A DNA stretch of 64,000 nt from an uncultured Litoreibacter sp. (GTDB lineage: Bacteria > Pseudomonadota > Alphaproteobacteria > Rhodobacterales > Rhodobacteraceae). Below are positions 1-64,000 of this stretch, piece after piece. Location: positions 682,001 to 746,000 of the forward strand of contig CANLVO010000001.1 of NCBI GenBank assembly GCA_947494645.1. The letters run 5' to 3'. The position numbers were made by a program, and so were the translations under genes. The first letter of the stretch is position 1. Each line of letters begins with the position of its first letter. Below the pieces are notes generated by a model that saw only the letters and a list, made by a program, of their open reading frames with translations, was not told where the DNA came from and searched no databases.

Positions 1-677
1 GTCTTTACATCCAGATAGCCATGTTCTGCTGTCGCCCGGATTGTACCGCTTAAATCCAGTTCCTCGGCGGCCCCGTCTCGCGCCCAGCGGCGCAGACGCT
101 TGAGTGCAACCTTGATGTTACGGGTGCCCAATTCCACATTGCCGTCGAGGTCGCGAAACTCCCGCTTATCCCAAACTTTGACCGCGCGTTGATGGCGGCT
201 TTCGTGCTGCCCGATGCGGACGCCCTCAGGGTTATACCCATAGGCCCCAAAGGGGGAGGTGCCGGCTGTGCCGATCCACTTACTGCCCCCCTGATGGCGC
301 TTCTCTTGTTCCTTTAGACGCTGCTTGAGCGTCTCCATCAGCTTGTCGAACCCGCCCAGCGCCTCGATTTCGGCGCGTTCCTCGGCGCTGAGATGCTTTT
401 CAGCAAGCTTCTTGATCCAGTCCTCAGGAATATCGACAGCCTCAAGCATCTCGCCCGTATCAATATGCTCCAAGCCCTCAAAAGTCGCCGCAAACGCGCG
501 GTCGAAGCGGTCAAGATGGCGTTCGTCTTTGACCATTGCTGTCCGGGCGAAATAGTAAAACCCGTCCAGATCATAAGTGACCAACCCGGCACTGAGGCCT
601 TCCAGAAAAGAAAGGTATTCGCGCAGCGAGACGGGGAGTTTAGCACCGCGCAGATTTTCGAAGAAGCGCAGGAACAT
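1..677 (-). CDS. VWA-domain CoxE-like protein (3' end outside window)
   Basis: The first 225 codons are visible; the gene runs off the left edge, so the C-terminal von Willebrand A half with the metal site is not seen. The N-terminus (MFLRFFENLRGAKLPVSL) and the middle part, rich in charged residues with a GTAGTSPFGAYGYNPEG stretch, match the CoxE-like VWA proteins that accompany MoxR ATPases. MoxR-VWA pairs act as chaperone-like modules that insert metals or remodel protein complexes; the client here is unknown. The MoxR gene lies about 2 kb upstream in the same direction, with three small genes between. The ATG at 677 is chosen because family similarity starts there and it lies 6 bases after the upstream stop. 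Family assignment is good, function is inferred. Confidence 0.8.
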   Translation of the reverse strand, partial: MFLRFFENLRGAKLPVSLREYLSFLEGLSAGLVTYDLDGFYYFARTAMVKDERHLDRFDRAFAATFEGLEHIDTGEMLEAVDIPEDWIKKLAEKHLSAEERAEIEALGGFDKLMETLKQRLKEQEKRHQGGSKWIGTAGTSPFGAYGYNPEGVRIGQHESRHQRAVKVWDKREFRDLDGNVELGTRNIKVALKRLRRWARDGAAEELDLSGTIRATAEHGYLDVK

Positions 678-683
678 GGCAGT

Positions 684-854
684 CTACCCTGCCTGGCGGG
701 CCAGAAATATCGTAACGAACAGGGCGACAAAACCGAAAGCTACGGCGTAGCCGAACGCGTATTGTGCCATGTCTTTCTTATTGCCGCCTCGGCGCGCCAT
801 GACCATGGCTCCGACAATTGCGCCCAGCAAAGCTCCGATGAGAAAGCCAGTCAT
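684..854 (-). CDS. Small two-helix membrane protein, 56 aa
   Basis: An uninterrupted 56-codon frame starts with ATG at 854 and ends with TAG just before the VWA gene. The protein has an N-terminal hydrophobic helix (FLIGALLGAIVGAMVMA), a short positive loop (RRGGNKKD) and a second hydrophobic helix (FGFVALFVTIFLA), so it is probably an inner-membrane protein with both ends on the same side. It is co-directional and tightly packed between the DUF2927 lipoprotein (9 bases) and the VWA gene (6 bases), which supports it as real. I do not recognise a named family. Confidence 0.6.
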   Translation of the reverse strand: MTGFLIGALLGAIVGAMVMARRGGNKKDMAQYAFGYAVAFGFVALFVTIFLARQAG

Positions 855-863
855 ATCAGCGCG

Positions 864-2243
864 TTATCCTTGTCTTGGGGTCAGCGCACTGATCTCATTG
901 AGCCGCGCGCGCACGTTTTCGTCGGAGCCAAACCCATAGCGGCCCCAACCCAGCGCGTCCAGCCGTACGGCACGTGCCTCATCGTCGCGGCCCATGGCCT
1001 CGAAGGCTTGTGCTTTGATCATCAGAAGCGTCGCCAGAAGAGCTGCGTTCTCGCCACCACGCGCGGCCGGGATTGCCTCGTCGGTCATCTTGACTGCGGT
1101 CTCAAACTGCCCGGATGACAGTGCAAACGCCGCCATTTGCGTGGCGACATGCGCGGCCTGCACGGAGGTACCATAGAGGCTTTTGTAGAGCTTGCCCGAT
1201 TCAACGAAGGACGAGATCGCCAGCTGGGGTTTTTGGCCCAGTGTCACACGTCCCTGAACGAACAACGAGAACGCGAGACGGTTGTCAGTCCACCCCTGTG
1301 CCTGCGCGATACGCACAGCTTCCGCCGCAAGTGCAGCACGCTTGGCTGGTGACACGCGTGGTGCGAGCGCGTCTGAGATCGTCTTGTTCCATGCTTGCGG
1401 TGTTGCAGAAACGGTCGTCCGCGATTGCCTTTGGCCTGTCGGGTTGATCCGAGCAAACAGGGAGGGAAGCGCCGCGCGAGCCTCGGACCGGGACATGCCA
1501 TTGCGCAGCTCGGGTGCGTAATAGGCCCGCAGGATCAACATGTCGAAACCGGTCAGGACGGTATGGAAGTTGTCGTCATTGAAGATCGAGTTTGGCAGCC
1601 GGTAAAGGTCATTAAGCGGACCCAGCGCCTGCGCGACTTCTTCATGAAGACAATCGCGCACCTCTTGCGGCGACACATCGGACGGGATGATGATCGTGGC
1701 GCGATTGCGTTGCGCCAGCTTGGACCAGTCTGTGGTGCCACGATGACGGTTCTTACGAAACTCCCGCCATCCGGTGACATTCGGGACCACAAAGCAGGCA
1801 GCTTGCGGGACCGCGCGTTGCAGGGTCTTGCGCGGCACAGCGTCGATGATGATCTCCGCGTCTTCGCCGGGACGAGCGCGCGAAATGTCGATGCCCGCCT
1901 CGCGCTGTAGCCGCGCGAGCAGCTGTGAGAGGTCAAATTCCAGGCTTGCAGGGGCGCTGCCAATAACGCTGACCCGAACAGGGCCTTTGAAACGGGTCAG
2001 GAAGGGCAGGGCGCGGCCGCTCTCCATCTGGAAGGACAGCTCCAGAAAATCCTCGACCAGTTCGGCATTCGAACGCGAACTCGGCGCGGCGGCCCGGGCA
2101 ACGAAGCTTTTCATCGGTGGAAGATCGGTGCTTTGCGCCGCGCGCGATGCCACTTCGCTTAGCGAACTGGGCGCACAAGCGGCCAAGCCGATGACCGAGG
2201 CCATCAACAAAGAACGCAGAATCAGTGGCTTAGAGCAACGCAT
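864..2243 (-). CDS. DUF2927 domain lipoprotein
   Basis: A predicted 459-aa lipoprotein. The chosen ATG (2243) gives a basic N-terminus, a hydrophobic stretch and lipobox LAAC with Cys23; upstream in-frame starts would overlap the GNAT gene and bury the signal peptide. Residues about 60-270 match DUF2927, including the conserved segment DCLHEEVAQALGPLNDLYR with H200-E201-E202. This resembles a metallopeptidase helix but lacks the second histidine of HExxH, so activity is uncertain. The C-terminal 180 residues are helical and TPR-like (repeated A-rich helices, last part EAMGRDDEARAVRLDALGW). It sits 7 bases after the GNAT gene in the MoxR-led run. It is probably attached to a membrane facing the periplasm; its role is unknown. 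Confidence 0.8.
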   Translation of the reverse strand: MRCSKPLILRSLLMASVIGLAACAPSSLSEVASRAAQSTDLPPMKSFVARAAAPSSRSNAELVEDFLELSFQMESGRALPFLTRFKGPVRVSVIGSAPASLEFDLSQLLARLQREAGIDISRARPGEDAEIIIDAVPRKTLQRAVPQAACFVVPNVTGWREFRKNRHRGTTDWSKLAQRNRATIIIPSDVSPQEVRDCLHEEVAQALGPLNDLYRLPNSIFNDDNFHTVLTGFDMLILRAYYAPELRNGMSRSEARAALPSLFARINPTGQRQSRTTVSATPQAWNKTISDALAPRVSPAKRAALAAEAVRIAQAQGWTDNRLAFSLFVQGRVTLGQKPQLAISSFVESGKLYKSLYGTSVQAAHVATQMAAFALSSGQFETAVKMTDEAIPAARGGENAALLATLLMIKAQAFEAMGRDDEARAVRLDALGWGRYGFGSDENVRARLNEISALTPRQG

Positions 2244-2250
2244 TCGGCGT

Positions 2251-2694
2251 TTATACCCGTTTATATTTGATAAAGGGGGTTTTTTCGCCAACGCGGTCGT
2301 AGAGTTTCCGCGCTGTTGCATTGAAATCCTGCGTCAGCCAATAGACGCCCGATATGCCGGCCTTGTCTGCCTCGCTATAGACCGCCTCGATCAATGCTCG
2401 ACCCGCACCGGTTCCGCGTGTGTCGGGGTCGACATAGAGGTCTTGTAGATAGCAGGTGTTTTCGACAGTCCAGCCATGTCGATGAAACAGGTAATGGGTC
2501 AGGCCGACGAGCTTGCCATCAAGCTCAGCGACCAGCCCAGAGAAGTCCTGCGGGTCATCGCCAAGTAATCTTGCGAAGTAGATGTCGTAGATGTCCTGCG
2601 GCAGGCTGGTTTCGTAGAACGCCAGGTAGCCGGTCCACAGCGTGTTCCATGCTTCGCGGTCAGAGGCGGCAAGGGGACGGATGAGTAATGCCAT
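2251..2694 (-). CDS. GNAT family N-acetyltransferase
   Basis: A 147-aa single-domain GNAT protein. It begins with the typical beta-strand start (ALLIRPLAASDREAW) and carries the acetyl-CoA pyrophosphate loop TRGTGAGRAL at about residues 92-101, preceded by CYLQDLYVDP, the usual beta4 strand. The C-terminus (NATARKLYDRVGEKTPFIKY) is the standard family ending. The substrate cannot be read from the sequence; small-molecule amines or N-termini are the usual targets. It lies 8 bases downstream of the MoxR gene and is likely co-transcribed with it, although no functional link is known. Confidence 0.88.
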   Translation of the reverse strand: MALLIRPLAASDREAWNTLWTGYLAFYETSLPQDIYDIYFARLLGDDPQDFSGLVAELDGKLVGLTHYLFHRHGWTVENTCYLQDLYVDPDTRGTGAGRALIEAVYSEADKAGISGVYWLTQDFNATARKLYDRVGEKTPFIKYKRV

Positions 2695-2702
2695 ATCCGG
2701 GC

Positions 2703-3542
2703 CTAACGCTGAGAGCGGGCCATAAAGGCCAGCCGTTCAAACAGATGCACATCCTGCTCGTTCTTTAGCAACGCGCCGTGCAGTTTCGGCAGGGCATTTG
2801 CGCCGTCGCGTTTCAGGTCGCTCGGATCCAAATCTTCGGCCAGCAGCAGCTTGAGCCAGTCCAGCACCTCTGATGTGGACGGTTTCTTTTTGAGGCCCGG
2901 TGTGTCGCGGATCTCGAAAAATTCGGTGAGCGCAGTGGTGAGCAGGGCCGGTTTGATGCCCGGATGATGAACCTCGACAATTTTGCGCAGCGTGTCGATT
3001 TCGGGGAACTTGATGTAATGGAAGAAGCAACGGCGCAGAAACGCGTCTGGCAGCTCTTTTTCGTTGTTTGATGTGATGATGACGATCGGGCGGTGCTTTG
3101 CGGTGATCGTCTCGCCTGTCTCGTAGACATGGAACTCCATCCGGTCGAGTTCCTGCAGCAGATCGTTTGGAAATTCGATATCAGCTTTGTCGACCTCGTC
3201 AATCAACAGCACTTTGCGTTCGTCAGCCTCAAAGGCTTGCCACAGCTTGCCTTTGCGAATGTAGTTTTTGACGTCATGCACCCGCTCCTCGCCCAACTGG
3301 CTGTCGCGCAGACGAGAGACGGCGTCGTATTCATAGAGCCCTTGCTGCGCCTTGGTGGTGGATTTGACGTGCCACTCGATCATCTCGAGTCCCAAAGCGG
3401 CAGAGACCTGTCGCGCCAGCTCAGTTTTCCCCGTGCCGGGCTCGCCCTTCACCAAGAGGGGGCGTTCCAGTGTGACAGAGGCGTTTACGGCCACAGTCAG
3501 GTCCTCGGTGGCGACGTAGGAATCGGTGCCGGTGAATTTCAT
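2703..3542 (-). CDS. MoxR family AAA+ ATPase
   Basis: A 279-aa AAA+ ATPase. Walker A is GEPGTGKT at about residues 33-40, Walker B is VLLIDEVDKAD, and sensor 1 follows in IVIITSNNEKELPDAFLRR, including the arginine-finger region. These are the MoxR/RavA-type features. The ATG at 3542 (MKFTGTDSYVATEDL) is preferred over an upstream in-frame start at 3602 because an AGAGG ribosome site lies just before it and homologs start there. MoxR ATPases work with VWA-domain partners in folding or metal-insertion tasks; the VWA gene lies at the end of the same gene run. The upstream 184 bases separate it from the divergent dksA and should hold both promoters. Confidence 0.9.
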   Translation of the reverse strand: MKFTGTDSYVATEDLTVAVNASVTLERPLLVKGEPGTGKTELARQVSAALGLEMIEWHVKSTTKAQQGLYEYDAVSRLRDSQLGEERVHDVKNYIRKGKLWQAFEADERKVLLIDEVDKADIEFPNDLLQELDRMEFHVYETGETITAKHRPIVIITSNNEKELPDAFLRRCFFHYIKFPEIDTLRKIVEVHHPGIKPALLTTALTEFFEIRDTPGLKKKPSTSEVLDWLKLLLAEDLDPSDLKRDGANALPKLHGALLKNEQDVHLFERLAFMARSQR

Positions 3543-3726
3543 AAGTGTTTCAAACCTCTGTGGGTCGGAGCTGCGGATTGCGCGGCTCTGTTCAAATTCC
3601 ATTCATAGCGGCCCTTATCTGCGTGACAAGAGCAGGCTCATTCGCTAGATCATCCGCACCGAAGGTTAAGCGCGACAGTCCGAGTCGGGGGCTGAGGTCG
3701 CTTAAACAGTTAAGGGAGTTTAGGGG
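3543..3726. promoter_or_regulatory. Divergent intergenic region moxR-type / dksA
   Basis: 184 bases between two divergent starts. It must hold the promoters of both units by position. A purine-rich AGGGAG sits about 8 bases before the dksA ATG. I see no clear palindromic operator. Confidence 0.4.
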
Positions 3727-4149
3727 ATGAAAGCCGAAGTATTTTTGCCAGATGACTATCGTCCGGCGGAAGATGAACCCTTCATGAATGAGCGCCAGAC
3801 CGAGTATTTCAGGCGCAAACTGCAAGATTGGCGCCAGTCCATTCTTGACGAAACCAACCTGACAATCGAAGGCATGCAGGAAGGCACACGCAATATTCCT
3901 GATGTGGCCGACCGTGCGTCCGAGGAAACCGACCGCGCGCTTGAGCTGCGTACGCGGGACCGCCAGCGTAAGCTGATTTCCAAGATCGACAGCGCGATCC
4001 GCCGCATCGACGAGGGCGAGTATGGCTATTGCAACGACACGGGCGAGCCGATTTCGCTGAAACGTCTCGACGCGCGTCCCATCGCCATGCTGAGCCTAGA
4101 GGCGCAAGAGCGCCACGAGCGCCGCGAGAAAGTCCACCGCGACGACTAG
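3727..4149 (+). CDS. dksA: RNA polymerase-binding protein DksA
   Basis: A 140-aa DksA/TraR-family protein. It binds the RNA polymerase secondary channel and, with ppGpp, adjusts transcription of stable RNA and amino-acid genes. The coiled-coil region covers residues about 20-95 (ERQTEYFRRKLQDWRQSIL through KLISKIDSAIRRIDEGEYG) and is followed by the zinc-finger fold YGYCNDTGEPISLKRLDARP. Only one of the four classical zinc-binding cysteines is present (C102); alphaproteobacterial DksA proteins are known with such degenerate fingers, so this is not evidence of decay. An AGGGAG ribosome site lies 8 bases before the ATG. It has its own strong terminator at 4174-4202 and appears monocistronic. 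Confidence 0.92.
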   Translation: MKAEVFLPDDYRPAEDEPFMNERQTEYFRRKLQDWRQSILDETNLTIEGMQEGTRNIPDVADRASEETDRALELRTRDRQRKLISKIDSAIRRIDEGEYGYCNDTGEPISLKRLDARPIAMLSLEAQERHERREKVHRDD

Positions 4150-4173
4150 ATCACAGCCAATTATCTTGAAATT

Positions 4174-4202
4174 GCCGGGCCTGACGCCCGGCTTTTTCTT
4201 TT
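4174..4202 (+). terminator. Rho-independent terminator of dksA
   Basis: A perfect 7-bp stem GCCGGGC/GCCCGGC (4174-4180 with 4186-4192), loop CTGAC, followed directly by a T-rich tract. It begins 25 bases after the dksA stop and ends 14 bases before the LysE gene. Confidence 0.9.
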
Positions 4203-4215
4203 GTAGGTTCGTTTC

Positions 4216-4812
4216 ATGCTGAGTTTTGCTGCTGCCGTTTTCTTGCTGATTATTACCCCGGGTCCCGGCGTATTGTCACTGGCGGGCGTCGGTGCGGCCT
4301 ACGGGTTTCGTGCCGGTTTGCGATACTTCACGGGGCTATTCATCGGGACCAACTTGGTCGCTCTGGCGGTGATTACCGGGTTGGCTGCGTTGATCTTGGC
4401 CAGCACAGCGATCCGCACGGTATTGATGATCGCCTCTACCGCATACCTGCTTTATTTGGCTTACAAGATTGCGACCGCAGGAAGCCGCATCGGTTTTACT
4501 GCGGCGCCCCGTCAACCCGGCATTTGGGACGGGGTCGCCTTGCAGCTGATCAACCCCAAAGCCTATGTCGTCAACACCACCTTGTTTTCAGGGTTCGCTT
4601 TTCTACCGCAATCATACGTTGCAGAAGTGGCGCTTAAGCTACTGATCGCAAACGTGATTTGGGTCAGTTTGCATTTCTTGTGGTTGTGGGTTGGTGCGCG
4701 GATAAAGGCGATGAACCTCGCGCCGCGCACACAACGCATGATCAACGTCTTTATGGCCTGTGCAATGCTCGCGGTGGTGTTTCTGGCGCTTTGGAGCTCA
4801 GGGATCGGTTAG
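4216..4812 (+). CDS. LysE family exporter
   Basis: A 198-aa inner-membrane protein with five to six hydrophobic segments and the family's N-terminal signature TPGPGVLSLAGVGAAYG (residues about 16-32), plus the mid-protein QLINPKAYVVNTTLF element typical of LysE/RhtB proteins. These proteins export amino acids or their analogues; the substrate is not predictable. The gene starts right after the dksA terminator, so it needs its own promoter or depends on read-through. It converges with xthA, two bases apart. Confidence 0.88.
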   Translation: MLSFAAAVFLLIITPGPGVLSLAGVGAAYGFRAGLRYFTGLFIGTNLVALAVITGLAALILASTAIRTVLMIASTAYLLYLAYKIATAGSRIGFTAAPRQPGIWDGVALQLINPKAYVVNTTLFSGFAFLPQSYVAEVALKLLIANVIWVSLHFLWLWVGARIKAMNLAPRTQRMINVFMACAMLAVVFLALWSSGIG

Positions 4813-4814
4813 CG

Positions 4815-5597
4815 TCAAAGCTGCAGATCGACCCAGACCGGTACGTGGTCAGACGGCTTTTCACGGCCTCGGATTTCATAGTCAATCTTGCACTCTTGCA
4901 GACAGTCGGCGGCCTGTGGGGACAAGAGCAGATGGTCGATCCGAATGCCGTCATTCTTGTTCCACGCGCCAGCTTGATAGTCCCAAAAAGAGAATTGCTC
5001 AGGCAGTTGGTTGCGGGCACGGAAGGCGTCCGTGAAGCCGAGATTGAGGATGCGCCGGAACGCGGCGCGGCTCTCCGGGCGGAACAAAGCGTCTTCGACC
5101 CACGCTTGTGGCCGTTTAGCATCTTCGGGCTGGGGGATGATGTTATAGTCGCCAGCCATCATAGTAGGAATCTCTTCCGCCAGAAGCGCCTCAGCGCGGG
5201 TACGCAGACGCTCCATCCAAGCCAGCTTATAGTCGTATTTGGGCCCCGGAGCGGGGTTCCCATTTGGCAAATACAGGCCGCAGATACGGATCGGTTTGCT
5301 TTCGCCCATCACAAGGGCCTCGATCCAGCGGGCTTGCTCGTCCTCGTCGTCGCCTGGCAGGCCACGGCGAACGTCTTCAAGGGGGAGTTTTGATAAGATC
5401 GCCACGCCATTGAAGCTTTTTTGTCCATGGGTTTCAACGATGTAGCCCATGTCTTCAAAGATCTCTCGCGGGAAGGCCTCGTCGACGGATTTGATCTCTT
5501 GCAGCACGACGACGTCAGGCTCTGCCTCTTTCAACCAATCGGGGAGTGCATTGATCCGCGCTTTAATGCCGTTGATGTTGAAGGTTGCAATTTTCAT
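4815..5597 (-). CDS. xthA: Exodeoxyribonuclease III
   Basis: A 260-aa Mg-dependent AP endonuclease/3'-5' exonuclease of base excision repair. Signature residues are visible in order: MKIATFNINGIKAR start, VVVLQEIKS with the metal-binding Glu, GLYLPNGNP, the catalytic MAGDYNIIP segment, and the terminal GIRIDHLLLS and PSDHVPVW with the active-site Asp-His. Length fits the family. The ATG at 5597 is chosen over an upstream start at 5618 because the family begins with MKIA. It follows the unknown 241-aa gene by 27 bases on the same strand and may be co-transcribed with it. Confidence 0.95.
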   Translation of the reverse strand: MKIATFNINGIKARINALPDWLKEAEPDVVVLQEIKSVDEAFPREIFEDMGYIVETHGQKSFNGVAILSKLPLEDVRRGLPGDDEDEQARWIEALVMGESKPIRICGLYLPNGNPAPGPKYDYKLAWMERLRTRAEALLAEEIPTMMAGDYNIIPQPEDAKRPQAWVEDALFRPESRAAFRRILNLGFTDAFRARNQLPEQFSFWDYQAGAWNKNDGIRIDHLLLSPQAADCLQECKIDYEIRGREKPSDHVPVWVDLQL

Positions 5598-5624
5598 GCC
5601 AAAGCCCCGATCCGCCACTCTGGC

Positions 5625-6350
5625 TCAGGTATCGCGCGAAGTACGATTGGGAGCAAGGGCGGCATCGAGCCAAAGCGCATCAAGGTCGCGCAATTTGGCT
5701 GCGTCAAATCGGTTTTCTTCTAGCCAATAGCGGCCTGACGGCACGAAGTAGTTCAAGTCCACCTCCATCTGTCGCGCGCGTGCCGCGATACTTCTATCAA
5801 ACTGCTGGGGTTTTGCGTGGGGCAGGGTTTCGAGCGTGGCGCGTGGAAAGACGAGGCGGCTAGGTTCATTCGACAGGTTCACGACTGCACATCCCTGTTC
5901 CGCGGCGGCGATCATCAGACGGGCTGATTTCGCTTCGAGCGATTGCAATGTCACGTCTTCACGCAACGGATCCGCCTCGCCTTTTCCGTAAAAATGGGTT
6001 TGCGCGCCGTCATAGGTCAGATCGCACCCCATATAGGCGAGCACGCGGGGCCTGTGCGCGTGCAATGCCCAATAACCGGCGGTATAGGCCATCGTGCCCC
6101 CTGCATAAACGAACCCGCCATAGAGGTTCTGTGCCGGCACATAGTCATCTGCTGAAACCAGCTGCTGACCGGGCGACAATGCGTTTGGCAACCGGTCTTG
6201 AGAAAAATCCTCTGGAAAGATCAGGCTGTCCCAATCGGGGCGCACAGCAAAAGCGTTGTTAATTGCCAGAATATGGCTGATATGTGCCCGCGGCCAATCG
6301 CGGGCCGTCACCACATTTGGGCCACTGCCAAGGATCAAGCACGTCGTCAT
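5625..6350 (-). CDS. Conserved hypothetical protein, 241 aa
   Basis: A soluble 241-aa protein that I do not assign to a named family. It begins with a Rossmann-like beta-loop (TTCLILGSGPNVV) and contains GGFVYAGGTMAYTAGYWAL, YMGCDLTYDG and THFYGKGEADPL. This order (nucleotide loop, glycine/aromatic helix, GCD strand, H-F-Y-G loop) resembles DUF115/MptE-like and some sialyltransferase-like folds, but the match is only visual. There is no signal peptide or membrane helix. It sits upstream of xthA in the same direction. Confidence 0.7.
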   Translation of the reverse strand: MTTCLILGSGPNVVTARDWPRAHISHILAINNAFAVRPDWDSLIFPEDFSQDRLPNALSPGQQLVSADDYVPAQNLYGGFVYAGGTMAYTAGYWALHAHRPRVLAYMGCDLTYDGAQTHFYGKGEADPLREDVTLQSLEAKSARLMIAAAEQGCAVVNLSNEPSRLVFPRATLETLPHAKPQQFDRSIAARARQMEVDLNYFVPSGRYWLEENRFDAAKLRDLDALWLDAALAPNRTSRDT

Positions 6351-6524
6351 ATCGCTAATCTTTCTTGCTCATATGCAGGCCACGGTGGTCGGCTGATTGT
6401 TGCCAAATTCGTGTTAAAACAGGCAGATAGCACTGATTGTGTCAAAAACGAGAAAACCGCCACATTTTTGCCCCATTCCCGTGTTTTGCGGATAAGATAA
6501 TAAAAAAAATTGTATGAGGCAGTC

Positions 6525-6716
6525 ATGCACAAAGCAGCAATTCTCGCCAGTTTGGTGGGTCTCATCGTCATTACAGCATGTGGTGTCCCTCCGTCAGAGG
6601 ATGTGGCGACGAAGTCTGAATTCAAGCCCTTGGGCCAAGCCTATTTCGTGCCTGTCGCACCTGAAGACCTCGCGCAATCTGAAGCTTGGGCTGAAGTCGT
6701 CGCGGAATATAACTGA
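6525..6716 (+). CDS. Small lipoprotein, 63 aa
   Basis: A 63-aa protein with a basic start, hydrophobic stretch and lipobox-like ITAC followed by GVPPSEDV, so probably lipid-anchored. The mature part is about 44 residues, acidic, with no recognised domain. The ATG at 6525 is supported by GAGG 7 bases upstream; a TTG at 6510 in the same frame lacks one. The preceding AT-rich 170 bases, shared with the divergent 241-aa gene, look like a promoter region. The gene converges with the Fe-S carrier gene. Confidence 0.65.
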   Translation: MHKAAILASLVGLIVITACGVPPSEDVATKSEFKPLGQAYFVPVAPEDLAQSEAWAEVVAEYN

Positions 6717-6734
6717 GCGCGCCCGAGACCGTAG

Positions 6735-7064
6735 CTACATCGAAAACGAAGTGCCGCATCCGCAAGAGGACGTGGCATTTGGATTGTCGATCACAAAACG
6801 CGCGCCAATCAGTTCTTCTGTGAAATCAATGACGGCATTTTCCAGAAATGGCAGTGACACGCTGTCCACAACCACTTTCTGGCCGTCTTTCTCGAGCACC
6901 AAGTCATCATCCGATGGCGCATCGAGCTTAATTTCATATTGAAATCCGGAACAACCGCCCCCCTCGACCGCAACACGCAAAGCGTGGCCTTCGGTATCCG
7001 CACCGATCTCTGCAAGCCGGGCAAAGGCACGGTCGGTCACTTTTGGGGGCAGTGCAAGTTCCAT
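6735..7064 (-). CDS. HesB/IscA/ErpA-type iron-sulfur carrier
   Basis: A 109-aa A-type Fe-S cluster carrier. The three cluster-binding cysteines are present in the standard pattern: GGGCSGF (C38) and SSCGCG (C101, C103) near the C-terminus. Such proteins accept clusters from the ISC/SUF machinery and pass them to apo-enzymes. I chose ATG 7064 (MELALPPKVTDRAF) because GAGAG precedes it at good spacing and the family starts there; an in-frame start at 7106 adds 14 residues without a ribosome site. Whether it is ErpA or IscA cannot be settled here, since no isc or suf genes are adjacent. It is divergent from dgt. Confidence 0.9.
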   Translation of the reverse strand: MELALPPKVTDRAFARLAEIGADTEGHALRVAVEGGGCSGFQYEIKLDAPSDDDLVLEKDGQKVVVDSVSLPFLENAVIDFTEELIGARFVIDNPNATSSCGCGTSFSM

Positions 7065-7134
7065 GTCATCTCTCGTAACTGGTGTGTCATCAATGTAGGA
7101 TGACAACGGGGCAAGAACAAGAAGAGGCGGCTCA

Positions 7135-8310
7135 ATGACACGGGCAAGTTACGCATGCCATCCGGAACACAGCCGTGGCAGGCTGTATGCTGAAGAAGAA
7201 AGCGCATTTCGTAGTTGTTTCCAGCGCGACCGTGACCGGATTATCCACGCCTCAGCCTTCCGTCGCCTGAAGCATAAAACTCAGGTGTTTATCGAGCATG
7301 AAGGCGACTACTTTCGTACACGCCTGACCCATTCCATCGAGGTGGCGCAGGTGGCGCGGACCATTGCAGGCGTATTGGAGTTGAATACTGAGCTTTGCGA
7401 GGCCGTTGCGCTGGCACATGACCTTGGTCATCCGCCTTTCGGCCATACTGGCGAAGAGGCGCTGGACGCGCTCATGGCGCCTTATGGCGGCTTTGATCAC
7501 AATGCTCAGGCTTTGAAGATCGTGACTTCTTTGGAGCGGCATTATGCGGAGTGGGATGGGTTGAACCTCACCTGGGAAACCCTTGAAGGAATTGCAAAAC
7601 ATAACGGTCCGGTGGTTGGTGATCTACCTTTCGCCTTAAGCGAATACTCGGCGCGCCATGATCTTGAACTGAATAGTTATGCAAGCGCGGAGGCACAAGT
7701 CGCCGCTCTTGCTGACGACATCGCTTACAACAATCATGATCTGCATGACGGTTTGCGGGCGGAGCTGTTCTCCACAGACGAACTGGCAGAGCTGCCCCTA
7801 GTGGGCGACTGCTTTGCGCGGGTCGATGCGCTTTATCCCGGCCTGAACTACTACCGCCGCCGCCACGAAGCTTTGCGGCGGTTTTTTGGGCTGCTTGTCG
7901 AGGACGTGATTGTTGTTGCGCGGGGGCGGCTCGACGAGCTTGGACCGCGCGCAGTTGCCGACATTCGCGGCGCTGGGCGCCCAATGGTGCAGTTTTCGCC
8001 TGAGGTTTGGGCGCAATTGAAGGTCATCCGACGCTTTTTGTTCGAGCGCATGTACCGCGCACCGGCTGTCGTTGAAATGCGCGTGCAAGTGACCCAAGTG
8101 GTCAACGAGTTGTTCCCGTTATTCATGTCGCAGCCAGAACTGTTGCCAAAACAGTGGCGCAAGGACGTGGACGCCGCATCAGACGAGATTGGGCTCGCGC
8201 GGATTGTGGCGGACTATATCGCGGGGATGACAGATCGTTTTGCACTGCAAACGCATCAAAACCTGATTGGCGGGATTGCTGCGGACAGCTATGTGATTGC
8301 ACAGAATTGA
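7135..8310 (+). CDS. dgt: Deoxyguanosinetriphosphate triphosphohydrolase-like protein
   Basis: A 391-aa HD-superfamily dNTPase that cleaves dNTP to deoxynucleoside and triphosphate, helping control nucleotide pools. Metal-binding residues are visible: H66 in TRLTHSIEV, H95-D96 in ALAHDLGHPPFGHTGE, and the later DDIAYNNHD aspartate. The N-terminal RDRDRIIHASAFRRLKHKTQ element is also characteristic. Length matches the type-2 subgroup. argS follows in the same direction after 143 bases that contain a hairpin and the recurring GGAGTATTT motif. Confidence 0.93.
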   Translation: MTRASYACHPEHSRGRLYAEEESAFRSCFQRDRDRIIHASAFRRLKHKTQVFIEHEGDYFRTRLTHSIEVAQVARTIAGVLELNTELCEAVALAHDLGHPPFGHTGEEALDALMAPYGGFDHNAQALKIVTSLERHYAEWDGLNLTWETLEGIAKHNGPVVGDLPFALSEYSARHDLELNSYASAEAQVAALADDIAYNNHDLHDGLRAELFSTDELAELPLVGDCFARVDALYPGLNYYRRRHEALRRFFGLLVEDVIVVARGRLDELGPRAVADIRGAGRPMVQFSPEVWAQLKVIRRFLFERMYRAPAVVEMRVQVTQVVNELFPLFMSQPELLPKQWRKDVDAASDEIGLARIVADYIAGMTDRFALQTHQNLIGGIAADSYVIAQN

Positions 8311-8341
8311 TCCAGATGTGCCTGCGGCCCGCGATCTTTTA

Positions 8342-8392
8342 GGGGGCTCTGCCCCCAGCTTCGCTTCCCCGGAGTATTTCCGGACCAAATGG
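8342..8392 (+). repeat. GC hairpin plus GGAGTATTT motif
   Basis: A GGGGGC-TCT-GCCCCC hairpin (8342-8356) is followed by CCCCGGAGTATTTCC and ACCAAATGGA. The same composite recurs downstream of other genes in this window. Lying 3' of dgt, it may act as a weak transcript terminator or RNA-stabilising element. Confidence 0.6.
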
Positions 8393-8453
8393 AGGGGGTG
8401 GACGGCGCGTCGCTGCATGGTAAACCGCGCTGAACACGCAAGGAACCAACCCG

Positions 8454-10196
8454 ATGAACCTGTTTTCAGATATCCGCGCACTTGTGATCACCGCTTTAGA
8501 CGCGTTGGTTGCGCAGGGCGATTTGCCCGCTGGTTTGGATTTCGGCAATGTCGCTGTGGAGCCGCCGCGTGATGCGGCGCACGGAGACATGGCGACAAAT
8601 GCAGCGATGGTGCTGGCCAAGCCGGCTGGGATGAAGCCGCGCGATATTGCCGACAAGCTTGCAGGGCAACTCGCCAATGACGACCGGATCAAGAGTGCCG
8701 AAGTGGCCGGGCCGGGGTTTTTGAACCTGCGGCTCGATATTTCGCTTTGGGCGCATGTGGTTCAGGCCGCTTTGAGGTCGGGTGAGGATTTTGGGAGATC
8801 TAACATTGGCTTGCAGCGCAAAGTGAATGTGGAATACGTTTCGGCAAATCCAACAGGTCCTTTGCATGTTGGCCATACGCGGGGCGCTGTTTTTGGTGAT
8901 GCACTCGCCTCGTTGCTGGCTTACGCGGGTCATGAGGTCACGCGGGAATATTACATTAATGACGGCGGCGCGCAGGTCGATGTCTTGGCGCGCTCTGTGT
9001 ATCTGCGGTATCTCGAAGCGCATGGAAAGGAAGTGGCTTTTCCGGACGGCACTTATCCCGGGGACTATTTGATCGAGACCGGCAAGGCGCTGAAAGACAA
9101 GGTCGGTGACGCCTATCTGGACCAAGAGGAAGCGGTTTGGCTTGAGGACGTACGGGAGTTTTCCACGGAAGCGATGATGCATCTGATCCGTGAGGATTTG
9201 CGTGCTCTGGGCGTTGAGATGGACCTGTTCTACTCGGAAAAGTCGCTCTACGGCACCGGCCAGATCGAAGCAGCCATTGCTGATCTGGACGGCAAGGGGC
9301 TGATTTACCGGGGCACATTGGAGCCGCCAAAAGGCAAGAAGCCCGAAGACTGGGAGCCGCGCGAGCAGCTGTTGTTCCGGTCCACTGCGCATGGCGATGA
9401 TGTGGATCGCCCGATCCAGAAATCAGACGGGGCATGGACTTACTTTGCGCCTGACATCGCCTACCATTTTGACAAGGTTTCCAGGGGGTTCGACGCTCTT
9501 ATTGATGTGTTTGGCGCGGATCATGGCGGCTATGTGAAGCGGATGAAAGCAGCTGTTTCGGCACTGTCTGACGGTGCTGTGCCGCTTGATATCAAGCTGA
9601 CGCAGCTGGTGAAGCTGACCAAGAATGGCGAGCCGTTCAAGATGTCCAAGCGGGCGGGCACCTTTGTCACTCTGCGTGATGTGGTCGATGAGGTGGGCTC
9701 GGATGTGACGCGGTTCATCATGCTGACTCGAAAACAAGACGCGCCGCTGGATTTTGACCTTGATAAGGTGACCGAGCAGTCGAAGGACAACCCGGTTTTC
9801 TATGTGCAATATGCACATGCGCGGGTCTGCTCTGTGCTGCGAAAGGCGCAAGAGGCTGGATGGGATGTTTCCGACAAAGCGCTGGCCCTAGCAGACCTGT
9901 CTGGTAACACGCATGAGGCCGAATTGACGCTGGCAGCCAAGCTGGCTGAATGGCCGCGTCTGGTTGAAATTGCCGCGCGGACAAACGAGCCGCACCGGAT
10001 TGCCTTCTACCTTTATGAGCTGGCGGGCGAGCTGCATGCGCTGTGGAACCGGGGCAATGATGTGCCGGAATTGCGCTTCCTTCAGGACAGCGCCGATGAA
10101 AGCTTGCCAAAAATTGCCCTCGCGCGTGCCACAGCGATTGTTATTTCTGCCGGTCTTGGTATTCTGGGCGTAGTACCGGCAACCGAGATGCGCTGA
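8454..10196 (+). CDS. argS: Arginine--tRNA ligase
   Basis: A 580-aa class I aminoacyl-tRNA synthetase that charges tRNA-Arg. The HIGH-type motif is NPTGPLHVGHTRGAVFGD at about residues 132-149, and the KMSK motif is EPFKMSKRAGTFVTLRD at about 392-408. The N-terminal Add-1 domain (about 1-100) and the C-terminal DALR anticodon-binding domain (NPVFYVQYAHARVCSVLRK onward) are complete. Length is normal. It is followed by a SPOR protein and nagZ, an order usual in Rhodobacterales. Confidence 0.97.
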   Translation: MNLFSDIRALVITALDALVAQGDLPAGLDFGNVAVEPPRDAAHGDMATNAAMVLAKPAGMKPRDIADKLAGQLANDDRIKSAEVAGPGFLNLRLDISLWAHVVQAALRSGEDFGRSNIGLQRKVNVEYVSANPTGPLHVGHTRGAVFGDALASLLAYAGHEVTREYYINDGGAQVDVLARSVYLRYLEAHGKEVAFPDGTYPGDYLIETGKALKDKVGDAYLDQEEAVWLEDVREFSTEAMMHLIREDLRALGVEMDLFYSEKSLYGTGQIEAAIADLDGKGLIYRGTLEPPKGKKPEDWEPREQLLFRSTAHGDDVDRPIQKSDGAWTYFAPDIAYHFDKVSRGFDALIDVFGADHGGYVKRMKAAVSALSDGAVPLDIKLTQLVKLTKNGEPFKMSKRAGTFVTLRDVVDEVGSDVTRFIMLTRKQDAPLDFDLDKVTEQSKDNPVFYVQYAHARVCSVLRKAQEAGWDVSDKALALADLSGNTHEAELTLAAKLAEWPRLVEIAARTNEPHRIAFYLYELAGELHALWNRGNDVPELRFLQDSADESLPKIALARATAIVISAGLGILGVVPATEMR

Positions 10197-10284
10197 CGCT
10201 TAACGATCAGCGCGCCACGCCGAGTGCTGCGAGCAGAGAAAAGACAGACCACCCGGACTAGAATTCGGGGGCAGAGAGGCGAGT

Positions 10285-11289
10285 ATGGCAGACATGGAAT
10301 ATGGCGCTTATCCGGCGCAGGGCGGCGCGTATGATCCTGAGCGCGACGCGCATATATCCTATCACCCCGGCATTATGTCAAAAGCGGTCAGCTATTTCGG
10401 CGCCATAAGCTCGGTGGCGCTGGTCATTGGTTTGGGCGTCTGGGGCTATCAACTTACCATGCGCGACGTTAGCGACGTACCGGTGATCCGGGCGCTTGAG
10501 GGTCCTGCGCGGGTACAGCCAGATGATCCAGGTGGCCAACTGGCGCAGCACCAAGGCCTTGCGGTCAATGACGTACAAGCTGAAGGGGAGGCCACGGGCC
10601 CGGCGCCACAGGTTATCCTTGCGCCAGAGCCGATTGACTTGACCCCTGAAGATGTCGTCGTTGCGGCACCCCAAGAGATCGAAGAGCCCCAAGACGAACT
10701 GGCGGAAGCGATTGGCACTGTGGTCGCGCTCTCGCTCGAGGAGCAAGACTTAACGGTTGAGCAAAGAGCCGAGTTGCTGGCGTCTCGTTTGGCGGAAGGT
10801 GTTGAGCCGATTGAGCCTGTGGAAGGCGCGGTAGGAGAGGTCACAACGACCTTGTCGGAGCCTGACGTCGCATTGCTTGATGCATCTGTTCCAGGGGTGA
10901 AACGCTCGCAACGGCCTTTGGTGCGGCCCAAGTTTGATCTCACGAATTTGCAACAGACCTCGGCTGTGTCAGCAACGCCAGCGGTCGCGACAGGCACGGT
11001 GGAAACTGTTCTGGACGTGGACCCCGCGACGGTAGCCTCGGGCACCAGATTGGTACAGCTTGGCGCATTTGACGATCGCGAAACGGCTATTGCGGAATGG
11101 GACAAGATCGCCGGGTCTTTCGCTGACTACATCGATGGAAAGCAACGCCTGATCCAGGAAGCCAAAAGCGGGGGGCGGGTGTTTTACCGTCTACGTGCGG
11201 TCGGATTCGATGACCTGAACGCGTCTCGACGCTTCTGCGCCGTGCTCGTGGCTGCAAATGCGGCATGTATCCCGGTATTGGCGCGTTAA
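10285..11289 (+). CDS. SPOR domain-containing membrane protein
   Basis: A 334-aa bitopic protein. A cytoplasmic N-terminus of about 30 residues precedes one membrane helix (YFGAISSVALVIGLGVWGY, about 32-50). A long acidic, proline-rich periplasmic linker follows, then a C-terminal SPOR domain of about 75 residues (GTRLVQLGAFDDRETAIAEW onward). SPOR domains bind denuded peptidoglycan at division sites, so a role in septal cell-wall processing is likely. It lies between argS and nagZ, another cell-wall gene. A GAGAGGCGAG stretch precedes the ATG. Confidence 0.9.
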   Translation: MADMEYGAYPAQGGAYDPERDAHISYHPGIMSKAVSYFGAISSVALVIGLGVWGYQLTMRDVSDVPVIRALEGPARVQPDDPGGQLAQHQGLAVNDVQAEGEATGPAPQVILAPEPIDLTPEDVVVAAPQEIEEPQDELAEAIGTVVALSLEEQDLTVEQRAELLASRLAEGVEPIEPVEGAVGEVTTTLSEPDVALLDASVPGVKRSQRPLVRPKFDLTNLQQTSAVSATPAVATGTVETVLDVDPATVASGTRLVQLGAFDDRETAIAEWDKIAGSFADYIDGKQRLIQEAKSGGRVFYRLRAVGFDDLNASRRFCAVLVAANAACIPVLAR

Positions 11290-11330
11290 GTCGTCCAAAG
11301 GCAAGTGCCTTGCATGAGGGGTTTGGCCTA

Positions 11331-12323
11331 ATGTCTACTAAACAGGTCATTTTTGGATGTGAAGGCACGGGCTTATCTCCGCAGGAATATCGGTTTTTTG
11401 CAAGTTCCGCCCCATGGGGCTTCATCCTTTTCGCCCGAAATATCGAGTCTCCTGACCAAGTAAGTCGGTTGACGGCGCAGCTCCGCGAGGCGGTGGGCTG
11501 GAATTGCCCGATACTCATTGACCAAGAAGGAGGACGGGTGCAGCGGATGCGGTCGCCGCATTGGCGCGAGTACCCGCCGGCTCTGGATCAAATCCGTGCC
11601 ACTGGAAACAACGCCGCCCGCGCGATGTATCTGCGCAACCGCTTGATTGCAGAAGAGTTGCATGCCGTTGGCATCGACGTGAACTGTGCACCGGTGGCCG
11701 ACGTGTTGCAGCCGGAAACGCACCCGATCATGCACAACCGATGCTACGGATCTGACGTGAAGACGGTGATAGAGATGTGCCGTGAAACCGTGCGTGGATT
11801 TTTGGACGGCGGCGTGCTGCCTGTTCTGAAGCACATACCGGGATACGGACGTGCGGTGGTTGATGGACACAAGGATTTGCCGACCGTCGACGTCCCATTG
11901 GAAGAACTGGAGACTTTGGACTTCGCGCCGTTCAAAGCGCTGAACGACATCAGAATGGGAATGACGGCTCACATCGTTTTTCCAGCGGTGGACGATGCCC
12001 CGGCGACAACTTCGCCCAAAGCCATGGCGATGATCCGAGACAGTATCGGATTTGATGGTCTGATCATGACAGACGACATCTCGATGGAGGCCCTGTCGGG
12101 CACTACGGCGGAGCGCTCAGCCGCAGCCATTAAGGCGGGCTGTGATTTGGTGTTGCACTGCAACGGCGAGATGGAAGACATGGTGGCGGTCGCAGACGCT
12201 TGTGGCCCGATGACGCCGCAGGCGCAAAGCCGCGCGGAGCGGGCATTGGCGCAACGCGCACGCCCTGAAGAGATTGACATTCCGGCGGCGCTCCAAGAGT
12301 TTGAGGCTCTTCTTTCCGGGTAG
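11331..12323 (+). CDS. nagZ: Beta-N-acetylhexosaminidase NagZ
   Basis: A 330-aa family 3 glycoside hydrolase that removes GlcNAc from muropeptides in peptidoglycan recycling. The active-site loop KHIPGYGRAVVDGHKDLP (about residues 167-184) and nucleophile segment IMTDDISMEAL (about 245-255) are present. The loop has DGH where DSH is common, a conservative change. ATG 11331 follows GAGGGG by 10 bases and fits the family start; an upstream in-frame ATG at 11265 overlaps the SPOR gene. scpA follows after 15 bases, so nagZ-scpA-scpB is likely one transcript. Confidence 0.93.
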   Translation: MSTKQVIFGCEGTGLSPQEYRFFASSAPWGFILFARNIESPDQVSRLTAQLREAVGWNCPILIDQEGGRVQRMRSPHWREYPPALDQIRATGNNAARAMYLRNRLIAEELHAVGIDVNCAPVADVLQPETHPIMHNRCYGSDVKTVIEMCRETVRGFLDGGVLPVLKHIPGYGRAVVDGHKDLPTVDVPLEELETLDFAPFKALNDIRMGMTAHIVFPAVDDAPATTSPKAMAMIRDSIGFDGLIMTDDISMEALSGTTAERSAAAIKAGCDLVLHCNGEMEDMVAVADACGPMTPQAQSRAERALAQRARPEEIDIPAALQEFEALLSG

Positions 12324-12338
12324 GGCCGCAGCCGCATC

Positions 12339-13157
12339 ATGTCGGACGACACGCAGACCGAAACTGTTGATATTTCGTGGGAAACGGAAGGTGTCGAGGC
12401 ACGTCTGGCGGCCGAGGCGCTGATCGTTGACGTGGACGGGTTTGAAGGTCCGCTGGACCTGCTGTTGACCCTGTCACGTACTCAGAAGGTTGATCTGCGC
12501 AAAATCTCCGTTCTGCAATTGGCGGAGCAATATCTGGGCTTCATTGAGAAGGCGAAAGAACTGCGACTGGAGCTTGCAGCTGACTATCTGGTGATGGCGG
12601 CTTGGTTGGCCTTCCTGAAGTCGAGGCTATTGCTGCCGCCAGACCCGGCTGAGGAAGGTCCCTCGGGCGAGGAACTGGCCGCGCATCTGGCATTTCAATT
12701 GGAGCGATTGGCGGCGATGCGGGACGCTGCGGCAAAGCTGATGGCCCGCGATCAATTGGGCCGTGATTTCTTTGCCCGCGGCATCCCCGAAGACGTCACC
12801 CGCATTCGCAAGGTGACCTATACAGCGACCCTGCTCGATCTGATGCAGGCCTACGCGCGGATCAAGACCAAGGACGAGTTCCGACCCTTCGTGATGGACC
12901 GCGAAAAGGTCTTCACGATGGAGCAGGCTCTGGACCGGATGCGCGGGCTGATTGGCTTTGCGGGAGAATGGTCTGACCTCAACAGCTGGCTGCCCGAGGG
13001 ATGGGAAAGCGACCCTGTCAAGCGACGCTCGGCCACGGCTGCAACCTTTGCGGCCTCGCTGGAGCTGGCAAAGGCTGGCCAGATTGAACTGAAACAAGGC
13101 GACGTGTTCGCCCCTATACAAATCCGCAAGAGGCCCGACGGTGACCGACGAAGCTGA
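12339..13157 (+). CDS. scpA: Segregation and condensation protein A
   Basis: A 272-aa kleisin that bridges SMC heads and, with ScpB, forms the chromosome-condensing SMC-ScpAB complex. The family core DGFEGPLDLLLTLSRTQKVD lies at about residues 31-50, with the LAAEYL-like region ELAADYLVMAAWLAFLKSRL at about 78-97. The C-terminal winged-helix part binds SMC. It overlaps scpB by 17 bases, pointing to translational coupling. Confidence 0.94.
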   Translation: MSDDTQTETVDISWETEGVEARLAAEALIVDVDGFEGPLDLLLTLSRTQKVDLRKISVLQLAEQYLGFIEKAKELRLELAADYLVMAAWLAFLKSRLLLPPDPAEEGPSGEELAAHLAFQLERLAAMRDAAAKLMARDQLGRDFFARGIPEDVTRIRKVTYTATLLDLMQAYARIKTKDEFRPFVMDREKVFTMEQALDRMRGLIGFAGEWSDLNSWLPEGWESDPVKRRSATAATFAASLELAKAGQIELKQGDVFAPIQIRKRPDGDRRS

Positions 13158-13800
13158 AACCAACCCACCGAATGACAGCCTGTTCGAGGCACCGCCCATG
13201 GGCGAGCAAGAGAGAATGGTCGAGGCCATATTGTTCGCCTCAGCCGAGCCTATTTCGACGCGAGAACTGACCGCACGGATGCCGCACGGATCGGATCCGG
13301 CAGAGGCGCTGGTGCATCTGCGCAAGCGCTATGAGGGGCGCGGTGTGCATGTGGTCAAAGTCGACGACGCTTGGGCAATACGAACCGCGGGTGATCTGGG
13401 TTTTCTCATGCAAAAAGAGACGGTTGAGACCCGCAAGCTGAGCCGTGCCGCGATTGAGACCTTGGCGATTGTCTCCTACCACCAGCCGGTGACACGGGCA
13501 GAAATCGAAGAAATCCGCGGCGTTTCTGTGTCTCGCGGGACGGTGGACCAGTTGATCGAGTTGGAATGGATCCGGTTTGGTCGTCGTCGGATGACGCCGG
13601 GCCGGCCCGTCACCTATGTGGTGACCCAGCATTTTCTGGATCATTTCGGGCTGGAAAATGCCCGCGACCTGCCGGGCCTCAAAGAACTGCGTGCAGCGGG
13701 GCTGTTGGACAACCGTCCCTTGCCGGGCAATGAGGCTTTGTCGGGTGATGATGACGAAGACGAAAGCCCGGAGGGCCAGAACGAGTTGTTTGAAGATTAA
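13141..13800 (+). CDS. scpB: Segregation and condensation protein B
   Basis: A 219-aa ScpB protein, partner of ScpA in the SMC complex. Two winged-helix domains are expected; the signature ETLAIVSYHQPVTRAEIEEI (about residues 102-121) followed by RGVSVSRGTVDQLIE is visible. It begins with GTG at 13141, inside the end of scpA. The C-terminus is a highly acidic tail (GDDDEDESPEG), common in alphaproteobacterial ScpB. Confidence 0.94.
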   Translation: MTDEAETNPPNDSLFEAPPMGEQERMVEAILFASAEPISTRELTARMPHGSDPAEALVHLRKRYEGRGVHVVKVDDAWAIRTAGDLGFLMQKETVETRKLSRAAIETLAIVSYHQPVTRAEIEEIRGVSVSRGTVDQLIELEWIRFGRRRMTPGRPVTYVVTQHFLDHFGLENARDLPGLKELRAAGLLDNRPLPGNEALSGDDDEDESPEGQNELFED

Positions 13801-13860
13801 CCTGCTCATGCTAGGGCTGAGCCGGTCGGATTTGTATCCAAGCCTGCTGAGGAGGCCCAC

Positions 13861-14058
13861 ATGAACCAAATCTTGAACATGGTCCTGCGTCAGGTCATGC
13901 GCCACCTGATAAATTTTGGCATCAACAAGGGCGTCGACGCCATGGCCCGCCGCAAGACGGATAGTGCTGAACTGACGCCAGAGCAGAAGAAACAAGCGGC
14001 AGAGAACAAGAAACGTGCCAAGCAAGCCATGCGGATTGCGCGAAGGGCTGGTCGGTGA
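13861..14058 (+). CDS. Small basic protein, 65 aa
   Basis: A 65-aa protein with a strong GAGGAGG ribosome site 7 bases before the ATG. The N-terminal part is amphipathic helical (MNQILNMVLRQVMRHLINFG); the C-terminal part is very basic and probably a single helix (PEQKKQAAENKKRAKQAMRI). No family recognised. Its stop overlaps the GTG start of the next gene (GTGA), suggesting coupling with that frameshifted membrane-protein gene. Confidence 0.6.
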   Translation: MNQILNMVLRQVMRHLINFGINKGVDAMARRKTDSAELTPEQKKQAAENKKRAKQAMRIARRAGR

Positions 14059-14458
14059 GTTTTGAAGAGGCCGTTGCGCTCCAACCAGCTTGGGTTGGTA
14101 TTTGGCTCAACGTATTGCTGCTTGGGGCGTTTATCTTGCCGATTGCGTTGCTGTTTTGGCGGCAAAGCCGCATGGCGGGTATCTGGACGTTGATTGCCTC
14201 CGTCCTGTCAGGCGTCAGCGTGACCTGGATGTTCAATCAGCTGGGATATGTGAAGCTTTTGGGTTGCCGCATCTCATCTTCTGGGGACCTTTGCTGGTGT
14301 ACCTGTGGGGGCAGTCCAAACGTGCTGATATGCCGATCTGGCCGCAACGGATCATGAATGTGGTAATGACGGTCATCGCGATATCCTTGGCTTTTGACCT
14401 TGTTGACGTTCTCCGCTACGTTCTCGGAGAACGGTCGTCTTTTGCGGTTGCCGGTTAG
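14055..14458 (+). pseudogene. Frameshifted small membrane protein (one-base deletion)
   Basis: The frame starting at GTG 14055 encodes two hydrophobic helices (NVLLLGAFILPIALLFW and IWTLIASVLSGVSVTWMF) and ends in YVKLLG, then turns into cysteine-rich nonsense with a stop at 14357. From 14264 the minus-one frame continues sensibly with LPHLIFWGPLLVYLWGQSKR and ends at 14458 after one more helix. Joining the frames gives a 134-aa, four-helix protein. The break lies at CTTTTGGGTTG (about 14256-14266), consistent with one missing base. It may be a real mutation, a sequencing error or recoding; the intact second half argues for a recent or artefactual change. Confidence 0.75.
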
Positions 14459-14509
14459 GGCAGGGCCATCGCACTCCCGCCCGCCTCCCCAGTAAATGCC
14501 GCACCTCCT

Positions 14510-15385
14510 TTGCCGCAGTCGCCGCGTCGTACGGAAAGCGTCAAAGGTATCGCCTGCATGGCTTTGGGGATGTTCCTGTTTTCGGCCGGAGATACAGTCG
14601 CCAAGCTACTGACGGATACCTTACACCCCGTTCAAATTGTCTGGTCGCGTCAACTGGGACTATTGCTCGGGGTAGTCGTGCTTTTGATGATGCGGGGCAG
14701 GGGGATCCTGAAGTCGGCCAACCCAACCCTTCAGATTGGCCGCGGCGTCTTGGCGGTCTGCTCCGCGACCTTGTTTGTCGCCGCAGTCGGATACGTCCCG
14801 CTGGCCGACGCGGTTGCGGTGACCTTCGTGGCACCTTTTCTGGTCACCGTGATGGGCGCTTTGATCCTGCGCGAGCGAGTCGGGCCCCGTCGGTGGACGG
14901 CGGTGGGCTTGGGTTTCATCGGGATGTTGATCGTGATCCGTCCGGGCATGGGGGTGGTGCACCCGGCGATGCTGCTGATCATGGCTGCCGCCTTCTTCTT
15001 TGCGATGCGTCAAATTCTCAGCCGGATGCTTAGCGGCGGAGACCGCACTGTGACGACCGTCGCCTATACCGCGATCACATCCAGCGCGATCCTAACCGTA
15101 CCACTGCCGTTTTTCTGGCAAACTCCGGATTTGGGGCGCGACGTGCCGTTGCTGATCGGCGTGGCCGCTCTTGCGGCTGGTGGGGAAGTATTGGTGATCA
15201 AGTCACTGGAGTTGGCCGAGGCTGTGGTTCTGGCGCCGGTGCATTACTCATTGTTGATCTGGGGCACGGCCTACGGCTGGCTTGTGTTCGGACAGTTCCC
15301 GGATATCTGGACCTGGGTTGGGGCTGCCGTGATCATGGGGACCGGGCTATATGTTGTTCACCGCGAGCGTGTCGCTGCCCGGTAG
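14510..15385 (+). CDS. EamA/DMT family permease
   Basis: A 291-aa inner-membrane protein with ten hydrophobic helices in two EamA repeats, as in the drug/metabolite transporter superfamily. The first repeat ends at GVGFIGMLIVIRPG-type sequence (VGLGFIGMLIVIRPGMGVV, about residues 136-154), typical of EamA proteins. The substrate is unknown. The start is uncertain: the long reading begins with TTG at 14510, while ATG 14558 (MALGMFLFSAGDTVAKLL) gives a shorter protein that still contains all helices. A hairpin and GGAGTATTT motif follow the stop. Confidence 0.85.
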   Translation: MPQSPRRTESVKGIACMALGMFLFSAGDTVAKLLTDTLHPVQIVWSRQLGLLLGVVVLLMMRGRGILKSANPTLQIGRGVLAVCSATLFVAAVGYVPLADAVAVTFVAPFLVTVMGALILRERVGPRRWTAVGLGFIGMLIVIRPGMGVVHPAMLLIMAAAFFFAMRQILSRMLSGGDRTVTTVAYTAITSSAILTVPLPFFWQTPDLGRDVPLLIGVAALAAGGEVLVIKSLELAEAVVLAPVHYSLLIWGTAYGWLVFGQFPDIWTWVGAAVIMGTGLYVVHRERVAAR

Positions 15386-15412
15386 CGTCGACGCGCTTTC
15401 GCGCGACGATCC

Positions 15413-15454
15413 GCGGGGCGCTGCCCCGCACCCCGGAGTATTTCAGACCAAATG
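15413..15454 (+). repeat. GC hairpin plus GGAGTATTT motif
   Basis: A perfect hairpin GCGGGGC-GCT-GCCCCGC (15413-15429) is followed by CCCCGGAGTATTTCAGACC and AAATGG. It is the same composite as at 8342-8392 and lies 3' of the EamA gene and between convergent genes, fitting a terminator-like role. Confidence 0.6.
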
Positions 15455-15458
15455 GAAA

Positions 15459-16544
15459 CTAGGGTGACTTGAAATGTTTCGACAGTTTCAGGCCTTGGCC
15501 CTGATAGTTGGACTTGATGTCTGTGCCGTAGAGCTGTGCCGGAACCTCAGACATGTGCTCATAGACCAGGCGGCCGACGATTTGGCCATGTTCCAGAACG
15601 AAGGGGGCTTCATGGCAGCGTACTTCCAGCACGCCGCGTGAGCCCGTTCCCTCGACCGAGTGGCCGAAGCCGGGATCGAAAAAGCCCGCGTAGTGCACGC
15701 GAAATTCGCCAACCATGGCAAGGTAAGGTGCCATTTCGGCGGCGCAATTGGGGGGGATGGTGATCGCCTCACGGCTTACCAGAATATAAAATGCGCCGGG
15801 ATCAAGAATGATGCGCGCGTCGATTGTGCGTATCTCCTCCCAATACTCTGCCGGGTCGTAATGGGCGAGCTTGTCGAGATCGATCACGCCCGTATGGGGT
15901 TTTGCTCGGTAGCCAACGAGATCGCCCTGATCAGGCTTGAGATCGACCGAAAACCCAAGCCCGTCTGAGATCACGGCTTCGCCGGATACGATTGGCGAAT
16001 GTGCATGCAGGGCCTTGAGATCATCATCCTCAATGATTGTTTTGCCGGAGCGGAAGATGATTTGGTTCAGCATTTGCCCAGTGCGGGCGACGACAGAAAA
16101 GGAACGCGGACAAATCTCGACATAGAGCGGGCCTTGATAGCCGCTTGGTACGCGGTCGAATTCCACTCCGTCATCGGTGATGACCCGTGTCAGCAGATCA
16201 AGCCTGCCAATTGAGGACTTTGCCGAGGCCGCGCCCGACAGCGCACTGGGCAGGGCGAGGGCCTCTTGCAGTGGAACGACGTAGACGCAGCCTTTCTCGA
16301 GCACAGCGCCGCAGCTGAGATCAATTTTGTGCATCTCAAAGAGTTTCAAGCGGTCTGCGACCGTGTTGCCCTTGCCTGCCAGAAACGAAGCGCGGACCCG
16401 GTAAGCGGTCTGGCCCAGCCGCAGGTCGAGGGAAGCGGGTTGAATTTGGCCGTCAGCAATTGGCAATGTGGCAGTGATCCGGCCCTCAGAGATCATTACG
16501 GTCATCTGGCGGTCAGACAGAACGCCGTTTGCGGTCTTGGCCAT
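15459..16544 (-). CDS. 2'-deoxycytidine 5'-triphosphate deaminase (long form)
   Basis: A 361-aa protein of the dCTP deaminase/dUTPase-like superfamily, which makes dUTP from dCTP for thymidylate synthesis. It is about twice the length of classical Dcd (around 190 aa) and appears to hold two related beta-domains, as in the alphaproteobacterial long form. Visible motifs: IQPASLDLRLG near residue 40, ASAKSSIGRLDLLTR near 110, and the second-domain MAPYLAMVGEFRVHYAGFFD with GFGHS near 290. ATG 16544 is preferred to a TTG three codons upstream; an AGGGGA lies 11 bases before it. Confidence 0.88.
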   Translation of the reverse strand: MAKTANGVLSDRQMTVMISEGRITATLPIADGQIQPASLDLRLGQTAYRVRASFLAGKGNTVADRLKLFEMHKIDLSCGAVLEKGCVYVVPLQEALALPSALSGAASAKSSIGRLDLLTRVITDDGVEFDRVPSGYQGPLYVEICPRSFSVVARTGQMLNQIIFRSGKTIIEDDDLKALHAHSPIVSGEAVISDGLGFSVDLKPDQGDLVGYRAKPHTGVIDLDKLAHYDPAEYWEEIRTIDARIILDPGAFYILVSREAITIPPNCAAEMAPYLAMVGEFRVHYAGFFDPGFGHSVEGTGSRGVLEVRCHEAPFVLEHGQIVGRLVYEHMSEVPAQLYGTDIKSNYQGQGLKLSKHFKSP

Positions 16545-16568
16545 GATCTTCAAATCCCCTGATACACG

Positions 16569-16599
16569 AAACGCTCGCGCCCGAGGGCTGCGAGCGTTT
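16569..16599 (-). terminator. Terminator downstream of tRNA-Pro
   Basis: A perfect 10-bp inverted repeat AAACGCTCGC/GCGAGCGTTT (16569-16578 with 16590-16599), loop of 11 bases. On the minus strand it begins 7 bases after the tRNA 3' end and closes with TTT, so it fits an intrinsic terminator of the tRNA transcript. Confidence 0.75.
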
Positions 16600-16605
16600 G
16601 ATGAT

Positions 16606-16682
16606 TGGTCGGGCTAGCAGGACTCGAACCTGCGACCTTCCGTCCCCCAGACGGACGCGCTACCAGGCTGCGCCATAGCCCG
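16606..16682 (-). tRNA. tRNA-Pro (anticodon GGG)
   Basis: A complete 77-nt cloverleaf. Acceptor stem CGGGCTA/TAGCCCG with discriminator A and encoded CCA; D arm GCGC...GCGC with AGCCTGGTA loop; anticodon stem TCCGT/ACGGA with loop CTGGGGG, so the anticodon is GGG, reading CCC and CCU proline codons; T arm GCAGG-TTCGAGT-CCTGC. It is followed by a terminator and stands alone between the dCTP deaminase and MerR genes. Confidence 0.96.
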
Positions 16683-16774
16683 ACGAATGGCTCTTCATAC
16701 GAGATTTCACCGCAAGGGCAAGGGGCGGTTTCAGATTTCGGATATGTCATGCGAGGCATTCGCCGGATCATCAC

Positions 16775-17569
16775 CTATTGCGACGGCGGCTCAGCGTTCA
16801 TCCGGTCACGCAGGGCGACCAGCCGCTTGTGGATCGCACCCAGCGCGCTTTCCGAACCGTCGGCAAGATGCGTCGCAACCTCCAGGCTGCGAAGATTCTT
16901 CAGAACCGAGATGGACTTTGCATGCGCTTCGGAGACCTTGCCATCACTGGAAGCGGGGTCTTCTGCCACAAAAGGTGCCTCAGGCGGGGCAGGTGCATCC
17001 TCTGTGGACATCTCATCAAGCTGCGCGCCCACGTCTTCATCTTTGTCGACAACATCGACCTCAGTTGGGGCGTCTGCGTCTTTCGGGTTCTCGCCGCGCA
17101 GGGAGACAACATTGTCAACCGTTTCGCCAGAGGTGTCGCTGGCTTCCTCATCCACATGCACAAACGGCGCTTCGGGGGCGTCGTCAGCGGGCGTTGCATC
17201 GGCAACGGCGCCTTTTCGTTCGTCCAAACGTGCTTTCCGGCGGGCGCGGCGCGCGGTTCTGCGGGCGGCACCTTCTTCGTCAGATGGCATGTCCAACGCG
17301 GGGGAAAGCTCGGAGATCTTTTTGACGCCTTCTTCTTTCAGCATCTTTTGGACGCCACGTATGGTCAAACCGTCATCATGCAGCAGCACTTTGATGCCGC
17401 CAATCAAACGCATATCGGCAGGGCGGTAGTAACGACGTCCTCCTGCGCGTTTCACGGGTTTGATCTGGGTGAACTTGCTTTCCCAGAATCGCAAAACATG
17501 CGCGGGAACGTCCAACCAATTCGCCACCTCTGAGATGGTGCGGAAAGCTTCACGCGCCTTTTTTGCCAT
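16775..17569 (-). CDS. MerR family transcriptional regulator
   Basis: A 264-aa protein. The N-terminal winged helix-turn-helix is clear ([20 protein letters not shown] followed by FWESKF and [14 protein letters not shown], residues about 8-60). The C-terminal two thirds is long, very acidic and low-complexity ([19 protein letters not shown]), unlike the effector domains of metal- or drug-sensing MerR proteins. It sits 28 bases downstream of ihfA in the same direction, a linkage common in Rhodobacterales. The target is unknown. Confidence 0.88.
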
Positions 17570-17597
17570 CTAGGTGCTCTCCAGCCTCATCGGCGTT

Positions 17598-17900
17598 TCA
17601 AGTCTTGTTGCCGGCGGCAACGCGATCTTTCATCAGATGGGAGGGGCGGAATGTCAGGACCCGGCGGGGCAGAATAGGCACCTCTTCCCCGGTCTTTGGG
17701 TTTCGGCCAACGCGCGCAGATTTTTCGCGCACGGAAAAGGTTCCGAAAGACGAAATTTTCACCTGCTGACCTTTGACCAACGCATCAGACATATGCTGAA
17801 GCACGCTTTCGACCAAATCGGCCGATTCATTTCTCGACAGACCGACCTCGCGAAACACAGCCTCGCTTAAATCCATACGTGTCAATGTTTTAGCACTCAT
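17598..17900 (-). CDS. ihfA: Integration host factor subunit alpha
   Basis: A 100-aa HU/IHF-family DNA-bending protein. The minor-groove arm [20 protein letters not shown] is present, with [13 protein letters not shown] before it. The family-typical start [20 protein letters not shown] supports ATG 17900, which follows GGGGGA; the upstream in-frame start at 17918 has no good ribosome site. IHF bends DNA for recombination, replication initiation and promoter control. The pairing with the downstream MerR gene is conserved in related organisms. Confidence 0.95.
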
Positions 17901-18010
17901 AGTGTCCCCCGACAGCAAAAACGAATAATTTTAAACCACGATAGGGCGGAGGCATTTTAAGAGTCAATATCAAGGGCTTGCCGCACGCCCTTTAAGCGGG
18001 AAAACAGCCC

Positions 18011-18982
18011 TTAAAGCCGCAAAACCACGGCACCCCAGGCCAATCCGCCACCAATCGCTTCCATCACAAGCACCTGGCCGGGTTCAAATTTACCCTCCTG
18101 CTTGGCCACTGAAAGGGCCAGAGGGATAGAGGCGGCGGACGTGTTGCCGTGGTCCTGCACTGTCATCACAACGCGTTCCATGGACACGCCCATCTTCTGC
18201 GCGGTTCTGGTGATGATGCGCGAATTGGCTTGATGGGGGACAATCCAGTCAACGTCATCCGAGGTCAGGCCAGCGGATTCCAATGCCGCATGGGCTGTCT
18301 GGGCCAGCTTTTCGACGGCGTGGCGGAACACCTCTTTGCCTTGCATCACCAAAACGCCAGTGGTCTGGGTCGAGGAGACCCCGCCATCCACATAAAGAAG
18401 GTCCCGGAACCGTCCGTCACTGTTCAGGTCAGTTGACAAGATACCAGCATCTTCAGACGTCCCAGTGCCTTCTTGGGCCTCTAACACCACAGCGCCGGCG
18501 CCATCGCCGAACAAAACGCAGGTTGTACGGTCTTCCCAATTCATGATCCGGGAGAAAGTCTCGGCGCCGATCACCAGAACACGTTGGGACTGGCCGGATT
18601 GAATAAACGAGTTTGCGGTAGCCATTGCGTAGACGAACCCGGCGCAGACGGCCTGTACGTCAAATGCAAACCCTCCGGTCCGTAGCTTGCCTTGTACAAT
18701 CGTGGCGACCGAGGGGAAGGTGGTGTCAGGCGTAGACGTCGCCACGACCAGCGCGTCGATGTCTTCCGCGGCAAACCCAGCGTCTTTCAAAGCGGCCTCG
18801 GCGGCCTTAACCGCAAGATCGGATGTCAGCTCGCCCTCAGCTGCGAAGTGTCGGCGTTCGATGCCGGAGCGGGATTTGATCCATGCGTCGGTTGTGTCGA
18901 CCATGGTCTCCATTTCGGCGTTCTCGACAACGCGTTCAGGCAGATAATGCCCGACGCCGCGCAAGATGGCTCTGCGTGTCAT
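18011..18982 (-). CDS. fabH: Beta-ketoacyl-ACP synthase III
   Basis: A 323-aa condensing enzyme that starts fatty-acid synthesis by joining acetyl-CoA and malonyl-ACP. The catalytic triad is visible: Cys in VQAVCAGFVYAMA (about residue 113), His in DWIVPHQANSRI, and Asn in VQDHGNTSAASI. The GGGLAWGA ending is typical. It overlaps plsX by 4 bases (ATGA), so it is translationally coupled in the plsX-fabH unit. Confidence 0.96.
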   Translation of the reverse strand: MTRRAILRGVGHYLPERVVENAEMETMVDTTDAWIKSRSGIERRHFAAEGELTSDLAVKAAEAALKDAGFAAEDIDALVVATSTPDTTFPSVATIVQGKLRTGGFAFDVQAVCAGFVYAMATANSFIQSGQSQRVLVIGAETFSRIMNWEDRTTCVLFGDGAGAVVLEAQEGTGTSEDAGILSTDLNSDGRFRDLLYVDGGVSSTQTTGVLVMQGKEVFRHAVEKLAQTAHAALESAGLTSDDVDWIVPHQANSRIITRTAQKMGVSMERVVMTVQDHGNTSAASIPLALSVAKQEGKFEPGQVLVMEAIGGGLAWGAVVLRL

Positions 18983-20082
18983 GTGGTTCCCGCGTTGTCG
19001 TTACTGTTTGAATTTTCGGCGTCGTTTGATCCCGCTTGAAGATCACTTTGGTCCGCAGTCATGTTCGATGCAACCCGGGCTGCCAGCTTCTCGTTGAAGC
19101 CAGTTTGCGCCAGCGTGAAGCTAAGCTTGATCGCGGCTGAGACCCCTGTCGCGTCGGCAGAACCATGCGACTTGACCACCGTGCCGTTAAGGCCAAGGAA
19201 CACGCCGCCATTGACTTGCCGGGGGTCGATGCGTTTGGACAGTCGTTTGAGAGAAGGGTAGGCCAGCAAAGCCGCGATACGGCTTAGCGGCGTGTATTTG
19301 AAGGCCTCGCGCAACAATTCCGAAATCAGAGAGGCCGTGCCTTCGGCAGTTTTCAAAGCGACATTGCCAGTGAACCCGTCAGTGACAATCACATCAACCC
19401 GGTCCGATGGGATATCTCCGCCCTCGACGAATCCCACATAGTCAAAATCGTTTGCCTTAGCCGCGTCCGCGATTAGGTCATGCGCCACTTTCAATTCGGC
19501 GCGGCCCTTGTGTTCTTCAGTGCCGACATTGAGCAACCCAACGCGAGGCCGTTTCAATCCAAACCCGTTTCGCGCATAGGACATGCCCATCAGCGCATAT
19601 TGCAGCAGGTCGTCTTGATCCGCTCGAATGTCGGCACCGACATCGAGCATAATGTTGAACCCCGACGGGTTGCGCGAGGGCCAAAGGCAGGCGATGGCGG
19701 GGCGGTTCACGCCCTCAGCCTTGCGTAGCCGGATCATCGCCACAGCCATCAGCGCGCCGGTATTGCCGCAGCTGACGCAGACATCGGCTTCCTTGTTGCG
19801 CACACTCTCAATGGCGGACCACATCGATGTGTCTTTACCGTGGCGCATCACATGGCTGGGTTTGGCGTCCATCGACACCACCTCGCCGGCGTCGCGCAGG
19901 TCGCACAAAGCCTCCAGCTTGCGCTTGGCCACAAGCGGTTCAAGCACGTCTTTCGGTCCGTGCAGAATGAAGCGAATGTCAGGGTTCTTTGCAGCAGATT
20001 TGGAAATACCGGCCACAACTGCGGCCGGTCCGCGATCACCGCCCATAGCGTCGATCGAAATCACTGTCTTTTGTGTGCCCAA
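18979..20082 (-). CDS. plsX: Phosphate acyltransferase PlsX
   Basis: A 367-aa enzyme that makes acyl-phosphate from acyl-ACP, the first acyl donor for phosphatidic acid synthesis. The family start TVISIDAMGGDRGPAAVVAG and the motifs VSCGNTGALMAVAMIRL and VIVTDGFTGNVALKTAEG are present. The assigned start is TTG at 20082 with AGGCAGG upstream; that ribosome site falls within one arm of a stable hairpin (20091-20132), so initiation may be regulated. The C-terminus carries an extra low-complexity Asn-rich tail. It lies downstream of rpmF and overlaps fabH. Confidence 0.95.
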   Translation of the reverse strand: MGTQKTVISIDAMGGDRGPAAVVAGISKSAAKNPDIRFILHGPKDVLEPLVAKRKLEALCDLRDAGEVVSMDAKPSHVMRHGKDTSMWSAIESVRNKEADVCVSCGNTGALMAVAMIRLRKAEGVNRPAIACLWPSRNPSGFNIMLDVGADIRADQDDLLQYALMGMSYARNGFGLKRPRVGLLNVGTEEHKGRAELKVAHDLIADAAKANDFDYVGFVEGGDIPSDRVDVIVTDGFTGNVALKTAEGTASLISELLREAFKYTPLSRIAALLAYPSLKRLSKRIDPRQVNGGVFLGLNGTVVKSHGSADATGVSAAIKLSFTLAQTGFNEKLAARVASNMTADQSDLQAGSNDAENSNSNDNAGTT

Positions 20083-20090
20083 AGGACTGC

Positions 20091-20132
20091 CTGCCTGAAC
20101 TGCGTTCTCACACCTTACGGTGTTTCAGGCAG
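20091..20132 (-). promoter_or_regulatory. Hairpin over the plsX ribosome-binding site
   Basis: Two nested inverted repeats: outer CTGCCTGAA/TTCAGGCAG (20091-20099 with 20124-20132) and inner ACACC-TTAC-GGTGT (20110-20123). The plsX-proximal arm on the minus strand, TTCAGGCAG, contains the AGGCAG that would be the plsX ribosome site. The structure lies 7 bases after the rpmF stop, so it could either attenuate or couple expression. Confidence 0.5.
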
Positions 20133-20139
20133 AGTAGGC

Positions 20140-20346
20140 TTATGCAGCGTCGTCGTCCAGTTCAACGTCATCAACCATAGCCACAACTTCTTTATCGTCA
20201 TAATGGCCACAGGACGCGCAAACATGGTGGGGGCGTTTCAGCTCACCACAGTTGGAGCATTCGTTGCGGCTATCAGCCGACAAGGCGTCATGCGCGCGGC
20301 GATTGTTGCGGCGTGACTTGGAAACTTTATTCTGCTGGACAGCCAT
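20140..20346 (-). CDS. rpmF: 50S ribosomal protein L32
   Basis: A 68-aa ribosomal protein. The conserved start [20 protein letters not shown] and the two zinc-ribbon cysteine pairs (CSNC and CASC) are intact, so this is the Zn-binding form. rpmF-plsX-fabH is a widely conserved order linking ribosome and lipid synthesis genes. The C-terminal tail is acidic (DVELDDDAA). Confidence 0.97.
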
Positions 20347-20552
20347 TCGTGTCGTCCTCGGGTTGGGGGACAGGACTTTGGCCCCGTCGCATGTTCAAAT
20401 CTGTGCAGCCACAAAGGGCCGGATCGGGCCGCGTCTAACGACTCATAAAGCGCCCGTCCAGACCGTTTTGGAGCGGAAACCCGGGATATACGGGGATTTC
20501 CCGCTTTTGCAAGGGGCCAAAGGCAAAGAGCAGGGTTTGAAATGCCTCTGAG

Positions 20553-21092
20553 CTATGTATTGCCGTCCATTTTCTTCTTAAGGTCAGCAAGCCCGGCAAA
20601 TGGCCGCACCGTGTCCTCATTCAAAGGCTCCACACCAGGCTCTGCGTGGATCAATGCGCCCAGTTCAGCCCCGTCGGCGCGCGGGTAAGCTGGAATGGCC
20701 AGAGATAATGCCTCCGCAATGGCTGACATGACGTCAATCTCCGCTCCCAATGGCTCGGAAGCGTCATCTTCTGGCATCTCGACCTCGGTGTCCTCGGGGT
20801 CTTGCCAGTCCGAGATATAGTGGCGGGCCACGTCTTCCTCGATGCGGGTGACAACCGGTTCCAGCGTGATCACGCAGGGTTGGACAACCGTGGCGCCTAA
20901 ATGGCCAGTAAGCGTCCAATCCGTCTTGCCCGAGGCCCGCAACTGGCCTGCAAAGCTCAACTTGCGGATCTGCGTGACGCCATAAGTCTCGGCCAGCTCT
21001 TTGCGAAGGTCGGCATCTGCTGTCAGTTCAACGGCGGTACTGCGCTTGGTGGCCAAGTCGGCCACGCGGAAGGTCAGGGGAGTATTTGGCAT
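20553..21092 (-). CDS. DUF177 (YceD-like) protein
   Basis: A 179-aa YceD/DUF177 protein. The characteristic core GHLGATVVQPCVITLEPVVTRIEE (here quoted in parts: GHLGATVVQPCVITLEPV, about residues 82-99) and the acidic EDTEVEMPEDDASEPLGAEI region are present. The family is almost always next to rpmF and has been linked to 23S rRNA maturation. Here 206 bases separate it from rpmF, so the two may have separate promoters. Confidence 0.9.
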   Translation of the reverse strand: MPNTPLTFRVADLATKRSTAVELTADADLRKELAETYGVTQIRKLSFAGQLRASGKTDWTLTGHLGATVVQPCVITLEPVVTRIEEDVARHYISDWQDPEDTEVEMPEDDASEPLGAEIDVMSAIAEALSLAIPAYPRADGAELGALIHAEPGVEPLNEDTVRPFAGLADLKKKMDGNT

Positions 21093-21180
21093 GTTGGGCC
21101 TCTGAGCATCTTTCTTGAACAGGGTCGCGTCCTTCTGTAAGCCTTGTGCAAGCTAAAGAGCAAGGCATGAGGCGGTGGGC

Positions 21181-21651
21181 ATGAACGGGGTCAACAACCT
21201 AAGACGGGCGAGAGCTATTCCTGCCCTGTTATGTGCAGCGCTGTTGGTGCTTGCCGCGTGTTCCGCAACGGTGCGCAAGCATGGCTATGTTCCGCCCGAA
21301 GAGGCCCTGAACGCTGTCATTGTAGGTGTGGATACCCGCGAAAGTCTTGAGGCCAGCATCGGTAAGCCCTCCACATCAGGGGTGCTGCGCGAGAGCAGCT
21401 GGTTTTATATCGGCTCGCAGGTGCGCCATTTCGGCGCTCGCAAACCGGAAGAAATCAGCCGCGAGGTCGTGGCTGTTCGCTTTGACGAAGGTGGCACGGT
21501 CAGCAATGTCGAGCGGTTTGGTCTTGAACGTGGTGAGGTCGTGGTTCTGTCTCGCCGCGTCACGGAGACCACCGTGCGCGACGTGACGTTTATTCGCCAA
21601 CTCATCCGGAACTTCGGTAATTTCGACTTTGGCGAAGCTCTCGGCGGTTAG
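21181..21651 (+). CDS. bamE: Outer membrane assembly factor BamE-like lipoprotein
   Basis: A 156-aa lipoprotein. The signal peptide ends in lipobox LAAC with Cys27, and the SmpA/BamE fold follows (GYVPPEEALNAVIVGVDTRE and SLEASIGKPSTSG, with SSWFYIG). BamE supports the BAM complex that inserts outer-membrane beta-barrels. ATG 21181 follows GAGGCGG; a GTG two codons upstream is less likely. It is divergent from the DUF177 gene and convergent with msrB, 11 bases away. Confidence 0.9.
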   Translation: MNGVNNLRRARAIPALLCAALLVLAACSATVRKHGYVPPEEALNAVIVGVDTRESLEASIGKPSTSGVLRESSWFYIGSQVRHFGARKPEEISREVVAVRFDEGGTVSNVERFGLERGEVVVLSRRVTETTVRDVTFIRQLIRNFGNFDFGEALGG

Positions 21652-21662
21652 ACCCAAGGCGC

Positions 21663-22061
21663 TTAGCCTTCTGAAGGTTCAAACTCCAATGCGACGCCAT
21701 TGATGCAGTAACGCAATCCTGTGGGCTGTGGTCCGTCGGGAAAAACATGGCCCAAATGGCCCTCACAGGCGTTACAATGCACCTCGGTCCGCTTCATGAA
21801 CCAGCTGTTGTCGCTGCTCTCTCCCACATTTTCGGGCGCAATCGGGGCATAAAATGAAGGCCAACCGGTCCCTGAATCAAACTTGGTCTCACCCTCAAAC
21901 ACAGGCGTCCCGCAACCCTTGCAAAAATACGTGCCTGGGCCCTTGGGAAAGTTGTCATTGGTGAATGCGCGTTCCGTTCCGTGCTTGCGAAGCACCTTAT
22001 AGGCCATGTCATCAAGCTGAGCGCGCCACTCTTCGTCCGATTTCACAATTTTGTTGACCAT
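21663..22061 (-). CDS. msrB: Peptide-methionine (R)-S-oxide reductase
   Basis: A 132-aa MsrB that repairs oxidised methionine R-sulfoxide in proteins. Zinc-binding pairs C47/C50 (CKGCGTPVF) and C96/C99 (CNACEGHLGHVF) and the catalytic C119 (RYCINGVAL) are all visible, with the substrate-binding GTGWPSFYAPI segment. No signal peptide, so cytoplasmic. Its start is about 135 bases from the divergent acyltransferase gene. Confidence 0.96.
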   Translation of the reverse strand: MVNKIVKSDEEWRAQLDDMAYKVLRKHGTERAFTNDNFPKGPGTYFCKGCGTPVFEGETKFDSGTGWPSFYAPIAPENVGESSDNSWFMKRTEVHCNACEGHLGHVFPDGPQPTGLRYCINGVALEFEPSEG

Positions 22062-22196
22062 TGCATTCCCTTTTCATGATCCCGCCGTCCAATCCAACAG
22101 GCGTTGCCAATTCATTCCATTGCGCCATAGTTAAGCTTGCGAAGCGCGCTGTCCAAGCCCCACTCACGGGCAGGTGACACGGCAAAGGGGCGGGAC

Positions 22197-22946
22197 ATGG
22201 GATTTCCGGTTTGGAATTTCAGCAAAGGCAGGTACCGGGTTCGGTTTTCGGACGCTGACAAGGATCTGAAACGTTGCCTCGCCCTTCGGGCGTCGGTGTT
22301 TCGCAAAGACCCACAAGCCGATGATGGCGACGCATTCGATGCGCGATGTCTACATGTTCTGATCGAAGAGGTCGCCTCTGGCCAGCTTGCCTGCTGTTTC
22401 CGCATCCTGCACATGAGAAGTGGCGCAGAGCTGCCCGGTTGCTACGCCGCATCGTCCTATGACCTGTCAAAGTTGCAAGCTTATCCAGGAAAACTGGTGG
22501 AGCTCGGTCGCTTTTGCGTGGCCCCAGAGGTATCTGACCCTGACGTCCTGCGTGTCGCTTGGGGTGCTTTGACGGGCTATGTGGACAAAGAGGATATCTC
22601 AATGCTCATTGGTTGTTCTTCTTTTCAAGGTACCAACGTCGCCTCACATGCCCATGTTTTCGAATATCTTTTTGCAAATCACCGTGCGCCAGATCGTTGG
22701 CAACCAGAACCAAAAGCCGCGCAGACCATTCCGCTGTGTATTCGAGGTGGGCGTCCCAGCGTGGACGACAAGGAGGTTCTGGCCGATATGCCGCCCTTAC
22801 TGCGCAGTTATCTGATGATGGGCGGTTGGGTCAGCGATCATGCGGTCGTCGATACCGATCTCGATACCTTACATGTGTTCACCGCTGTCGAGGTCGCTTC
22901 CATACCCGAAACCCGCAAACGGCTGCTAAGAGCGGTCTCTGGCTGA
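22197..22946 (+). CDS. OlsB-like ornithine/acyl acyltransferase (GNAT)
   Basis: A 249-aa protein of the acyl-homoserine-synthase-like GNAT group that includes OlsB, which acylates ornithine with a 3-hydroxyacyl group in ornithine-lipid synthesis. The LRASVFRKDP segment, the central SYDLSKLQAYPGKLVELGRF and SMLIGCSSFQGTNVASHAHV are family features. Ornithine lipids are common in Roseobacter. ATG 22197 is chosen because GGGGCGGG precedes it; an in-frame start at 22137 adds 20 unmatched residues. No olsA is adjacent, so the exact product is inferred. Confidence 0.8.
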   Translation: MGFPVWNFSKGRYRVRFSDADKDLKRCLALRASVFRKDPQADDGDAFDARCLHVLIEEVASGQLACCFRILHMRSGAELPGCYAASSYDLSKLQAYPGKLVELGRFCVAPEVSDPDVLRVAWGALTGYVDKEDISMLIGCSSFQGTNVASHAHVFEYLFANHRAPDRWQPEPKAAQTIPLCIRGGRPSVDDKEVLADMPPLLRSYLMMGGWVSDHAVVDTDLDTLHVFTAVEVASIPETRKRLLRAVSG

Positions 22947-23008
22947 GCATCAAATCAAGGAGCGCGTTGGGTGTTGACGCCTGTGGCCCTTGGGCTTAGC
23001 TGCGGCGC

Positions 23009-24826
23009 ATGGCGCGTACTCCTCTCTTGCAACTGACCGATATCTCGCTGACCTTTGGCGGTGATCCGATTTTCTCTGACCTGTCGATGGTGGTGCAACC
23101 GGGCGACCGGGTCGCCCTGGTGGGGCGCAACGGCTCGGGAAAATCAACGCTGATGAAGGTCATGGGAGGGCTCGTTGAGCCCGACAGCGGCGGCAGAGTT
23201 CTGGCACCGGGCACCAGCACTGGCTACATGCAACAAGAGCCCGACCTGAGCGGATTTGCGACTTTGGGTGACTTCGCCTTGAGCGAGTTGGACCCAAGCG
23301 AAGAATACAAAATTTTAAGCGCTGCCGAGGGTTTAAAGCTCAATCTTGATGCAGATGTGAATGCCGCTTCGGGCGGCGAACGTCGCCGCGCAGCCTTGGC
23401 CAAGCTTCTGGGCGAAGCCCCGGAACTTATGCTCTTGGACGAGCCGACCAACCATCTGGACATTGAAGCCATTGCTTGGCTTGAGGATCATCTGTCCTCC
23501 ACCCGTGCCGCCTACATTCTAATCTCTCACGACAGGGCTTTCCTCCGCGCCCTGACCCGCGCGACCCTTTGGATCGACCGCGGACAGGTCCGCCGCCAGG
23601 AACAGGGTTTTGACCGGTTCGAGGAATGGCGCGACAAGCTATGGGAAGAAGAAGACCAGCAACGCCATAAGCTGAACCGCAAGATCAAGGCAGAAGCGCG
23701 TTGGGCCGTGGAAGGTATTTCCGCCCGGCGCAAACGCAATCAGGGCCGCGTGAGGGCCCTCCAAGATCTGAGGGCGGAACGCGCAAATCAGATCAAACGG
23801 CAAGGCACCGCTGCTATGGAGCTGGCCGCTGGGCCCAAATCGGGCCGTCAGGTCTTTGTCCTCGACAACGTCTCCAAAGCCTTTGGCGACAAGACCATTG
23901 TTCAGAATTTTTCCCTCAAGGTGAACCGTGGCGACCGCATTGCGCTTGTCGGGCCGAATGGCGCAGGCAAGACGACGCTTCTAAAGCTGATGACGGGCGA
24001 GGTCACGCCGGACCAAGGCACGCTGAAAACCGGCACCAATCTCGAAATGGCGGTGTTTGATCAAAACAGAACCGCCCTAAACCCCGAGGACACGCTTTGG
24101 GCCGCGCTCACCGAAGACCCCGCCACACGCGTGCGGGGCATGGGCGATCATATCTCTGTGCGCGGCACACCCAAGCATGTTGTGGGCTATCTCAAGGATT
24201 TCCTGTTCGACGAGGCGCAGGCCCGCGCGCAGATCAAGTCGCTGTCTGGTGGCGAAAAAGCCCGGTTGCTGCTCGCACGTATCATGGCACGGGAAAGCAA
24301 TTTGCTGATCCTCGACGAGCCGACCAACGATCTTGATATCGAGACGCTGGACCTGTTGCAGGAACTCATCTCGGACTATGACGGTACGGTTCTTCTTGTC
24401 AGCCACGACCGTGACTTTCTGGACCGCGTGGCCTCCACGACCGTTGCGTTGAAGGGCGGCAAGGCCACAGTTTATGCAGGCGGATGGTCTGACTACCAAG
24501 CCCAAGCCCGTGAAGGCGGCGCGGAGCAGGTCCTGTCCGACAAGCCAGTTCAGTCACGCCGCGCCAAGGGGCGGGAAGCGGCAGAGGCAAAGGCACAACA
24601 GGGGCTTACTTTCACTGAAAAACATCGCCTAGAGGCGCTACCAGCAGAAATCGAGCGGCTGGAGGCAGAGATCGCAAAGCTGACAGAGGTCATGTCGGAC
24701 CCGGAGCTGTTTTCGTCGCAGCCCGCGAAGTTCGCCAAGGTCTCGGAGGCTTTGGTGGAGCGCAACACTGCGTTGCAAGATGCCGAAGAAGAATGGCTGA
24801 TGCTGGAGGAGAAGACCAATGCCTGA
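23009..24826 (+). CDS. ABC-F family ATPase (Uup-like)
   Basis: A 605-aa soluble protein with two ABC ATPase domains and no membrane helices. First domain: Walker A GRNGSGKS, signature ASGGERRRAALA, Walker B LMLLDEPTNHLDI. Second domain: Walker A GPNGAGKT, signature SLSGGEKARLLLAR, Walker B LLILDEPTNDLDI. A linker of about 80 residues and a C-terminal coiled coil (IERLEAEIAKLTEVM) resemble Uup. ABC-F proteins act on ribosomes, resolving stalled or frozen states. It overlaps the downstream oxidoreductase gene by 8 bases. Confidence 0.93.
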   Translation: MARTPLLQLTDISLTFGGDPIFSDLSMVVQPGDRVALVGRNGSGKSTLMKVMGGLVEPDSGGRVLAPGTSTGYMQQEPDLSGFATLGDFALSELDPSEEYKILSAAEGLKLNLDADVNAASGGERRRAALAKLLGEAPELMLLDEPTNHLDIEAIAWLEDHLSSTRAAYILISHDRAFLRALTRATLWIDRGQVRRQEQGFDRFEEWRDKLWEEEDQQRHKLNRKIKAEARWAVEGISARRKRNQGRVRALQDLRAERANQIKRQGTAAMELAAGPKSGRQVFVLDNVSKAFGDKTIVQNFSLKVNRGDRIALVGPNGAGKTTLLKLMTGEVTPDQGTLKTGTNLEMAVFDQNRTALNPEDTLWAALTEDPATRVRGMGDHISVRGTPKHVVGYLKDFLFDEAQARAQIKSLSGGEKARLLLARIMARESNLLILDEPTNDLDIETLDLLQELISDYDGTVLLVSHDRDFLDRVASTTVALKGGKATVYAGGWSDYQAQAREGGAEQVLSDKPVQSRRAKGREAAEAKAQQGLTFTEKHRLEALPAEIERLEAEIAKLTEVMSDPELFSSQPAKFAKVSEALVERNTALQDAEEEWLMLEEKTNA

Positions 24827-25796
24827 CGTTACGCTGGATCAGATTGAAGACGCGTCTTTCAATGCCCTTCGGGCGCATGGTGCAGCCGATTGGATTGCTC
24901 GCGAGGTCGCCAAGGCAGTGCGTCGCGCGGAACAGACAGGCAATGTGATTTGTGGCCTCTATTACCTCGAAAGCTACTGCACACAGCTGGCCTCTGGCCG
25001 GGTGTCAGGCGTGGTGGAGCCCCAAGTGACCCGGCCCCGGCCGGGCGCGGTCATGGCTGATGCGAAGTTTGGCTTCGCGCAACCCGCCTTTGCGCGTGGC
25101 TTTGCCGAGGCCTGCGCTGCTGCGCGAGATAATGGCGTGGCGACCCTAGCCGTGGCCCATGCTCATACCTGCACCTCGTTGGGCTTCTTCACTGAACAGT
25201 TTGCGCGTGAAGGGCTGATCGCCATTGGTATGACGAACGCGTCGCCGGTCGTCGCTCCACCAGGTGGCAACGCCAAGACCATTGGGACCAACCCCATCGC
25301 AATGTCCGTTCCTGGCCAAAAGGGTGGTGTGGCGATGCATTTTGACTTCTCCACCTCTGCTGTTGCCTTGGGCAAAATCACCATGGCCAAGGCCGCAGGG
25401 GAGAACATTCCACTTGGCTGGGCGGTCGATGCCTCAGGCGCGCCTACCACCGACCCCGAGGCGGCGCTTGGCGGGGCCTTGGTGTCTGCCGGTGGCTACA
25501 AAGGCTGGGGCTTCGGCCTGATGGTTGAATTGCTGGCCGCTGGCATGACCGGCTCGGTAAACTCGTTGGATGTTGCTGGCTTGAAGCTACCAGACGGGGC
25601 GCCGCACGGGTTGGGACAGTTCTACATCATGATGGATGCCAGCACCTATGGCCCTGATTTTTATGATCGTTTTGCCCGCGTGGCGGAGGCCGTGGACGCT
25701 CAGGATGGCGCGAGAATGCCGGGCGCGCAACGTCGTGAGATGGACGTCGTCGCGGTACCTGATGCCCTTTGGAATGGCGTCAAATCGCTGGCCTAA
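24819..25796 (+). CDS. Ldh family (malate/L-lactate dehydrogenase type 2) oxidoreductase
   Basis: A 325-aa NAD(P)-dependent oxidoreductase of the LDH2/MDG2 fold. The family NADH-binding segment is visible (NAKTIGTNPIAMSVPG, about residues 148-163), as is the Ser/His region VAHAHTCTSLGFFTEQFAR and the C-terminal GGYKGWGFGLMVELLA. Members reduce malate, ureidoglycolate or cyclic imines such as piperideine-2-carboxylate; the substrate cannot be decided. It shares ATGCCTGA with the end of the ABC-F gene, and converges with a permease gene (4-base overlap). Confidence 0.88.
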   Translation: MPDVTLDQIEDASFNALRAHGAADWIAREVAKAVRRAEQTGNVICGLYYLESYCTQLASGRVSGVVEPQVTRPRPGAVMADAKFGFAQPAFARGFAEACAAARDNGVATLAVAHAHTCTSLGFFTEQFAREGLIAIGMTNASPVVAPPGGNAKTIGTNPIAMSVPGQKGGVAMHFDFSTSAVALGKITMAKAAGENIPLGWAVDASGAPTTDPEAALGGALVSAGGYKGWGFGLMVELLAAGMTGSVNSLDVAGLKLPDGAPHGLGQFYIMMDASTYGPDFYDRFARVAEAVDAQDGARMPGAQRREMDVVAVPDALWNGVKSLA

Positions 25797-26239
25797 CGCG
25801 CTGCTATCTGCGTCAGAAACACCCCAAACCCCATTACCGCGATGCCGCCCGCTCTGATCAGGGTCAGTGGGGTATGCGTGGCTCCAAAGAGTGCGAAGTG
25901 ATCGATTGCCGCCGCTGAGATCAACTGGCCCAGCAACACGAAGAATACCGCATTTCCGACCCCGAAATGCGGCGCGATATAGGTGATCGACAGGACGTAG
26001 AAGGCAATCAGTGAGCCCGCCAGCAGAAGATGTTTCGGCGCACCTGCGACTTTGGCAATGGCCTGCGGGCCGGTGATAAGCGCGACAGCGAGAGCAGTCA
26101 GAAACGCCACAACAAACAAGACCACCGAGGCCGCTGCGGGGGCGGAGATGACCCGGCCTAAGCTGGCATTCAATGCGGCCAATACGGGAATGCCGATACC
26201 CGCGACCAGCATGATCAAGGCGTAGGACGTATTGGACAT
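25793..26239 (-). CDS. YdcZ/DUF606 DMT family permease
   Basis: A 148-aa inner-membrane protein with five hydrophobic helices, the half-size DMT class (YdcZ, DUF606). Conserved features include the N-terminal GIGIPVLAALNASLGRVI and the central FGVGNAVFFVLLGQLISAA. Half-size members work as dimers and the substrate is unknown. ATG 26239 has an ideal GGAGGG just upstream; the long upstream extension overlaps the divergent gene and is not coding-like. A related but frameshifted copy lies at 48077-48522. Confidence 0.88.
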   Translation of the reverse strand: MSNTSYALIMLVAGIGIPVLAALNASLGRVISAPAAASVVLFVVAFLTALAVALITGPQAIAKVAGAPKHLLLAGSLIAFYVLSITYIAPHFGVGNAVFFVLLGQLISAAAIDHFALFGATHTPLTLIRAGGIAVMGFGVFLTQIAAR

Positions 26240-26386
26240 GGGCCCTCCGGGGGGGATATTTCTGAACATGGGAAGACTGCGACGATGCGCTTCAAAAGGA
26301 AAGGGGTGCGCAATGGATGTGCGCTGGCTCGCGATGTTCTTTGCGGCTTTGTGACGGTAGACTTGGGCATTAGAAGGAGCCCGCCC

Positions 26387-26989
26387 ATGCCAAATGCCTA
26401 CCACGAGATCGCATTTACCCCGGCCGTCAAATCCGTACAGGATGCGCAGGGAAGCCGTGAGATCTACGCCAAGTACGAAGCGTCAGAAAAACGCATGAAA
26501 ACAGAGCTTTCCGATCCGGAGATGATGTATTTACAGGAGCGAGACTCCTTTTACATGGCCTCTGTCTCGCAAACAGGCTGGCCTTACATGCAGCATCGAG
26601 GCGGCCCTTGCGGCTTTGTCAAAGTGCTGTCTTCGCAGGAGTTCGGATGGGCCGAATATGTTGGCAACCGGCAATATATCACGACTGGCAACTTGGTAGA
26701 TGAAGATCGCGTATCCCTGTTCTTTATGGACTATGCGTCGAAAACCAGATTGAAACTCTTCGGCCATGCCCGCGTCATTGAGCCCGGTGATCCATTGATG
26801 GATCGATTGTCGCAAGGGTCCGCGGGCACGCAGATCGAGCGCGGCATGGTTGTGCGTGTGGCCAGCTTTGAATGGAACTGCCCGAAATACATCACGGAGC
26901 GCTATGACCGTGAAGAAGTGCAAGGGGCTTTGGTCCAAATGGGCGCAAGGATCAAGGAATTGGAAAACGCTTTAGCCGCAAAGGGTTAG
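26387..26989 (+). CDS. Pyridoxamine 5'-phosphate oxidase-like FMN-binding protein
   Basis: A 200-aa split-barrel flavoprotein-type protein. The segment RDSFYMASVSQTGWPYMQHR (about residues 48-67) and GNRQYITTGNLVDEDRVSLF are typical of PPOX-like proteins that bind FMN or F420. A C-terminal helix (ALVQMGARIKELENALAAKG) ends the protein. ATG 26387 follows AAGGAG by 8 bases. It may detoxify small electrophiles, but no substrate can be stated. It converges with the SDR gene (4-base overlap). Confidence 0.85.
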   Translation: MPNAYHEIAFTPAVKSVQDAQGSREIYAKYEASEKRMKTELSDPEMMYLQERDSFYMASVSQTGWPYMQHRGGPCGFVKVLSSQEFGWAEYVGNRQYITTGNLVDEDRVSLFFMDYASKTRLKLFGHARVIEPGDPLMDRLSQGSAGTQIERGMVVRVASFEWNCPKYITERYDREEVQGALVQMGARIKELENALAAKG

Positions 26990-27705
26990 TAGGTCGCACG
27001 TCCGCCGGACAGGTCAAATACAGCCCCCGTCGTGAAAGAATTTTCGGCGCTGGCAAGCCAGACGATCATATTGGCGGCCTCGTCGACTTCGAGGAAGCGC
27101 TCGCGCGGAATTTTGGAAAGCATGTAGCCGATATGCTCTTCACTCATCTGGTCAAAAATCGGAGTTCGCGCGGCAGCAGGGGTGACGCAATTTATGCTTA
27201 AGTCTTTGTCAGCATTCTCTTTTCCGGCAGATTTGGTGAAACCGATGACACCAGCTTTAGACGCGGAATAGGCGCAGGCATTTGGGTTGCCTTCCTTCCC
27301 CGCAATCGAGGCAATGTTGACGATGCGGCCGTAATTCCGATCGCGCATGCCTGGGATGACCGCCTTGTTGGTGTTAAACGTACCAGTCAGGTTCACAGCA
27401 AGGATCTGCGCCCAATCAGCGTCAGGATAATCCTGGACCGGCATATTGGGACCAGCGATTCCGGCAGAGTTGATCAAAATATCAACGTTACCAATGGCTT
27501 GCTCGGTGTTCTTCAAAGCAACTTGAACGGAGTCAATATCGGCAATATCGCAGCTTATTGCGAAATCCCCGACTTTCGCGGTTTGCATATCCCACACCGC
27601 GACCTTGGCCCCGGAGGCCTGCAGGCGGTGCACGATCGCCAACCCGATCCCTTGTGCGCCACCCGTCACGACGGCGGTTTTTCCTTTAAGATCAATGCTG
27701 TTCAT
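26986..27705 (-). CDS. SDR family oxidoreductase
   Basis: A 239-aa classical short-chain dehydrogenase/reductase. The NAD(P)-binding TGGAQGIG loop (about residues 14-21), the NSAG motif, and the catalytic Ser...YSASK set (NIASIAG and CAYSASKAG) are all present. The C-terminal FTTGAVFDLSGGRATY is the family ending. Substrate unknown. ATG 27705 is preceded by AGGA and lies 8 bases after the stop of the HELVH lipoprotein gene, so the two could be co-transcribed. Confidence 0.9.
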   Translation of the reverse strand: MNSIDLKGKTAVVTGGAQGIGLAIVHRLQASGAKVAVWDMQTAKVGDFAISCDIADIDSVQVALKNTEQAIGNVDILINSAGIAGPNMPVQDYPDADWAQILAVNLTGTFNTNKAVIPGMRDRNYGRIVNIASIAGKEGNPNACAYSASKAGVIGFTKSAGKENADKDLSINCVTPAAARTPIFDQMSEEHIGYMLSKIPRERFLEVDEAANMIVWLASAENSFTTGAVFDLSGGRATY

Positions 27706-27713
27706 CACATGTC

Positions 27714-28394
27714 CTAGCTGCATATTCCTGAAATGTCGGCATCTTTCCAAGGGATGACGACGGGGGTATTGGGGAGCGCCTTGCTCAGATCCTGGATTGG
27801 AAATTCTTGTTCTAACAACGACTTAAGCCGTTTCGTGCGGCTGCCGTCCGGGTCCAGCTTGGCGCAGCAGACATATTCGGCGGCGATGGCGCCTTGCTGC
27901 TCATAGCCATAGTCCAAGAACCTGGAATCGTTATTGAGATCAAAGAGATAGGGGTCCTCAGAGAACCGATGTTCGGCGGCGGCCTTGAACGGGTGGTAGC
28001 CTGTGCGGGCGCGATGCTGCCATTGCCATGTGTGTACCAGCTCGTGGGCGAGGAACATGGCGGCGCGCAGATTGGCGGCGCGGGGCCATGCGGCCATGTA
28101 GTCTTTGGCGCTAACATCCGGATTTATAGTGATTTTATTGAACAACACCGTTGCGGCCGGTGCGCCGGTGAAGTGGGTTGTGGTTGCGGGGGGGAGGATG
28201 TTTTCGGCGCAGGTGGTGCGGGGCGGGATGGGGGATGTGGTGACGTAGAGCTTGATCAACGGGTTGCGCACGATGCGGACTTTGGAAGTGTCTAACCCAT
28301 TGCCATGAAAGGCTTTTGCGAAGGCTTCCTCCCCGTCGGAGAGGGGTCGGCCGCAGGCGGCGAGGCAAAGAAGGATCGGGAACAACCAGCGCAT
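27714..28394 (-). CDS. Lipoprotein with HELVH metallopeptidase-like motif
   Basis: A 226-aa predicted lipoprotein with lipobox LAAC (Cys14). Residues 117-121 are HELVH inside MFLAHELVHTWQWQH, an HExxH zinc-peptidase motif. Downstream EQQGAIAAEYVC may supply the third ligand. The arrangement resembles DUF4157/Vgr-related proteins. Proteolytic activity is inferred, not shown. The frame stays open upstream to 29138, but ATG 28394 is clearly the start because the signal peptide begins there and the upstream part overlaps the cytochrome gene. Its promoter region contains two perfect TTTTGTACAAAA palindromes shared with the divergent cytochrome gene. Confidence 0.75.
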   Translation of the reverse strand: MRWLFPILLCLAACGRPLSDGEEAFAKAFHGNGLDTSKVRIVRNPLIKLYVTTSPIPPRTTCAENILPPATTTHFTGAPAATVLFNKITINPDVSAKDYMAAWPRAANLRAAMFLAHELVHTWQWQHRARTGYHPFKAAAEHRFSEDPYLFDLNNDSRFLDYGYEQQGAIAAEYVCCAKLDPDGSRTKRLKSLLEQEFPIQDLSKALPNTPVVIPWKDADISGICS

Positions 28395-28445
28395 GGGGCG
28401 GAGCGTAGCGGCTCTGTGGGGGGTGTCCAGAGGCGCAGCTTCGGG

Positions 28446-28498
28446 TTTTGTACAAAACGGGGTCACTTTTTCAGGGCCAAAACCCATTTTGTACAAAA
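28446..28498. promoter_or_regulatory. Twin TTTTGTACAAAA palindromes in a divergent promoter
   Basis: Two identical perfect 12-bp palindromes at 28446-28457 and 28487-28498, centres 41 bp apart (about four helical turns), lie between the divergent lipoprotein and cytochrome c genes. This is the arrangement expected for a dimeric regulator binding cooperatively or looping. The regulator is not identifiable here. Confidence 0.65.
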
Positions 28499-28601
28499 CT
28501 CTTCTGCAAATCTGGAAAGGTTTTGGAAAGCTTTGATCTTGGTCAAGGCGGCGTGCGCTCTTTGTGACCATCCTGGCGGCAAAACCAAACAGGAGGTCGC
28601 G

Positions 28602-28970
28602 ATGCGAATTGCGTGGATCGGATTGATTTTGGCGGTGGCGGGATGTGCGGTTGAGCCGCCCGCGCCATCGGGGACGGCGCTCTTTGCCGAAAATTGCGCG
28701 ACGTGTCATGGGGCCGGGGCCGGCGGGACCGAGATCGCTCCGGACCTGACCGGGATCGCGGCGCGACATGGCGGGGTGTTTCCGCGCGCAAAAGTGCTCA
28801 GCACAATCGACGGGTTTCACCGCACACCGGCCTTGGGCAGCGAGATGCCGCAATGGGGGCTGATCTTTGGCGATCCCACCGCGCGGGTCGATGTGGGCGA
28901 CGGGATCGAGACGCCTGTCTCGCCAGAACTGCTCGCGGTGATGGAGCATCTGGAGCGGCTGCAGCGCTAG
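28602..28970 (+). CDS. Lipid-anchored monoheme cytochrome c
   Basis: A 122-aa protein with a signal peptide ending in the lipobox-like VAGC (Cys15), so probably anchored to the membrane on the periplasmic side. The heme-binding motif is C32-A-T-C35-H36, and M82 in SEMPQWG is a plausible axial ligand. This is a class I cytochrome c of small size. It has an excellent AGGAGG ribosome site. It needs the Ccm system, part of which is encoded at 52234-54536. Its redox partner is unknown; it stands alone except for the divergent HELVH lipoprotein. Confidence 0.88.
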   Translation: MRIAWIGLILAVAGCAVEPPAPSGTALFAENCATCHGAGAGGTEIAPDLTGIAARHGGVFPRAKVLSTIDGFHRTPALGSEMPQWGLIFGDPTARVDVGDGIETPVSPELLAVMEHLERLQR

Positions 28971-29245
28971 CTGGAGGGCTCTTGCGGGGCTGTGAGGGAC
29001 GGGACGTCTCCGCCGCGCTCGAACATCAGGGAGGCGACATAGGGCAGCGACACGCCAAGGCCTGCAAGCACGCCCAAAAGCACCACCCAGCGCAGCCCCG
29101 CGACCATGCGGCGAAAGACCAGCTCGACGGAGAACCACGTGAACAGCCCCAACGCGAACGCGACGGTGCCGGGCAGGTCATTGACGGTTGCGCCGATGCC
29201 CAGAACCCAGCCGATCAGCAGGTCGGTGATGGTTGAGAAATCCAT
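28967..29245 (-). CDS. Small membrane protein, 92 aa
   Basis: A 92-aa protein with three predicted membrane helices (ITDLLIGWVLGIGATV, GTVAFALGLFTWFSVELVF and GLRWVVLLGVLAGLGVSL), ending in a short polar tail. No family recognised. It overlaps the end of the cytochrome gene by 4 bases tail to tail. A GAAAGGGG stretch precedes its ATG. Confidence 0.6.
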   Translation of the reverse strand: MDFSTITDLLIGWVLGIGATVNDLPGTVAFALGLFTWFSVELVFRRMVAGLRWVVLLGVLAGLGVSLPYVASLMFERGGDVPSLTAPQEPSS

Positions 29246-29374
29246 AATGCCCCTTTCCCGTACTCTGGGCCTACCGGATCAGGCGGGCGGGGGTCGAGGG
29301 GAAATTTACCGAATGCTAAGAATGGGCGGGTTAGGGTGGGGCGTGACCAGATCAGATTGTTGTGGGGGGCAGGT

Positions 29375-30106
29375 CTACACGCTCTGGCTTTGCCCTGTAC
29401 CCGGCCTGCGACGCATCCAGAGCATCATGCAACCAGAGGCAAGAAGGAGCCCGGAAAACGGCGTATCAACAGTGGTGATATCGGTGATGCTGGTGAATGT
29501 CGCGCTGAAACCCTCCCTGACACCAGTAGCCTGATCGCGGCCGCTGAACGTCAGAGTGCGCGCTATGATGAAATCGTCGAGATTGAGGGTCGTCGGAAGC
29601 GCGCTGCTGTCGAAAAACGTCTCATTCGTTCTGAGGTCAATCTGGGAAATAGCAGATGAGTATCCGCGATCATCGCCCGTGATCGGGGCTGGAAAAATCA
29701 TGCTGGAGTCGGCCACGACATGAAACTCATCTTCGAAGGTGTTGGTGTCCTGATTAATACGATTGTCAAAGACCTGGATGGTCGCAAATTGAAGGGTCGT
29801 CGAGGTCGGGCCGAAATCGAAGCTGATCTGCCCGATGGATGGCGAGATCCGCCCACCTGGCTGCTGGTAGGCCGTGAAGGAGCCTGTTTCTGACTCGGAG
29901 CGGTAGTTTGCCGGTGTGTTCAGGTCATAGGAAAATGACCCTGTGATGGTGTCACCCGGGGCCAAGCCCAGTTGTGGCAAAGGATCGAGTGTCTCATTGC
30001 TAATGCTGTTGATAAAGGCTGAAAAATTGAATTCAGCGGCGTAAGCCTCGGTGTTGAATGATGCGGAAACAGAGACGACGAGCGCTGCGGCAAATGGCTT
30101 GAGCAT
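29375..30106 (-). CDS. Secreted protein with degenerate VPLPA/PEP-CTERM-like tail
   Basis: A 243-aa protein with a signal peptide (cleavage after TEAYA) and a beta-rich, acidic middle resembling surface/exported proteins (GDTITGSFSYDLNTPANYRS). The C-terminus has the three-part layout of a sorting signal: short motif (VDTPFSG), hydrophobic helix (LLLASGCMMLWM), then RRRPG. This resembles VPLPA-CTERM signals, but the VPLPA box itself is not intact. Such proteins are processed by exosortases; none is in this window. ATG 30106 is chosen because the signal peptide begins there. Function unknown. Confidence 0.65.
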   Translation of the reverse strand: MLKPFAAALVVSVSASFNTEAYAAEFNFSAFINSISNETLDPLPQLGLAPGDTITGSFSYDLNTPANYRSESETGSFTAYQQPGGRISPSIGQISFDFGPTSTTLQFATIQVFDNRINQDTNTFEDEFHVVADSSMIFPAPITGDDRGYSSAISQIDLRTNETFFDSSALPTTLNLDDFIIARTLTFSGRDQATGVREGFSATFTSITDITTVDTPFSGLLLASGCMMLWMRRRPGTGQSQSV

Positions 30107-30331
30107 AAAAGACCTCGGGCGGCGGTGATGAAAAATTTTGTCAATTTCATCCCAAGTACCGGGAAATCGGGACGAAACTGTGGCTGAAGGCATGGGTGGT
30201 TCAGAAAGGTTTCTGCCGCGCTGCGCTGTGCAATCTGTGCGCCCGAGCGCAGCGCAGGCTGGCCGGGTCGTGCGGAGCGATGCCCGCCAGACGGCTCGCC
30301 GGGTTTTGCGTCACACCCTTACGAAGTGGCT

Positions 30332-30399
30332 CCTGTCATCCCCATGAAAATGGGGATCGCGATGGTCCGCGAGGTTCCCGCTTTCGCGGGAATGACAGG
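30332..30399. repeat. REP/MITE-like element with CCTGTCAT termini
   Basis: A 68-bp unit bounded by inverted CCTGTCAT/ATGACAGG. Inside are two hairpins, CCCCATGAAAATGGGG and CCCGCTTTCGCGGG. The GTCATTCCCGC...GCGGGAAT style resembles short palindromic repeats dispersed in many proteobacterial genomes. Only one copy is in this window. Confidence 0.7.
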
Positions 30400-30443
30400 G
30401 GGAGTGGTGTTTTGCTGTTCGCGTGGAATCAAGGGCGAAGCCC

Positions 30444-30585
30444 GCCGCGCATCGCCGTCACGCCCCCCGGGGCGGCGATTTTGTTGGTGTTTGTGGGACG
30501 TTCTTTCTGGGGAGAGTGCTTGGCTGCCATAAAGCGCTTGCGTTTCGCGGGACGGTCGCCTTCCCGCGTGACGGCGATGCGCGGC
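30444..30585. repeat. 142-bp structure with perfect 20-bp terminal inverted repeats
   Basis: Positions 30444-30463 and 30566-30585 are perfect inverted copies (left arm begins GCCGCGCATCGCCGTC). They bound 102 bases without a gene. It may be a small non-autonomous element or a large RNA hairpin; no target-site duplication is evident. Confidence 0.6.
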
Positions 30586-30596
30586 TTACCCCGCTT

Positions 30597-30911
30597 CTAG
30601 GCTTGCTTGCTGGACTGCCAAATTGCCCCGGCGGCAAATCCCATGAGTGCAGACAGGGTCTGTCTGCCCCAATCTCTAGTAGGCTCATCGCCCGAAAGGA
30701 TGAGTATTCCCAGCCCCGTGAGAAGAACTGATAGAATTACGAGTATTGATACCCATACAATCGCCTTCTCTTTGAACCAATAGTTCTTGATGCGATTTGC
30801 CTTGTCTAGGCGTTCTAGCGAGCCTTCCGAATAAACCGAAAGCTCGCTAGCTTCTTTGTCGATATCGACCTCTTTTTCCTTGATCGTAACCGGTTTCGTT
30901 GGTTTTTTCAT
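30597..30911 (-). CDS. Hypothetical membrane protein, 104 aa
   Basis: A 104-aa protein. The first half is charged and soluble (KEKEVDIDKEASELSVYSEG), followed by a strong membrane helix (AIVWVSILVILSVLLTGLGI) and a second hydrophobic stretch near the C-terminus (SALMGFAAGAIW). Base composition is visibly more AT-rich than its neighbours. I know no family. It lies 32 bases downstream of the RHH gene in the same direction and may be co-transcribed. Confidence 0.55.
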   Translation of the reverse strand: MKKPTKPVTIKEKEVDIDKEASELSVYSEGSLERLDKANRIKNYWFKEKAIVWVSILVILSVLLTGLGILILSGDEPTRDWGRQTLSALMGFAAGAIWQSSKQA

Positions 30912-30943
30912 CAGAGTGCCCCAAAACGACCAGTTTTATTAAG

Positions 30944-31192
30944 TTAGCCGAAGTTTACGAACTCACGCTCTCTACGCTGGTCGGGGCGATCTTCCCATGC
31001 CCCGACATGCATCCCTTCGTCACGAGCATCTCGCGCCGTGGAGAGCAGCTCAATTGCTAGCCTAAAAACTTCAGCCTTACTTCTTCCGGTTTGAGCAGCA
31101 ATCTTTTCAATCTCGTCTGCAAGCCGACGAGATACGTCAACCGTAAACCGAAATTTCGAGTTGTCGTTCACTGATTTGGTCCCAGATTTCAT
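30944..31192 (-). CDS. Ribbon-helix-helix (CopG/MetJ-type) DNA-binding protein
   Basis: An 82-aa protein. The segment FRFTVDVSRRLADEIEKIAA followed by QTGRSKAEVFRLAIELL (about residues 14-50) is the strand-helix-helix pattern of RHH repressors, often found on plasmids, in antitoxins and in mobile DNA. The C-terminal tail is charged (RPDQRREREFVNFG). A perfect 12-bp palindrome (GCATATATATGC) lies 34 bases upstream of the start, a candidate autoregulatory operator. No toxin gene is obvious; the small membrane protein downstream is a possible partner but not a known toxin. Confidence 0.75.
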   Translation of the reverse strand: MKSGTKSVNDNSKFRFTVDVSRRLADEIEKIAAQTGRSKAEVFRLAIELLSTARDARDEGMHVGAWEDRPDQRREREFVNFG

Positions 31193-31225
31193 GGAAAGTA
31201 CCTCACAATTTTCTTGATTCTCTGT

Positions 31226-31237
31226 GCATATATATGC
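31226..31237. promoter_or_regulatory. GCATATATATGC palindrome upstream of the RHH gene
   Basis: A perfect 12-bp palindrome in an AT-rich 273-base intergenic stretch (31193-31465) between the divergent RHH gene and the 114-aa gene. RHH proteins usually bind such short AT-rich palindromes to control their own promoter. The stretch otherwise shows no gene. Confidence 0.45.
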
Positions 31238-31465
31238 GCATCAGAATACGGAATACTTGTGACATTTTGTCATCTTTCTGTGTTTCATCGTCATTTCCTC
31301 CCTTATGTAGCGCTATTTTTACCGCCAACGGGATAAGAACACAAGGGATATTAATGAAAAATTAAAGAGATAATAATGAAAAGATTGACTGCAACTTAAA
31401 TCCTCGGTAGAAGGAGTGAGCTCTTTCAAAGGGTCGGGAGAAGCTGTGCTAGCTTGGAGGGAAGC

Positions 31466-31810
31466 ATGGAACCACCAAAACTCGTGGAGAACAACGAGCA
31501 CTACACTTATTCAAACGAAGCCTTGCAGGTAATTGAGGCGCTGGAAGTCAAAGAGCAAAAGAAACTCTCTAAGGGCCTTGCCAAGATTTATTCGGAAACA
31601 TTGGCGGCGATGTTTCGAATTCAAACGCAGTCTTTTGTGCATAGATCAGAAGTGAATATACTGAGCTTGATGAATAACCCGATAACCCTTCTCGTTGTAG
31701 AGACCTATAGTCTCAGGGTTGAAATCTGTACTGACACGTTTCACTGGCATGTATTGTCAGTGCAAGCTGGTGCGGAGGCTAGAGGCTACGACGTTCAAAA
31801 AATAGTCTAA
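31466..31810 (+). CDS. Hypothetical protein, 114 aa
   Basis: A 114-aa soluble protein with no recognised domain. It is mixed helix/strand (NEALQVIEALEVKEQKKLSK, then LLVVETYSLRVEICTDTFHW). It has a GGAGG ribosome site 5 bases before ATG 31466, better than an in-frame TTG at 31454. The codon usage is AT-richer than its neighbours, suggesting acquired DNA. It ends one base before the parE stop, on the opposite strand. Confidence 0.55.
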   Translation: MEPPKLVENNEHYTYSNEALQVIEALEVKEQKKLSKGLAKIYSETLAAMFRIQTQSFVHRSEVNILSLMNNPITLLVVETYSLRVEICTDTFHWHVLSVQAGAEARGYDVQKIV

Positions 31811-31811
31811 C

Positions 31812-33767
31812 CTAAACATCCACATCCTCAACAAACCGGGCGTTCTCCTGGATGTATTCGAAGCGGAGCTCGGGTTTTTTGCCCATGAGGCGCTCGACGA
31901 GGTCTCCGGTCTCGCCCGGCACGTCCTCGTCCACCGTCACCCGGATCAGTTGCCGCGTTTTGGGGTTCATGGTGGTCTCTTTCAAATCCTTGGCGTCCAT
32001 TTCGCCGAGACCCTTGAATCGCTGCACGTCGATTTTTCCCTTCCCGCCCAGACCTTTTTCCAGCAGCGCGTCTTTCTCCATGTCGTTGGCGACGTAGATG
32101 CGGTTGGGGCCTTGGGTGAGGCGGTAGAGGGGCGGGCAGGCGAGGTAGAGGTGGCCTTTGTCGATGAGCGGGCGCATCTGGATGAAGAAGAAGGTCATCA
32201 GCAGCGACGCGATATGGGCGCCGTCGACATCGGCATCGGTCATGATGATGATCTTCTCGTAGCGCAGATCGTCGATGTTGAAGCGCGTGCCCATGCCGCA
32301 TCCAAGCGCCTCGCAGAGGTCTGAAATTTCCGCATTGGTGGTGAGCTTGCCCGACGCCGCGCCGAGCACGTTGAGGATCTTGCCCTTGAGCGGCAACAGC
32401 GCCTGCGTCTCGCGGTTGCGCGCGCCTTTGGCGGAGCCGCCGGCTGAGTCTCCCTCGACGATGAACAGCTCGGTGCCCTCGCGGGTTTTCGAGGTGCAAT
32501 CGGTCAGCTTGCCGGGGAGGCGCAGCTTTTTGGTTGCGGATTTGCGGGCGGTTTCCTTTTCCTGACGGCGCTTGAGGCGTTCCTCCGCGCGGAGCACCAG
32601 GAAATCGAGGATGGCGCCCGCGGATTTGGTGTCGGCGGCGAGCCAATTGTCGAAATGGTCGCGCACGGCGGCCTCGCAGTATTTCTGCGCCACCTCGGTG
32701 GACAGGCGGTCCTTGGTCTGGCCCACAAAGGCGGGGTCGGCGATGAAGCACGACACCAGCGCGCAGCCGCCTGACATCAGGTCATCGCGGGTGATGGCGG
32801 TGGCCTTCTTGTTGTTGGTCAGCTCGCCGTAGGCCTTGATGCCCTTGAGGATCGCGGCCCAGAAGCCCGCCACATGGGTGCCGCCCTCGGGCGTGGGGAC
32901 GGTGTTACAGTAGCTCTGGATGAAGCCGTCGCGCGAGGGGGTCCAGTTGATGGCCCATTCGACCTTGCCGGGCGCGCCGAACTTTTCCTTGAAGTCCACC
33001 GTGCCTGCGAAGGCCACGTCGGCGTAGGTGGTCGCAGAGCCGAGCGTCTCGGAGAGGTAGTCGGAGAGGCCACCGGGGAAGTGGAAGGTGGCCTGCGTGG
33101 GGGTCTCCCCGTCGTCGATGGCGGATTTCCAGCGGATTTCGACGCCAGAGAACAGATACGCCTTGGAGCGGATGGAGTTGAACAGCCGCGCGGGCTTGAA
33201 ACGGTGCTTGCCGAAGATCTCCTCGTCGGCGTGGAAGGTAACGGTGGTGCCGCGCCGGTTGGGGGCGGCGCCGACCTTCTCAACCGGGCCCAGCGGCAGG
33301 CCGCGGGAGAAGCGTTGCTCGAACACCTGTTTGTCCCGCGCGACCTGGACGACCATGCTATCGCTGAGCGCGTTGACCACGGAGGCCCCCACGCCGTGCA
33401 AACCGCCAGACGTCTGGTAGGCCTTGCCGGAAAACTTGCCGCCCGCGTGCAGCGTGCACAAGATCACCTCCAGCGCGGATTTGTCGGGAAATTTGGGGTG
33501 CGGATCAATGGGGATGCCGCGGCCATTGTCGCGGATGGTGATAGAGTAGTCGTCGTTCAGCTCCACCTCGATGCGGTTGGCGTGGCCTGCGACGGCCTCG
33601 TCCATGGAGTTGTCGAGCACCTCGGCCACCATGTGATGCAGTGCCCGCTCATCGGTGCCGCCGATATACATGCCGGGGCGTTTGCGCACGGGCTCCAGCC
33701 CCTCCAACACCTCGATGGAGGAGGCGTCATAGGTCTCGGGACCCGTCTCAAGTAGATCGTCTGCCAT
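31812..33767 (-). CDS. parE: DNA topoisomerase IV subunit B
   Basis: A 651-aa GHKL ATPase subunit of topoisomerase IV, which separates daughter chromosomes. Features in order: EVLDNSMDEAVAG ATP-binding helix (about residue 50), DNGRGIPID, the QTSGGLHGVGASVVNALS lid region, then the TOPRIM motif ELFIVEGDSAGGSAKGARN (about 430-450) and the conserved IMTDADVDGAHI acidic motif. The ParE type, rather than GyrB, is supported by length and by the PHPKFPDKSALEVI sequence. ATG 33767 replaces an upstream in-frame start that lacks family similarity. No parC nearby. Confidence 0.95.
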   Translation of the reverse strand: MADDLLETGPETYDASSIEVLEGLEPVRKRPGMYIGGTDERALHHMVAEVLDNSMDEAVAGHANRIEVELNDDYSITIRDNGRGIPIDPHPKFPDKSALEVILCTLHAGGKFSGKAYQTSGGLHGVGASVVNALSDSMVVQVARDKQVFEQRFSRGLPLGPVEKVGAAPNRRGTTVTFHADEEIFGKHRFKPARLFNSIRSKAYLFSGVEIRWKSAIDDGETPTQATFHFPGGLSDYLSETLGSATTYADVAFAGTVDFKEKFGAPGKVEWAINWTPSRDGFIQSYCNTVPTPEGGTHVAGFWAAILKGIKAYGELTNNKKATAITRDDLMSGGCALVSCFIADPAFVGQTKDRLSTEVAQKYCEAAVRDHFDNWLAADTKSAGAILDFLVLRAEERLKRRQEKETARKSATKKLRLPGKLTDCTSKTREGTELFIVEGDSAGGSAKGARNRETQALLPLKGKILNVLGAASGKLTTNAEISDLCEALGCGMGTRFNIDDLRYEKIIIMTDADVDGAHIASLLMTFFFIQMRPLIDKGHLYLACPPLYRLTQGPNRIYVANDMEKDALLEKGLGGKGKIDVQRFKGLGEMDAKDLKETTMNPKTRQLIRVTVDEDVPGETGDLVERLMGKKPELRFEYIQENARFVEDVDV

Positions 33768-33830
33768 GACCGCTCTCTTCTTGTTTTGCCGCAGTATAGG
33801 TGGGGGGTCATGGGGGTGCAATCACGCCAG

Positions 33831-35333
33831 TCAACTGATCTCCGGCGTTTTAAGGCGCCCTTGAAGGAACGCTTCCAAGCGGTGGAGTGCTGACAGAACA
33901 GCGTCGAAGGAATAGCCAAACAAGAAACACGCGAGAAATATCACAGTCGGGTTGCTTTGAGCGTTGATACTGAAAACGTTAGCCGGAATGAAGAGCATCG
34001 ACAGAGTCATCGCCGAGAACGCCCCAAAAAGAACTCGCAAGAATGCCCGGGCTGGCCCTAGATCGGACAGTGCCGGTGTCAGAACGCGGATCAGGCAAAA
34101 AAGGGCGGCACCCAGTGAACCATAGATCATTGGCAGAGCGAAGCGATTAACGAGCGAGATCTTATCCTGCATCCGCTTGACTTGTTTGAGTAGGATCAGC
34201 CGCGACAACACATGATCTGAGACAGCATTGCCTGAGTCCCGTCCAGTCTCTTTCGCGACAAGATTGACAACTTCCTTAAAGTCACGATGGCCAGCGATCG
34301 CAAATTCGACGAGTTCCATCACGTCTTCCCCCTCCAGGTCGGCCGGGGTTCTAGGAGCAATTTGGCTCGGCGTCACACTCGCTTGTGTGGGCTCTTGCGT
34401 CGAATCGGCCTTCGGAGCAACCAGCTGATTTTGGGTCTGTCGTTCCAATTTCCTAAGTGCGTTAGCAATTCTCTCCGCGCCCAAAGCTGCGTTCTCGTTG
34501 GCCTTGTCGACTTCCTCTTTGGCAGACCGAGCGACTTCCTCGACCTGATTAACCTGGGTAGGTTCTTTCGAATCATTATTTCCCTCAGCGATTTGCTTTC
34601 GTCCGAAAAGATTTGCCCATAAATCCCTTGCTGACCCTTGAGTTGCGACGATCGGATTGAAACCGGCGAGTTGCTCGATCATCTCGAGATTAAGTGTGCC
34701 TTCATGGTGATGGTAAGAGCGCAGCTTGCTCATCGTTTGACTGAAGAGCCGCTTCGCGGGAGTTGACGTAATGGGTTGATTTTCAACGGGCTGATTTACT
34801 TCGATGGCGCGGGCCACGACAATAAGGTCGCGGACTTCTTCATGAACGTCAGTTGAAATGTGTCTATCGATCTGGGTGATCGTGAGGTTGGCCTTGAAGC
34901 TCCATTGTGTGAAATGCATTGCCAAAATCAACAGCACCACTGCCAAACTAGGCAACAAGACTCGTTGCCAGATCTTGGGCCAAAGACTCTTTAGGCGTGC
35001 AAGGATCATCTTGAACCAATCTTGGGGCGCAGTATCACTGGCCTCGTCGATTTTCGGTCGCCTTGAGCCATCACCAATCCAAATTGGGGGGTTTCCAGCC
35101 AATACTTGCGTTAGAGTATATTCATCAATGTTGCTACATGCGTCGCGCATTGACTTGCGCAACCGAATAAGCTGCTTTGGTTCGATAAGCTCCGCATCTC
35201 CATCAAAAGGAGCGAGGGCATCGATCAACTCGTCAGTGCGTTCCCTGTTGCGTCCTGTAAGCATGCAATAGGTGCGGATGGCGCGAGCGGCGGATAGCAG
35301 CTCGCGTACCTCGGGTTTTTCCCAGAATGCCAT
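33831..35333 (-). CDS. Hypothetical multi-domain membrane protein, 500 aa
   Basis: A 500-aa protein not matching a family I know. Residues 1-105 are soluble and helical (WEKPEVRELLSAARAIRTYC). One membrane helix follows at about 120-140 (RVLLPSLAVVLLILAMHF). A large polar middle of about 240 residues includes a charged helical, probably coiled-coil, stretch (EEVARSAKEEVDKANENAA). Three C-terminal membrane helices end the protein (MIYGSLGAALFCLIRVL, LFGAFSAMTLSMLFI and TVIFLACFLFGYSFDAVL). It follows the small cysteine-rich gene by 10 bases. Composition is lower in GC than parE, suggesting transfer. A surface or stress role is possible but unsupported. Confidence 0.65.
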   Translation of the reverse strand: MAFWEKPEVRELLSAARAIRTYCMLTGRNRERTDELIDALAPFDGDAELIEPKQLIRLRKSMRDACSNIDEYTLTQVLAGNPPIWIGDGSRRPKIDEASDTAPQDWFKMILARLKSLWPKIWQRVLLPSLAVVLLILAMHFTQWSFKANLTITQIDRHISTDVHEEVRDLIVVARAIEVNQPVENQPITSTPAKRLFSQTMSKLRSYHHHEGTLNLEMIEQLAGFNPIVATQGSARDLWANLFGRKQIAEGNNDSKEPTQVNQVEEVARSAKEEVDKANENAALGAERIANALRKLERQTQNQLVAPKADSTQEPTQASVTPSQIAPRTPADLEGEDVMELVEFAIAGHRDFKEVVNLVAKETGRDSGNAVSDHVLSRLILLKQVKRMQDKISLVNRFALPMIYGSLGAALFCLIRVLTPALSDLGPARAFLRVLFGAFSAMTLSMLFIPANVFSINAQSNPTVIFLACFLFGYSFDAVLSALHRLEAFLQGRLKTPEIS

Positions 35334-35343
35334 AGCGCGCCAC

Positions 35344-35541
35344 CTAGCTCTGAGTGCCGTTTTGCCAGCCACTGTCTGTCATGCAACGGCAGATAGTCCC
35401 AGGTGGCGTATTGGTTGCCGACACACACCAGCGGCCATCATCGAGCACGCAAGCACCGCGTGGAGCAGATTGTGCAACGCCTTGATAAATGGGAAACGTG
35501 AGCGCGAAAATTGCCACGACAGCACAGCCGAATTTAGTCAT
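35344..35541 (-). CDS. Small exported cysteine-containing protein, 65 aa
   Basis: A 65-aa protein with a signal peptide (MTKFGCAVVAIFALTFPIYQ, cleavage likely after GVAQS) and a 40-residue mature part with four cysteines (GACVLDDGRWC and TICRCM), which could form two disulfides. No family recognised. It is directly upstream of the 500-aa membrane protein, likely the same transcript. A TAGGG precedes its ATG. Confidence 0.55.
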   Translation of the reverse strand: MTKFGCAVVAIFALTFPIYQGVAQSAPRGACVLDDGRWCVSATNTPPGTICRCMTDSGWQNGTQS

Positions 35542-35636
35542 GATTAATACCCTACTAAAAAAAAGTCGTTATAATACCTCAGAAAGATACCACATTTTTC
35601 AGAATAAACCAAATTAGGGACCGGGCGCAGTATTGT

Positions 35637-35670
35637 GAAAGGAAAGGGGCACGCATAATCGCGCGCCCCT
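35637..35670 (-). terminator. Terminator downstream of the YceI gene
   Basis: Arms at 35645-35654 and 35661-35670. On the minus strand the RNA stem is AGGGGCGCGC with GCGUGCCCCU, fully paired with one G-U wobble, followed by TTTCCTTT. The same pairing on the plus strand has an A-C mismatch, so it terminates minus-strand (YceI) transcription. It lies 35 bases past the YceI stop. Confidence 0.7.
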
Positions 35671-35704
35671 AGGTTAATTAGATACTCGTGAAAACAACTT
35701 TGAT

Positions 35705-36313
35705 TCAATTGCCCGCGTTGAAGATCAGCCGCAGGGTGACGGGGCTGACGCGGGTGATGCCGTCGAGGCTGGCGAGCTCTTGTAGCTTGTCGATGCCCGC
35801 GTCGATTTCGGCATCCTCGGTTGACAGCATCACCATGCCGTTGCTGTCAACGAGCACCTGATCGTCAGATAGGCGCATGACGAAGAAGCTGGCCTCCAGA
35901 TCGTTTTCGACGCCCAGCAGCGACAGGGTGCCTTCGGTGTCGATTGTGGTGCTGCCGCCTACGGGCAGGGCGTTCAGCGCCTCCATGTCGATGGCGGCGG
36001 TGATGGTGGCGTTGGGGGCGTTGTTGAAGACGAACTCGACCATGCGCTCATTGCGGATGTCGATATTGGTTTGCACCGAGCCCAGACCCAGCTCGATTGT
36101 GACCGCGCCATCTGCGCTCACCGTGCCGCTGGTTTTGCCGAATGTGTGGCTTTCACCGACATAGTCATTCTTGATCGAGCCAAAGGAAATGTTGGACAGC
36201 TCTGGGTCCAGCACCCACCCCCCGGCGTGACCATCGGCGATGGTCGGTGTGGCCGCAAAGCCCAGCGCCGCGACGATGGCGGCGGCGGCGACGGTTGTTA
36301 TGAATTTGCGCAT
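35705..36313 (-). CDS. YceI family periplasmic protein
   Basis: A 202-aa exported protein with signal peptide (MRKFITTVAAAAIVAALGFA) and a YceI-type lipocalin-like beta-barrel: GGWVLDPELSNISFGSIKND near the mature N-terminus and ISFGS/VTIELGLGSVQTNIDI strands. YceI proteins bind isoprenoid-like lipids. GGAGG precedes ATG 36313. It is divergent from an ECF sigma factor with only 68 bases between starts, so it could be a target of that sigma factor. Confidence 0.85.
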   Translation of the reverse strand: MRKFITTVAAAAIVAALGFAATPTIADGHAGGWVLDPELSNISFGSIKNDYVGESHTFGKTSGTVSADGAVTIELGLGSVQTNIDIRNERMVEFVFNNAPNATITAAIDMEALNALPVGGSTTIDTEGTLSLLGVENDLEASFFVMRLSDDQVLVDSNGMVMLSTEDAEIDAGIDKLQELASLDGITRVSPVTLRLIFNAGN

Positions 36314-36381
36314 GTTGGGTTCCTCCCATAGTTTCAAACTTGGCCCCGGTCTTTCGCGGCTGATGAGGTAACACGCAGGGA

Positions 36382-36915
36382 GTGGAATTTATTCAAGGCC
36401 AGGGCGAAATTTCTTCACAAGCCCTTGTAGGACAGGGTTTGCCAGAGCTGTTTCCGCGGCTTTGGCGGTTCTGCATGGTGCTGACCAAGGCCCGCGACCG
36501 TGCCGACGATCTGGCGCAGGCGACCTGCGAACGCGCACTGATCAACGCCGAAAAATTCCAGCCGGGCACCGATCTGGACCGCTGGGTGTTCACAATGGCG
36601 CGACGGATTTGGCTCAACGACATCCGCGCGACCAAGGTGCGGCGCGGCGAGGGGCAGGTCCCGGTCGAGGATGTGGACGTGGCCGACGACGCGCCTCACA
36701 TCGATGTGAATATTTTGGCGCGTGAAGTGTTAAACATGGTGCAGGCCTTGCCAGAAGGCCAGCGCGTGACCACCTTTTTGGTGTATGTTGAAGGGTATTC
36801 TTACCGGGAGGCCGCAGAGATGCTGGAGATCCCGATAGGCACCGTAATGAGCCGACTGGCCGGCGCTAGAAAAGCTGTTGCCGCGAAAGTGGCAGCAAAA
36901 GGAACCGTGGCATGA
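36382..36915 (+). CDS. ECF-type RNA polymerase sigma factor
   Basis: A 177-aa sigma-70 family protein with region 2 (LFPRLWRFCMVLTKARDRAD and LAQATCERAL, about residues 22-52, then RWVFTMARRIWLNDIR) and region 4 (LPEGQRVTTFLVYVEGYSYR, EAAEMLEIPIGTVMSRLAGAR), the two-domain ECF layout. It starts with GTG after GCAGGGA. It overlaps the next gene by ATGA; that gene looks like its anti-sigma factor. The signal sensed is unknown. The divergent YceI gene is a candidate target. Confidence 0.9.
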   Translation: MEFIQGQGEISSQALVGQGLPELFPRLWRFCMVLTKARDRADDLAQATCERALINAEKFQPGTDLDRWVFTMARRIWLNDIRATKVRRGEGQVPVEDVDVADDAPHIDVNILAREVLNMVQALPEGQRVTTFLVYVEGYSYREAAEMLEIPIGTVMSRLAGARKAVAAKVAAKGTVA

Positions 36916-37754
36916 GTGACGACCCAATGGCTGTGACGGACGAAGAGCTGACCGCCTATCTGGACGGAGTGCTCTCGGAAAAGGATTACGCGCGGGTTGC
37001 GGCTGCCGTGGCGGCGGAGCCTGCGCTGCAAGGCCGTCTGGACGCGTTGCGGCTGCCGGGTGGTCTGATGAGCGCGGCCTACGACCTGTCAGCGATGGGC
37101 GCGCCGCAAATGCCTGCGGCGTTGCAGGAGAAGATGGCGCAGGCGCAACTCATCCAGTCTGATGCTGCAATGCCCCCGGTGGCGGGCGTAGCACCCGTTG
37201 TTCCGCCGGTGCATGCGGCAAACACCAACACCGCGCCGCGCCTCTTGTGGCCCGTGGCGCTGGCGGCGTCTTTTGCGCTGGGCATGGTGGCCATGTCGAT
37301 CATGCGGCCCGCAGAGCCCGAGCAGGTGGCAGCGGCCAAGCCCGGCTGGGTGGCAACCGTGGCCTCCTACCAATCGCTTTATACGACGGAGACCCTGTCC
37401 GGCAGCCCGCAGGACCCTGCCGCGTCGCAAGCCATTCTGGCGCGCGCAGAAACGGAGTTGGGGGTCGATCTGAGCGGGGCATTGAACATAGAGGGGCTGA
37501 CGTTCAAGCGCGTGCAGTTGCTGGCGATTGACGGCGCTCCGCTGATTCAGATGGCCTATCTTGACGCGCAAGGCCAGCCCTTTGCCTTCTGCCTGACCAT
37601 GCGCGACGCCGAAGACCGGGGCAACAAGACCGGCATGTCCTGGGACCTTGCGACCTCCAGCTGGATTGAAGACGGGGTGGGCTACGTGCTGGTTGGAGGG
37701 CAAGACACCGACCGCGTGGGCGAGATCGCGGCCCGCTTCCAAAGCGTGATCTAG
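36912..37754 (+). CDS. Anti-sigma factor (putative)
   Basis: A 280-aa single-pass membrane protein. Its cytoplasmic N-terminal 100 residues begin with the anti-sigma-like VTDEELTAYLDGVLSEKDYA and carry no zinc-binding cysteine/histidine set. One membrane helix follows (LWPVALAASFALGMVAMSIM, about residues 109-128), then a periplasmic domain of about 150 residues (LGVDLSGALNIEGLTFKRV). The ATGA overlap with the sigma gene gives coupled translation, the usual arrangement. It presumably holds the sigma factor at the membrane until a signal is sensed in the periplasm. Confidence 0.8.
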   Translation: MSDDPMAVTDEELTAYLDGVLSEKDYARVAAAVAAEPALQGRLDALRLPGGLMSAAYDLSAMGAPQMPAALQEKMAQAQLIQSDAAMPPVAGVAPVVPPVHAANTNTAPRLLWPVALAASFALGMVAMSIMRPAEPEQVAAAKPGWVATVASYQSLYTTETLSGSPQDPAASQAILARAETELGVDLSGALNIEGLTFKRVQLLAIDGAPLIQMAYLDAQGQPFAFCLTMRDAEDRGNKTGMSWDLATSSWIEDGVGYVLVGGQDTDRVGEIAARFQSVI

Positions 37755-39082
37755 CTGCTCTCGGCTGGGGCGGGGAGATTGCCTTTGATCTCGATAACGC
37801 GGCGGGGGTAGGGCATCTCGATGCCTTCAGCCTTCAGCGCGTTCCAGATCAGGAACAGCACGTCAGAGGTGAATTTGTTATCTCCGTCGTCGAGCCCGTT
37901 GACCCAGAACTCGCAGGCAAAATCTACGCCGCTTTCGCCAAATCCGCGCAGCTCGCAATCAGGTGGGTAGGGCAAGGCCAGCACGCCGGGGTGATTGGCG
38001 ACAGCAGCCTCGACGATATCCGGCACGCGGTTGATATCGGTCTCATAGGTGACGGAGAAGGGCGCCTCGTAGCGGTTGGCGGAGCCGCTATCGGAGTAGT
38101 TCACCACCCGTGTGGTGATGAAATCCTCGTTGGGGACCACGATCCAGCGCCCGTCGAAGGTTTCCAGAATGGCAGCGCGGGCCATCATCTTGACGATCTT
38201 GCCTTGCTCGCCGCCATCAAGTTCGACGTAATCGCCAACGGTGGCCTGACCTTCCAGAAGGAGGATCACGCCAGAGATGAAATTCGACGCAATTTTCTGA
38301 AGACCGAAGCCGAGACCAACGCCGATGGCCCCCCCCAGAATGGCCAGCGCGGAAAGGTTGATCCCCATGACGTTCATCAAGATCAGGAAGGCCGCGCCAA
38401 AGATGACGAACTCTACGGCCTTGATCAGCAAGGTCCTGAGGGATGGGCGCATTTCCTGCTGTTCGATATAGTCGGCAGATTGCTTGTTCGACCAGCCGCC
38501 CAGCCAGAACAGGATAGACCCAGCAATAACCCCGCGGACGATGGCCATGAGCGAGAAGCCGATATTGCCGACCTGAACGCGGGTTTCCTCTAGAAGCAGC
38601 GTGACATCATCGAGAAGCCCCACCGCATAGAGCGCCGCCACCGGCAGCAACAGGTATTTGCCCAGCAGCTTCAGGAACGGCACTTGCACGATATCGCGCA
38701 CGAAGATGCGGGCGGCGATGAAGATGAAGACCCGCTTGCCAAAGGCGATGACCTCGCCCGAGCCGAAGATCGAGCGGGTGGCCTGCTCGCCGACGCCGGT
38801 GAGCACGAAGGCGATGAGCGGCAACAGAAGCGGCAGGAACTGCAGAACGAAGCGGCGGGCGGTCGAAAAGATCGACGTGTTTTCCGCAGGTGGTGTCAGC
38901 AAACGCGCCAGACGCGGCACCGCCACCCGGCTGATCAGCACCGCCAGCATATAGGCCGCGATCAGCACCGCAAATTGCGACCACGCGGCGGGCGACAGGA
39001 GCCAGCCCTTCGCCAGCTCGACACCTTGGGTCAGATAGCCCAGCGCCTGCGCCACAAAGGGGGGGAGGGTGTCGGTGTCCAT
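37751..39082 (-). CDS. Mechanosensitive ion channel (MscS family)
   Basis: A 443-aa membrane protein with five or more N-terminal helices, then the MscS pore helix (LSALAILGGAIGVGLGFGLQ, about residues 257-276), followed by KIASNFISGVILLLEGQ and the cytoplasmic beta domain (ATVGDYVELDGGEQGKIVKM, VVPNEDFITTRVVNYS). It opens under membrane tension to release solutes on osmotic downshock. Longer N-terminus than E. coli MscS (286 aa). It converges with the anti-sigma gene (4-base overlap). Confidence 0.93.
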   Translation of the reverse strand: MDTDTLPPFVAQALGYLTQGVELAKGWLLSPAAWSQFAVLIAAYMLAVLISRVAVPRLARLLTPPAENTSIFSTARRFVLQFLPLLLPLIAFVLTGVGEQATRSIFGSGEVIAFGKRVFIFIAARIFVRDIVQVPFLKLLGKYLLLPVAALYAVGLLDDVTLLLEETRVQVGNIGFSLMAIVRGVIAGSILFWLGGWSNKQSADYIEQQEMRPSLRTLLIKAVEFVIFGAAFLILMNVMGINLSALAILGGAIGVGLGFGLQKIASNFISGVILLLEGQATVGDYVELDGGEQGKIVKMMARAAILETFDGRWIVVPNEDFITTRVVNYSDSGSANRYEAPFSVTYETDINRVPDIVEAAVANHPGVLALPYPPDCELRGFGESGVDFACEFWVNGLDDGDNKFTSDVLFLIWNALKAEGIEMPYPRRVIEIKGNLPAPAESS

Positions 39083-39183
39083 GGGCGGCGTCCTTTGTGC
39101 TGGTGGATTTCTCTTAGCGTGGGTCGCGCGTGGCTCCAAGTGGAACTGTCATCAATGAGCGCCTTGCGGCGCGCGTGATATTG

Positions 39184-39272
39184 GCCCGCCTGACGGCGGG
39201 CGCCGCCTCCCTGTGAGAGGGTGGCGCGGGGCTGGTGGGCCGGGCGTTTGAGTATTTTTAACCAAATGGAGA
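39184..39272 (+). repeat. Hairpin and GGAGTATTT-type motif
   Basis: A GCCCGCC-TGAC-GGCGGGC hairpin (39184-39201) and, 48 bases on, GAGTATTTTTAACCAAATGG (39250-39269), a variant of the dispersed motif. It lies in the 225-base region between the divergent MscS and MATE genes, which otherwise shows no gene. Confidence 0.5.
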
Positions 39273-39307
39273 CTTGCGGGGTGCGCTTTGCGTGATAGGG
39301 CTGGGAC

Positions 39308-40660
39308 ATGACCTACCCCCAGCACATACGCGCGATCTTGATCCTGGGGCTGCCGCTGATAGGCAGCCATCTGGCACAGTTTGCCGTGCATGTGGTCGAT
39401 ACGATCATGCTGGGCTGGTACGACCTGACCGCTTTGGCGGCGAGCGTTTTGGCGACCTCGTTCTTCTTTGTGATCTTCATCATGGGCTCGGGCTTTGCCT
39501 TTGCGGTGATGCCGATGGTGGCCGAGGCGGCCGAGCAGCAGGACGCAATGCGCATCCGCCGCGTCACCCGGATGGGGATGTGGCTGTCGGCGGTCTACGC
39601 GTTGGCCGTGCTGCCCGCGATGATCTGGTCGGGGCCTTTGTTACAAGCCTTTGGTCAGACCGAGGAGCTGTCCGGGCTAGCGCAGGACTATTTGCGGATC
39701 GCCGGGATCGGGCTGTTTCCCTCGCTGCTGGTCATGGTGCTGAAGAGCTACCTTGCCTCGATGGAGCGCACGCAGGTGGTGTTGTGGGTGACGGTTGCAG
39801 CCATTGGGGTGAACGCCGGGCTGAACTGGCTTTTGATCTTTGGCAATGCGGGCATGCCGGAACTGGGCTTGCGGGGGGCGGCGCTGGCCTCTGTGCTGAC
39901 GCAAGTGGCGACCTTTGTGGCGATGGCGCTGTTTGCTGCGCGGGCAAGGGGGCTGCGCGAGCACGCGTTGTTTCAGCGCATCTGGCGCTCGGATCCGGGC
40001 GCGTTGCGTGAGGTGTTCCGGTTGGGCTGGCCCATTGGGCTCACCAATCTTGCAGAGTCGGGCATGTTCAGCGCCTCGGCCCTGATCATCGGGTTGATCG
40101 GCAAGCTGCCCCTTGCCGCCCACGGCATCGCCCTTCAGATCGCAAGCGCCACCTTCATGATCCATATCGGCCTCAGCCAGGCCGTCACCGTGCGGGCGGG
40201 GCGCGCGCTGGGGCGGCGCGACATTGTGGGGCTGGGGCGCGGCGGGGTGACCGGCGTCGGGCTGTCACTGGCCGTGGTGGGCATCACGATGATCATTTTC
40301 CTTGGCATGCCAGAGCTGCTGATCCGCGGCTTCATTGCCCCCGACGAGCCGCAGCGGGACGCGATTTTGCGGGTTGGCGCGCAGCTTTTGGCGGTTGCCG
40401 CCTTGTTCCAGCTGGTCGACGCGGGGCAGGTGATGGCTCTGGGCGTGTTGCGCGGCATCCAGGACACCCGCGTGCCGATGGTGCTGGCGGCGGTCAGCTA
40501 CTGGGTGATGGGGATCCCGGCGAGCTACGTTTTGGGGATCACGCTGGGCTATGGCGGCGTGGGCGTTTGGCTGGGGCTGGTGATCGGGCTGGCCTTTGCC
40601 ACGGTGCTGTTGTGGTGGCGGTTCCTGCGGATGTATCGCGGCTTGCAGCAAGGGGCCTAG
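39308..40660 (+). CDS. MATE family efflux transporter
   Basis: A 450-aa inner-membrane protein with twelve helices in two similar halves, the multidrug and toxin extrusion fold. The N-terminal GLPLIGSHLAQFAVHVVDTI and the second-half GWPIGLTNLAESGMFSASAL are typical of the NorM-like branch. It exports cationic compounds using Na+ or H+. Substrates cannot be inferred. It converges with a hypothetical gene (4-base overlap). Confidence 0.93.
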   Translation: MTYPQHIRAILILGLPLIGSHLAQFAVHVVDTIMLGWYDLTALAASVLATSFFFVIFIMGSGFAFAVMPMVAEAAEQQDAMRIRRVTRMGMWLSAVYALAVLPAMIWSGPLLQAFGQTEELSGLAQDYLRIAGIGLFPSLLVMVLKSYLASMERTQVVLWVTVAAIGVNAGLNWLLIFGNAGMPELGLRGAALASVLTQVATFVAMALFAARARGLREHALFQRIWRSDPGALREVFRLGWPIGLTNLAESGMFSASALIIGLIGKLPLAAHGIALQIASATFMIHIGLSQAVTVRAGRALGRRDIVGLGRGGVTGVGLSLAVVGITMIIFLGMPELLIRGFIAPDEPQRDAILRVGAQLLAVAALFQLVDAGQVMALGVLRGIQDTRVPMVLAAVSYWVMGIPASYVLGITLGYGGVGVWLGLVIGLAFATVLLWWRFLRMYRGLQQGA

Positions 40661-41199
40661 TCTGGAAGGGGCCATGCGGGTGCGAAACTGATCGCGGCCT
40701 CGGTTCGGGACTTGGGGAACATGTCGTGGCGCAGATTGGGGGCGTCGGTCTGGCGGTCTGGCAGATCGACCGAGCAGCGCAGCCAGGCCTGCCCGAATTG
40801 CCACTCGCGGCCAGTGCTGAGATCAGTGCCGTTGTAGCTGCCCTCTCCGAACAGATCACACAGCGCCTTGATGGCGCGGGCGTAGTTCAGGCGGTGATCG
40901 GCGCTTTGGCGCAGGGCGGCGTAAAACTGCGGTGGCGGCAAGCTCAGATCGGTGCTGGCGTCAAAGCGGAAGCTGGGCGGATGATCGAGGCCAGCAAAGA
41001 GCGGCTTGATGCAGGGCGGCGTGCAGATGTCGAGATCAGGCGCCCAGCCGATGGGGTGAGACCCATGCTGCGCGATCAGGTCGCGCATCGGGCTGCGAAA
41101 ATCCAGCCCGCAGGCGTCGAGGTGATCCCAAAGCGGGGCTTCGGGCGGGCGATTGCCGGCAGGGGTCTTGGGTGTCAGAAAACGGGGCAGGCGGGACAT
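40657..41199 (-). CDS. Hypothetical protein, 180 aa
   Basis: A 180-aa soluble protein without a recognised domain. It is proline-rich, with charged or aromatic patches (SRLPRFLTPKTPAGNRPPEA and LNYARAIKALCDLFGEGSYN). No signal peptide. The start is ATG 41199, one codon inside a longer GTG reading. It is co-directional with the next upstream gene 61 bases away. Confidence 0.6.
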   Translation of the reverse strand: MSRLPRFLTPKTPAGNRPPEAPLWDHLDACGLDFRSPMRDLIAQHGSHPIGWAPDLDICTPPCIKPLFAGLDHPPSFRFDASTDLSLPPPQFYAALRQSADHRLNYARAIKALCDLFGEGSYNGTDLSTGREWQFGQAWLRCSVDLPDRQTDAPNLRHDMFPKSRTEAAISFAPAWPLPD

Positions 41200-41260
41200 C
41201 ACAGCATCATGGCAGCAAAGGGCGCGCGCTTCCAGCGGTTGGGTCTGCAGTTTTCTTGCG

Positions 41261-41665
41261 TCATCCGGACTTGGTCACCCGGTCAGCCTTCTTGCGCACC
41301 AGCACGGTGCGCAAGTCATGCATGGCCAGCAGGAGCGCGTCGGTGACGTCTTCGAGCTGGTCTGCCTCTGCGCGGGTCTGGGCCCAGTGGGTGGTCAGGT
41401 TGAGGTAGTCAACGGCGCGGTAAATATCATCCATGTCGCGGGTGGCCACAACGGCGATGCGCTCTGACGTCCAGTCGGAGATCACGGCCAGCTCATCTTC
41501 TGTCAGCTCGTGATCGCCATGCGGGCGGACCTGACCGTTCTTGATGTTGACCACTGCGATCTCGGACATCTCTATGCGGCGCTGCCGGTTCTCGGTATCG
41601 ACCCGGAACACGGTGGCCCCGTTCTCGCGGACGCGGAAATAAAACTCGGGTAACTCGTCTGCCAT
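41261..41665 (-). CDS. Conserved hypothetical protein, 134 aa
   Basis: A 134-aa soluble protein with a beta-strand N-terminus (LPEFYFRVRENGATVFRVD, about residues 5-23) and a helical second half (WAQTRAEADQLEDVTDALLL). No family recognised, but composition and codon use are normal for the window. ATG 41665 is chosen; the frame is open to 41839 but the extension is basic and non-coding-like. Confidence 0.65.
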   Translation of the reverse strand: MADELPEFYFRVRENGATVFRVDTENRQRRIEMSEIAVVNIKNGQVRPHGDHELTEDELAVISDWTSERIAVVATRDMDDIYRAVDYLNLTTHWAQTRAEADQLEDVTDALLLAMHDLRTVLVRKKADRVTKSG

Positions 41666-41872
41666 ATGCCTGATTTTGCCTGTTGGGTGGCGGTTATGCG
41701 TGCCTAGCACGATTGGGCGGGAGCGGGGAACAGGGATTTGTGGGCACCGCTGGCTATCGTTTAATACGGTGACCCGTTTGCGGAGGTCTGGTCTGCGGGA
41801 CTTTGCTGCCTTTGGTGATCTTAGTGCTGCCGACCTCAAATGTTATGTGTCTGGAAACGTCCGCTTCGGAAT

Positions 41873-43519
41873 TCATCCTTTCCCGGAAGGTTTCAGGTCG
41901 CGAAAGGCTTGCCCCGTCGCGGTTAGGTATTCTTCCTCATCCCAGAACCCAATGAGAATTCCGTCTTTGGCGGCCGTTTTCTGGCGGGCCAAAACGGCGG
42001 GTGTGGCCGTGATCCGGGTGTGGTGACGTGTCGCCCACCTGAGCAGGGCCGCATCCATTCGCACGCGCTGCTCGACATGTTCTGGTGCGTCTGAGCGCCC
42101 AAGATCGTGGAGCTCATTCGGGTCGGTCTCAAGGTCGAAAAGGACCGGCGCGAATCCTTCACAGCGGATGTATTTCCATCGGCCATCAAAGATCATGACC
42201 GTATGGGCGTCTTCCTGCGGAACGCCGAGTGACGCCGCCATTTCCGACCAGTGATAATCATGTTCGCTGATCACGTATTGGCGGGAAAACCCTTCGGTTC
42301 CGTGCAAAAGCGGCGTCAGGTCGCGGCCCTCGATCACGTGGGGTTTTGACCTGCAGCCGAGCGCAGTCATGAAGGTCGGCGCAAGGTCGATCATTTCGAC
42401 TAGCGCGTCCGAGACCATGCCTCGGGTGGCATCGGCCTCGGGACGGGGGTCTGCGATGATCAGCGGCACTTTGACGGCCATTTCGTGGTAGAAGTCTTTG
42501 TCCCCCATCCAGTGATCGCCCATGTAGTCGCCGTGATCGGAGGAAAAGGCGATGATTGTGTTCTGGCTTAGGCCTGTCTCGTCCATCCAAGCGAACAACC
42601 GGCCCAGATTGTCATCCAGCTGCTTGATCAGGCCCATATAGGCCGGGATGACATGCTCTCGGACATGATCACGCGAGAAACTGCGGCAGACGCGGGCGTC
42701 GAGATAGGCGCGCATGAGGGGATGGTCGGTGTCTCGTTCGGCATCCGACCGGATGGGATCCACAATATGCGTCTCGTCAAACATATCGTGATAGGGGGCC
42801 GGCACGATGTAGGGCCAATGCGGTTTGATATAGCTGAGATGGCACATCCACGGACGGCCATCTTCCTCGGCCTCTTTCATGAAATCCATCGCCCGGTCCG
42901 TCATATAAGCGGTTTCCGAGTGTTCTTCGGGGACATTGGCGGGAAGTCGGGAGTTTTTCAGCAGCCAAGCCGATAGTAGCTCTCCGTCCTCGTCCAGGCC
43001 GGAATTGGCGAAGTCCTCCCATGGGTTGTCGCTGTCATAGCCATGAGCCACGAGATAGTCATCATAGGCGGACCATTGTTGACGCGGGCTGTCGGGATGA
43101 AGGCCATCGTCACGCTCGAAGGGATCAAACCCGCATTCCGACCGGTGCACCCCGATTTCGCTTTTCGGATCGATGCCAAGCCATGCCATCCCTTCTTTGT
43201 CGGCGATCATGTGAGTTTTGCCGACCAGTACCGCGCGGGCACCGGCTTCGCGCAGGTGATCGCCCAGCGTGGGTTCTCCGACCCGAAGCGGCATGCCGTT
43301 CCAGGTGGACCCGTGGCTGCGGACATAGCGCCCTGTGTAGGCGGACATGCGGGACGGGCCACAAACGGGCGATTGCACATAGGCACGATCAAAACGCACG
43401 CCGCGCTTGGCCAAGGCGTCAATATGGGGCGTGTGAAGATGGGGGTGGCCGTAGCAGCTGAGGTAGTCGAACCGAAGCTGATCTGCCATGATCCACAAGA
43501 CGTTGGGTCTATCAGTCAT
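41873..43519 (-). CDS. Sulfatase-like hydrolase (alkaline phosphatase superfamily)
   Basis: A 548-aa cytoplasmic protein (no signal peptide). The start RPNVLWIMADQLRFDYLSCY carries the metal-binding Asp. The sulfatase signature C53-G-P-S-R57 within SPVCGPSRMSAYTG has the Cys that is converted to formylglycine. GARAVLVGKTHMI supplies the second signature, and SSDHGDYMGDHWMGDKDF the C-terminal metal ligands. It could be an organosulfate sulfatase or a related phosphonate/phosphodiester hydrolase. It overlaps the upstream MarR gene by ATGA and lies opposite a TAXI-TRAP transporter, suggesting uptake and cleavage of an anionic ester. No maturase gene is adjacent. Confidence 0.88.
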   Translation of the reverse strand: MTDRPNVLWIMADQLRFDYLSCYGHPHLHTPHIDALAKRGVRFDRAYVQSPVCGPSRMSAYTGRYVRSHGSTWNGMPLRVGEPTLGDHLREAGARAVLVGKTHMIADKEGMAWLGIDPKSEIGVHRSECGFDPFERDDGLHPDSPRQQWSAYDDYLVAHGYDSDNPWEDFANSGLDEDGELLSAWLLKNSRLPANVPEEHSETAYMTDRAMDFMKEAEEDGRPWMCHLSYIKPHWPYIVPAPYHDMFDETHIVDPIRSDAERDTDHPLMRAYLDARVCRSFSRDHVREHVIPAYMGLIKQLDDNLGRLFAWMDETGLSQNTIIAFSSDHGDYMGDHWMGDKDFYHEMAVKVPLIIADPRPEADATRGMVSDALVEMIDLAPTFMTALGCRSKPHVIEGRDLTPLLHGTEGFSRQYVISEHDYHWSEMAASLGVPQEDAHTVMIFDGRWKYIRCEGFAPVLFDLETDPNELHDLGRSDAPEHVEQRVRMDAALLRWATRHHTRITATPAVLARQKTAAKDGILIGFWDEEEYLTATGQAFRDLKPSGKG

Positions 43520-44025
43520 GCTGCGCCCTCTGTCGCCGGGGTAAGGGAGGCGGGGTCTTCTACGAACTGCTCGAAACGGTCGATCAGGCCGAGGAAGGTG
43601 TCGAGATCGGCTTCGGAAAATGCGTCTGAAAGGGCCGCTCGTCGCTGTGACATGATCACTGATGTTTCCTCGAAAACGGAACGCCCAGCTGTGGTGAGCG
43701 CGACCAGAGACGTCCTGCGATCGCTTGTGCCTGTCGTGGTTGCGACATAGCCCTTCTCGATCATGGCCGGGATGGTTCGGCTGATCAGGGCGTGATCGGT
43801 GCGTTGGATGGAGGCCATCTCTGTTACCGTCAAAGGACCGGCCTCAGCCAAATCCCACAGTACACGCCATTCGGTAATTGAGAGGGTCCCTTTGGATTTG
43901 AGCAATCGTTTGGCTTGCGTGCGGGAGGCCAGCGCCGCCGCCTGCAACCGCCCGAACAGGTTACGCTCCTGTGTGAGACACCGCGCATTGTAGCGATCAA
44001 CGCGATCATTCTGGGTTGTTGTCAT
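43516..44025 (-). CDS. MarR family transcriptional regulator
   Basis: A 169-aa winged-helix regulator. The DNA-binding region is clear (SITEWRVLWDLAEAGPLTVT, then EMASIQRTDHALISRTIPAM and the wing KGYVATTTGTSDRRTSLVAL). AAGGAGG precedes ATG 44025. It is translationally coupled to the sulfatase-like gene and divergent from the TRAP genes, so it probably controls both from the 134-base region between them, where a GTGAC-AA-GTCAC palindrome is found. Confidence 0.9.
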   Translation of the reverse strand: MTTTQNDRVDRYNARCLTQERNLFGRLQAAALASRTQAKRLLKSKGTLSITEWRVLWDLAEAGPLTVTEMASIQRTDHALISRTIPAMIEKGYVATTTGTSDRRTSLVALTTAGRSVFEETSVIMSQRRAALSDAFSEADLDTFLGLIDRFEQFVEDPASLTPATEGAA

Positions 44026-44060
44026 GGGTCCTCCTTCCCGCAATAAGACCAGCAATTATT

Positions 44061-44080
44061 TTGCGTGACAAGTCACATAA
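44061..44080. promoter_or_regulatory. Candidate MarR operator
   Basis: The inverted repeat GTGAC-AA-GTCAC (44065-44076), with outer TT/AA pairs extending it to 20 bp, lies in the AT-rich divergent promoter region between the MarR-sulfatase unit and the TAXI gene. Size and symmetry suit a MarR dimer. Inferred from position. Confidence 0.5.
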
Positions 44081-44159
44081 TTTTTGCAAATCTTCCTGCG
44101 ATGCCCGTGACAAGCGGGACTACTGTGCGCCCGCATGCGCACCGTTCAGGGAGGAAAAC

Positions 44160-45215
44160 ATGATCAAGACATCTATTGCAGGTGCTGTGCTGGCGCTATT
44201 GCCCGCAGCAGCCTTCGCGCAAGCGACACTGACGGCGGAAACCACCTCGCCGGGGTCCACACCGCATTACATTGACACGACGCTTGCCGCCGCTCTGGAC
44301 GCGGATGGTGTGGCGACCATGCAGATCACCGAAGGGGCCACGCTGACGAACTCGGTTCAGGCCGTGGCAGAAGGCCAGCTCGATATGGCACCTGCGCCGC
44401 TGATCCTGCCCTTCCTGCTGTCGCGCGGCGTTGGCCCCTATTCCGGCGTGGGAGCCGAGAAGGGTGCGGAGCTTGCGGGCAACATTCGGGCACTGTTCTT
44501 CTCAGCCCCGTCGGCACAGCTATTTGGTCATTACAACAGCGGTGCGATCCAAGGGATCGAGGATATAGAAGGCAAGCGCATCTACAACGGCCCGCCGCGT
44601 GGTGCCGCGCTGACAACGGGACGGGCGGCGATCCAGCTTTTGTCTGGTCTGAAGGACGGCGAAGGTTATGAGGGCGTCCAAACGCCTTGGCCAGACACGG
44701 TTTCGACGATCACGGGCGGCGCGGTCGATGGCTGGACGCTTCCCGAAGGCCTGCCCTCTGGACGTCAGATTGCGATTGCGGCCGCGGGCGGCACGACACT
44801 TTACGATATGCCGTCTGACCTGCTGAACAGCGAGCTGGGGCAACAGATCATCAACGCGCCGGGCAACACGGCCTATTCGATTCCGGTCGAAGAGTATCGC
44901 GCCGCCTACGCAGGCAACGACATCACAATTGTGACGGATGATGACACGTTCGACACGTTTGCCTTGGCATTCGCGCAGATCGTGCCCGCGACGATGGACG
45001 AAGACCTCGCCTACCAGATCACCAAATCCTACCTCGCGGCGCAGGAACGGTTTGAGACCGGCTCCCCCCGTGGCCCCTACCTGTTCCTGAGCTTCGGGGA
45101 CATTGACGGGACCAGCCAAGGTGTTTGCGGTGCAGTGACGATGAAACTGCACCCCGGTGCCGTCCGCGCTTATGAAGAGGCGGGCCACAGCATCGCGGAT
45201 TGCGTCAAGCCTTAA
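44160..45215 (+). CDS. TAXI family TRAP transporter substrate-binding protein
   Basis: A 351-aa periplasmic protein with signal peptide (MIKTSIAGAVLALLPAAAFA). The TAXI features are visible: ATLTAETTSPGSTPHYIDTT at the mature N-terminus, AVAEGQLDMAPAPLILPFLL, and the C-terminal YRAAYAGNDITIVTDDDTFD. It should deliver an unknown organic anion to the membrane component. GGGAGG precedes the ATG. The fused permease gene follows after 31 bases. Confidence 0.9.
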   Translation: MIKTSIAGAVLALLPAAAFAQATLTAETTSPGSTPHYIDTTLAAALDADGVATMQITEGATLTNSVQAVAEGQLDMAPAPLILPFLLSRGVGPYSGVGAEKGAELAGNIRALFFSAPSAQLFGHYNSGAIQGIEDIEGKRIYNGPPRGAALTTGRAAIQLLSGLKDGEGYEGVQTPWPDTVSTITGGAVDGWTLPEGLPSGRQIAIAAAGGTTLYDMPSDLLNSELGQQIINAPGNTAYSIPVEEYRAAYAGNDITIVTDDDTFDTFALAFAQIVPATMDEDLAYQITKSYLAAQERFETGSPRGPYLFLSFGDIDGTSQGVCGAVTMKLHPGAVRAYEEAGHSIADCVKP

Positions 45216-45246
45216 GGTTTCTGGCAATCCGCAATAAGGTTTGGTC

Positions 45247-47553
45247 ATGAACGACACGACCACCAACAGATCACAGGGGCAGCGCATCGCGCTGCTCCTC
45301 GCGGTTTTGCTGGTCTTGGTGGGCATGGTGAACACCCTGCCAGAGATACCGGGGCTTCAGAACTGGGCGCGCGAGCTGACCGGCATTCGGTTCTTCCGTA
45401 TCTCGGGATTTCCGACCGAATATCTGTTCCCGCCGCTCTTCGTGCTGATGATGGTGATCGTCGCCCTTGATGCGAGCCTCTACCGAATTTGGCGCGAGAC
45501 GCGTCCCAAACGGGCGTGGCTTGGGGCCGCGCTGGATATCGGTCTTGTCGCGGCAGCGCTTTTGGGGGCCTTGGGGTATTGGATCGAAATCGATTCCGTC
45601 TGCCTGATCGACCAGATCACCGGCGAGCGCGCGCGCCTGATCGATGACGCCCTGAGCCGGTCTGAGAACTTGATCCCCGGCTTGACCCTAGAGGCCGAGG
45701 TGCCCGCTTGCCAGGCCCGGCTTGGGGTCTGGAGCTTACCGCTGCTCTTCACCATCATCCTGCTCTTTTTCCTGTACAATATCCGGGTCTGGGGCCTGCC
45801 GCTGGTCATCGTGGCCAGCGTGGTGGTGCTGTATACCGTTGTCACCGCGCTGGTCTGGGTGTTCGACCTGAGTGACAACAATTTCTTGCTGACCAAACTG
45901 GGGGCCGATGGCGGTGATGCCTTGGCTGCAGCGGTGCAAAAGGCCACGAACGTGTTCATAACGCCGGATGGGTTCATGGGCCGTTTCATGGACATCATCA
46001 TCAATCAGGTTTTCCCCTACGTGGTGCTGGGCGCATTGTTCGGCGCTTCCGCGGGCGGCACCTCGCTGATCAAGCTGGCGGTGCGCTTGACGCGCAACTT
46101 GCGGGGCGGTCCCGCGCATGCTGCCATCGTTTCTTCTGCGATGTTTGGCACCATCACTGGCGGCCCTGTGACGAACGTCCTTTCGACCGGTCGGCTCACC
46201 ATTCCCATGATGCGGCGCAACGGGTTCTCTCCGCAATTTGCGGGCGGGGTCGAGGCGGCGGCGTCCTCGGGCGGGCAGATCATGCCGCCGGTCATGGGCA
46301 TTGCGGCCTTCGTTCTCGTGGCGTTGACGGCGGTGCCCTACACCAAAGTGATCACGGCGGCCTTCATCCCGGCCATTGCGTTCTTCGTGTCGATCTTCCT
46401 TGCGGTGATGTTTCAGGCCCGACGCGAAAACGTTGAGCCGATGCGGGACATTCCGGACGACCTGATCATGACGCGGCAAGACTGGCGCAACCTTTGGATC
46501 ATCTTCCTGCCAATTCTGACGATCCTGTTCCTGTTGTTGGGCAATAAGGATACGATCAGCCAAGGGTGGATGGCCGCGCTTCTGCCACAGGTGGTCGTAC
46601 AAACCATTGTAAATGCCGCCGGCGATGCGGTTTCCGCGGGATGGTGGGCAGTCGCCCTGCTGCTTCCGTTGATGTTTTTGGACCCTGAAACGCGCGCGCA
46701 CCCAAGCAAGGTTCTGACCGCGCTCGGGGAGGGCGGCATTCTGATCTCGCGGCTTTTTCTGCTGCTGTTTGCAGTCTCCATCATCGCGGCCTTCCTGAAT
46801 GAAAGCGGTTTGACGGGCGAGCTGACCCGCGCGGTGACATCCTGGTTGGCACAGGTGACCTCCATCAGCCTGCTTGGGTTCCAGATCCCGATCGTGGGCG
46901 GGGTCTATCTGATGCTGGCGCTCATGTGCGCCATGCTCTGCGCGATCCTTCTGGGCATGGGGATGCCGACGGTCCCGGCCTATGTGAACGTCGCATTGTT
47001 GCTGGGCCCGCTGCTTGCTCAACTTGGCGTCAGCTTCTTCACCGCCAATATGTTTGTCTTCTATTTCGCCGTTGCCTCGGCCATCACACCCCCGGTCGCT
47101 GTGGCCGCTTTTGCCGCTGCATCCATCACCCGGACCGAGCCGATGCGGACAGCCTTGTCCGCCGTTCGGGTCGGCATTGTGATGTTCACGATCCCCTTTG
47201 TGTTTGCGTGGTATCCGGAATTGCTGCTTATCCCCGAGGCCGTCACGATCACCGACGAGACCGGGCGGCGCGTCTTTATGGATGGATATACGGAGGACAC
47301 CGACATCGGCGCGCTTTTGGTGTTGCTGTGCCGCCTGCTGGCCGCGCTCTATCTGATCGCCTCTGCACTGGCGCGGTTCGACCGTGCGGCTCTCAGGTCG
47401 TGGGAAGTGTTCCTCCGCATCTTGGCAGCCATACTTATTCTCTGGAAATCACCTGTCGTGATTGCGGCGGGTGTTGCGCTCGCCCTCTTGTTGGTCTCAA
47501 CCCACATTTTTGCGACCTCGAAAGCCGCCAAACCGGCGCGGAACAGAGCTTAA
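45247..47553 (+). CDS. TRAP transporter fused permease (DctQM type)
   Basis: A 768-aa inner-membrane protein that fuses the small (4TM) and large (12TM) TRAP permease subunits, typical of TAXI systems. An N-terminal helix block is followed by a long DctM-like region with NQVFPYVVLGALFGASAGGT, FGTITGGPVTNVLSTGRLTI and SGGQIMPPVMGIAAFVLVAL. The C-terminus has extra helices. It uses a sodium gradient. ATG 45247 is preferred over TTG 45241, because TAAGG lies 8 bases upstream. It forms a two-gene operon with the binding protein. Confidence 0.92.
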   Translation: MNDTTTNRSQGQRIALLLAVLLVLVGMVNTLPEIPGLQNWARELTGIRFFRISGFPTEYLFPPLFVLMMVIVALDASLYRIWRETRPKRAWLGAALDIGLVAAALLGALGYWIEIDSVCLIDQITGERARLIDDALSRSENLIPGLTLEAEVPACQARLGVWSLPLLFTIILLFFLYNIRVWGLPLVIVASVVVLYTVVTALVWVFDLSDNNFLLTKLGADGGDALAAAVQKATNVFITPDGFMGRFMDIIINQVFPYVVLGALFGASAGGTSLIKLAVRLTRNLRGGPAHAAIVSSAMFGTITGGPVTNVLSTGRLTIPMMRRNGFSPQFAGGVEAAASSGGQIMPPVMGIAAFVLVALTAVPYTKVITAAFIPAIAFFVSIFLAVMFQARRENVEPMRDIPDDLIMTRQDWRNLWIIFLPILTILFLLLGNKDTISQGWMAALLPQVVVQTIVNAAGDAVSAGWWAVALLLPLMFLDPETRAHPSKVLTALGEGGILISRLFLLLFAVSIIAAFLNESGLTGELTRAVTSWLAQVTSISLLGFQIPIVGGVYLMLALMCAMLCAILLGMGMPTVPAYVNVALLLGPLLAQLGVSFFTANMFVFYFAVASAITPPVAVAAFAAASITRTEPMRTALSAVRVGIVMFTIPFVFAWYPELLLIPEAVTITDETGRRVFMDGYTEDTDIGALLVLLCRLLAALYLIASALARFDRAALRSWEVFLRILAAILILWKSPVVIAAGVALALLLVSTHIFATSKAAKPARNRA

Positions 47554-48076
47554 GCAAGAGAACAGCGTACCTGGTCCTGCGATGAGCAATGCCGCTGCTT
47601 TTCTAACCACGCTTGGAAACGCAATTGGGGCGAACCTTCTCTGAGATCGACTGGATCGAGAGCGTAAGCTGACGTTGGTGCAATCGGCGTCGCGCCAAAA
47701 AGAGGGCTCCTAGCGACCATCAGACGGGGCGCAGGATTGGACCCTGACCTGACTGGCACGGACCTCTCAGACGGCCGATACCGGCCATTCAACGAACCTA
47801 TGCCATGCTGGCCTGCAGCCCGTCGCAGGAGACCTTCGCTGCGCCTGCAGAGTTATAGGTGGATTGCACTCAAAGAACGCGGACCGGAGCGGTCATTCGC
47901 CGCGTGAGCAGAGAACCGTTTGCACAGGGGCAGTTCTCAGCAGGTTCACGGTAGGGGCGAATGATCGCAATTCTGCAAAATTCTTGCTCTCAAATTCGTG
48001 TCGGTGTCAGAGGAGCCAAGCGTCCGTTGTGTTTGAGCAATTGAAGCGCATACGAATTCATGCTGGGGGCCATTTC
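47554..48076. other. 523-base region without a clear gene
   Basis: No frame here has a ribosome site, family similarity or good codon use. An open frame runs into the YdcZ-like gene from 47864, but its part before 48077 is Arg/Ser/Cys-rich and looks non-coding. With the frameshift in the next gene, the stretch may be decayed DNA; the YdcZ promoter should lie near its end. Confidence 0.5.
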
Positions 48077-48522
48077 ATGATACTGCAAAATCTCGTGCTT
48101 GGGCTTACGCTCGGCGCCGTCGTGGCAATTTACTTTCCGATGATCGCAAAATCCGCTCAGGTCCTTGGCTCGGCACCCTTAGCAAATGTCCCATTCTTTG
48201 GAATTGCTTTTATGTCGTCCGTGATCATCGCGTTTGCTTCGGGCAGTCGGTTGACGGACTTCGGGAAGTTCACACAAATCCCTCCGGTTCTTCTGAGCGC
48301 AGGTGTGATGAGCGCCGGGTTGATCATCGGTTCGTCTTTTCTGATCCCAAAAATCGGATTGGGCGCTTTTGTCGTTCTGCTCGTTGCGGGTCAAATTCTC
48401 GCGGGCCTCGTTTTGGGCAGATTGGCATCTTCGGGATAGAGCCGCAGCAATTGACGCTCGCAAAGGTCGCCGGTGCCGTGATGGTGATCGTGGGGGTATA
48501 CCTCGTCAGCCTAGTGGGGTGA
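48077..48522 (+). pseudogene. Frameshifted YdcZ/DUF606 permease
   Basis: From ATG 48077 the frame encodes four membrane helices typical of half-size DMT proteins (LGLTLGAVVAIYFPMIAKSA, FGIAFMSSVIIAFASGSRLT, LLSAGVMSAGLIIGSSFLI and VVLLVAGQILAGLVL), then meets a stop at 48437-48439. From 48418 the minus-one frame continues with the expected ending QIGIFGIEPQQLTLAKVAGA and a last helix, stopping at 48522. The join is at GTTTTGGGCAG, so one base appears to be missing. The result would be a normal 148-aa protein. The cause may be mutation, sequencing error or recoding. Confidence 0.78.
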
Positions 48523-48789
48523 CAGGACGTCTCTATAAGAAAAACGTCGCGGCGACCGCTTGAGCGATTTACCGGTGCCGCGCGGCTTCAAGCACCTGCC
48601 TGATCCACACACGGTCAGGCCATTCGCTGTGCAACCACACGCTGCTTAAAGCGTTCATACACAACCGGCTCGGAGTAATCATTGGACGCTTTTGGTTAAG
48701 CCTGTCGCAGTGTTCTTGGGGCCGAATGTCGGCTATGCGGGACATCGCAGACATTGGTTGATTTAACCTCAACGTCTGCTGTCCCAACG
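48523..48789. other. 267-base region without a clear gene
   Basis: Small open frames on both strands have no ribosome site or family match. It separates the frameshifted permease from the convergent LysE gene. Nothing recognisable beyond that. Confidence 0.45.
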
Positions 48790-49422
48790 CTACCGTTTTT
48801 CATCCAAAACAAGCCGGGCAGCGAGCCCTGTGAAAACGAACCCAAGAAAATAGCCTGAGTACTTCTTGAGATTCCGGCGACCAGTTGAAAACGATTTTAC
48901 ACTTCCCGCTATCCAGATCAAAACTCCATGAACAGCAAAATCAATCGCGACAAACAGCGTTGCAAGTAGCATCACTTGAAGGCCGATGAGTCCTTTTTCT
49001 GGATCAAGGAACTGCGGAAAAAGGGCGAGAAAAAAGAGAGCGACCTTTGGGTTTAGAAGGTTGGTAATCAAACCCTGCCGAAAGATAACCAACAACGAGA
49101 GGTCGGTGATTGGGGCAGAATTTGCCGCTGCGTTTTCGGGGCCTCTGATCGCCTGCCAAGCGAGGAAGATGAGGTATGCCGCCCCAAGATATCTCACAGT
49201 ATCGTAGGCGTATGGTACGGCAAGGAACAGTTGCGATAGTCCTAGTGCAAGTATGAGGGCATGAACCAATGTGCCCGCGGATATTCCAACCTGTGTCATC
49301 AACCCGGCCATCCGGCCTTGAGCAGCACTTCTGGCCGCCACGAGAAGCATGTCTGGTCCAGGTGTCACAGCCAAAGCAAAGCTCGCTGCGGCGAAAATCC
49401 ATATTGTTGGCCAATCGGGCAC
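48790..49422 (-). CDS. LysE family exporter
   Basis: A 210-aa inner-membrane protein with six hydrophobic helices and the family elements AVTPGPDMLLVAARSAAQGR (about residues 18-37) and ITNLLNPKVALFFLALFPQF (about 117-136). It probably exports an amino acid or homoserine-lactone-like compound. The start is uncertain: GTG 49422, with GAGG 12 bases upstream, gives the usual family length, while ATG 49482 adds 20 residues with a weaker ribosome site. Related to the exporter at 4216-4812 but not a near copy. Confidence 0.85.
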   Translation of the reverse strand: MPDWPTIWIFAAASFALAVTPGPDMLLVAARSAAQGRMAGLMTQVGISAGTLVHALILALGLSQLFLAVPYAYDTVRYLGAAYLIFLAWQAIRGPENAAANSAPITDLSLLVIFRQGLITNLLNPKVALFFLALFPQFLDPEKGLIGLQVMLLATLFVAIDFAVHGVLIWIAGSVKSFSTGRRNLKKYSGYFLGFVFTGLAARLVLDEKR

Positions 49423-49573
49423 TATCAAAACCTCAAACAACGCTAGCGGTTCCAACAAACCCCATAGCTCACATGGATGCAACGCTCAGCATCGGTCACT
49501 TTGGGCTCAAAGCTGACACCCAACCGTTCCGATCGGGTTCAATACATGTTGCGCCTGTGTTGCGCCGGCCGTC

Positions 49574-50839
<1,266 letters not shown>

Positions 50840-50872
50840 TCAAGCGCCTAAACGCCCCAAAGGAGTGCGACC

Positions 50873-51265
50873 ATGAGCGATCACGACGAGACCTATTTCG
50901 GAAACGAGAGCGCGACCTTTGGCGACCGGGTGACCGCGGCCCGCGAGGCGGCAGCATTGAGCGACGAAAACTTTGCCCGCAAGCTGGGCGTTAAGCTGAA
51001 AACGGTGCAATCCTGGGAGCAGGATCTGGGCGAGCCGCGCGCCAACAAGCTGCAGATGATGGCGGGCATGCTGAACGTGTCGATGCGCTGGCTGCTGACG
51101 GGCGAGGGCGACGGCCCGGTGGTTCTGAGCGAGGCCGAGCCGATGCCGGGCGATCTGGCGGAGCTGCTCGCGGACCTGCGCCGCAGTCGGGCGGACATGA
51201 AGAAGATGACCGATAATCTGGCGCGGATGGAAGCGCGGGTCCAAGCGATGGTGGCCAAGGCCTGA
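50873..51265 (+). CDS. XRE family helix-turn-helix regulator
   Basis: A 130-aa protein with an N-terminal Cro/C1-type HTH (FGDRVTAAREAAALSDENFA, RKLGVKLKTVQSWEQDLGEP, residues about 17-55) and a C-terminal helical coiled coil (DLRRSRADMKKMTDNLARME). It has no sensor domain. It overlaps the sdhE start by one base (TGATG), a link seen in other Rhodobacterales. Its targets are unknown. Confidence 0.9.
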   Translation: MSDHDETYFGNESATFGDRVTAAREAAALSDENFARKLGVKLKTVQSWEQDLGEPRANKLQMMAGMLNVSMRWLLTGEGDGPVVLSEAEPMPGDLAELLADLRRSRADMKKMTDNLARMEARVQAMVAKA

Positions 51266-51546
51266 TGCGCGAGGAACCCCGCCACGACGAGCCGCGCGAT
51301 GTGCGGGTGCGGCGCTTGAAGCTGCGCTCGATGCGGCGGGGCATCAAGGAGATGGACCTCATTCTGGGCGGGTTTGCCGATGCGGGGCTCGCCGATCTGA
51401 GCGATGCTGATCTGGCACTTTACGACGAGATGCTGAGCGAGAATGACCATGACATGTATGCTTGGGCCTCGGGGCAGGTTGCGGCACCTGAGCGCTTCGC
51501 GGCACTGATGGCGCATGTCGTGGGCAGCGTGAAGCTTGGCCGTTAA
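51265..51546 (+). CDS. sdhE: Succinate dehydrogenase assembly factor 2 (SdhE)
   Basis: A 93-aa SdhE/DUF339 protein that assists covalent FAD attachment to succinate dehydrogenase. The RGxxE motif is present in SMRRGIKEMDLILGGFAD (about residues 24-41), and the helical C-terminal half has SENDHDMYAW. Translation is coupled to the XRE gene. The nearby acnA at 54730 is another citric-acid-cycle gene. Confidence 0.92.
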   Translation: MREEPRHDEPRDVRVRRLKLRSMRRGIKEMDLILGGFADAGLADLSDADLALYDEMLSENDHDMYAWASGQVAAPERFAALMAHVVGSVKLGR

Positions 51547-51663
51547 CCGCTTGTTGTCAAAGTTTTTTAAAATACCGGTCTTCGTTTAACCGATTGTTCA
51601 AGGGTTCGCCTCTATCCCTGTCTCCAACGCGCAGAGATGCCGCAGATTGCCACGGAGAGACAG

Positions 51664-52161
51664 ATGAGTATTCAGCAACGCTTCATGCAAACCGAGACCC
51701 GCGATTTCATGACCGGGTATCTTGAAAGCCTCGCGCTTTTGGAGCGGCTGCACCGTCTGCTTCTGGATGTGATCAAGGACGAGTTCGAGCGTCTGGGCCT
51801 TCTGGACATCAACGCAGTGCAAGCGCTGCTGCTGTTCAATATCTCCGACAATGAGGTCACCGCCGGCGAGCTGAAATCGCGCGGCTATTATCAGGGCTCA
51901 AACGTGTCCTACAACCTCAAGAAGCTGGTTGAGATGGGTTATATGCGCCAGCAACGCTGCGAGATTGATCGCCGGTCAGTGCGAGTGAAATTGACGCCCA
52001 AGGGCCGCGAGGTGCGCGACAATGTCGCCGACCTGTTTGCCCGCCATGCCGAAGGGATTGAAAGCAACGGGCTGCTGGGTCGCGACGGGGTCGATGACAT
52101 CAACAGCTCCCTGCGTCGGATGGAGCGGTATTGGAGCGACCAGATCCGCTATATCTACTAG
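51664..52161 (+). CDS. LdtR-like MarR family regulator
   Basis: A 165-aa winged-helix protein with the MarR fold (LGLLDINAVQALLLFNISDN, then EVTAGELKSRGYYQGSNVSY and the wing CEIDRRSVRVKLTPKGREV). The RGYYQGSNVSYNLKKLVEMG recognition region resembles LdtR/MdrA proteins of Rhizobiales and Rhodobacterales, which regulate cell-envelope L,D-transpeptidase genes. ATG 51664 follows GGAGAGA. No transpeptidase gene is adjacent. Confidence 0.88.
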   Translation: MSIQQRFMQTETRDFMTGYLESLALLERLHRLLLDVIKDEFERLGLLDINAVQALLLFNISDNEVTAGELKSRGYYQGSNVSYNLKKLVEMGYMRQQRCEIDRRSVRVKLTPKGREVRDNVADLFARHAEGIESNGLLGRDGVDDINSSLRRMERYWSDQIRYIY

Positions 52162-52227
52162 CGGGACCGCTGGCGGCAAACATCGTGGCCGTGCCCCATC
52201 GCCAGAGGCGGACGGGTCGCTGAACCA

Positions 52228-52247
52228 GAGTATTTAATGAGTATCAG
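52228..52247 (+). repeat. GAGTATTT-type motif copy
   Basis: A short degenerate copy (GAGTATTTAATGAG) between the convergent LdtR-like and ccmD genes. It partly overlaps the end of ccmD. Confidence 0.35.
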
Positions 52248-52401
52248 AGGCCTGCTTTGCGCGGGCCTCAGCGTCGTTCAGCTGCTGCTTGACCACTTTG
52301 GCGCGCCACAGCGACAGCGCGACAATAGCCGCCATCAGCAGCAATGAGATGCCATAGGCGGACAAAACCGCGCCGGCATATTTACCGAGATCAGGCATCA
52401 T
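52234..52401 (-). CDS. ccmD: Heme exporter protein CcmD
   Basis: A 55-aa protein with the CcmD layout: short N-terminus (MMPDLGKYAGAV), one membrane helix (GISLLLMAAIVALSLW) and a charged C-terminal tail (RAKVVKQQLNDAEARAK). CcmD joins CcmC and CcmE in heme handling for cytochrome c maturation. Its ATG overlaps the ccmC stop (ATGA). A longer frame to 52929 is a shadow of ccmC. No ccmG follows, which would be the usual next gene. Confidence 0.85.
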   Translation of the reverse strand: MMPDLGKYAGAVLSAYGISLLLMAAIVALSLWRAKVVKQQLNDAEARAKQASDTH

Positions 52402-53132
52402 GAGGCGGCTCTTTCGCGGGCCAGCAGCGCTTGCAGGCGGCGGGCGCGAATTTCCGTGCGGGTGCGCAACAAGACCAGCACGACGAACATCAACGCGAAG
52501 CCTGCCATGGAAATGGCAAGCGGGATGAAAAACACATCCGCCACGGTACGGCCCCCAGTGGCCACGGGCACGGAGGTACCCTGATGCAGGCCCTGATTCC
52601 AGAAATTGACCGCATAACGGCTGAGCAGCGCGAAGACTGAGCCTACAAGGCAAAGCACGGAAGTGAGGTCTGCGGCGGTGTCCTGCGTCTCTACCGCCTG
52701 CCACAGCGCGATATAGCCGAGATAGAACAAAAACAGGATCAGGAAGGATGTCAGGCGCGGGTCCCAGGCCCAGTATGTGCCCCACATGGGTTCTCCCCAG
52801 ATGCCGCCAGTGATCAGCGCGATGAGCGTCATAACAAGGCCCACAGGGGCAGCGGCGCGCGCCAGAAGGGCGGAGACATGATGGCGTCTGATCAGCCAGA
52901 TCAGCGAGGCCACCAGCATCATCAGCCACGCATTGATCGCCATCAACGCGGAGGGGACATGCAGGTAAATGATCTTGACGGTGGAGCCTTGGCGGAAGTC
53001 ATCGGGGGTAAAGAAGAACCCCCAGATCAGCCCGGTGCCGACCGACATGATAGCCAACGCGCTGAGCCACGGCAAAAGCCAGCGTGTGGTGCGCATGAAT
53101 TGCGTAGGGTTGGCGTATTTCCAGATCGACAT
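52398..53132 (-). CDS. ccmC: Heme exporter/handling protein CcmC
   Basis: A 244-aa inner-membrane protein with six helices. The tryptophan-rich heme-binding WWD-type motif is visible as GGIWGEPMWGTYWAWDPRLT (about residues 107-126), and histidines flank it (YLHVPSALMAIN). CcmC loads heme onto CcmE in cytochrome c biogenesis. It overlaps ccmD by 4 bases and is separated from ccmB by 127 bases containing a copy of the GGA-TATTTTT motif. Confidence 0.95.
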   Translation of the reverse strand: MSIWKYANPTQFMRTTRWLLPWLSALAIMSVGTGLIWGFFFTPDDFRQGSTVKIIYLHVPSALMAINAWLMMLVASLIWLIRRHHVSALLARAAAPVGLVMTLIALITGGIWGEPMWGTYWAWDPRLTSFLILFLFYLGYIALWQAVETQDTAADLTSVLCLVGSVFALLSRYAVNFWNQGLHQGTSVPVATGGRTVADVFFIPLAISMAGFALMFVVLVLLRTRTEIRARRLQALLARERAAS

Positions 53133-53217
53133 GGCCGCTTCCTATGTGAGCGCGGCTGGTGCTGCAATAGGGGGCACGTAAATGTCAGCGGGCGCAGGGT
53201 TTGGCGGGCGTTGCGTC

Positions 53218-53241
53218 TGGATATTTTTGAACATCGATAGC
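53218..53241 (+). repeat. GGATATTTTTGAACA motif copy
   Basis: A copy of the dispersed motif (TGGATATTTTTGAACATCGA) in the 127-base gap between ccmC and ccmB, a place where operon genes are usually tightly packed. The insertion of this spacer may alter ccm co-expression. Confidence 0.5.
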
Positions 53242-53259
53242 ATTGGGCAAGGGGCCGGA

Positions 53260-53916
53260 TCAGCGCAGGTTCATGCGCAGGGCAGCGGCGGACGCGAAGG
53301 GCATCAGTGCAATGGCGGCGGCGGTGATGCCTGCCATCAGAAGCAGCGGGGTGGTGGCGTCGAGGCCTTCTGCCCCGCGCCGGGCGGCCTCTGCGCCGAA
53401 CAGCAGCGTTGGCATGTAGAGCGGCAGGACGAGGAGCGAGATCAGTAGGCCTCCGCGTTTGAGCCCGACGGTGAGCGCCGCGCCGAAGGTGCCGATGACC
53501 GAGAGCGCGGGCGTGCCAAGGGCGAGGCCTGCGACCAGCCACGGGGTGGCTTGCGGGGGCAGGTTCAAAAGCAGGCCAAGCGGCGCGGCGGCGAGCGTCA
53601 GCGGCAGGCCTGTGGTCAGCCAATGGGCCAGCGCCTTGACGGATGCGATGCCTTCCAGCGGCAATGGCGAGGTGGCCAGCAGATCAAGGGTGCCGTCCTC
53701 TGCATCGAGCTGAAAAATGCGATCCAGCGACAGCAGGCAAGCCAGCAGCGCACCGACCCAGAGGATGCCGGGGGCAATCTTGGCCAATGTCGCGGGCGCG
53801 GGGCCGACGCCGAAGGGCACTAGCACGCAGAGGATGAGGAAAAAGGCGAGACCCAGCCCGAAGCCGCCACCGGCGCGGATGGCGAGCATGAGGTCGCGGC
53901 GCAAAAGCGCGATCAC
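53260..53916 (-). CDS. ccmB: Heme exporter protein CcmB
   Basis: A 218-aa membrane component of the CcmABCD heme-release ABC complex, with six helices and the family's [21 protein letters not shown]-terminus and [20 protein letters not shown] segment. It overlaps ccmA by 4 bases. Confidence 0.93.
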
Positions 53917-54536
53917 TGGAGCGCCTCGTCGAGAAACGGGTCGGTGTCGGTTTGCGGCGTGGCACGAAAGGGCGCGATGTCAAGCTGGGCTGCATCGGGC
54001 AGGCCGAGATCGATATGGGTGGCGATGATCGCAGCCCCGCCCGTGGCCAGATGTGCGGTGACGGCCGCGCCAAATTGCGCGACGGCTTGCACGTCGAGCG
54101 ACACTGTCGGCTCGTCCAGCGCCCAGAGGGGGCGGCCTGTCAGCACGAGGCGGGACAGCGACAGCCTGCGCTTTTGACCAGCCGAGAGCGTGTGGATCCG
54201 GCGGCTGAGCAGCGGGGCCAGCGCGAAGCCCTCGATGGCGGGCGTCACATCGGCTGCGCCGAACACCGTGGCCCAGAATTGCAGCGTCTCAGTAACACTC
54301 ATCTGCGCCTTCAGCCCGTCGGCATGAGCGGCATAGGCCACGTCATCAGGCGTGAAGGAGGTGGTGCCATGGACCGCAGGCGTGAGGCCCGCAAGGCAGC
54401 GCAGGAGCGTGGTCTTTCCCGAACCGTTGGGGCCGCGCAGGATCAGGGCCTGACCGGAGCCAAGCTGAAAGCTCACCCCTGCAATCACCGTGCGGTCGCC
54501 GCGTGCGCAGGCCAGATCATGTGCCACATAGTCCAT
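53913..54536 (-). CDS. ccmA: Heme ABC exporter ATP-binding protein CcmA
   Basis: A 207-aa ABC ATPase that powers release of holo-CcmE during cytochrome c maturation. Walker A is GPNGSGKT (about residues 35-42), the signature is [15 protein letters not shown], and Walker B is [16 protein letters not shown] 54536 ([20 protein letters not shown]) is chosen by family length; the frame is open to 54791 through the promoter region of acnA, which is a non-coding extension. Here it heads the order ccmA-B-C-D. Confidence 0.94.
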
Positions 54537-54634
54537 GCCAGACCGCTTAGCGGATTGGCGCAGCACTGGGAAGGGCGGGGCTGGAAGGGTTGCATGCTGG
54601 GTCACGAAAACTGTGATTTGGTAAATTGTATGCG

Positions 54635-54646
54635 ATTGTATACAAT
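54635..54646. promoter_or_regulatory. ATTGTATACAAT palindrome between ccmA and acnA
   Basis: A perfect 12-bp palindrome in an AT-rich part of the 193-base divergent region; a half-site ATTGTAT also lies 10 bases upstream (54625-54631). The sequence resembles operators of GntR-family (FCD) regulators. The binding protein is not encoded nearby. Confidence 0.55.
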
Positions 54647-54729
54647 ATTTTACTTGAACCCTTTCCCCCCTTGGATGTAGAGCGGGGGCAAATCCAGCCA
54701 CCATCCTTTGCTCTATAGGAGAACAGCCA

Positions 54730-57417
<2,688 letters not shown>

Positions 57418-57441
57418 GCCGTTCGATCTTGAGGAAAATGG

Positions 57442-57478
57442 CCCGCCCCAACGATGTTGGGGCGGGTCTCTTTTTTTT
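57442..57478 (+). terminator. Rho-independent terminator of acnA
   Basis: A perfect 11-bp stem CCCGCCCCAAC/GTTGGGGCGGG (57442-57452 with 57456-57466), three-base loop, then TCTC and eight T. It begins 24 bases past the acnA stop. Confidence 0.95.
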
Positions 57479-57479
57479 A

Positions 57480-57590
57480 TGGGGGCGCTGCCCCCAAACA
57501 AGTGACCTAATGGGGGCGCTGCCCCCAAACCCCCGCCCAATGGGGGCTCAGCCCCCAAACCCCCGGAGTATTTTTGAAGCAATGATAGGG
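57480..57590 (+). repeat. Three tandem GC hairpins and GGAGTATTT motif
   Basis: Three copies of a 20-bp unit close to TGGGGGCGCTGCCCCCAAAC start at 57480, 57511 and 57541 (the last has CTCA in the loop). Each folds into a GGGGGC/GCCCCC hairpin. They are followed by CCCCGGAGTATTTTTGAAG (57561-57579). They form most of the otherwise gene-free 266 bases from 57418 to 57683. Confidence 0.75.
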
Positions 57591-57683
57591 GCCGGGCCTG
57601 TCACGCGGGGGCGGTTTGTTGTTCGGGGAGCGGCTGTCTTAAGGGGGTTGGCGGCAGACAGTTTGGCGGGCAAGGTGCGGGTT

Positions 57684-58127
57684 ATGAAAGGCTTTCCTGA
57701 TCTTCCTCCGATATGGCTTGTGGTGTTTCTGGTGCTGAACTGGGCTGTGGCCTCATGGCTGCCGGGTTGGTCCGGCGGCGTATTGGACGTGTTGAGCTGG
57801 GGCCTGATTGGCCTTGGTCTGGTAATGATCGGCTGGTCTGCTTTGTGGTTCTGGCGGCGCAAGACCACCATCGAGCCGCATCACGTGCCGGGCGCCCTGA
57901 TCGTTGAAGGGCCGTTTCGTCTGTCGCGCAACCCGATTTATCTGGCCCTGCTGATCATCTTGCTGGGCGCCGTGATTGGGCGGGGCCAGCCGCTATGTTT
58001 GATCTTTGTTGTGCTATTTTACTGGGTGCTGAGCACCCGTTTTGTGGCACCAGAAGAGGAGGCCTTGCGTGCGGCCTTTGGTGCAGAGGCGGATCGCTAT
58101 ATGGCCCAGACGCGCCGCTGGTTGTGA
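57684..58127 (+). CDS. Isoprenylcysteine carboxyl methyltransferase-like membrane protein
   Basis: A 147-aa membrane protein with four helices and the ICMT/PEMT-like C-terminal motif: EGPFRLSRNPIYLALLIILL (about residues 77-96) and PEEEALRAAFGAEADRYMAQ near the end. Such bacterial proteins use S-adenosylmethionine to methylate unknown lipid or thiol substrates. ATG 57684 is chosen because the upstream extension to 57429 is the repeat region. AAGGTG precedes it. Confidence 0.8.
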   Translation: MKGFPDLPPIWLVVFLVLNWAVASWLPGWSGGVLDVLSWGLIGLGLVMIGWSALWFWRRKTTIEPHHVPGALIVEGPFRLSRNPIYLALLIILLGAVIGRGQPLCLIFVVLFYWVLSTRFVAPEEEALRAAFGAEADRYMAQTRRWL

Positions 58128-58219
58128 TCAATTTCTAACATTTGCTCGCAAAGGCTTGATTGGTCAGGCAGAACGCGGCCAGATAGACAGAGCTTAGTCG
58201 AGCTAGAGGAAATAACGAA

Positions 58220-58927
58220 ATGCGTAAGGTTTTGGCAATGCTGACAGCCGTTGGCCTTGGTGCGGGGCTTGGTGTGGCAACACCGCAAGCGTCACAGGCA
58301 GATGTGGTGGTTGAGCTGTACACCTCGCAGGGCTGTTCCTCCTGCCCGCCGGCAGATGCGCTTTTGGGCGAGCTGGCGGGCCGTGACGACGTGATCGCCT
58401 TGTCGCTGCATGTTGATTATTGGGATTATCTCGGCTGGAAAGACGAATTCGCCAACCCCGCATTTAGCGCCCGGCAACGTGGCTACGCCGCCACCGCAGG
58501 GCAAAGCATGATTTACACGCCACAGATGATCATCGGCGGCAAGGATCATATTGTCGGCACCAAGGCGATGGATTTGGCCGACACGCTGGCCCGCCATAAA
58601 GAGCAGGAAGCGCCGATTGGTCTTGAAGCCCAGCGCCAGGGCGACACCGTGTCGATCCGCGCCGACGCCGCACAAGGCGGGCAGGGCGGGCTGGTTGTGC
58701 AACTGGTGCAATACAGCGTGTCGGAGACGGTTTCGATCAAACGCGGCGAAAATGCGGGCCGCGACATGACCTACCACAATGTCGTCAAAGGCTGGAGCCG
58801 GGTTGGCGAGTGGGATGGTGCGGCACCGTTGAGCATTGACGCGCCCGCAAGCGGCGACAACCCGATGGTTGTGATCATTCAGCGTGCGGGCCCCGGTGTC
58901 ATTCTGGCCGCCACGAAGGTCAAGTAG
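58220..58927 (+). CDS. DUF1223 thioredoxin-like exported protein
   Basis: A 235-aa protein with a signal peptide (cleavage near SQA-DVV) and the DUF1223 thioredoxin-like start VVVELYTSQGCSSCPPADAL, where C39 and C42 form a CxxC pair. Further family features are LHVDYWDYLGWKDEFANPAF and QMIIGGKDHIVGT. It probably acts as a periplasmic thiol-redox protein. AGAGGAAAT precedes the ATG. It overlaps the acyltransferase gene tail to tail by 8 bases. Confidence 0.9.
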   Translation: MRKVLAMLTAVGLGAGLGVATPQASQADVVVELYTSQGCSSCPPADALLGELAGRDDVIALSLHVDYWDYLGWKDEFANPAFSARQRGYAATAGQSMIYTPQMIIGGKDHIVGTKAMDLADTLARHKEQEAPIGLEAQRQGDTVSIRADAAQGGQGGLVVQLVQYSVSETVSIKRGENAGRDMTYHNVVKGWSRVGEWDGAAPLSIDAPASGDNPMVVIIQRAGPGVILAATKVK

Positions 58928-59882
58928 CGTCTTTACTGTCTGCCTCGGGGGCGTCCTCCACGACGAGCCCGGTATGGCGTTCCCACCATGCCTCTTGCTC
59001 CGGCTTCCAGCGGCGGTGGATCCAGAACCATTGCCCCATATGCTGCCGCACCAGCGCCTCGAGTGAATTGTTGAGCGCCTGTGTCATCTCGCGCGGGTCG
59101 CCATGCGGGATAGGGGCCTCGCAGATCACCTCGAAATCGAGGCCGTTGGGCTGACGGATACCGTAGACCGGCACCACCAGTGCATCATATTTCAACGCCA
59201 GCTCGGCGGCCGACAGCGCGGTGGGTGCGCGTTTACCGAAGAAGGTCACATCGGCCCCGTCGCGCATATACTGATCGATCAGAAACCCGCCCATATTGCC
59301 CTCGCGCAGAAAGCGCAGCAGGCCCGACAACCCGCGCCGCCCGCGCGGAAAGACCGGCGTGCCGACTTTGCTGATGGCGGCCACGTAATGGTCGTTGAAA
59401 TAGCCGTTATTCATCTCGCGGTAGAGCGCGCCAACGTTGAAGCCCTTGGCAATCAGCGCCGCGCGGGGGGCGTCGTAATTGCCAAAATGCCCGGTGACCA
59501 AGACCACGGGGCGGCGTTCGGCATGCGCCTCTTCCAGCGCGACGACGCCAGGGCCGGTGAGCGGTGCGTCAGCAAATCGGCGGGTGAAGGCATGGCCGGA
59601 ATAGATCTCGATCAAGGTGCGCCCGGTATTGTCGGGCACCTCACGCGCAAGCCTTTCCACATCGGCCTTTGGAAGGTCGGGCATCACATGGGCGAGGTTG
59701 TCGCGCACCCGTTGGTCGTAGCCCGCCCACGGGGCCACCACCCGCGAAAACAGCCAGCCCACCATTGGCACCCGCCAACGGTATGGCACCAGCAACGCCG
59801 CGCCAATGACGGCCCGGATCGCCAGATTGCTCGCAAAGTCTGCCTTGGTCCTGCGGCCCGAGGCGGTTTGTCCCGCTGCCAT
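58920..59882 (-). CDS. LpxL/HtrB-like lysophospholipid acyltransferase
   Basis: A 320-aa acyltransferase of the lipid A late-acylation family. The catalytic HX4D motif is VTGHFGNYDAPRAA, with the second block MGGFLIDQYMRDGADVTFFG and ALVVPVYGIR. A hydrophobic N-terminal stretch suggests membrane association. It probably transfers an acyl chain to lipid A or a related lipid. It is 3 bases downstream of an EamA gene, the last gene of the long minus-strand run. Confidence 0.87.
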   Translation of the reverse strand: MAAGQTASGRRTKADFASNLAIRAVIGAALLVPYRWRVPMVGWLFSRVVAPWAGYDQRVRDNLAHVMPDLPKADVERLAREVPDNTGRTLIEIYSGHAFTRRFADAPLTGPGVVALEEAHAERRPVVLVTGHFGNYDAPRAALIAKGFNVGALYREMNNGYFNDHYVAAISKVGTPVFPRGRRGLSGLLRFLREGNMGGFLIDQYMRDGADVTFFGKRAPTALSAAELALKYDALVVPVYGIRQPNGLDFEVICEAPIPHGDPREMTQALNNSLEALVRQHMGQWFWIHRRWKPEQEAWWERHTGLVVEDAPEADSKDAT

Positions 59883-59885
59883 AAG

Positions 59886-60731
59886 CTACGCCTGTTGTCT
59901 TTCCCGGTGCCAGACATAGAGACCGGCCGCCGCGATCACAAGCGCACCCAGATAGACCGGGGCATCGGGGTAGTGATCAAAGATGACGATGCCCCACACT
60001 GCAGAAAAGATCAGCGACGTGTAGGACAGAGGCGCAAGGGCCGAGGCCTCTGCATGCACAAAAGCGGTGGTCAGACAAAGTTGTGCGGCCGAGCCGAATG
60101 CGCCGACACAGAGCAGCATGACCAGATCGAGGCCCGTTGGCGTTTGCCAGTAGAACGGCACTAGGACGGACAACACGAGCGTGGCGATGAGCCCGGTGTA
60201 GAACAGCGAGGTCCAGACATCCTCGTCGCGGCCGACAAACCGCGTGGCCAGCGCGTAGCCTGAATAAAACAGCGCGCCCAGCATCGGAAAAAGCAGCCAC
60301 GCAGAGAACCCGTCCGTGCCGGGGCGCAGAATGATCAATGCGCCCACAAGGCCAGCGCCCACACTTGTGGCCCTGTGCCAGCCAATACGCTCGCCCAGAA
60401 ACAGCACCGCCCCCAGCGTCAGAAAGATCGGGGCGGTCTGGGCGATGGCGTTGCTCTCGATCAGGGAGTTCTTCTGGTAGCCTACGAAAAAGCTGGCCGT
60501 GGCGAGCAGCACAAAGACAGAGCGCAGCACCTGGACGCGCGGGTGACGGGTCTGGATGACCTGCCGCAATCGGGGGGCAGCGATGGCGGTGACCAGCGCC
60601 AGCTGGCCCGCATTGCGAAACCACAGGATTTGTACCGTGTCGACACGGGCCGACAGCAGTTTGACGAACACCTCCATCGCCGAAAAACAGAACACCGCCA
60701 TGACCATGAGCGCAAATCCGTTGCGCAACAT
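59886..60731 (-). CDS. EamA/DMT family permease
   Basis: A 281-aa inner-membrane protein with ten helices and two EamA repeats (TAPIFLTLGAVLFLGERIGW and the second-half FVHAEASALAPLSYTSLIFS). Substrate unknown. It follows the nitrile-hydratase-like alpha gene by 7 bases and may be co-expressed; whether it moves a substrate or product of that enzyme is speculation. Distant from the EamA protein at 14510. Confidence 0.88.
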   Translation of the reverse strand: MLRNGFALMVMAVFCFSAMEVFVKLLSARVDTVQILWFRNAGQLALVTAIAAPRLRQVIQTRHPRVQVLRSVFVLLATASFFVGYQKNSLIESNAIAQTAPIFLTLGAVLFLGERIGWHRATSVGAGLVGALIILRPGTDGFSAWLLFPMLGALFYSGYALATRFVGRDEDVWTSLFYTGLIATLVLSVLVPFYWQTPTGLDLVMLLCVGAFGSAAQLCLTTAFVHAEASALAPLSYTSLIFSAVWGIVIFDHYPDAPVYLGALVIAAAGLYVWHRERQQA

Positions 60732-60738
60732 GGCAGGT

Positions 60739-61383
60739 CTAGCCCGGAACTTTGGGCAGGCCGGTGCCGATCATGCTGTCGCGGGTGACCAATTCGGCCA
60801 GCTGCTCCTGGCTCCATCCTTCTGTGCCAGCGGGACGGGCGGGCAGCACGATGTAACGCATGTCGGCGGTGCTGTCATGGACGCGGCAGGTGGTGGCTTC
60901 CGGCAGGTCCACCCCAAATTCAGCCAGCACCTTGCGCGGCTCTTTCACGGTGCGCGAGCGGTACTCGCGGGTCTTGTACCAATCGGGCGGCAGGCCCAGC
61001 AGGTTGCGCGGGTAGCAGCTGCACAGCGTGCAGACGATCACGTTATGGGTGTCTTCGGTGTTCTCGACAGCGACCAGGTTCATCGGGCCGATGTCGAACC
61101 CCATCTCGCGGGTCGCCTTTGACCCGTCAGCCAAGAGCGCCGCCTTGAACGATGGCTCGTCCCACGCGCGGGCCACAACCTTTGCGCCATTGGTGGGGTT
61201 GCGGGCGTCCATCGCTTCGATCTGCGCGTTGACCTCAGCGGCGGTAAACTCGCCCTTTTCGATCATGATCTCGCGGATCGCGATTTCCATGGTCTGCCAG
61301 TAGCTGAGCGGCGCGTCATTGTCTTCGCGGTAGGGGTGGCCCGACGGCGAGAGGTGATGATGATCGTAATGGTCATGCGGCAT
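60739..61383 (-). CDS. Nitrile hydratase alpha / thiocyanate hydrolase gamma-like subunit
   Basis: A 214-aa catalytic-type subunit. The metal site is C118-T-L-C121-S-C123 in VIVCTLCSCYP, the pattern of cobalt-type enzymes (iron types usually have CSLCSC). The sequence after the claw is CYPRNLLGLPPDWYK, where CYPWPVLG is more usual. EYRSRTVKEPRKVLAEFGVD and RPAGTEGWSQEQLAELVTRD complete the family pattern. The N-terminus is His-rich (PHDHYDHHH), possibly binding metal. It starts 11 bases inside the upstream beta-C gene, so it is coupled. It could hydrate nitriles to amides or hydrolyse thiocyanate; sequence alone does not decide. Confidence 0.88.
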   Translation of the reverse strand: MPHDHYDHHHLSPSGHPYREDNDAPLSYWQTMEIAIREIMIEKGEFTAAEVNAQIEAMDARNPTNGAKVVARAWDEPSFKAALLADGSKATREMGFDIGPMNLVAVENTEDTHNVIVCTLCSCYPRNLLGLPPDWYKTREYRSRTVKEPRKVLAEFGVDLPEATTCRVHDSTADMRYIVLPARPAGTEGWSQEQLAELVTRDSMIGTGLPKVPG

Positions 61384-61651
61384 GTGTGTCGATCCAATGC
61401 TCGTAGATTTCAGCGTCGAGCGTGTCGTCGGGCGTCTCAGCCTCATCGCCCCACAGCTCTCTCATCGAAAAACGGACGCGGTAGAGCTGCTTTTCTGGCG
61501 CCGGCAGGCAATAGGCCCGTTGCTCAGGGTTCTCATAAGGCCCAAGCGCGCGTTCGATCACCCCGGTCTTGCCGCGCAGGTAATGTGGCGTGCGGATATG
61601 GCCCGGCGGGGACATGTCGCGGATGCGGACCTGAGCGCCTGCCTCAAGCAT
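61373..61651 (-). CDS. Nitrile hydratase beta C-terminal domain / ScnA-like subunit
   Basis: A 92-aa protein corresponding only to the C-terminal SH3-like half of nitrile hydratase beta. It has AGAQVRIRDMSPPGHIRTPH followed by YLRGKTGVIERALGPYENPE and YRVRFSMRELWGD, in the order of the beta family. In thiocyanate hydrolase this half is a separate subunit. It overlaps the beta-N gene by 8 bases and the alpha gene by 11. ATG 61651 is chosen because family similarity starts there. Confidence 0.88.
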   Translation of the reverse strand: MLEAGAQVRIRDMSPPGHIRTPHYLRGKTGVIERALGPYENPEQRAYCLPAPEKQLYRVRFSMRELWGDEAETPDDTLDAEIYEHWIDTHAA

Positions 61652-62009
61652 TTTGAGCCGCCCCGTAGGTGTCGCCGCGCGCCTTGACCTCTTCCATCTT
61701 CGCGCCAAGCTCTTCGAGCGTGTAGACCCCGGCCTCGATGAAGTTCTGGTTCACGGATGCCACCCAGCGCTCGTAATAGGTCATCTCTTCAAAGGCTTTC
61801 TCGCCCATGTCCTCCAGACAGCGGCGCAGCCCGTCGACGGTGAAATGGCCACGCGCCGATCCGAGGATCATCAGCGCGTCGACGCGCTTTTCCCACAGGG
61901 CGAAGTCATGTTGGTCGTTGGGCACGGGACCGGCGGCATCGCCACCCATGTCATGCCAGCGGCGGGCTTCGGGAAAGTCGTGCTCGGGGTGGTCTGGTGA
62001 TTTGCTCAT
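61644..62009 (-). CDS. Nitrile hydratase beta N-terminal domain / ScnB-like subunit
   Basis: A 121-aa protein matching the N-terminal helical half of nitrile hydratase beta: RWHDMGGDAAGPVPNDQHDF (about residues 17-36), FALWEKRVDALMILG and EEMTYYERWVASVNQNFIEA. It lacks the SH3-like half, which is encoded by the next gene. It could also serve as the metal-insertion activator, since those proteins resemble this domain, and no separate activator is present. It starts 21 bases after the DUF442 gene. Confidence 0.85.
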   Translation of the reverse strand: MSKSPDHPEHDFPEARRWHDMGGDAAGPVPNDQHDFALWEKRVDALMILGSARGHFTVDGLRRCLEDMGEKAFEEMTYYERWVASVNQNFIEAGVYTLEELGAKMEEVKARGDTYGAAQNA

Positions 62010-62030
62010 AGCGGCAGGCTAGGGCGGGGC

Positions 62031-62453
62031 TTACTGCTGCGCAAGCATATCCAACTGCCCGCGCATCTGTTCCATCGGGTAGCCTGCATCGGCCATGGCT
62101 TTGAGGATGTCATCGGTGGGCATCTGCCCCGCCTGCGACAGCCCCCACAAGATTGCCGACCGCGTGCCGGAGGCGCAATAGGCCAGCACTTTGCCGCCTT
62201 CTTTGTGGCCTTCACGCTGCGCCGCGATCATCTCCATATTGAGCTGCCCGCCCGCCATCGGATTGTTTGTCCAGCCCAGCCCTGCACCCTCTGCGGCCTG
62301 CTTGATGAGGTCGGGCTGCTGATCCGGCGCGCTTTCAAAGGCGGGGCGGTTGCAGATGACATGGGTGAAGCCTTGCTCGGCCAAAATGGCCAGATCATCG
62401 GCGTCTATCTGCGGGGCCACGGCGAAATCAGGGGTGAGGGGGCGTATGTCCAT
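62031..62453 (-). CDS. DUF442 / TIGR01244 family rhodanese-like sulfur transferase
   Basis: A 140-aa phosphatase-fold protein with active-site loop YCASGTRSA (C93 to R98). DUF442 domains are fused to or neighbour persulfide dioxygenases and act as rhodanese-like sulfur transferases in sulfide detoxification (the Blh protein of the bigR operon joins both). ITHVICNRP-type sequence (FTHVICNRPAFESAPDQQPD) is also present. ATG 62453 is chosen because the domain begins there. It lies 4 bases after pmpB. Confidence 0.88.
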   Translation of the reverse strand: MDIRPLTPDFAVAPQIDADDLAILAEQGFTHVICNRPAFESAPDQQPDLIKQAAEGAGLGWTNNPMAGGQLNMEMIAAQREGHKEGGKVLAYCASGTRSAILWGLSQAGQMPTDDILKAMADAGYPMEQMRGQLDMLAQQ

Positions 62454-62457
62454 GCCT

Positions 62458-62883
62458 TCAGGTTCCTCTTGCAAGCGCCGCTGTCACCCGCGGCTGCGCC
62501 ATCATGGCCGCGCACATGGCCACGAAGAACACCAACCCTTGCCAGCCGCCAAAACTGAGCGAGGCCATGGCTGGGCCGGGGCAGAGCCCTGACAGGCCCC
62601 AGCCGACGCCGAAAAGCCCTGAGCCAACAGCGAGTTGCGGGGTGATTTTCGCATCTGACGGCGCGGGGATGGGGCCGCCCAAAAGCGCCTCTCGCCTGCG
62701 GGCTGCGACGCGCCAGGCGATGGTCATGGGAAGGATCGCGCCTCCCAAGACGAAGGCCAGCGTCGGGTCCCACGCCCCGAACACATCCAGCCAGCCCTGC
62801 ACCTTGGCGGTGTCCGTCATGCCCGATGTCAAAAGGCCCAGCCCGAACAGCCCGCCTGCGGCCAGCGCAATCAGCCCGCGCAT
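62458..62883 (-). CDS. YeeE/YedE family sulfur transporter subunit (PmpB-like)
   Basis: A 141-aa membrane protein of the DUF6691/YeeE group, four helices: start MRGLIALAAGGLFGLGLLTS (about residues 1-20) and SGLFGVGWGLSGLCPGPAMA near 90-110. It pairs with PmpA to bring in or move sulfur compounds such as thiosulfate. Its ATG overlaps the pmpA stop by one base (TGATG). A longer frame beginning at 63294 is a shadow of pmpA. Confidence 0.88.
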   Translation of the reverse strand: MRGLIALAAGGLFGLGLLTSGMTDTAKVQGWLDVFGAWDPTLAFVLGGAILPMTIAWRVAARRREALLGGPIPAPSDAKITPQLAVGSGLFGVGWGLSGLCPGPAMASLSFGGWQGLVFFVAMCAAMMAQPRVTAALARGT

Positions 62884-63311
62884 CAGATCACCCCCAGCAT
62901 CTGGCGAAACACCAGCACGGTGACGGCGCCTGCCACCAGATAAAACACCGTGGCAGTTATCCCGCGCACTGATAGTCGCGAAATGCCGCAAACCCCATGC
63001 CCCGAGGTGCATCCATTTGCCAGCCGCGTGCCGAACCCCACGCAGAGCCCGGCGGCAATCAGCACCGCAACGTTCGAGGTCAATTGCGTTGGTGGCGCCC
63101 CGCGGAACAGGTGCCACAGCAGGGGCGCGCCGATCAGGCCTGCAAGAAACCACAAGGCTTCCGAGCGTGCCGCCCCTTTGCGGGACCCATCGACAACGCC
63201 GCCCAAAAGGCCGGAGGCCCCCATGATCCGCCCGTTCATCAGCAAGAACACAGCCGCTGCTGTGCCAATCATCAGGCCTCCGACAAGGCCCCATATCCAG
63301 TCAACTGGCAT
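62883..63311 (-). CDS. YeeE/YedE family sulfur transporter subunit (PmpA-like)
   Basis: A 142-aa membrane protein of the same superfamily. The NGCTSGHGVCGISRLSVR motif (about residues 99-116) includes two cysteines thought to handle sulfur. An N-terminal NGRIMGASGLLGG is also typical. It is placed between the persulfide dioxygenase and PmpB, the order of bigR-type sulfide operons. Confidence 0.9.
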   Translation of the reverse strand: MPVDWIWGLVGGLMIGTAAAVFLLMNGRIMGASGLLGGVVDGSRKGAARSEALWFLAGLIGAPLLWHLFRGAPPTQLTSNVAVLIAAGLCVGFGTRLANGCTSGHGVCGISRLSVRGITATVFYLVAGAVTVLVFRQMLGVI

Positions 63312-63355
63312 CTTTCATCTTCCCATGTTCAAAAATATCCGCCCCGCAGGGCCGC
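63312..63355 (-). repeat. GATATTTTTGAACATGG motif copy
   Basis: A minus-oriented copy of the dispersed motif (GGGGCGGATATTTTTGAACA on the minus strand) in the 44-base gap between the dioxygenase and pmpA genes. It is oriented with transcription, following the upstream gene's stop. Confidence 0.5.
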
Positions 63356-64000
63356 TCACAACCCGTCGACCGGCACTTTCAGGAACACCTTCCCGTCGTC
63401 ATCCGGCTCGGGCATGTTGCCTGCGCGCATGTTGACCTGCAGGGACGGGATGATCAGTTTGGGCATGCCCAGCGTCGCGTCGCGGCCTTCGCGTAAGGCA
63501 ACAAAATCCTCGCGGCTGACGCCCCCGCCGATATGCACGTTGCTGGCCTTTTCCGCCGCGACCGAGGTTTCCCACGCGAACTCGTCGCGGCCCGGCGCCT
63601 TGTAGTCGTGACAGACAAATATCCGCGTCTCGTCGGGCAAGGACAGAATCTTCTGGATCGAGTCGTAAAGATCGCCCGCTGACCCGCCCGGAAAGTCGCA
63701 ACGTGCCGTGCCGAAATCGGGCATGAACAGCGTGTCGCCCACAAAAGCCGCGTCGCCGATGACATAGGTCATGCATGCGGGCGTGTGGCCCGGCGTGTGC
63801 AGCACGTCGCCGCGTAGCTGGCCGATATGGAAGCTGTCGCCTTCCTTGAAGAGTTGGTCAAATTGCGAGCCGTCGCGCTGAAATGCGGTGCCCTCGTTGA
63901 AGACCTTGCCGAACTCTTCCTGCACGGTGGTAATCGCCGAGCCGATGCCGATTTTGCCGCCCAGCGCCTCTTGCAGATAGGGCGCGGCGGACAGATGGTC
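63356..64000 (-). CDS. Persulfide dioxygenase-like MBL-fold protein (5' end outside window)
   Basis: The last 214 codons of a metallo-beta-lactamase-fold protein; the N-terminus and the first part of the HxHxDH motif lie beyond the right edge, with DHLSAAPYLQEALGGKIGIG the first visible part. Further metal ligands are in VLHTPGHTPACMTYVIGDAA and GDTLFMPDFGTARCDFPGGS, and VCHDY near the C-terminus. GTARCDFPGG is characteristic of the ETHE1/Blh persulfide dioxygenases that oxidise glutathione persulfide to sulfite. With pmpA, pmpB and DUF442 it forms a sulfide-handling cluster. A regulator (BigR-like) could lie outside the window. Confidence 0.88.
   Translation of the reverse strand, partial: DHLSAAPYLQEALGGKIGIGSAITTVQEEFGKVFNEGTAFQRDGSQFDQLFKEGDSFHIGQLRGDVLHTPGHTPACMTYVIGDAAFVGDTLFMPDFGTARCDFPGGSAGDLYDSIQKILSLPDETRIFVCHDYKAPGRDEFAWETSVAAEKASNVHIGGGVSREDFVALREGRDATLGMPKLIIPSLQVNMRAGNMPEPDDDGKVFLKVPVDGL

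Follow-up and report, generated by a model that had tools for sequence, protein, structure and literature searches.

A probable three-subunit, cobalt-type nitrile hydratase with a divided beta chain in Litoreibacter and related bacteria

Introduction

Within a window of 64,000 nucleotides from an uncultured Litoreibacter sp. (contig CANLVO010000001.1), a gene for the alpha subunit of a nitrile hydratase (NHase) follows two short genes that each resemble one half of the NHase beta chain. The question raised by this locus is whether it encodes an ordinary two-subunit NHase with a broken beta gene, a thiocyanate hydrolase (SCNase), a three-subunit NHase or something new. Toyocamycin nitrile hydratase, ToyJKL, is an enzyme of three subunits. 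The genes of SCNase presumably stand in the order scnB-scnA-scnC; at a Roseomonas locus, a protein matching first ScnB and then ScnA lies ahead of ScnC. According to the available part of PMC7193024, the SCNase genes are arranged as alpha, beta, gamma and activator. A three-subunit NHase from Streptomyces canus CGMCC 13662, AnhD-AnhE-AnhA, is described in PMC7329996, PMC11573777 and PMC13243292 (each available in part) and hydrates acetamiprid, thiacloprid and BN (PMC7329996). As far as the accessible text of PMC7329996 goes, this enzyme resembles that of the window in its order beta-N, beta-C, alpha, in its separate beta halves, in its cobalt type and in that no activator gene is recognised; it was compared by description, and the Streptomyces row of our trees (L205) branches apart from the window. 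The plasmid-borne NHase of Microvirga flocculans CGMCC 1.16731 is likewise described, in the excerpt of PMC11573777, as having two beta-part genes and one alpha gene and as being of cobalt type. There, as in L206 and L207, the alpha gene lies between the two beta genes, whereas the window has the order bN-bC-alpha. Streptomyces sp. NBC_01176 shows the gene order of the window, with no extra bN gene nearby.

A locus of three overlapping genes

The first-pass annotation had proposed separate beta-N and beta-C genes followed by alpha, with overlaps of 8 and 11 bases and a cobalt-type claw. Three minus-strand open reading frames with Pfam and TIGR03888 matches bear this out, and both overlaps and the claw are present in the sequence:

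61644..62009, minus strand: bN, the N-terminal half of NHase beta as a protein of its own, 121 aa, equivalent to AnhD/ScnB (PF21006, TIGR03888)
61373..61651, minus strand: bC, the C-terminal half of beta as a protein of its own, 92 aa, equivalent to AnhE/ScnA (PF02211, TIGR03888)
60739..61383, minus strand: alpha, a 214-aa NHase alpha subunit with its ATG at 61383 and a His-rich N-terminus (PF02979, TIGR01323)
61644..61651, minus strand: overlap of bN stop and bC start, 8 bases (sequence)
61373..61383, minus strand: overlap of bC stop and alpha start, 11 bases (sequence)
61015..61032, minus strand: CTLCSC metal claw of alpha, C118-C123, cobalt type (sequence)

All three proteins score above the respective Pfam cut-offs: bN, scanned without Met1, matches PF21006 (NHase_beta_N) with 66.3 bits, bC matches PF02211 (NHase_beta_C) with 80.4 bits, and alpha matches PF02979 (NHase_alpha) with 267.9 bits. 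The 226-position beta model TIGR03888 is covered in order, by bN at positions 3-103 and by bC at positions 140-224; as two separate proteins they score 60.0 and 73.3 bits and do not reach the one-chain cut-off of 152.2. The claw, from which cobalt is predicted, is the CTLCSC of cobalt-type NHases and is identical in all 165 non-identical alphas of the first locus set. A search of the whole genome returned a single NHase alpha.

Conservation of the divided beta chain

That bN and bC match one beta model in order speaks for an ordinary two-subunit NHase whose beta gene has been broken by a frameshift or a sequencing error. The relatives speak against it. The alpha family is present in all 21 genomes of the genus sample, and the 20 complete loci (that of G009 is cut by a contig end) are all split, with bN, bC and alpha in separate reading frames in this order. 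Among the best 80 of 591 confirmed named relatives—retrieved with a query built from split alphas, hence not a fair sample, and in part the same organisms as genomes sampled here—77 are split, three are cut by contig ends, and none has bN and bC in one reading frame. Of 394 sampled genomes from the family, 202 gave an alpha hit at E <= 0.001, which in 199 exceeded the cut-off. In the bC search of the same sample, 65 genomes matched at E < 1e-13, the weaker matches then lying mostly in long open frames, and the split was found in all 50 loci fetched from those 65 genomes. At 48 bN/bC junctions, measured from whichever in-frame start codon lay closest to the bN stop, the overlap was +8 (25 junctions), +4 (12), -4 (9), -1 (1) or +1 (1) bases, values that correspond to two different relative frames. 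The split enzymes moreover mostly lack an activator and carry Arg in place of Trp, as detailed below. No close relative with a fused beta was seen that would indicate a base error near 61644-61651. Since the genus loci and the named relatives are split and the junctions occur in two frames, a frameshift or base error was rejected, and a broken beta gene has next to no chance of being the explanation. The three-gene arrangement is thus real and widespread among relatives, and of a kind already described in a few other bacteria.

Several loci stand out by their arrangement or annotation. In L204-L207, the split beta halves are publicly annotated as 'SH3-like domain-containing protein' and in one case as 'nitrile hydratase'; with the halves labelled mostly in this way, a three-gene enzyme can readily escape notice. 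For Roseobacter CCS2, the available part of PMC3323583 speaks of a beta that 'appeared truncated', which may represent the same split. L181 (290-2169) holds a Trp-type NHase whose beta parts lie in two frames, alongside a separate activator gene; this may reflect a frameshift or a recent split. One genus member has a second, divergent split copy elsewhere (L131, G008:C1:954000-968000), the bC of which is 39 percent identical to that of the window. At L113:1483-2724 and L114:1012-2070, bN is fused directly to alpha by a His-rich linker, with no bC domain in the reading frame.

Nitrile hydratase or thiocyanate hydrolase

The window's alpha narrowly passes the NHase alpha model TIGR01323 (261.2 bits against a cut-off of 249.85) and fails TIGR03887, the model for ScnC, the gamma subunit of SCNase (205.7 against 291.45). 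ScnC references taken from plasmid records of Roseomonas and Azospirillum reach 359.2 and 356.8 bits on TIGR03887. A split alpha from R. leguminosarum falls just under the TIGR01323 cut-off, at 248.0 bits, which counts against assignment to NHase. In searches of PDB sequences, cobalt NHases rank first for alpha (3qxe 209.7 bits, 1v29 210.3, ScnC 168.6) and bC scores 54.3 bits with a cobalt NHase as against 35.2 with ScnA. For bN, the P. putida NHase scores 39.3 bits and ScnB 33.9; ScnB outranks every other NHase beta in PDB, a second point against the NHase assignment. No ScnC over the TIGR03887 cut-off was found in 289 class genomes or in 398 phylum genomes, two overlapping samples; the loci from these searches are the best by the ScnC model and do not form a fair sample.

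The column-by-column comparison of residues took in 108 split alphas, 3 ScnC and 58 rows of the fused type, of which 55 are loci and 3 are PDB entries. With numbering for bN, P. putida and P. thermophila counted on PDB alignments, the following positions (all minus strand) are of interest:

61826-61824, minus strand: bN R62, equivalent to beta Arg52 (residue table)
61814-61812, minus strand: bN E66, equivalent to P. putida beta Glu56 (residue table)
61769-61767, minus strand: bN R81 (residue table)
61600-61598, minus strand: bC H18, equivalent to P. putida beta His147 (PDB alignments, residue table)
61594-61592, minus strand: bC R20, equivalent to P. thermophila beta Arg157 (PDB alignments, residue table)
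61006..61008, minus strand: alpha Arg126, three residues past the claw (CSC-Y-P-R), where ScnC has Arg136 and most fused NHases have Trp

Under strict scoring, 11 alpha columns are common to split and fused enzymes and different in ScnC (six insert columns and five residues), as opposed to two (R37, R126) that are common to split enzymes and ScnC and different in the fused ones. For bC the count is even: H18 and G37 unite split and fused enzymes against ScnA, T21 and E81 unite split enzymes and ScnA against the fused. A nine-residue insert before the claw region is present in 3/3 ScnC rows and in none of the 108 split alphas. His at the position of beta His147 is found in 105/105 split and 55/55 fused enzymes, as against Tyr in 3/3 ScnA; Glu at the position of beta Glu56 in 103/105 split and 55/55 fused enzymes, as against Ala or Asn in the three ScnB rows. 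Glu56 and His147 are important in P. putida NHase (PMC8278588, in part), as are AnhD-Glu56 and AnhE-His21 in the S. canus NHase according to the accessible portion of a review (PMC13243292). Two features discriminate poorly. The Arg at bN R81 is that of 3/3 ScnB rows; it is a weak SCNase marker because 40 of the 55 fused beta-N chains have Lys. At least four His occur in the alpha N-terminus of 102/108 split and 50/55 fused enzymes.

Compared with the ScnABC of Thiobacillus thioparus (PDB 2dd4), the window's enzyme is thus alike in its three chains, in the split beta role, in CTLCSC and in Arg at position 126/136; it differs in the ScnC model and insert and in the residues at the His147 and Glu56 positions. 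With a two-subunit cobalt NHase that has a P14K-type activator (P. putida, 3qxe), it shares the alpha family, the claw and the beta positions Arg52, Glu56, His147 and Arg157. In contrast to the window, the two-subunit enzyme has a fused beta, an adjacent activator gene and Trp at position 126. Membership in the SCNase family was rejected: alpha fails TIGR03887 and lacks the ScnC insert, and NHase-type residues occupy the His147 and Glu56 positions. The first-pass annotation had left three readings side by side. Of these, a three-subunit NHase gains from the pass on TIGR01323 and from the presence of beta-N, beta-C and alpha genes together with no activator, as in enzymes of the AnhDEA kind. 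The proposed SCNase loses ground as a family assignment and keeps the SCNase-like Arg126 beside the claw. The architecture does not call for 'something new', as the available texts on S. canus (PMC7329996) and M. flocculans (PMC11573777) describe it.

On plasmids of Roseomonas marmotae (L202:3095-3946) and Azospirillum ramasamyi (L203:3036-3887), a ScnB-like and a ScnA-like part are fused into one protein, annotated 'SH3-like domain-containing protein'. It is followed by scnC and by a P15K-like reading frame for which no gene is listed.

An arginine beside the metal claw

Position 126 differs between split and fused enzymes: among the 108 non-identical split alphas it is Arg in 103, Lys in three and Trp in two (one of these is the split locus L160), and among the 55 fused alphas remaining when the two ScnC loci are left out it is Trp in 50, Phe in two, His in two and Leu in one. 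The best 80 of the 591 named relatives have Arg (76), Lys (3) or Trp (1). The equivalent residue of ScnC is Arg136; PDB 3vyg shows this protein with Trp there. The Arg is reported to control the selectivity of SCNase. The window's alpha has at this position the residue of SCNase rather than the Trp of NHase, which counts against its being an NHase. Streptomyces split relatives (L205, L279) also carry Arg, however, and the S. canus enzyme hydrates nitriles, so that Arg alone does not mean thiocyanate.

Relationship of split and fused enzymes

In a tree of 133 alpha rows, one clade (SH-aLRT 99) comprises the 38 fused NHases, L181 and the three NHases from PDB. In a concatenated tree of 64 rows and 386 columns—from which L154, L160, L161, L171, L181 and rows without all three parts were left out, and in which close copies were thinned—the 14 fused enzymes form one clade (100/100). 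When both trees are rooted on ScnC, the fused clade is nested among the split forms. This rooting is an assumption, and a root on the long fused branch would leave the ancestral state undecided; either the split form would be ancestral or the root may lie on that branch, and the data do not decide between the two. The window lies apart from the Streptomyces branch in the alpha and the concatenated tree, so the function of the S. canus enzyme need not carry over to it. The bN tree, built from few columns and with long branches, places activators and fused beta-N on one side and split bN and ScnB on the other with a support of 100, apart from two split rows, L154 and L181, which are placed on the side of fused beta-N; fused beta-N does not form one clade in it.

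A probable chaperone within the enzyme

A further bN-like gene lies nearby in 55 of the 57 loci with fused beta halves. Two of the 55 are the SCNase loci with fused ScnBA, where the P15K-like frame follows scnC (L202 and L203), so that 53 of 55 fused NHase loci have such a gene; L193 and L210 have none nearby. Among 105 split loci—the 108 less three for which no bN or bC was found in a separate reading frame—only one, the Trp-type L181 within the fused clade, has a further bN-like gene nearby, a local statement since the first locus set mostly extends no more than 1.5 kb past the match. The genome-wide search for bN-like genes, which covers the window's genome alone, returned bN as the only PF21006 match at E up to 1 and thus no separate activator there. 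No P15K-like protein, that is, no second bN-like match, was found in this genome, whereas SCNase has a P15K activator (a title cited in PMC3511329). Elsewhere in the genome are a homologue of a CbtA-type cobalt transporter and two amidases.

One reading of these data is that bN is an activator only and that the enzyme consists of alpha and bC or of something else. Proteins of the bN type are indeed related to activators, as a weak match of 13 bits to TIGR03889 (cut-off 46) indicates. Yet the Arg52 and Glu56 positions are each kept in 103 of 105 split bN, and the commonest residues of 53 activators at these positions differ; the bN tree, with the exceptions already named, sets activators beside fused beta-N and split bN beside ScnB. 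The worry that bN might group with activators only is thereby removed, and an activator-only role appears highly improbable. Since the genome search revealed no separate activator, it is most likely that bN, as a beta half, doubles as chaperone. In S. canus, the equivalent AnhD reportedly served in experiments as a metal and subunit-swapping chaperone (accessible part of PMC7329996).

The named split relative L258 (1951-2943, on a contig titled Devosia equisanguinis MAG) is a further exception to the activator pattern, with two tandem bN genes, both of the split kind, that score 99.9 and 112.7 bits. Such a pair might mark the beginning of a path to a chaperone that is separate from the enzyme.

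Genes next to the enzyme

The three genes are flanked on the same strand by:

62031..62474, minus strand: TIGR01244 sulfur transferase (BLH phosphatase domain), 21 bases before bN, beside the enzyme in the genus only (neighbour comparison)
59886..60731, minus strand: EamA-type transporter, 7 bases after alpha (downstream neighbour)

In the window, a persulfide-dioxygenase-like gene and a YeeE/DUF6691 pair lie upstream of the TIGR01244 gene. Of 18 orthologous genus loci, 17 have the TIGR01244 gene as the adjacent upstream neighbour, as opposed to none of 38 other loci; in other genera, PurB and FliG often lie upstream. By the gene picking used, the YeeE cluster extends to only 5 loci and the dioxygenase cluster to only 6, counts too low to call the whole sulfur block conserved. 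Downstream, an EamA transporter (27/57 loci), an acyltransferase and a protein with no NCBIfam match (43/57) recur in the genus and beyond, together with a gene (42/57) that we take to encode aconitase; this recurrence suggests vertical inheritance at a single chromosomal site. Across the 80 named loci, no gene cluster that reaches beyond the loci assigned to Rhodobacteraceae comprises more than 6 loci, the three enzyme genes apart, and these clusters are of generic kinds (SDR, ABC transporter, TctC, flavin oxidoreductase, acyl-CoA dehydrogenase).

Sulfur transferase and dioxygenase form one protein in the Blh model NF040641. In the window (62031-64000) they are two genes with YeeE/DUF6691 between them.

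A sulfur transferase gene ahead of the enzyme in the genus would suit a sulfur substrate and counts against an NHase. It adds to the case for an enzyme that, whatever its family, would convert thiocyanate to carbonyl sulfide and ammonia, the sulfide being handled by the neighbouring sulfur genes. The three-chain architecture, Arg126, bN R81 and the common side of split bN and ScnB in the bN tree can be cited for such a function, as can the TIGR01244 gene in the genus and the YeeE/DUF6691 and dioxygenase-like genes ahead of it in the window. The alpha chain argues otherwise, failing TIGR03887, lacking the insert and having five NHase-like residues against two ScnC-like ones. The bC columns are divided two against two with an NHase-like His147 position, the sulfur transferase is a neighbour in none of the 38 other loci, and no P15K-like protein was found in the genome. 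Furthermore, the Streptomyces relatives L205 and L279 share both Arg and architecture, and the S. canus enzyme hydrates nitriles (PMC7329996, available in part). Thiocyanate hydrolysis therefore seems unlikely as the function.

Proposed mode of action

The locus most probably (a probability of roughly 0.8) encodes a three-subunit, cobalt-type NHase in which bN and bC replace beta, with no separate activator and with bN also acting as chaperone. In this enzyme, bN and bC together would stand in for the single beta chain. The Cys-Thr-Leu-Cys-Ser-Cys claw of alpha would hold cobalt(III), with two of its cysteines oxidised. The C-N triple bond of the substrate would be held between this claw and the beta arginines R62 (bN) and R20 (bC) and hydrated to the amide, and bN would double as cobalt and subunit-swapping chaperone in the manner of the S. 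canus AnhD. Given Arg126, a small polar or anionic cyano compound is a plausible substrate.

Implications

No publication tying a split beta, a missing activator and the Arg together was noticed in a literature search mostly outside subscription journals. An architecture described from single cases is here found in 20 of 21 genus genomes and in all 50 loci retrieved among the 65 genomes of the family that match bC strongly, and the combination of split beta, missing activator and pocket Arg amounts to a rule open to experimental test. The locus is also a natural setting for the study of a protein that may be at once a catalytic half-subunit and a cobalt chaperone.

A wider interpretation, which the trees allow and which we put forward tentatively as doubtful, is that the split, activator-free, Arg-type enzyme is the older and broader form of the family. 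If so, two-chain NHase would be a later offshoot, marked by fusion of beta, by conversion of a beta-N copy into the dedicated activator and by a change of the pocket Arg to Trp; SCNase would be another offshoot that retained the Arg. In the marine Rhodobacterales, the substrate of the enzyme may then be a small cyano compound, polar or anionic, and the enzyme of the genus may be tied to sulfide oxidation.
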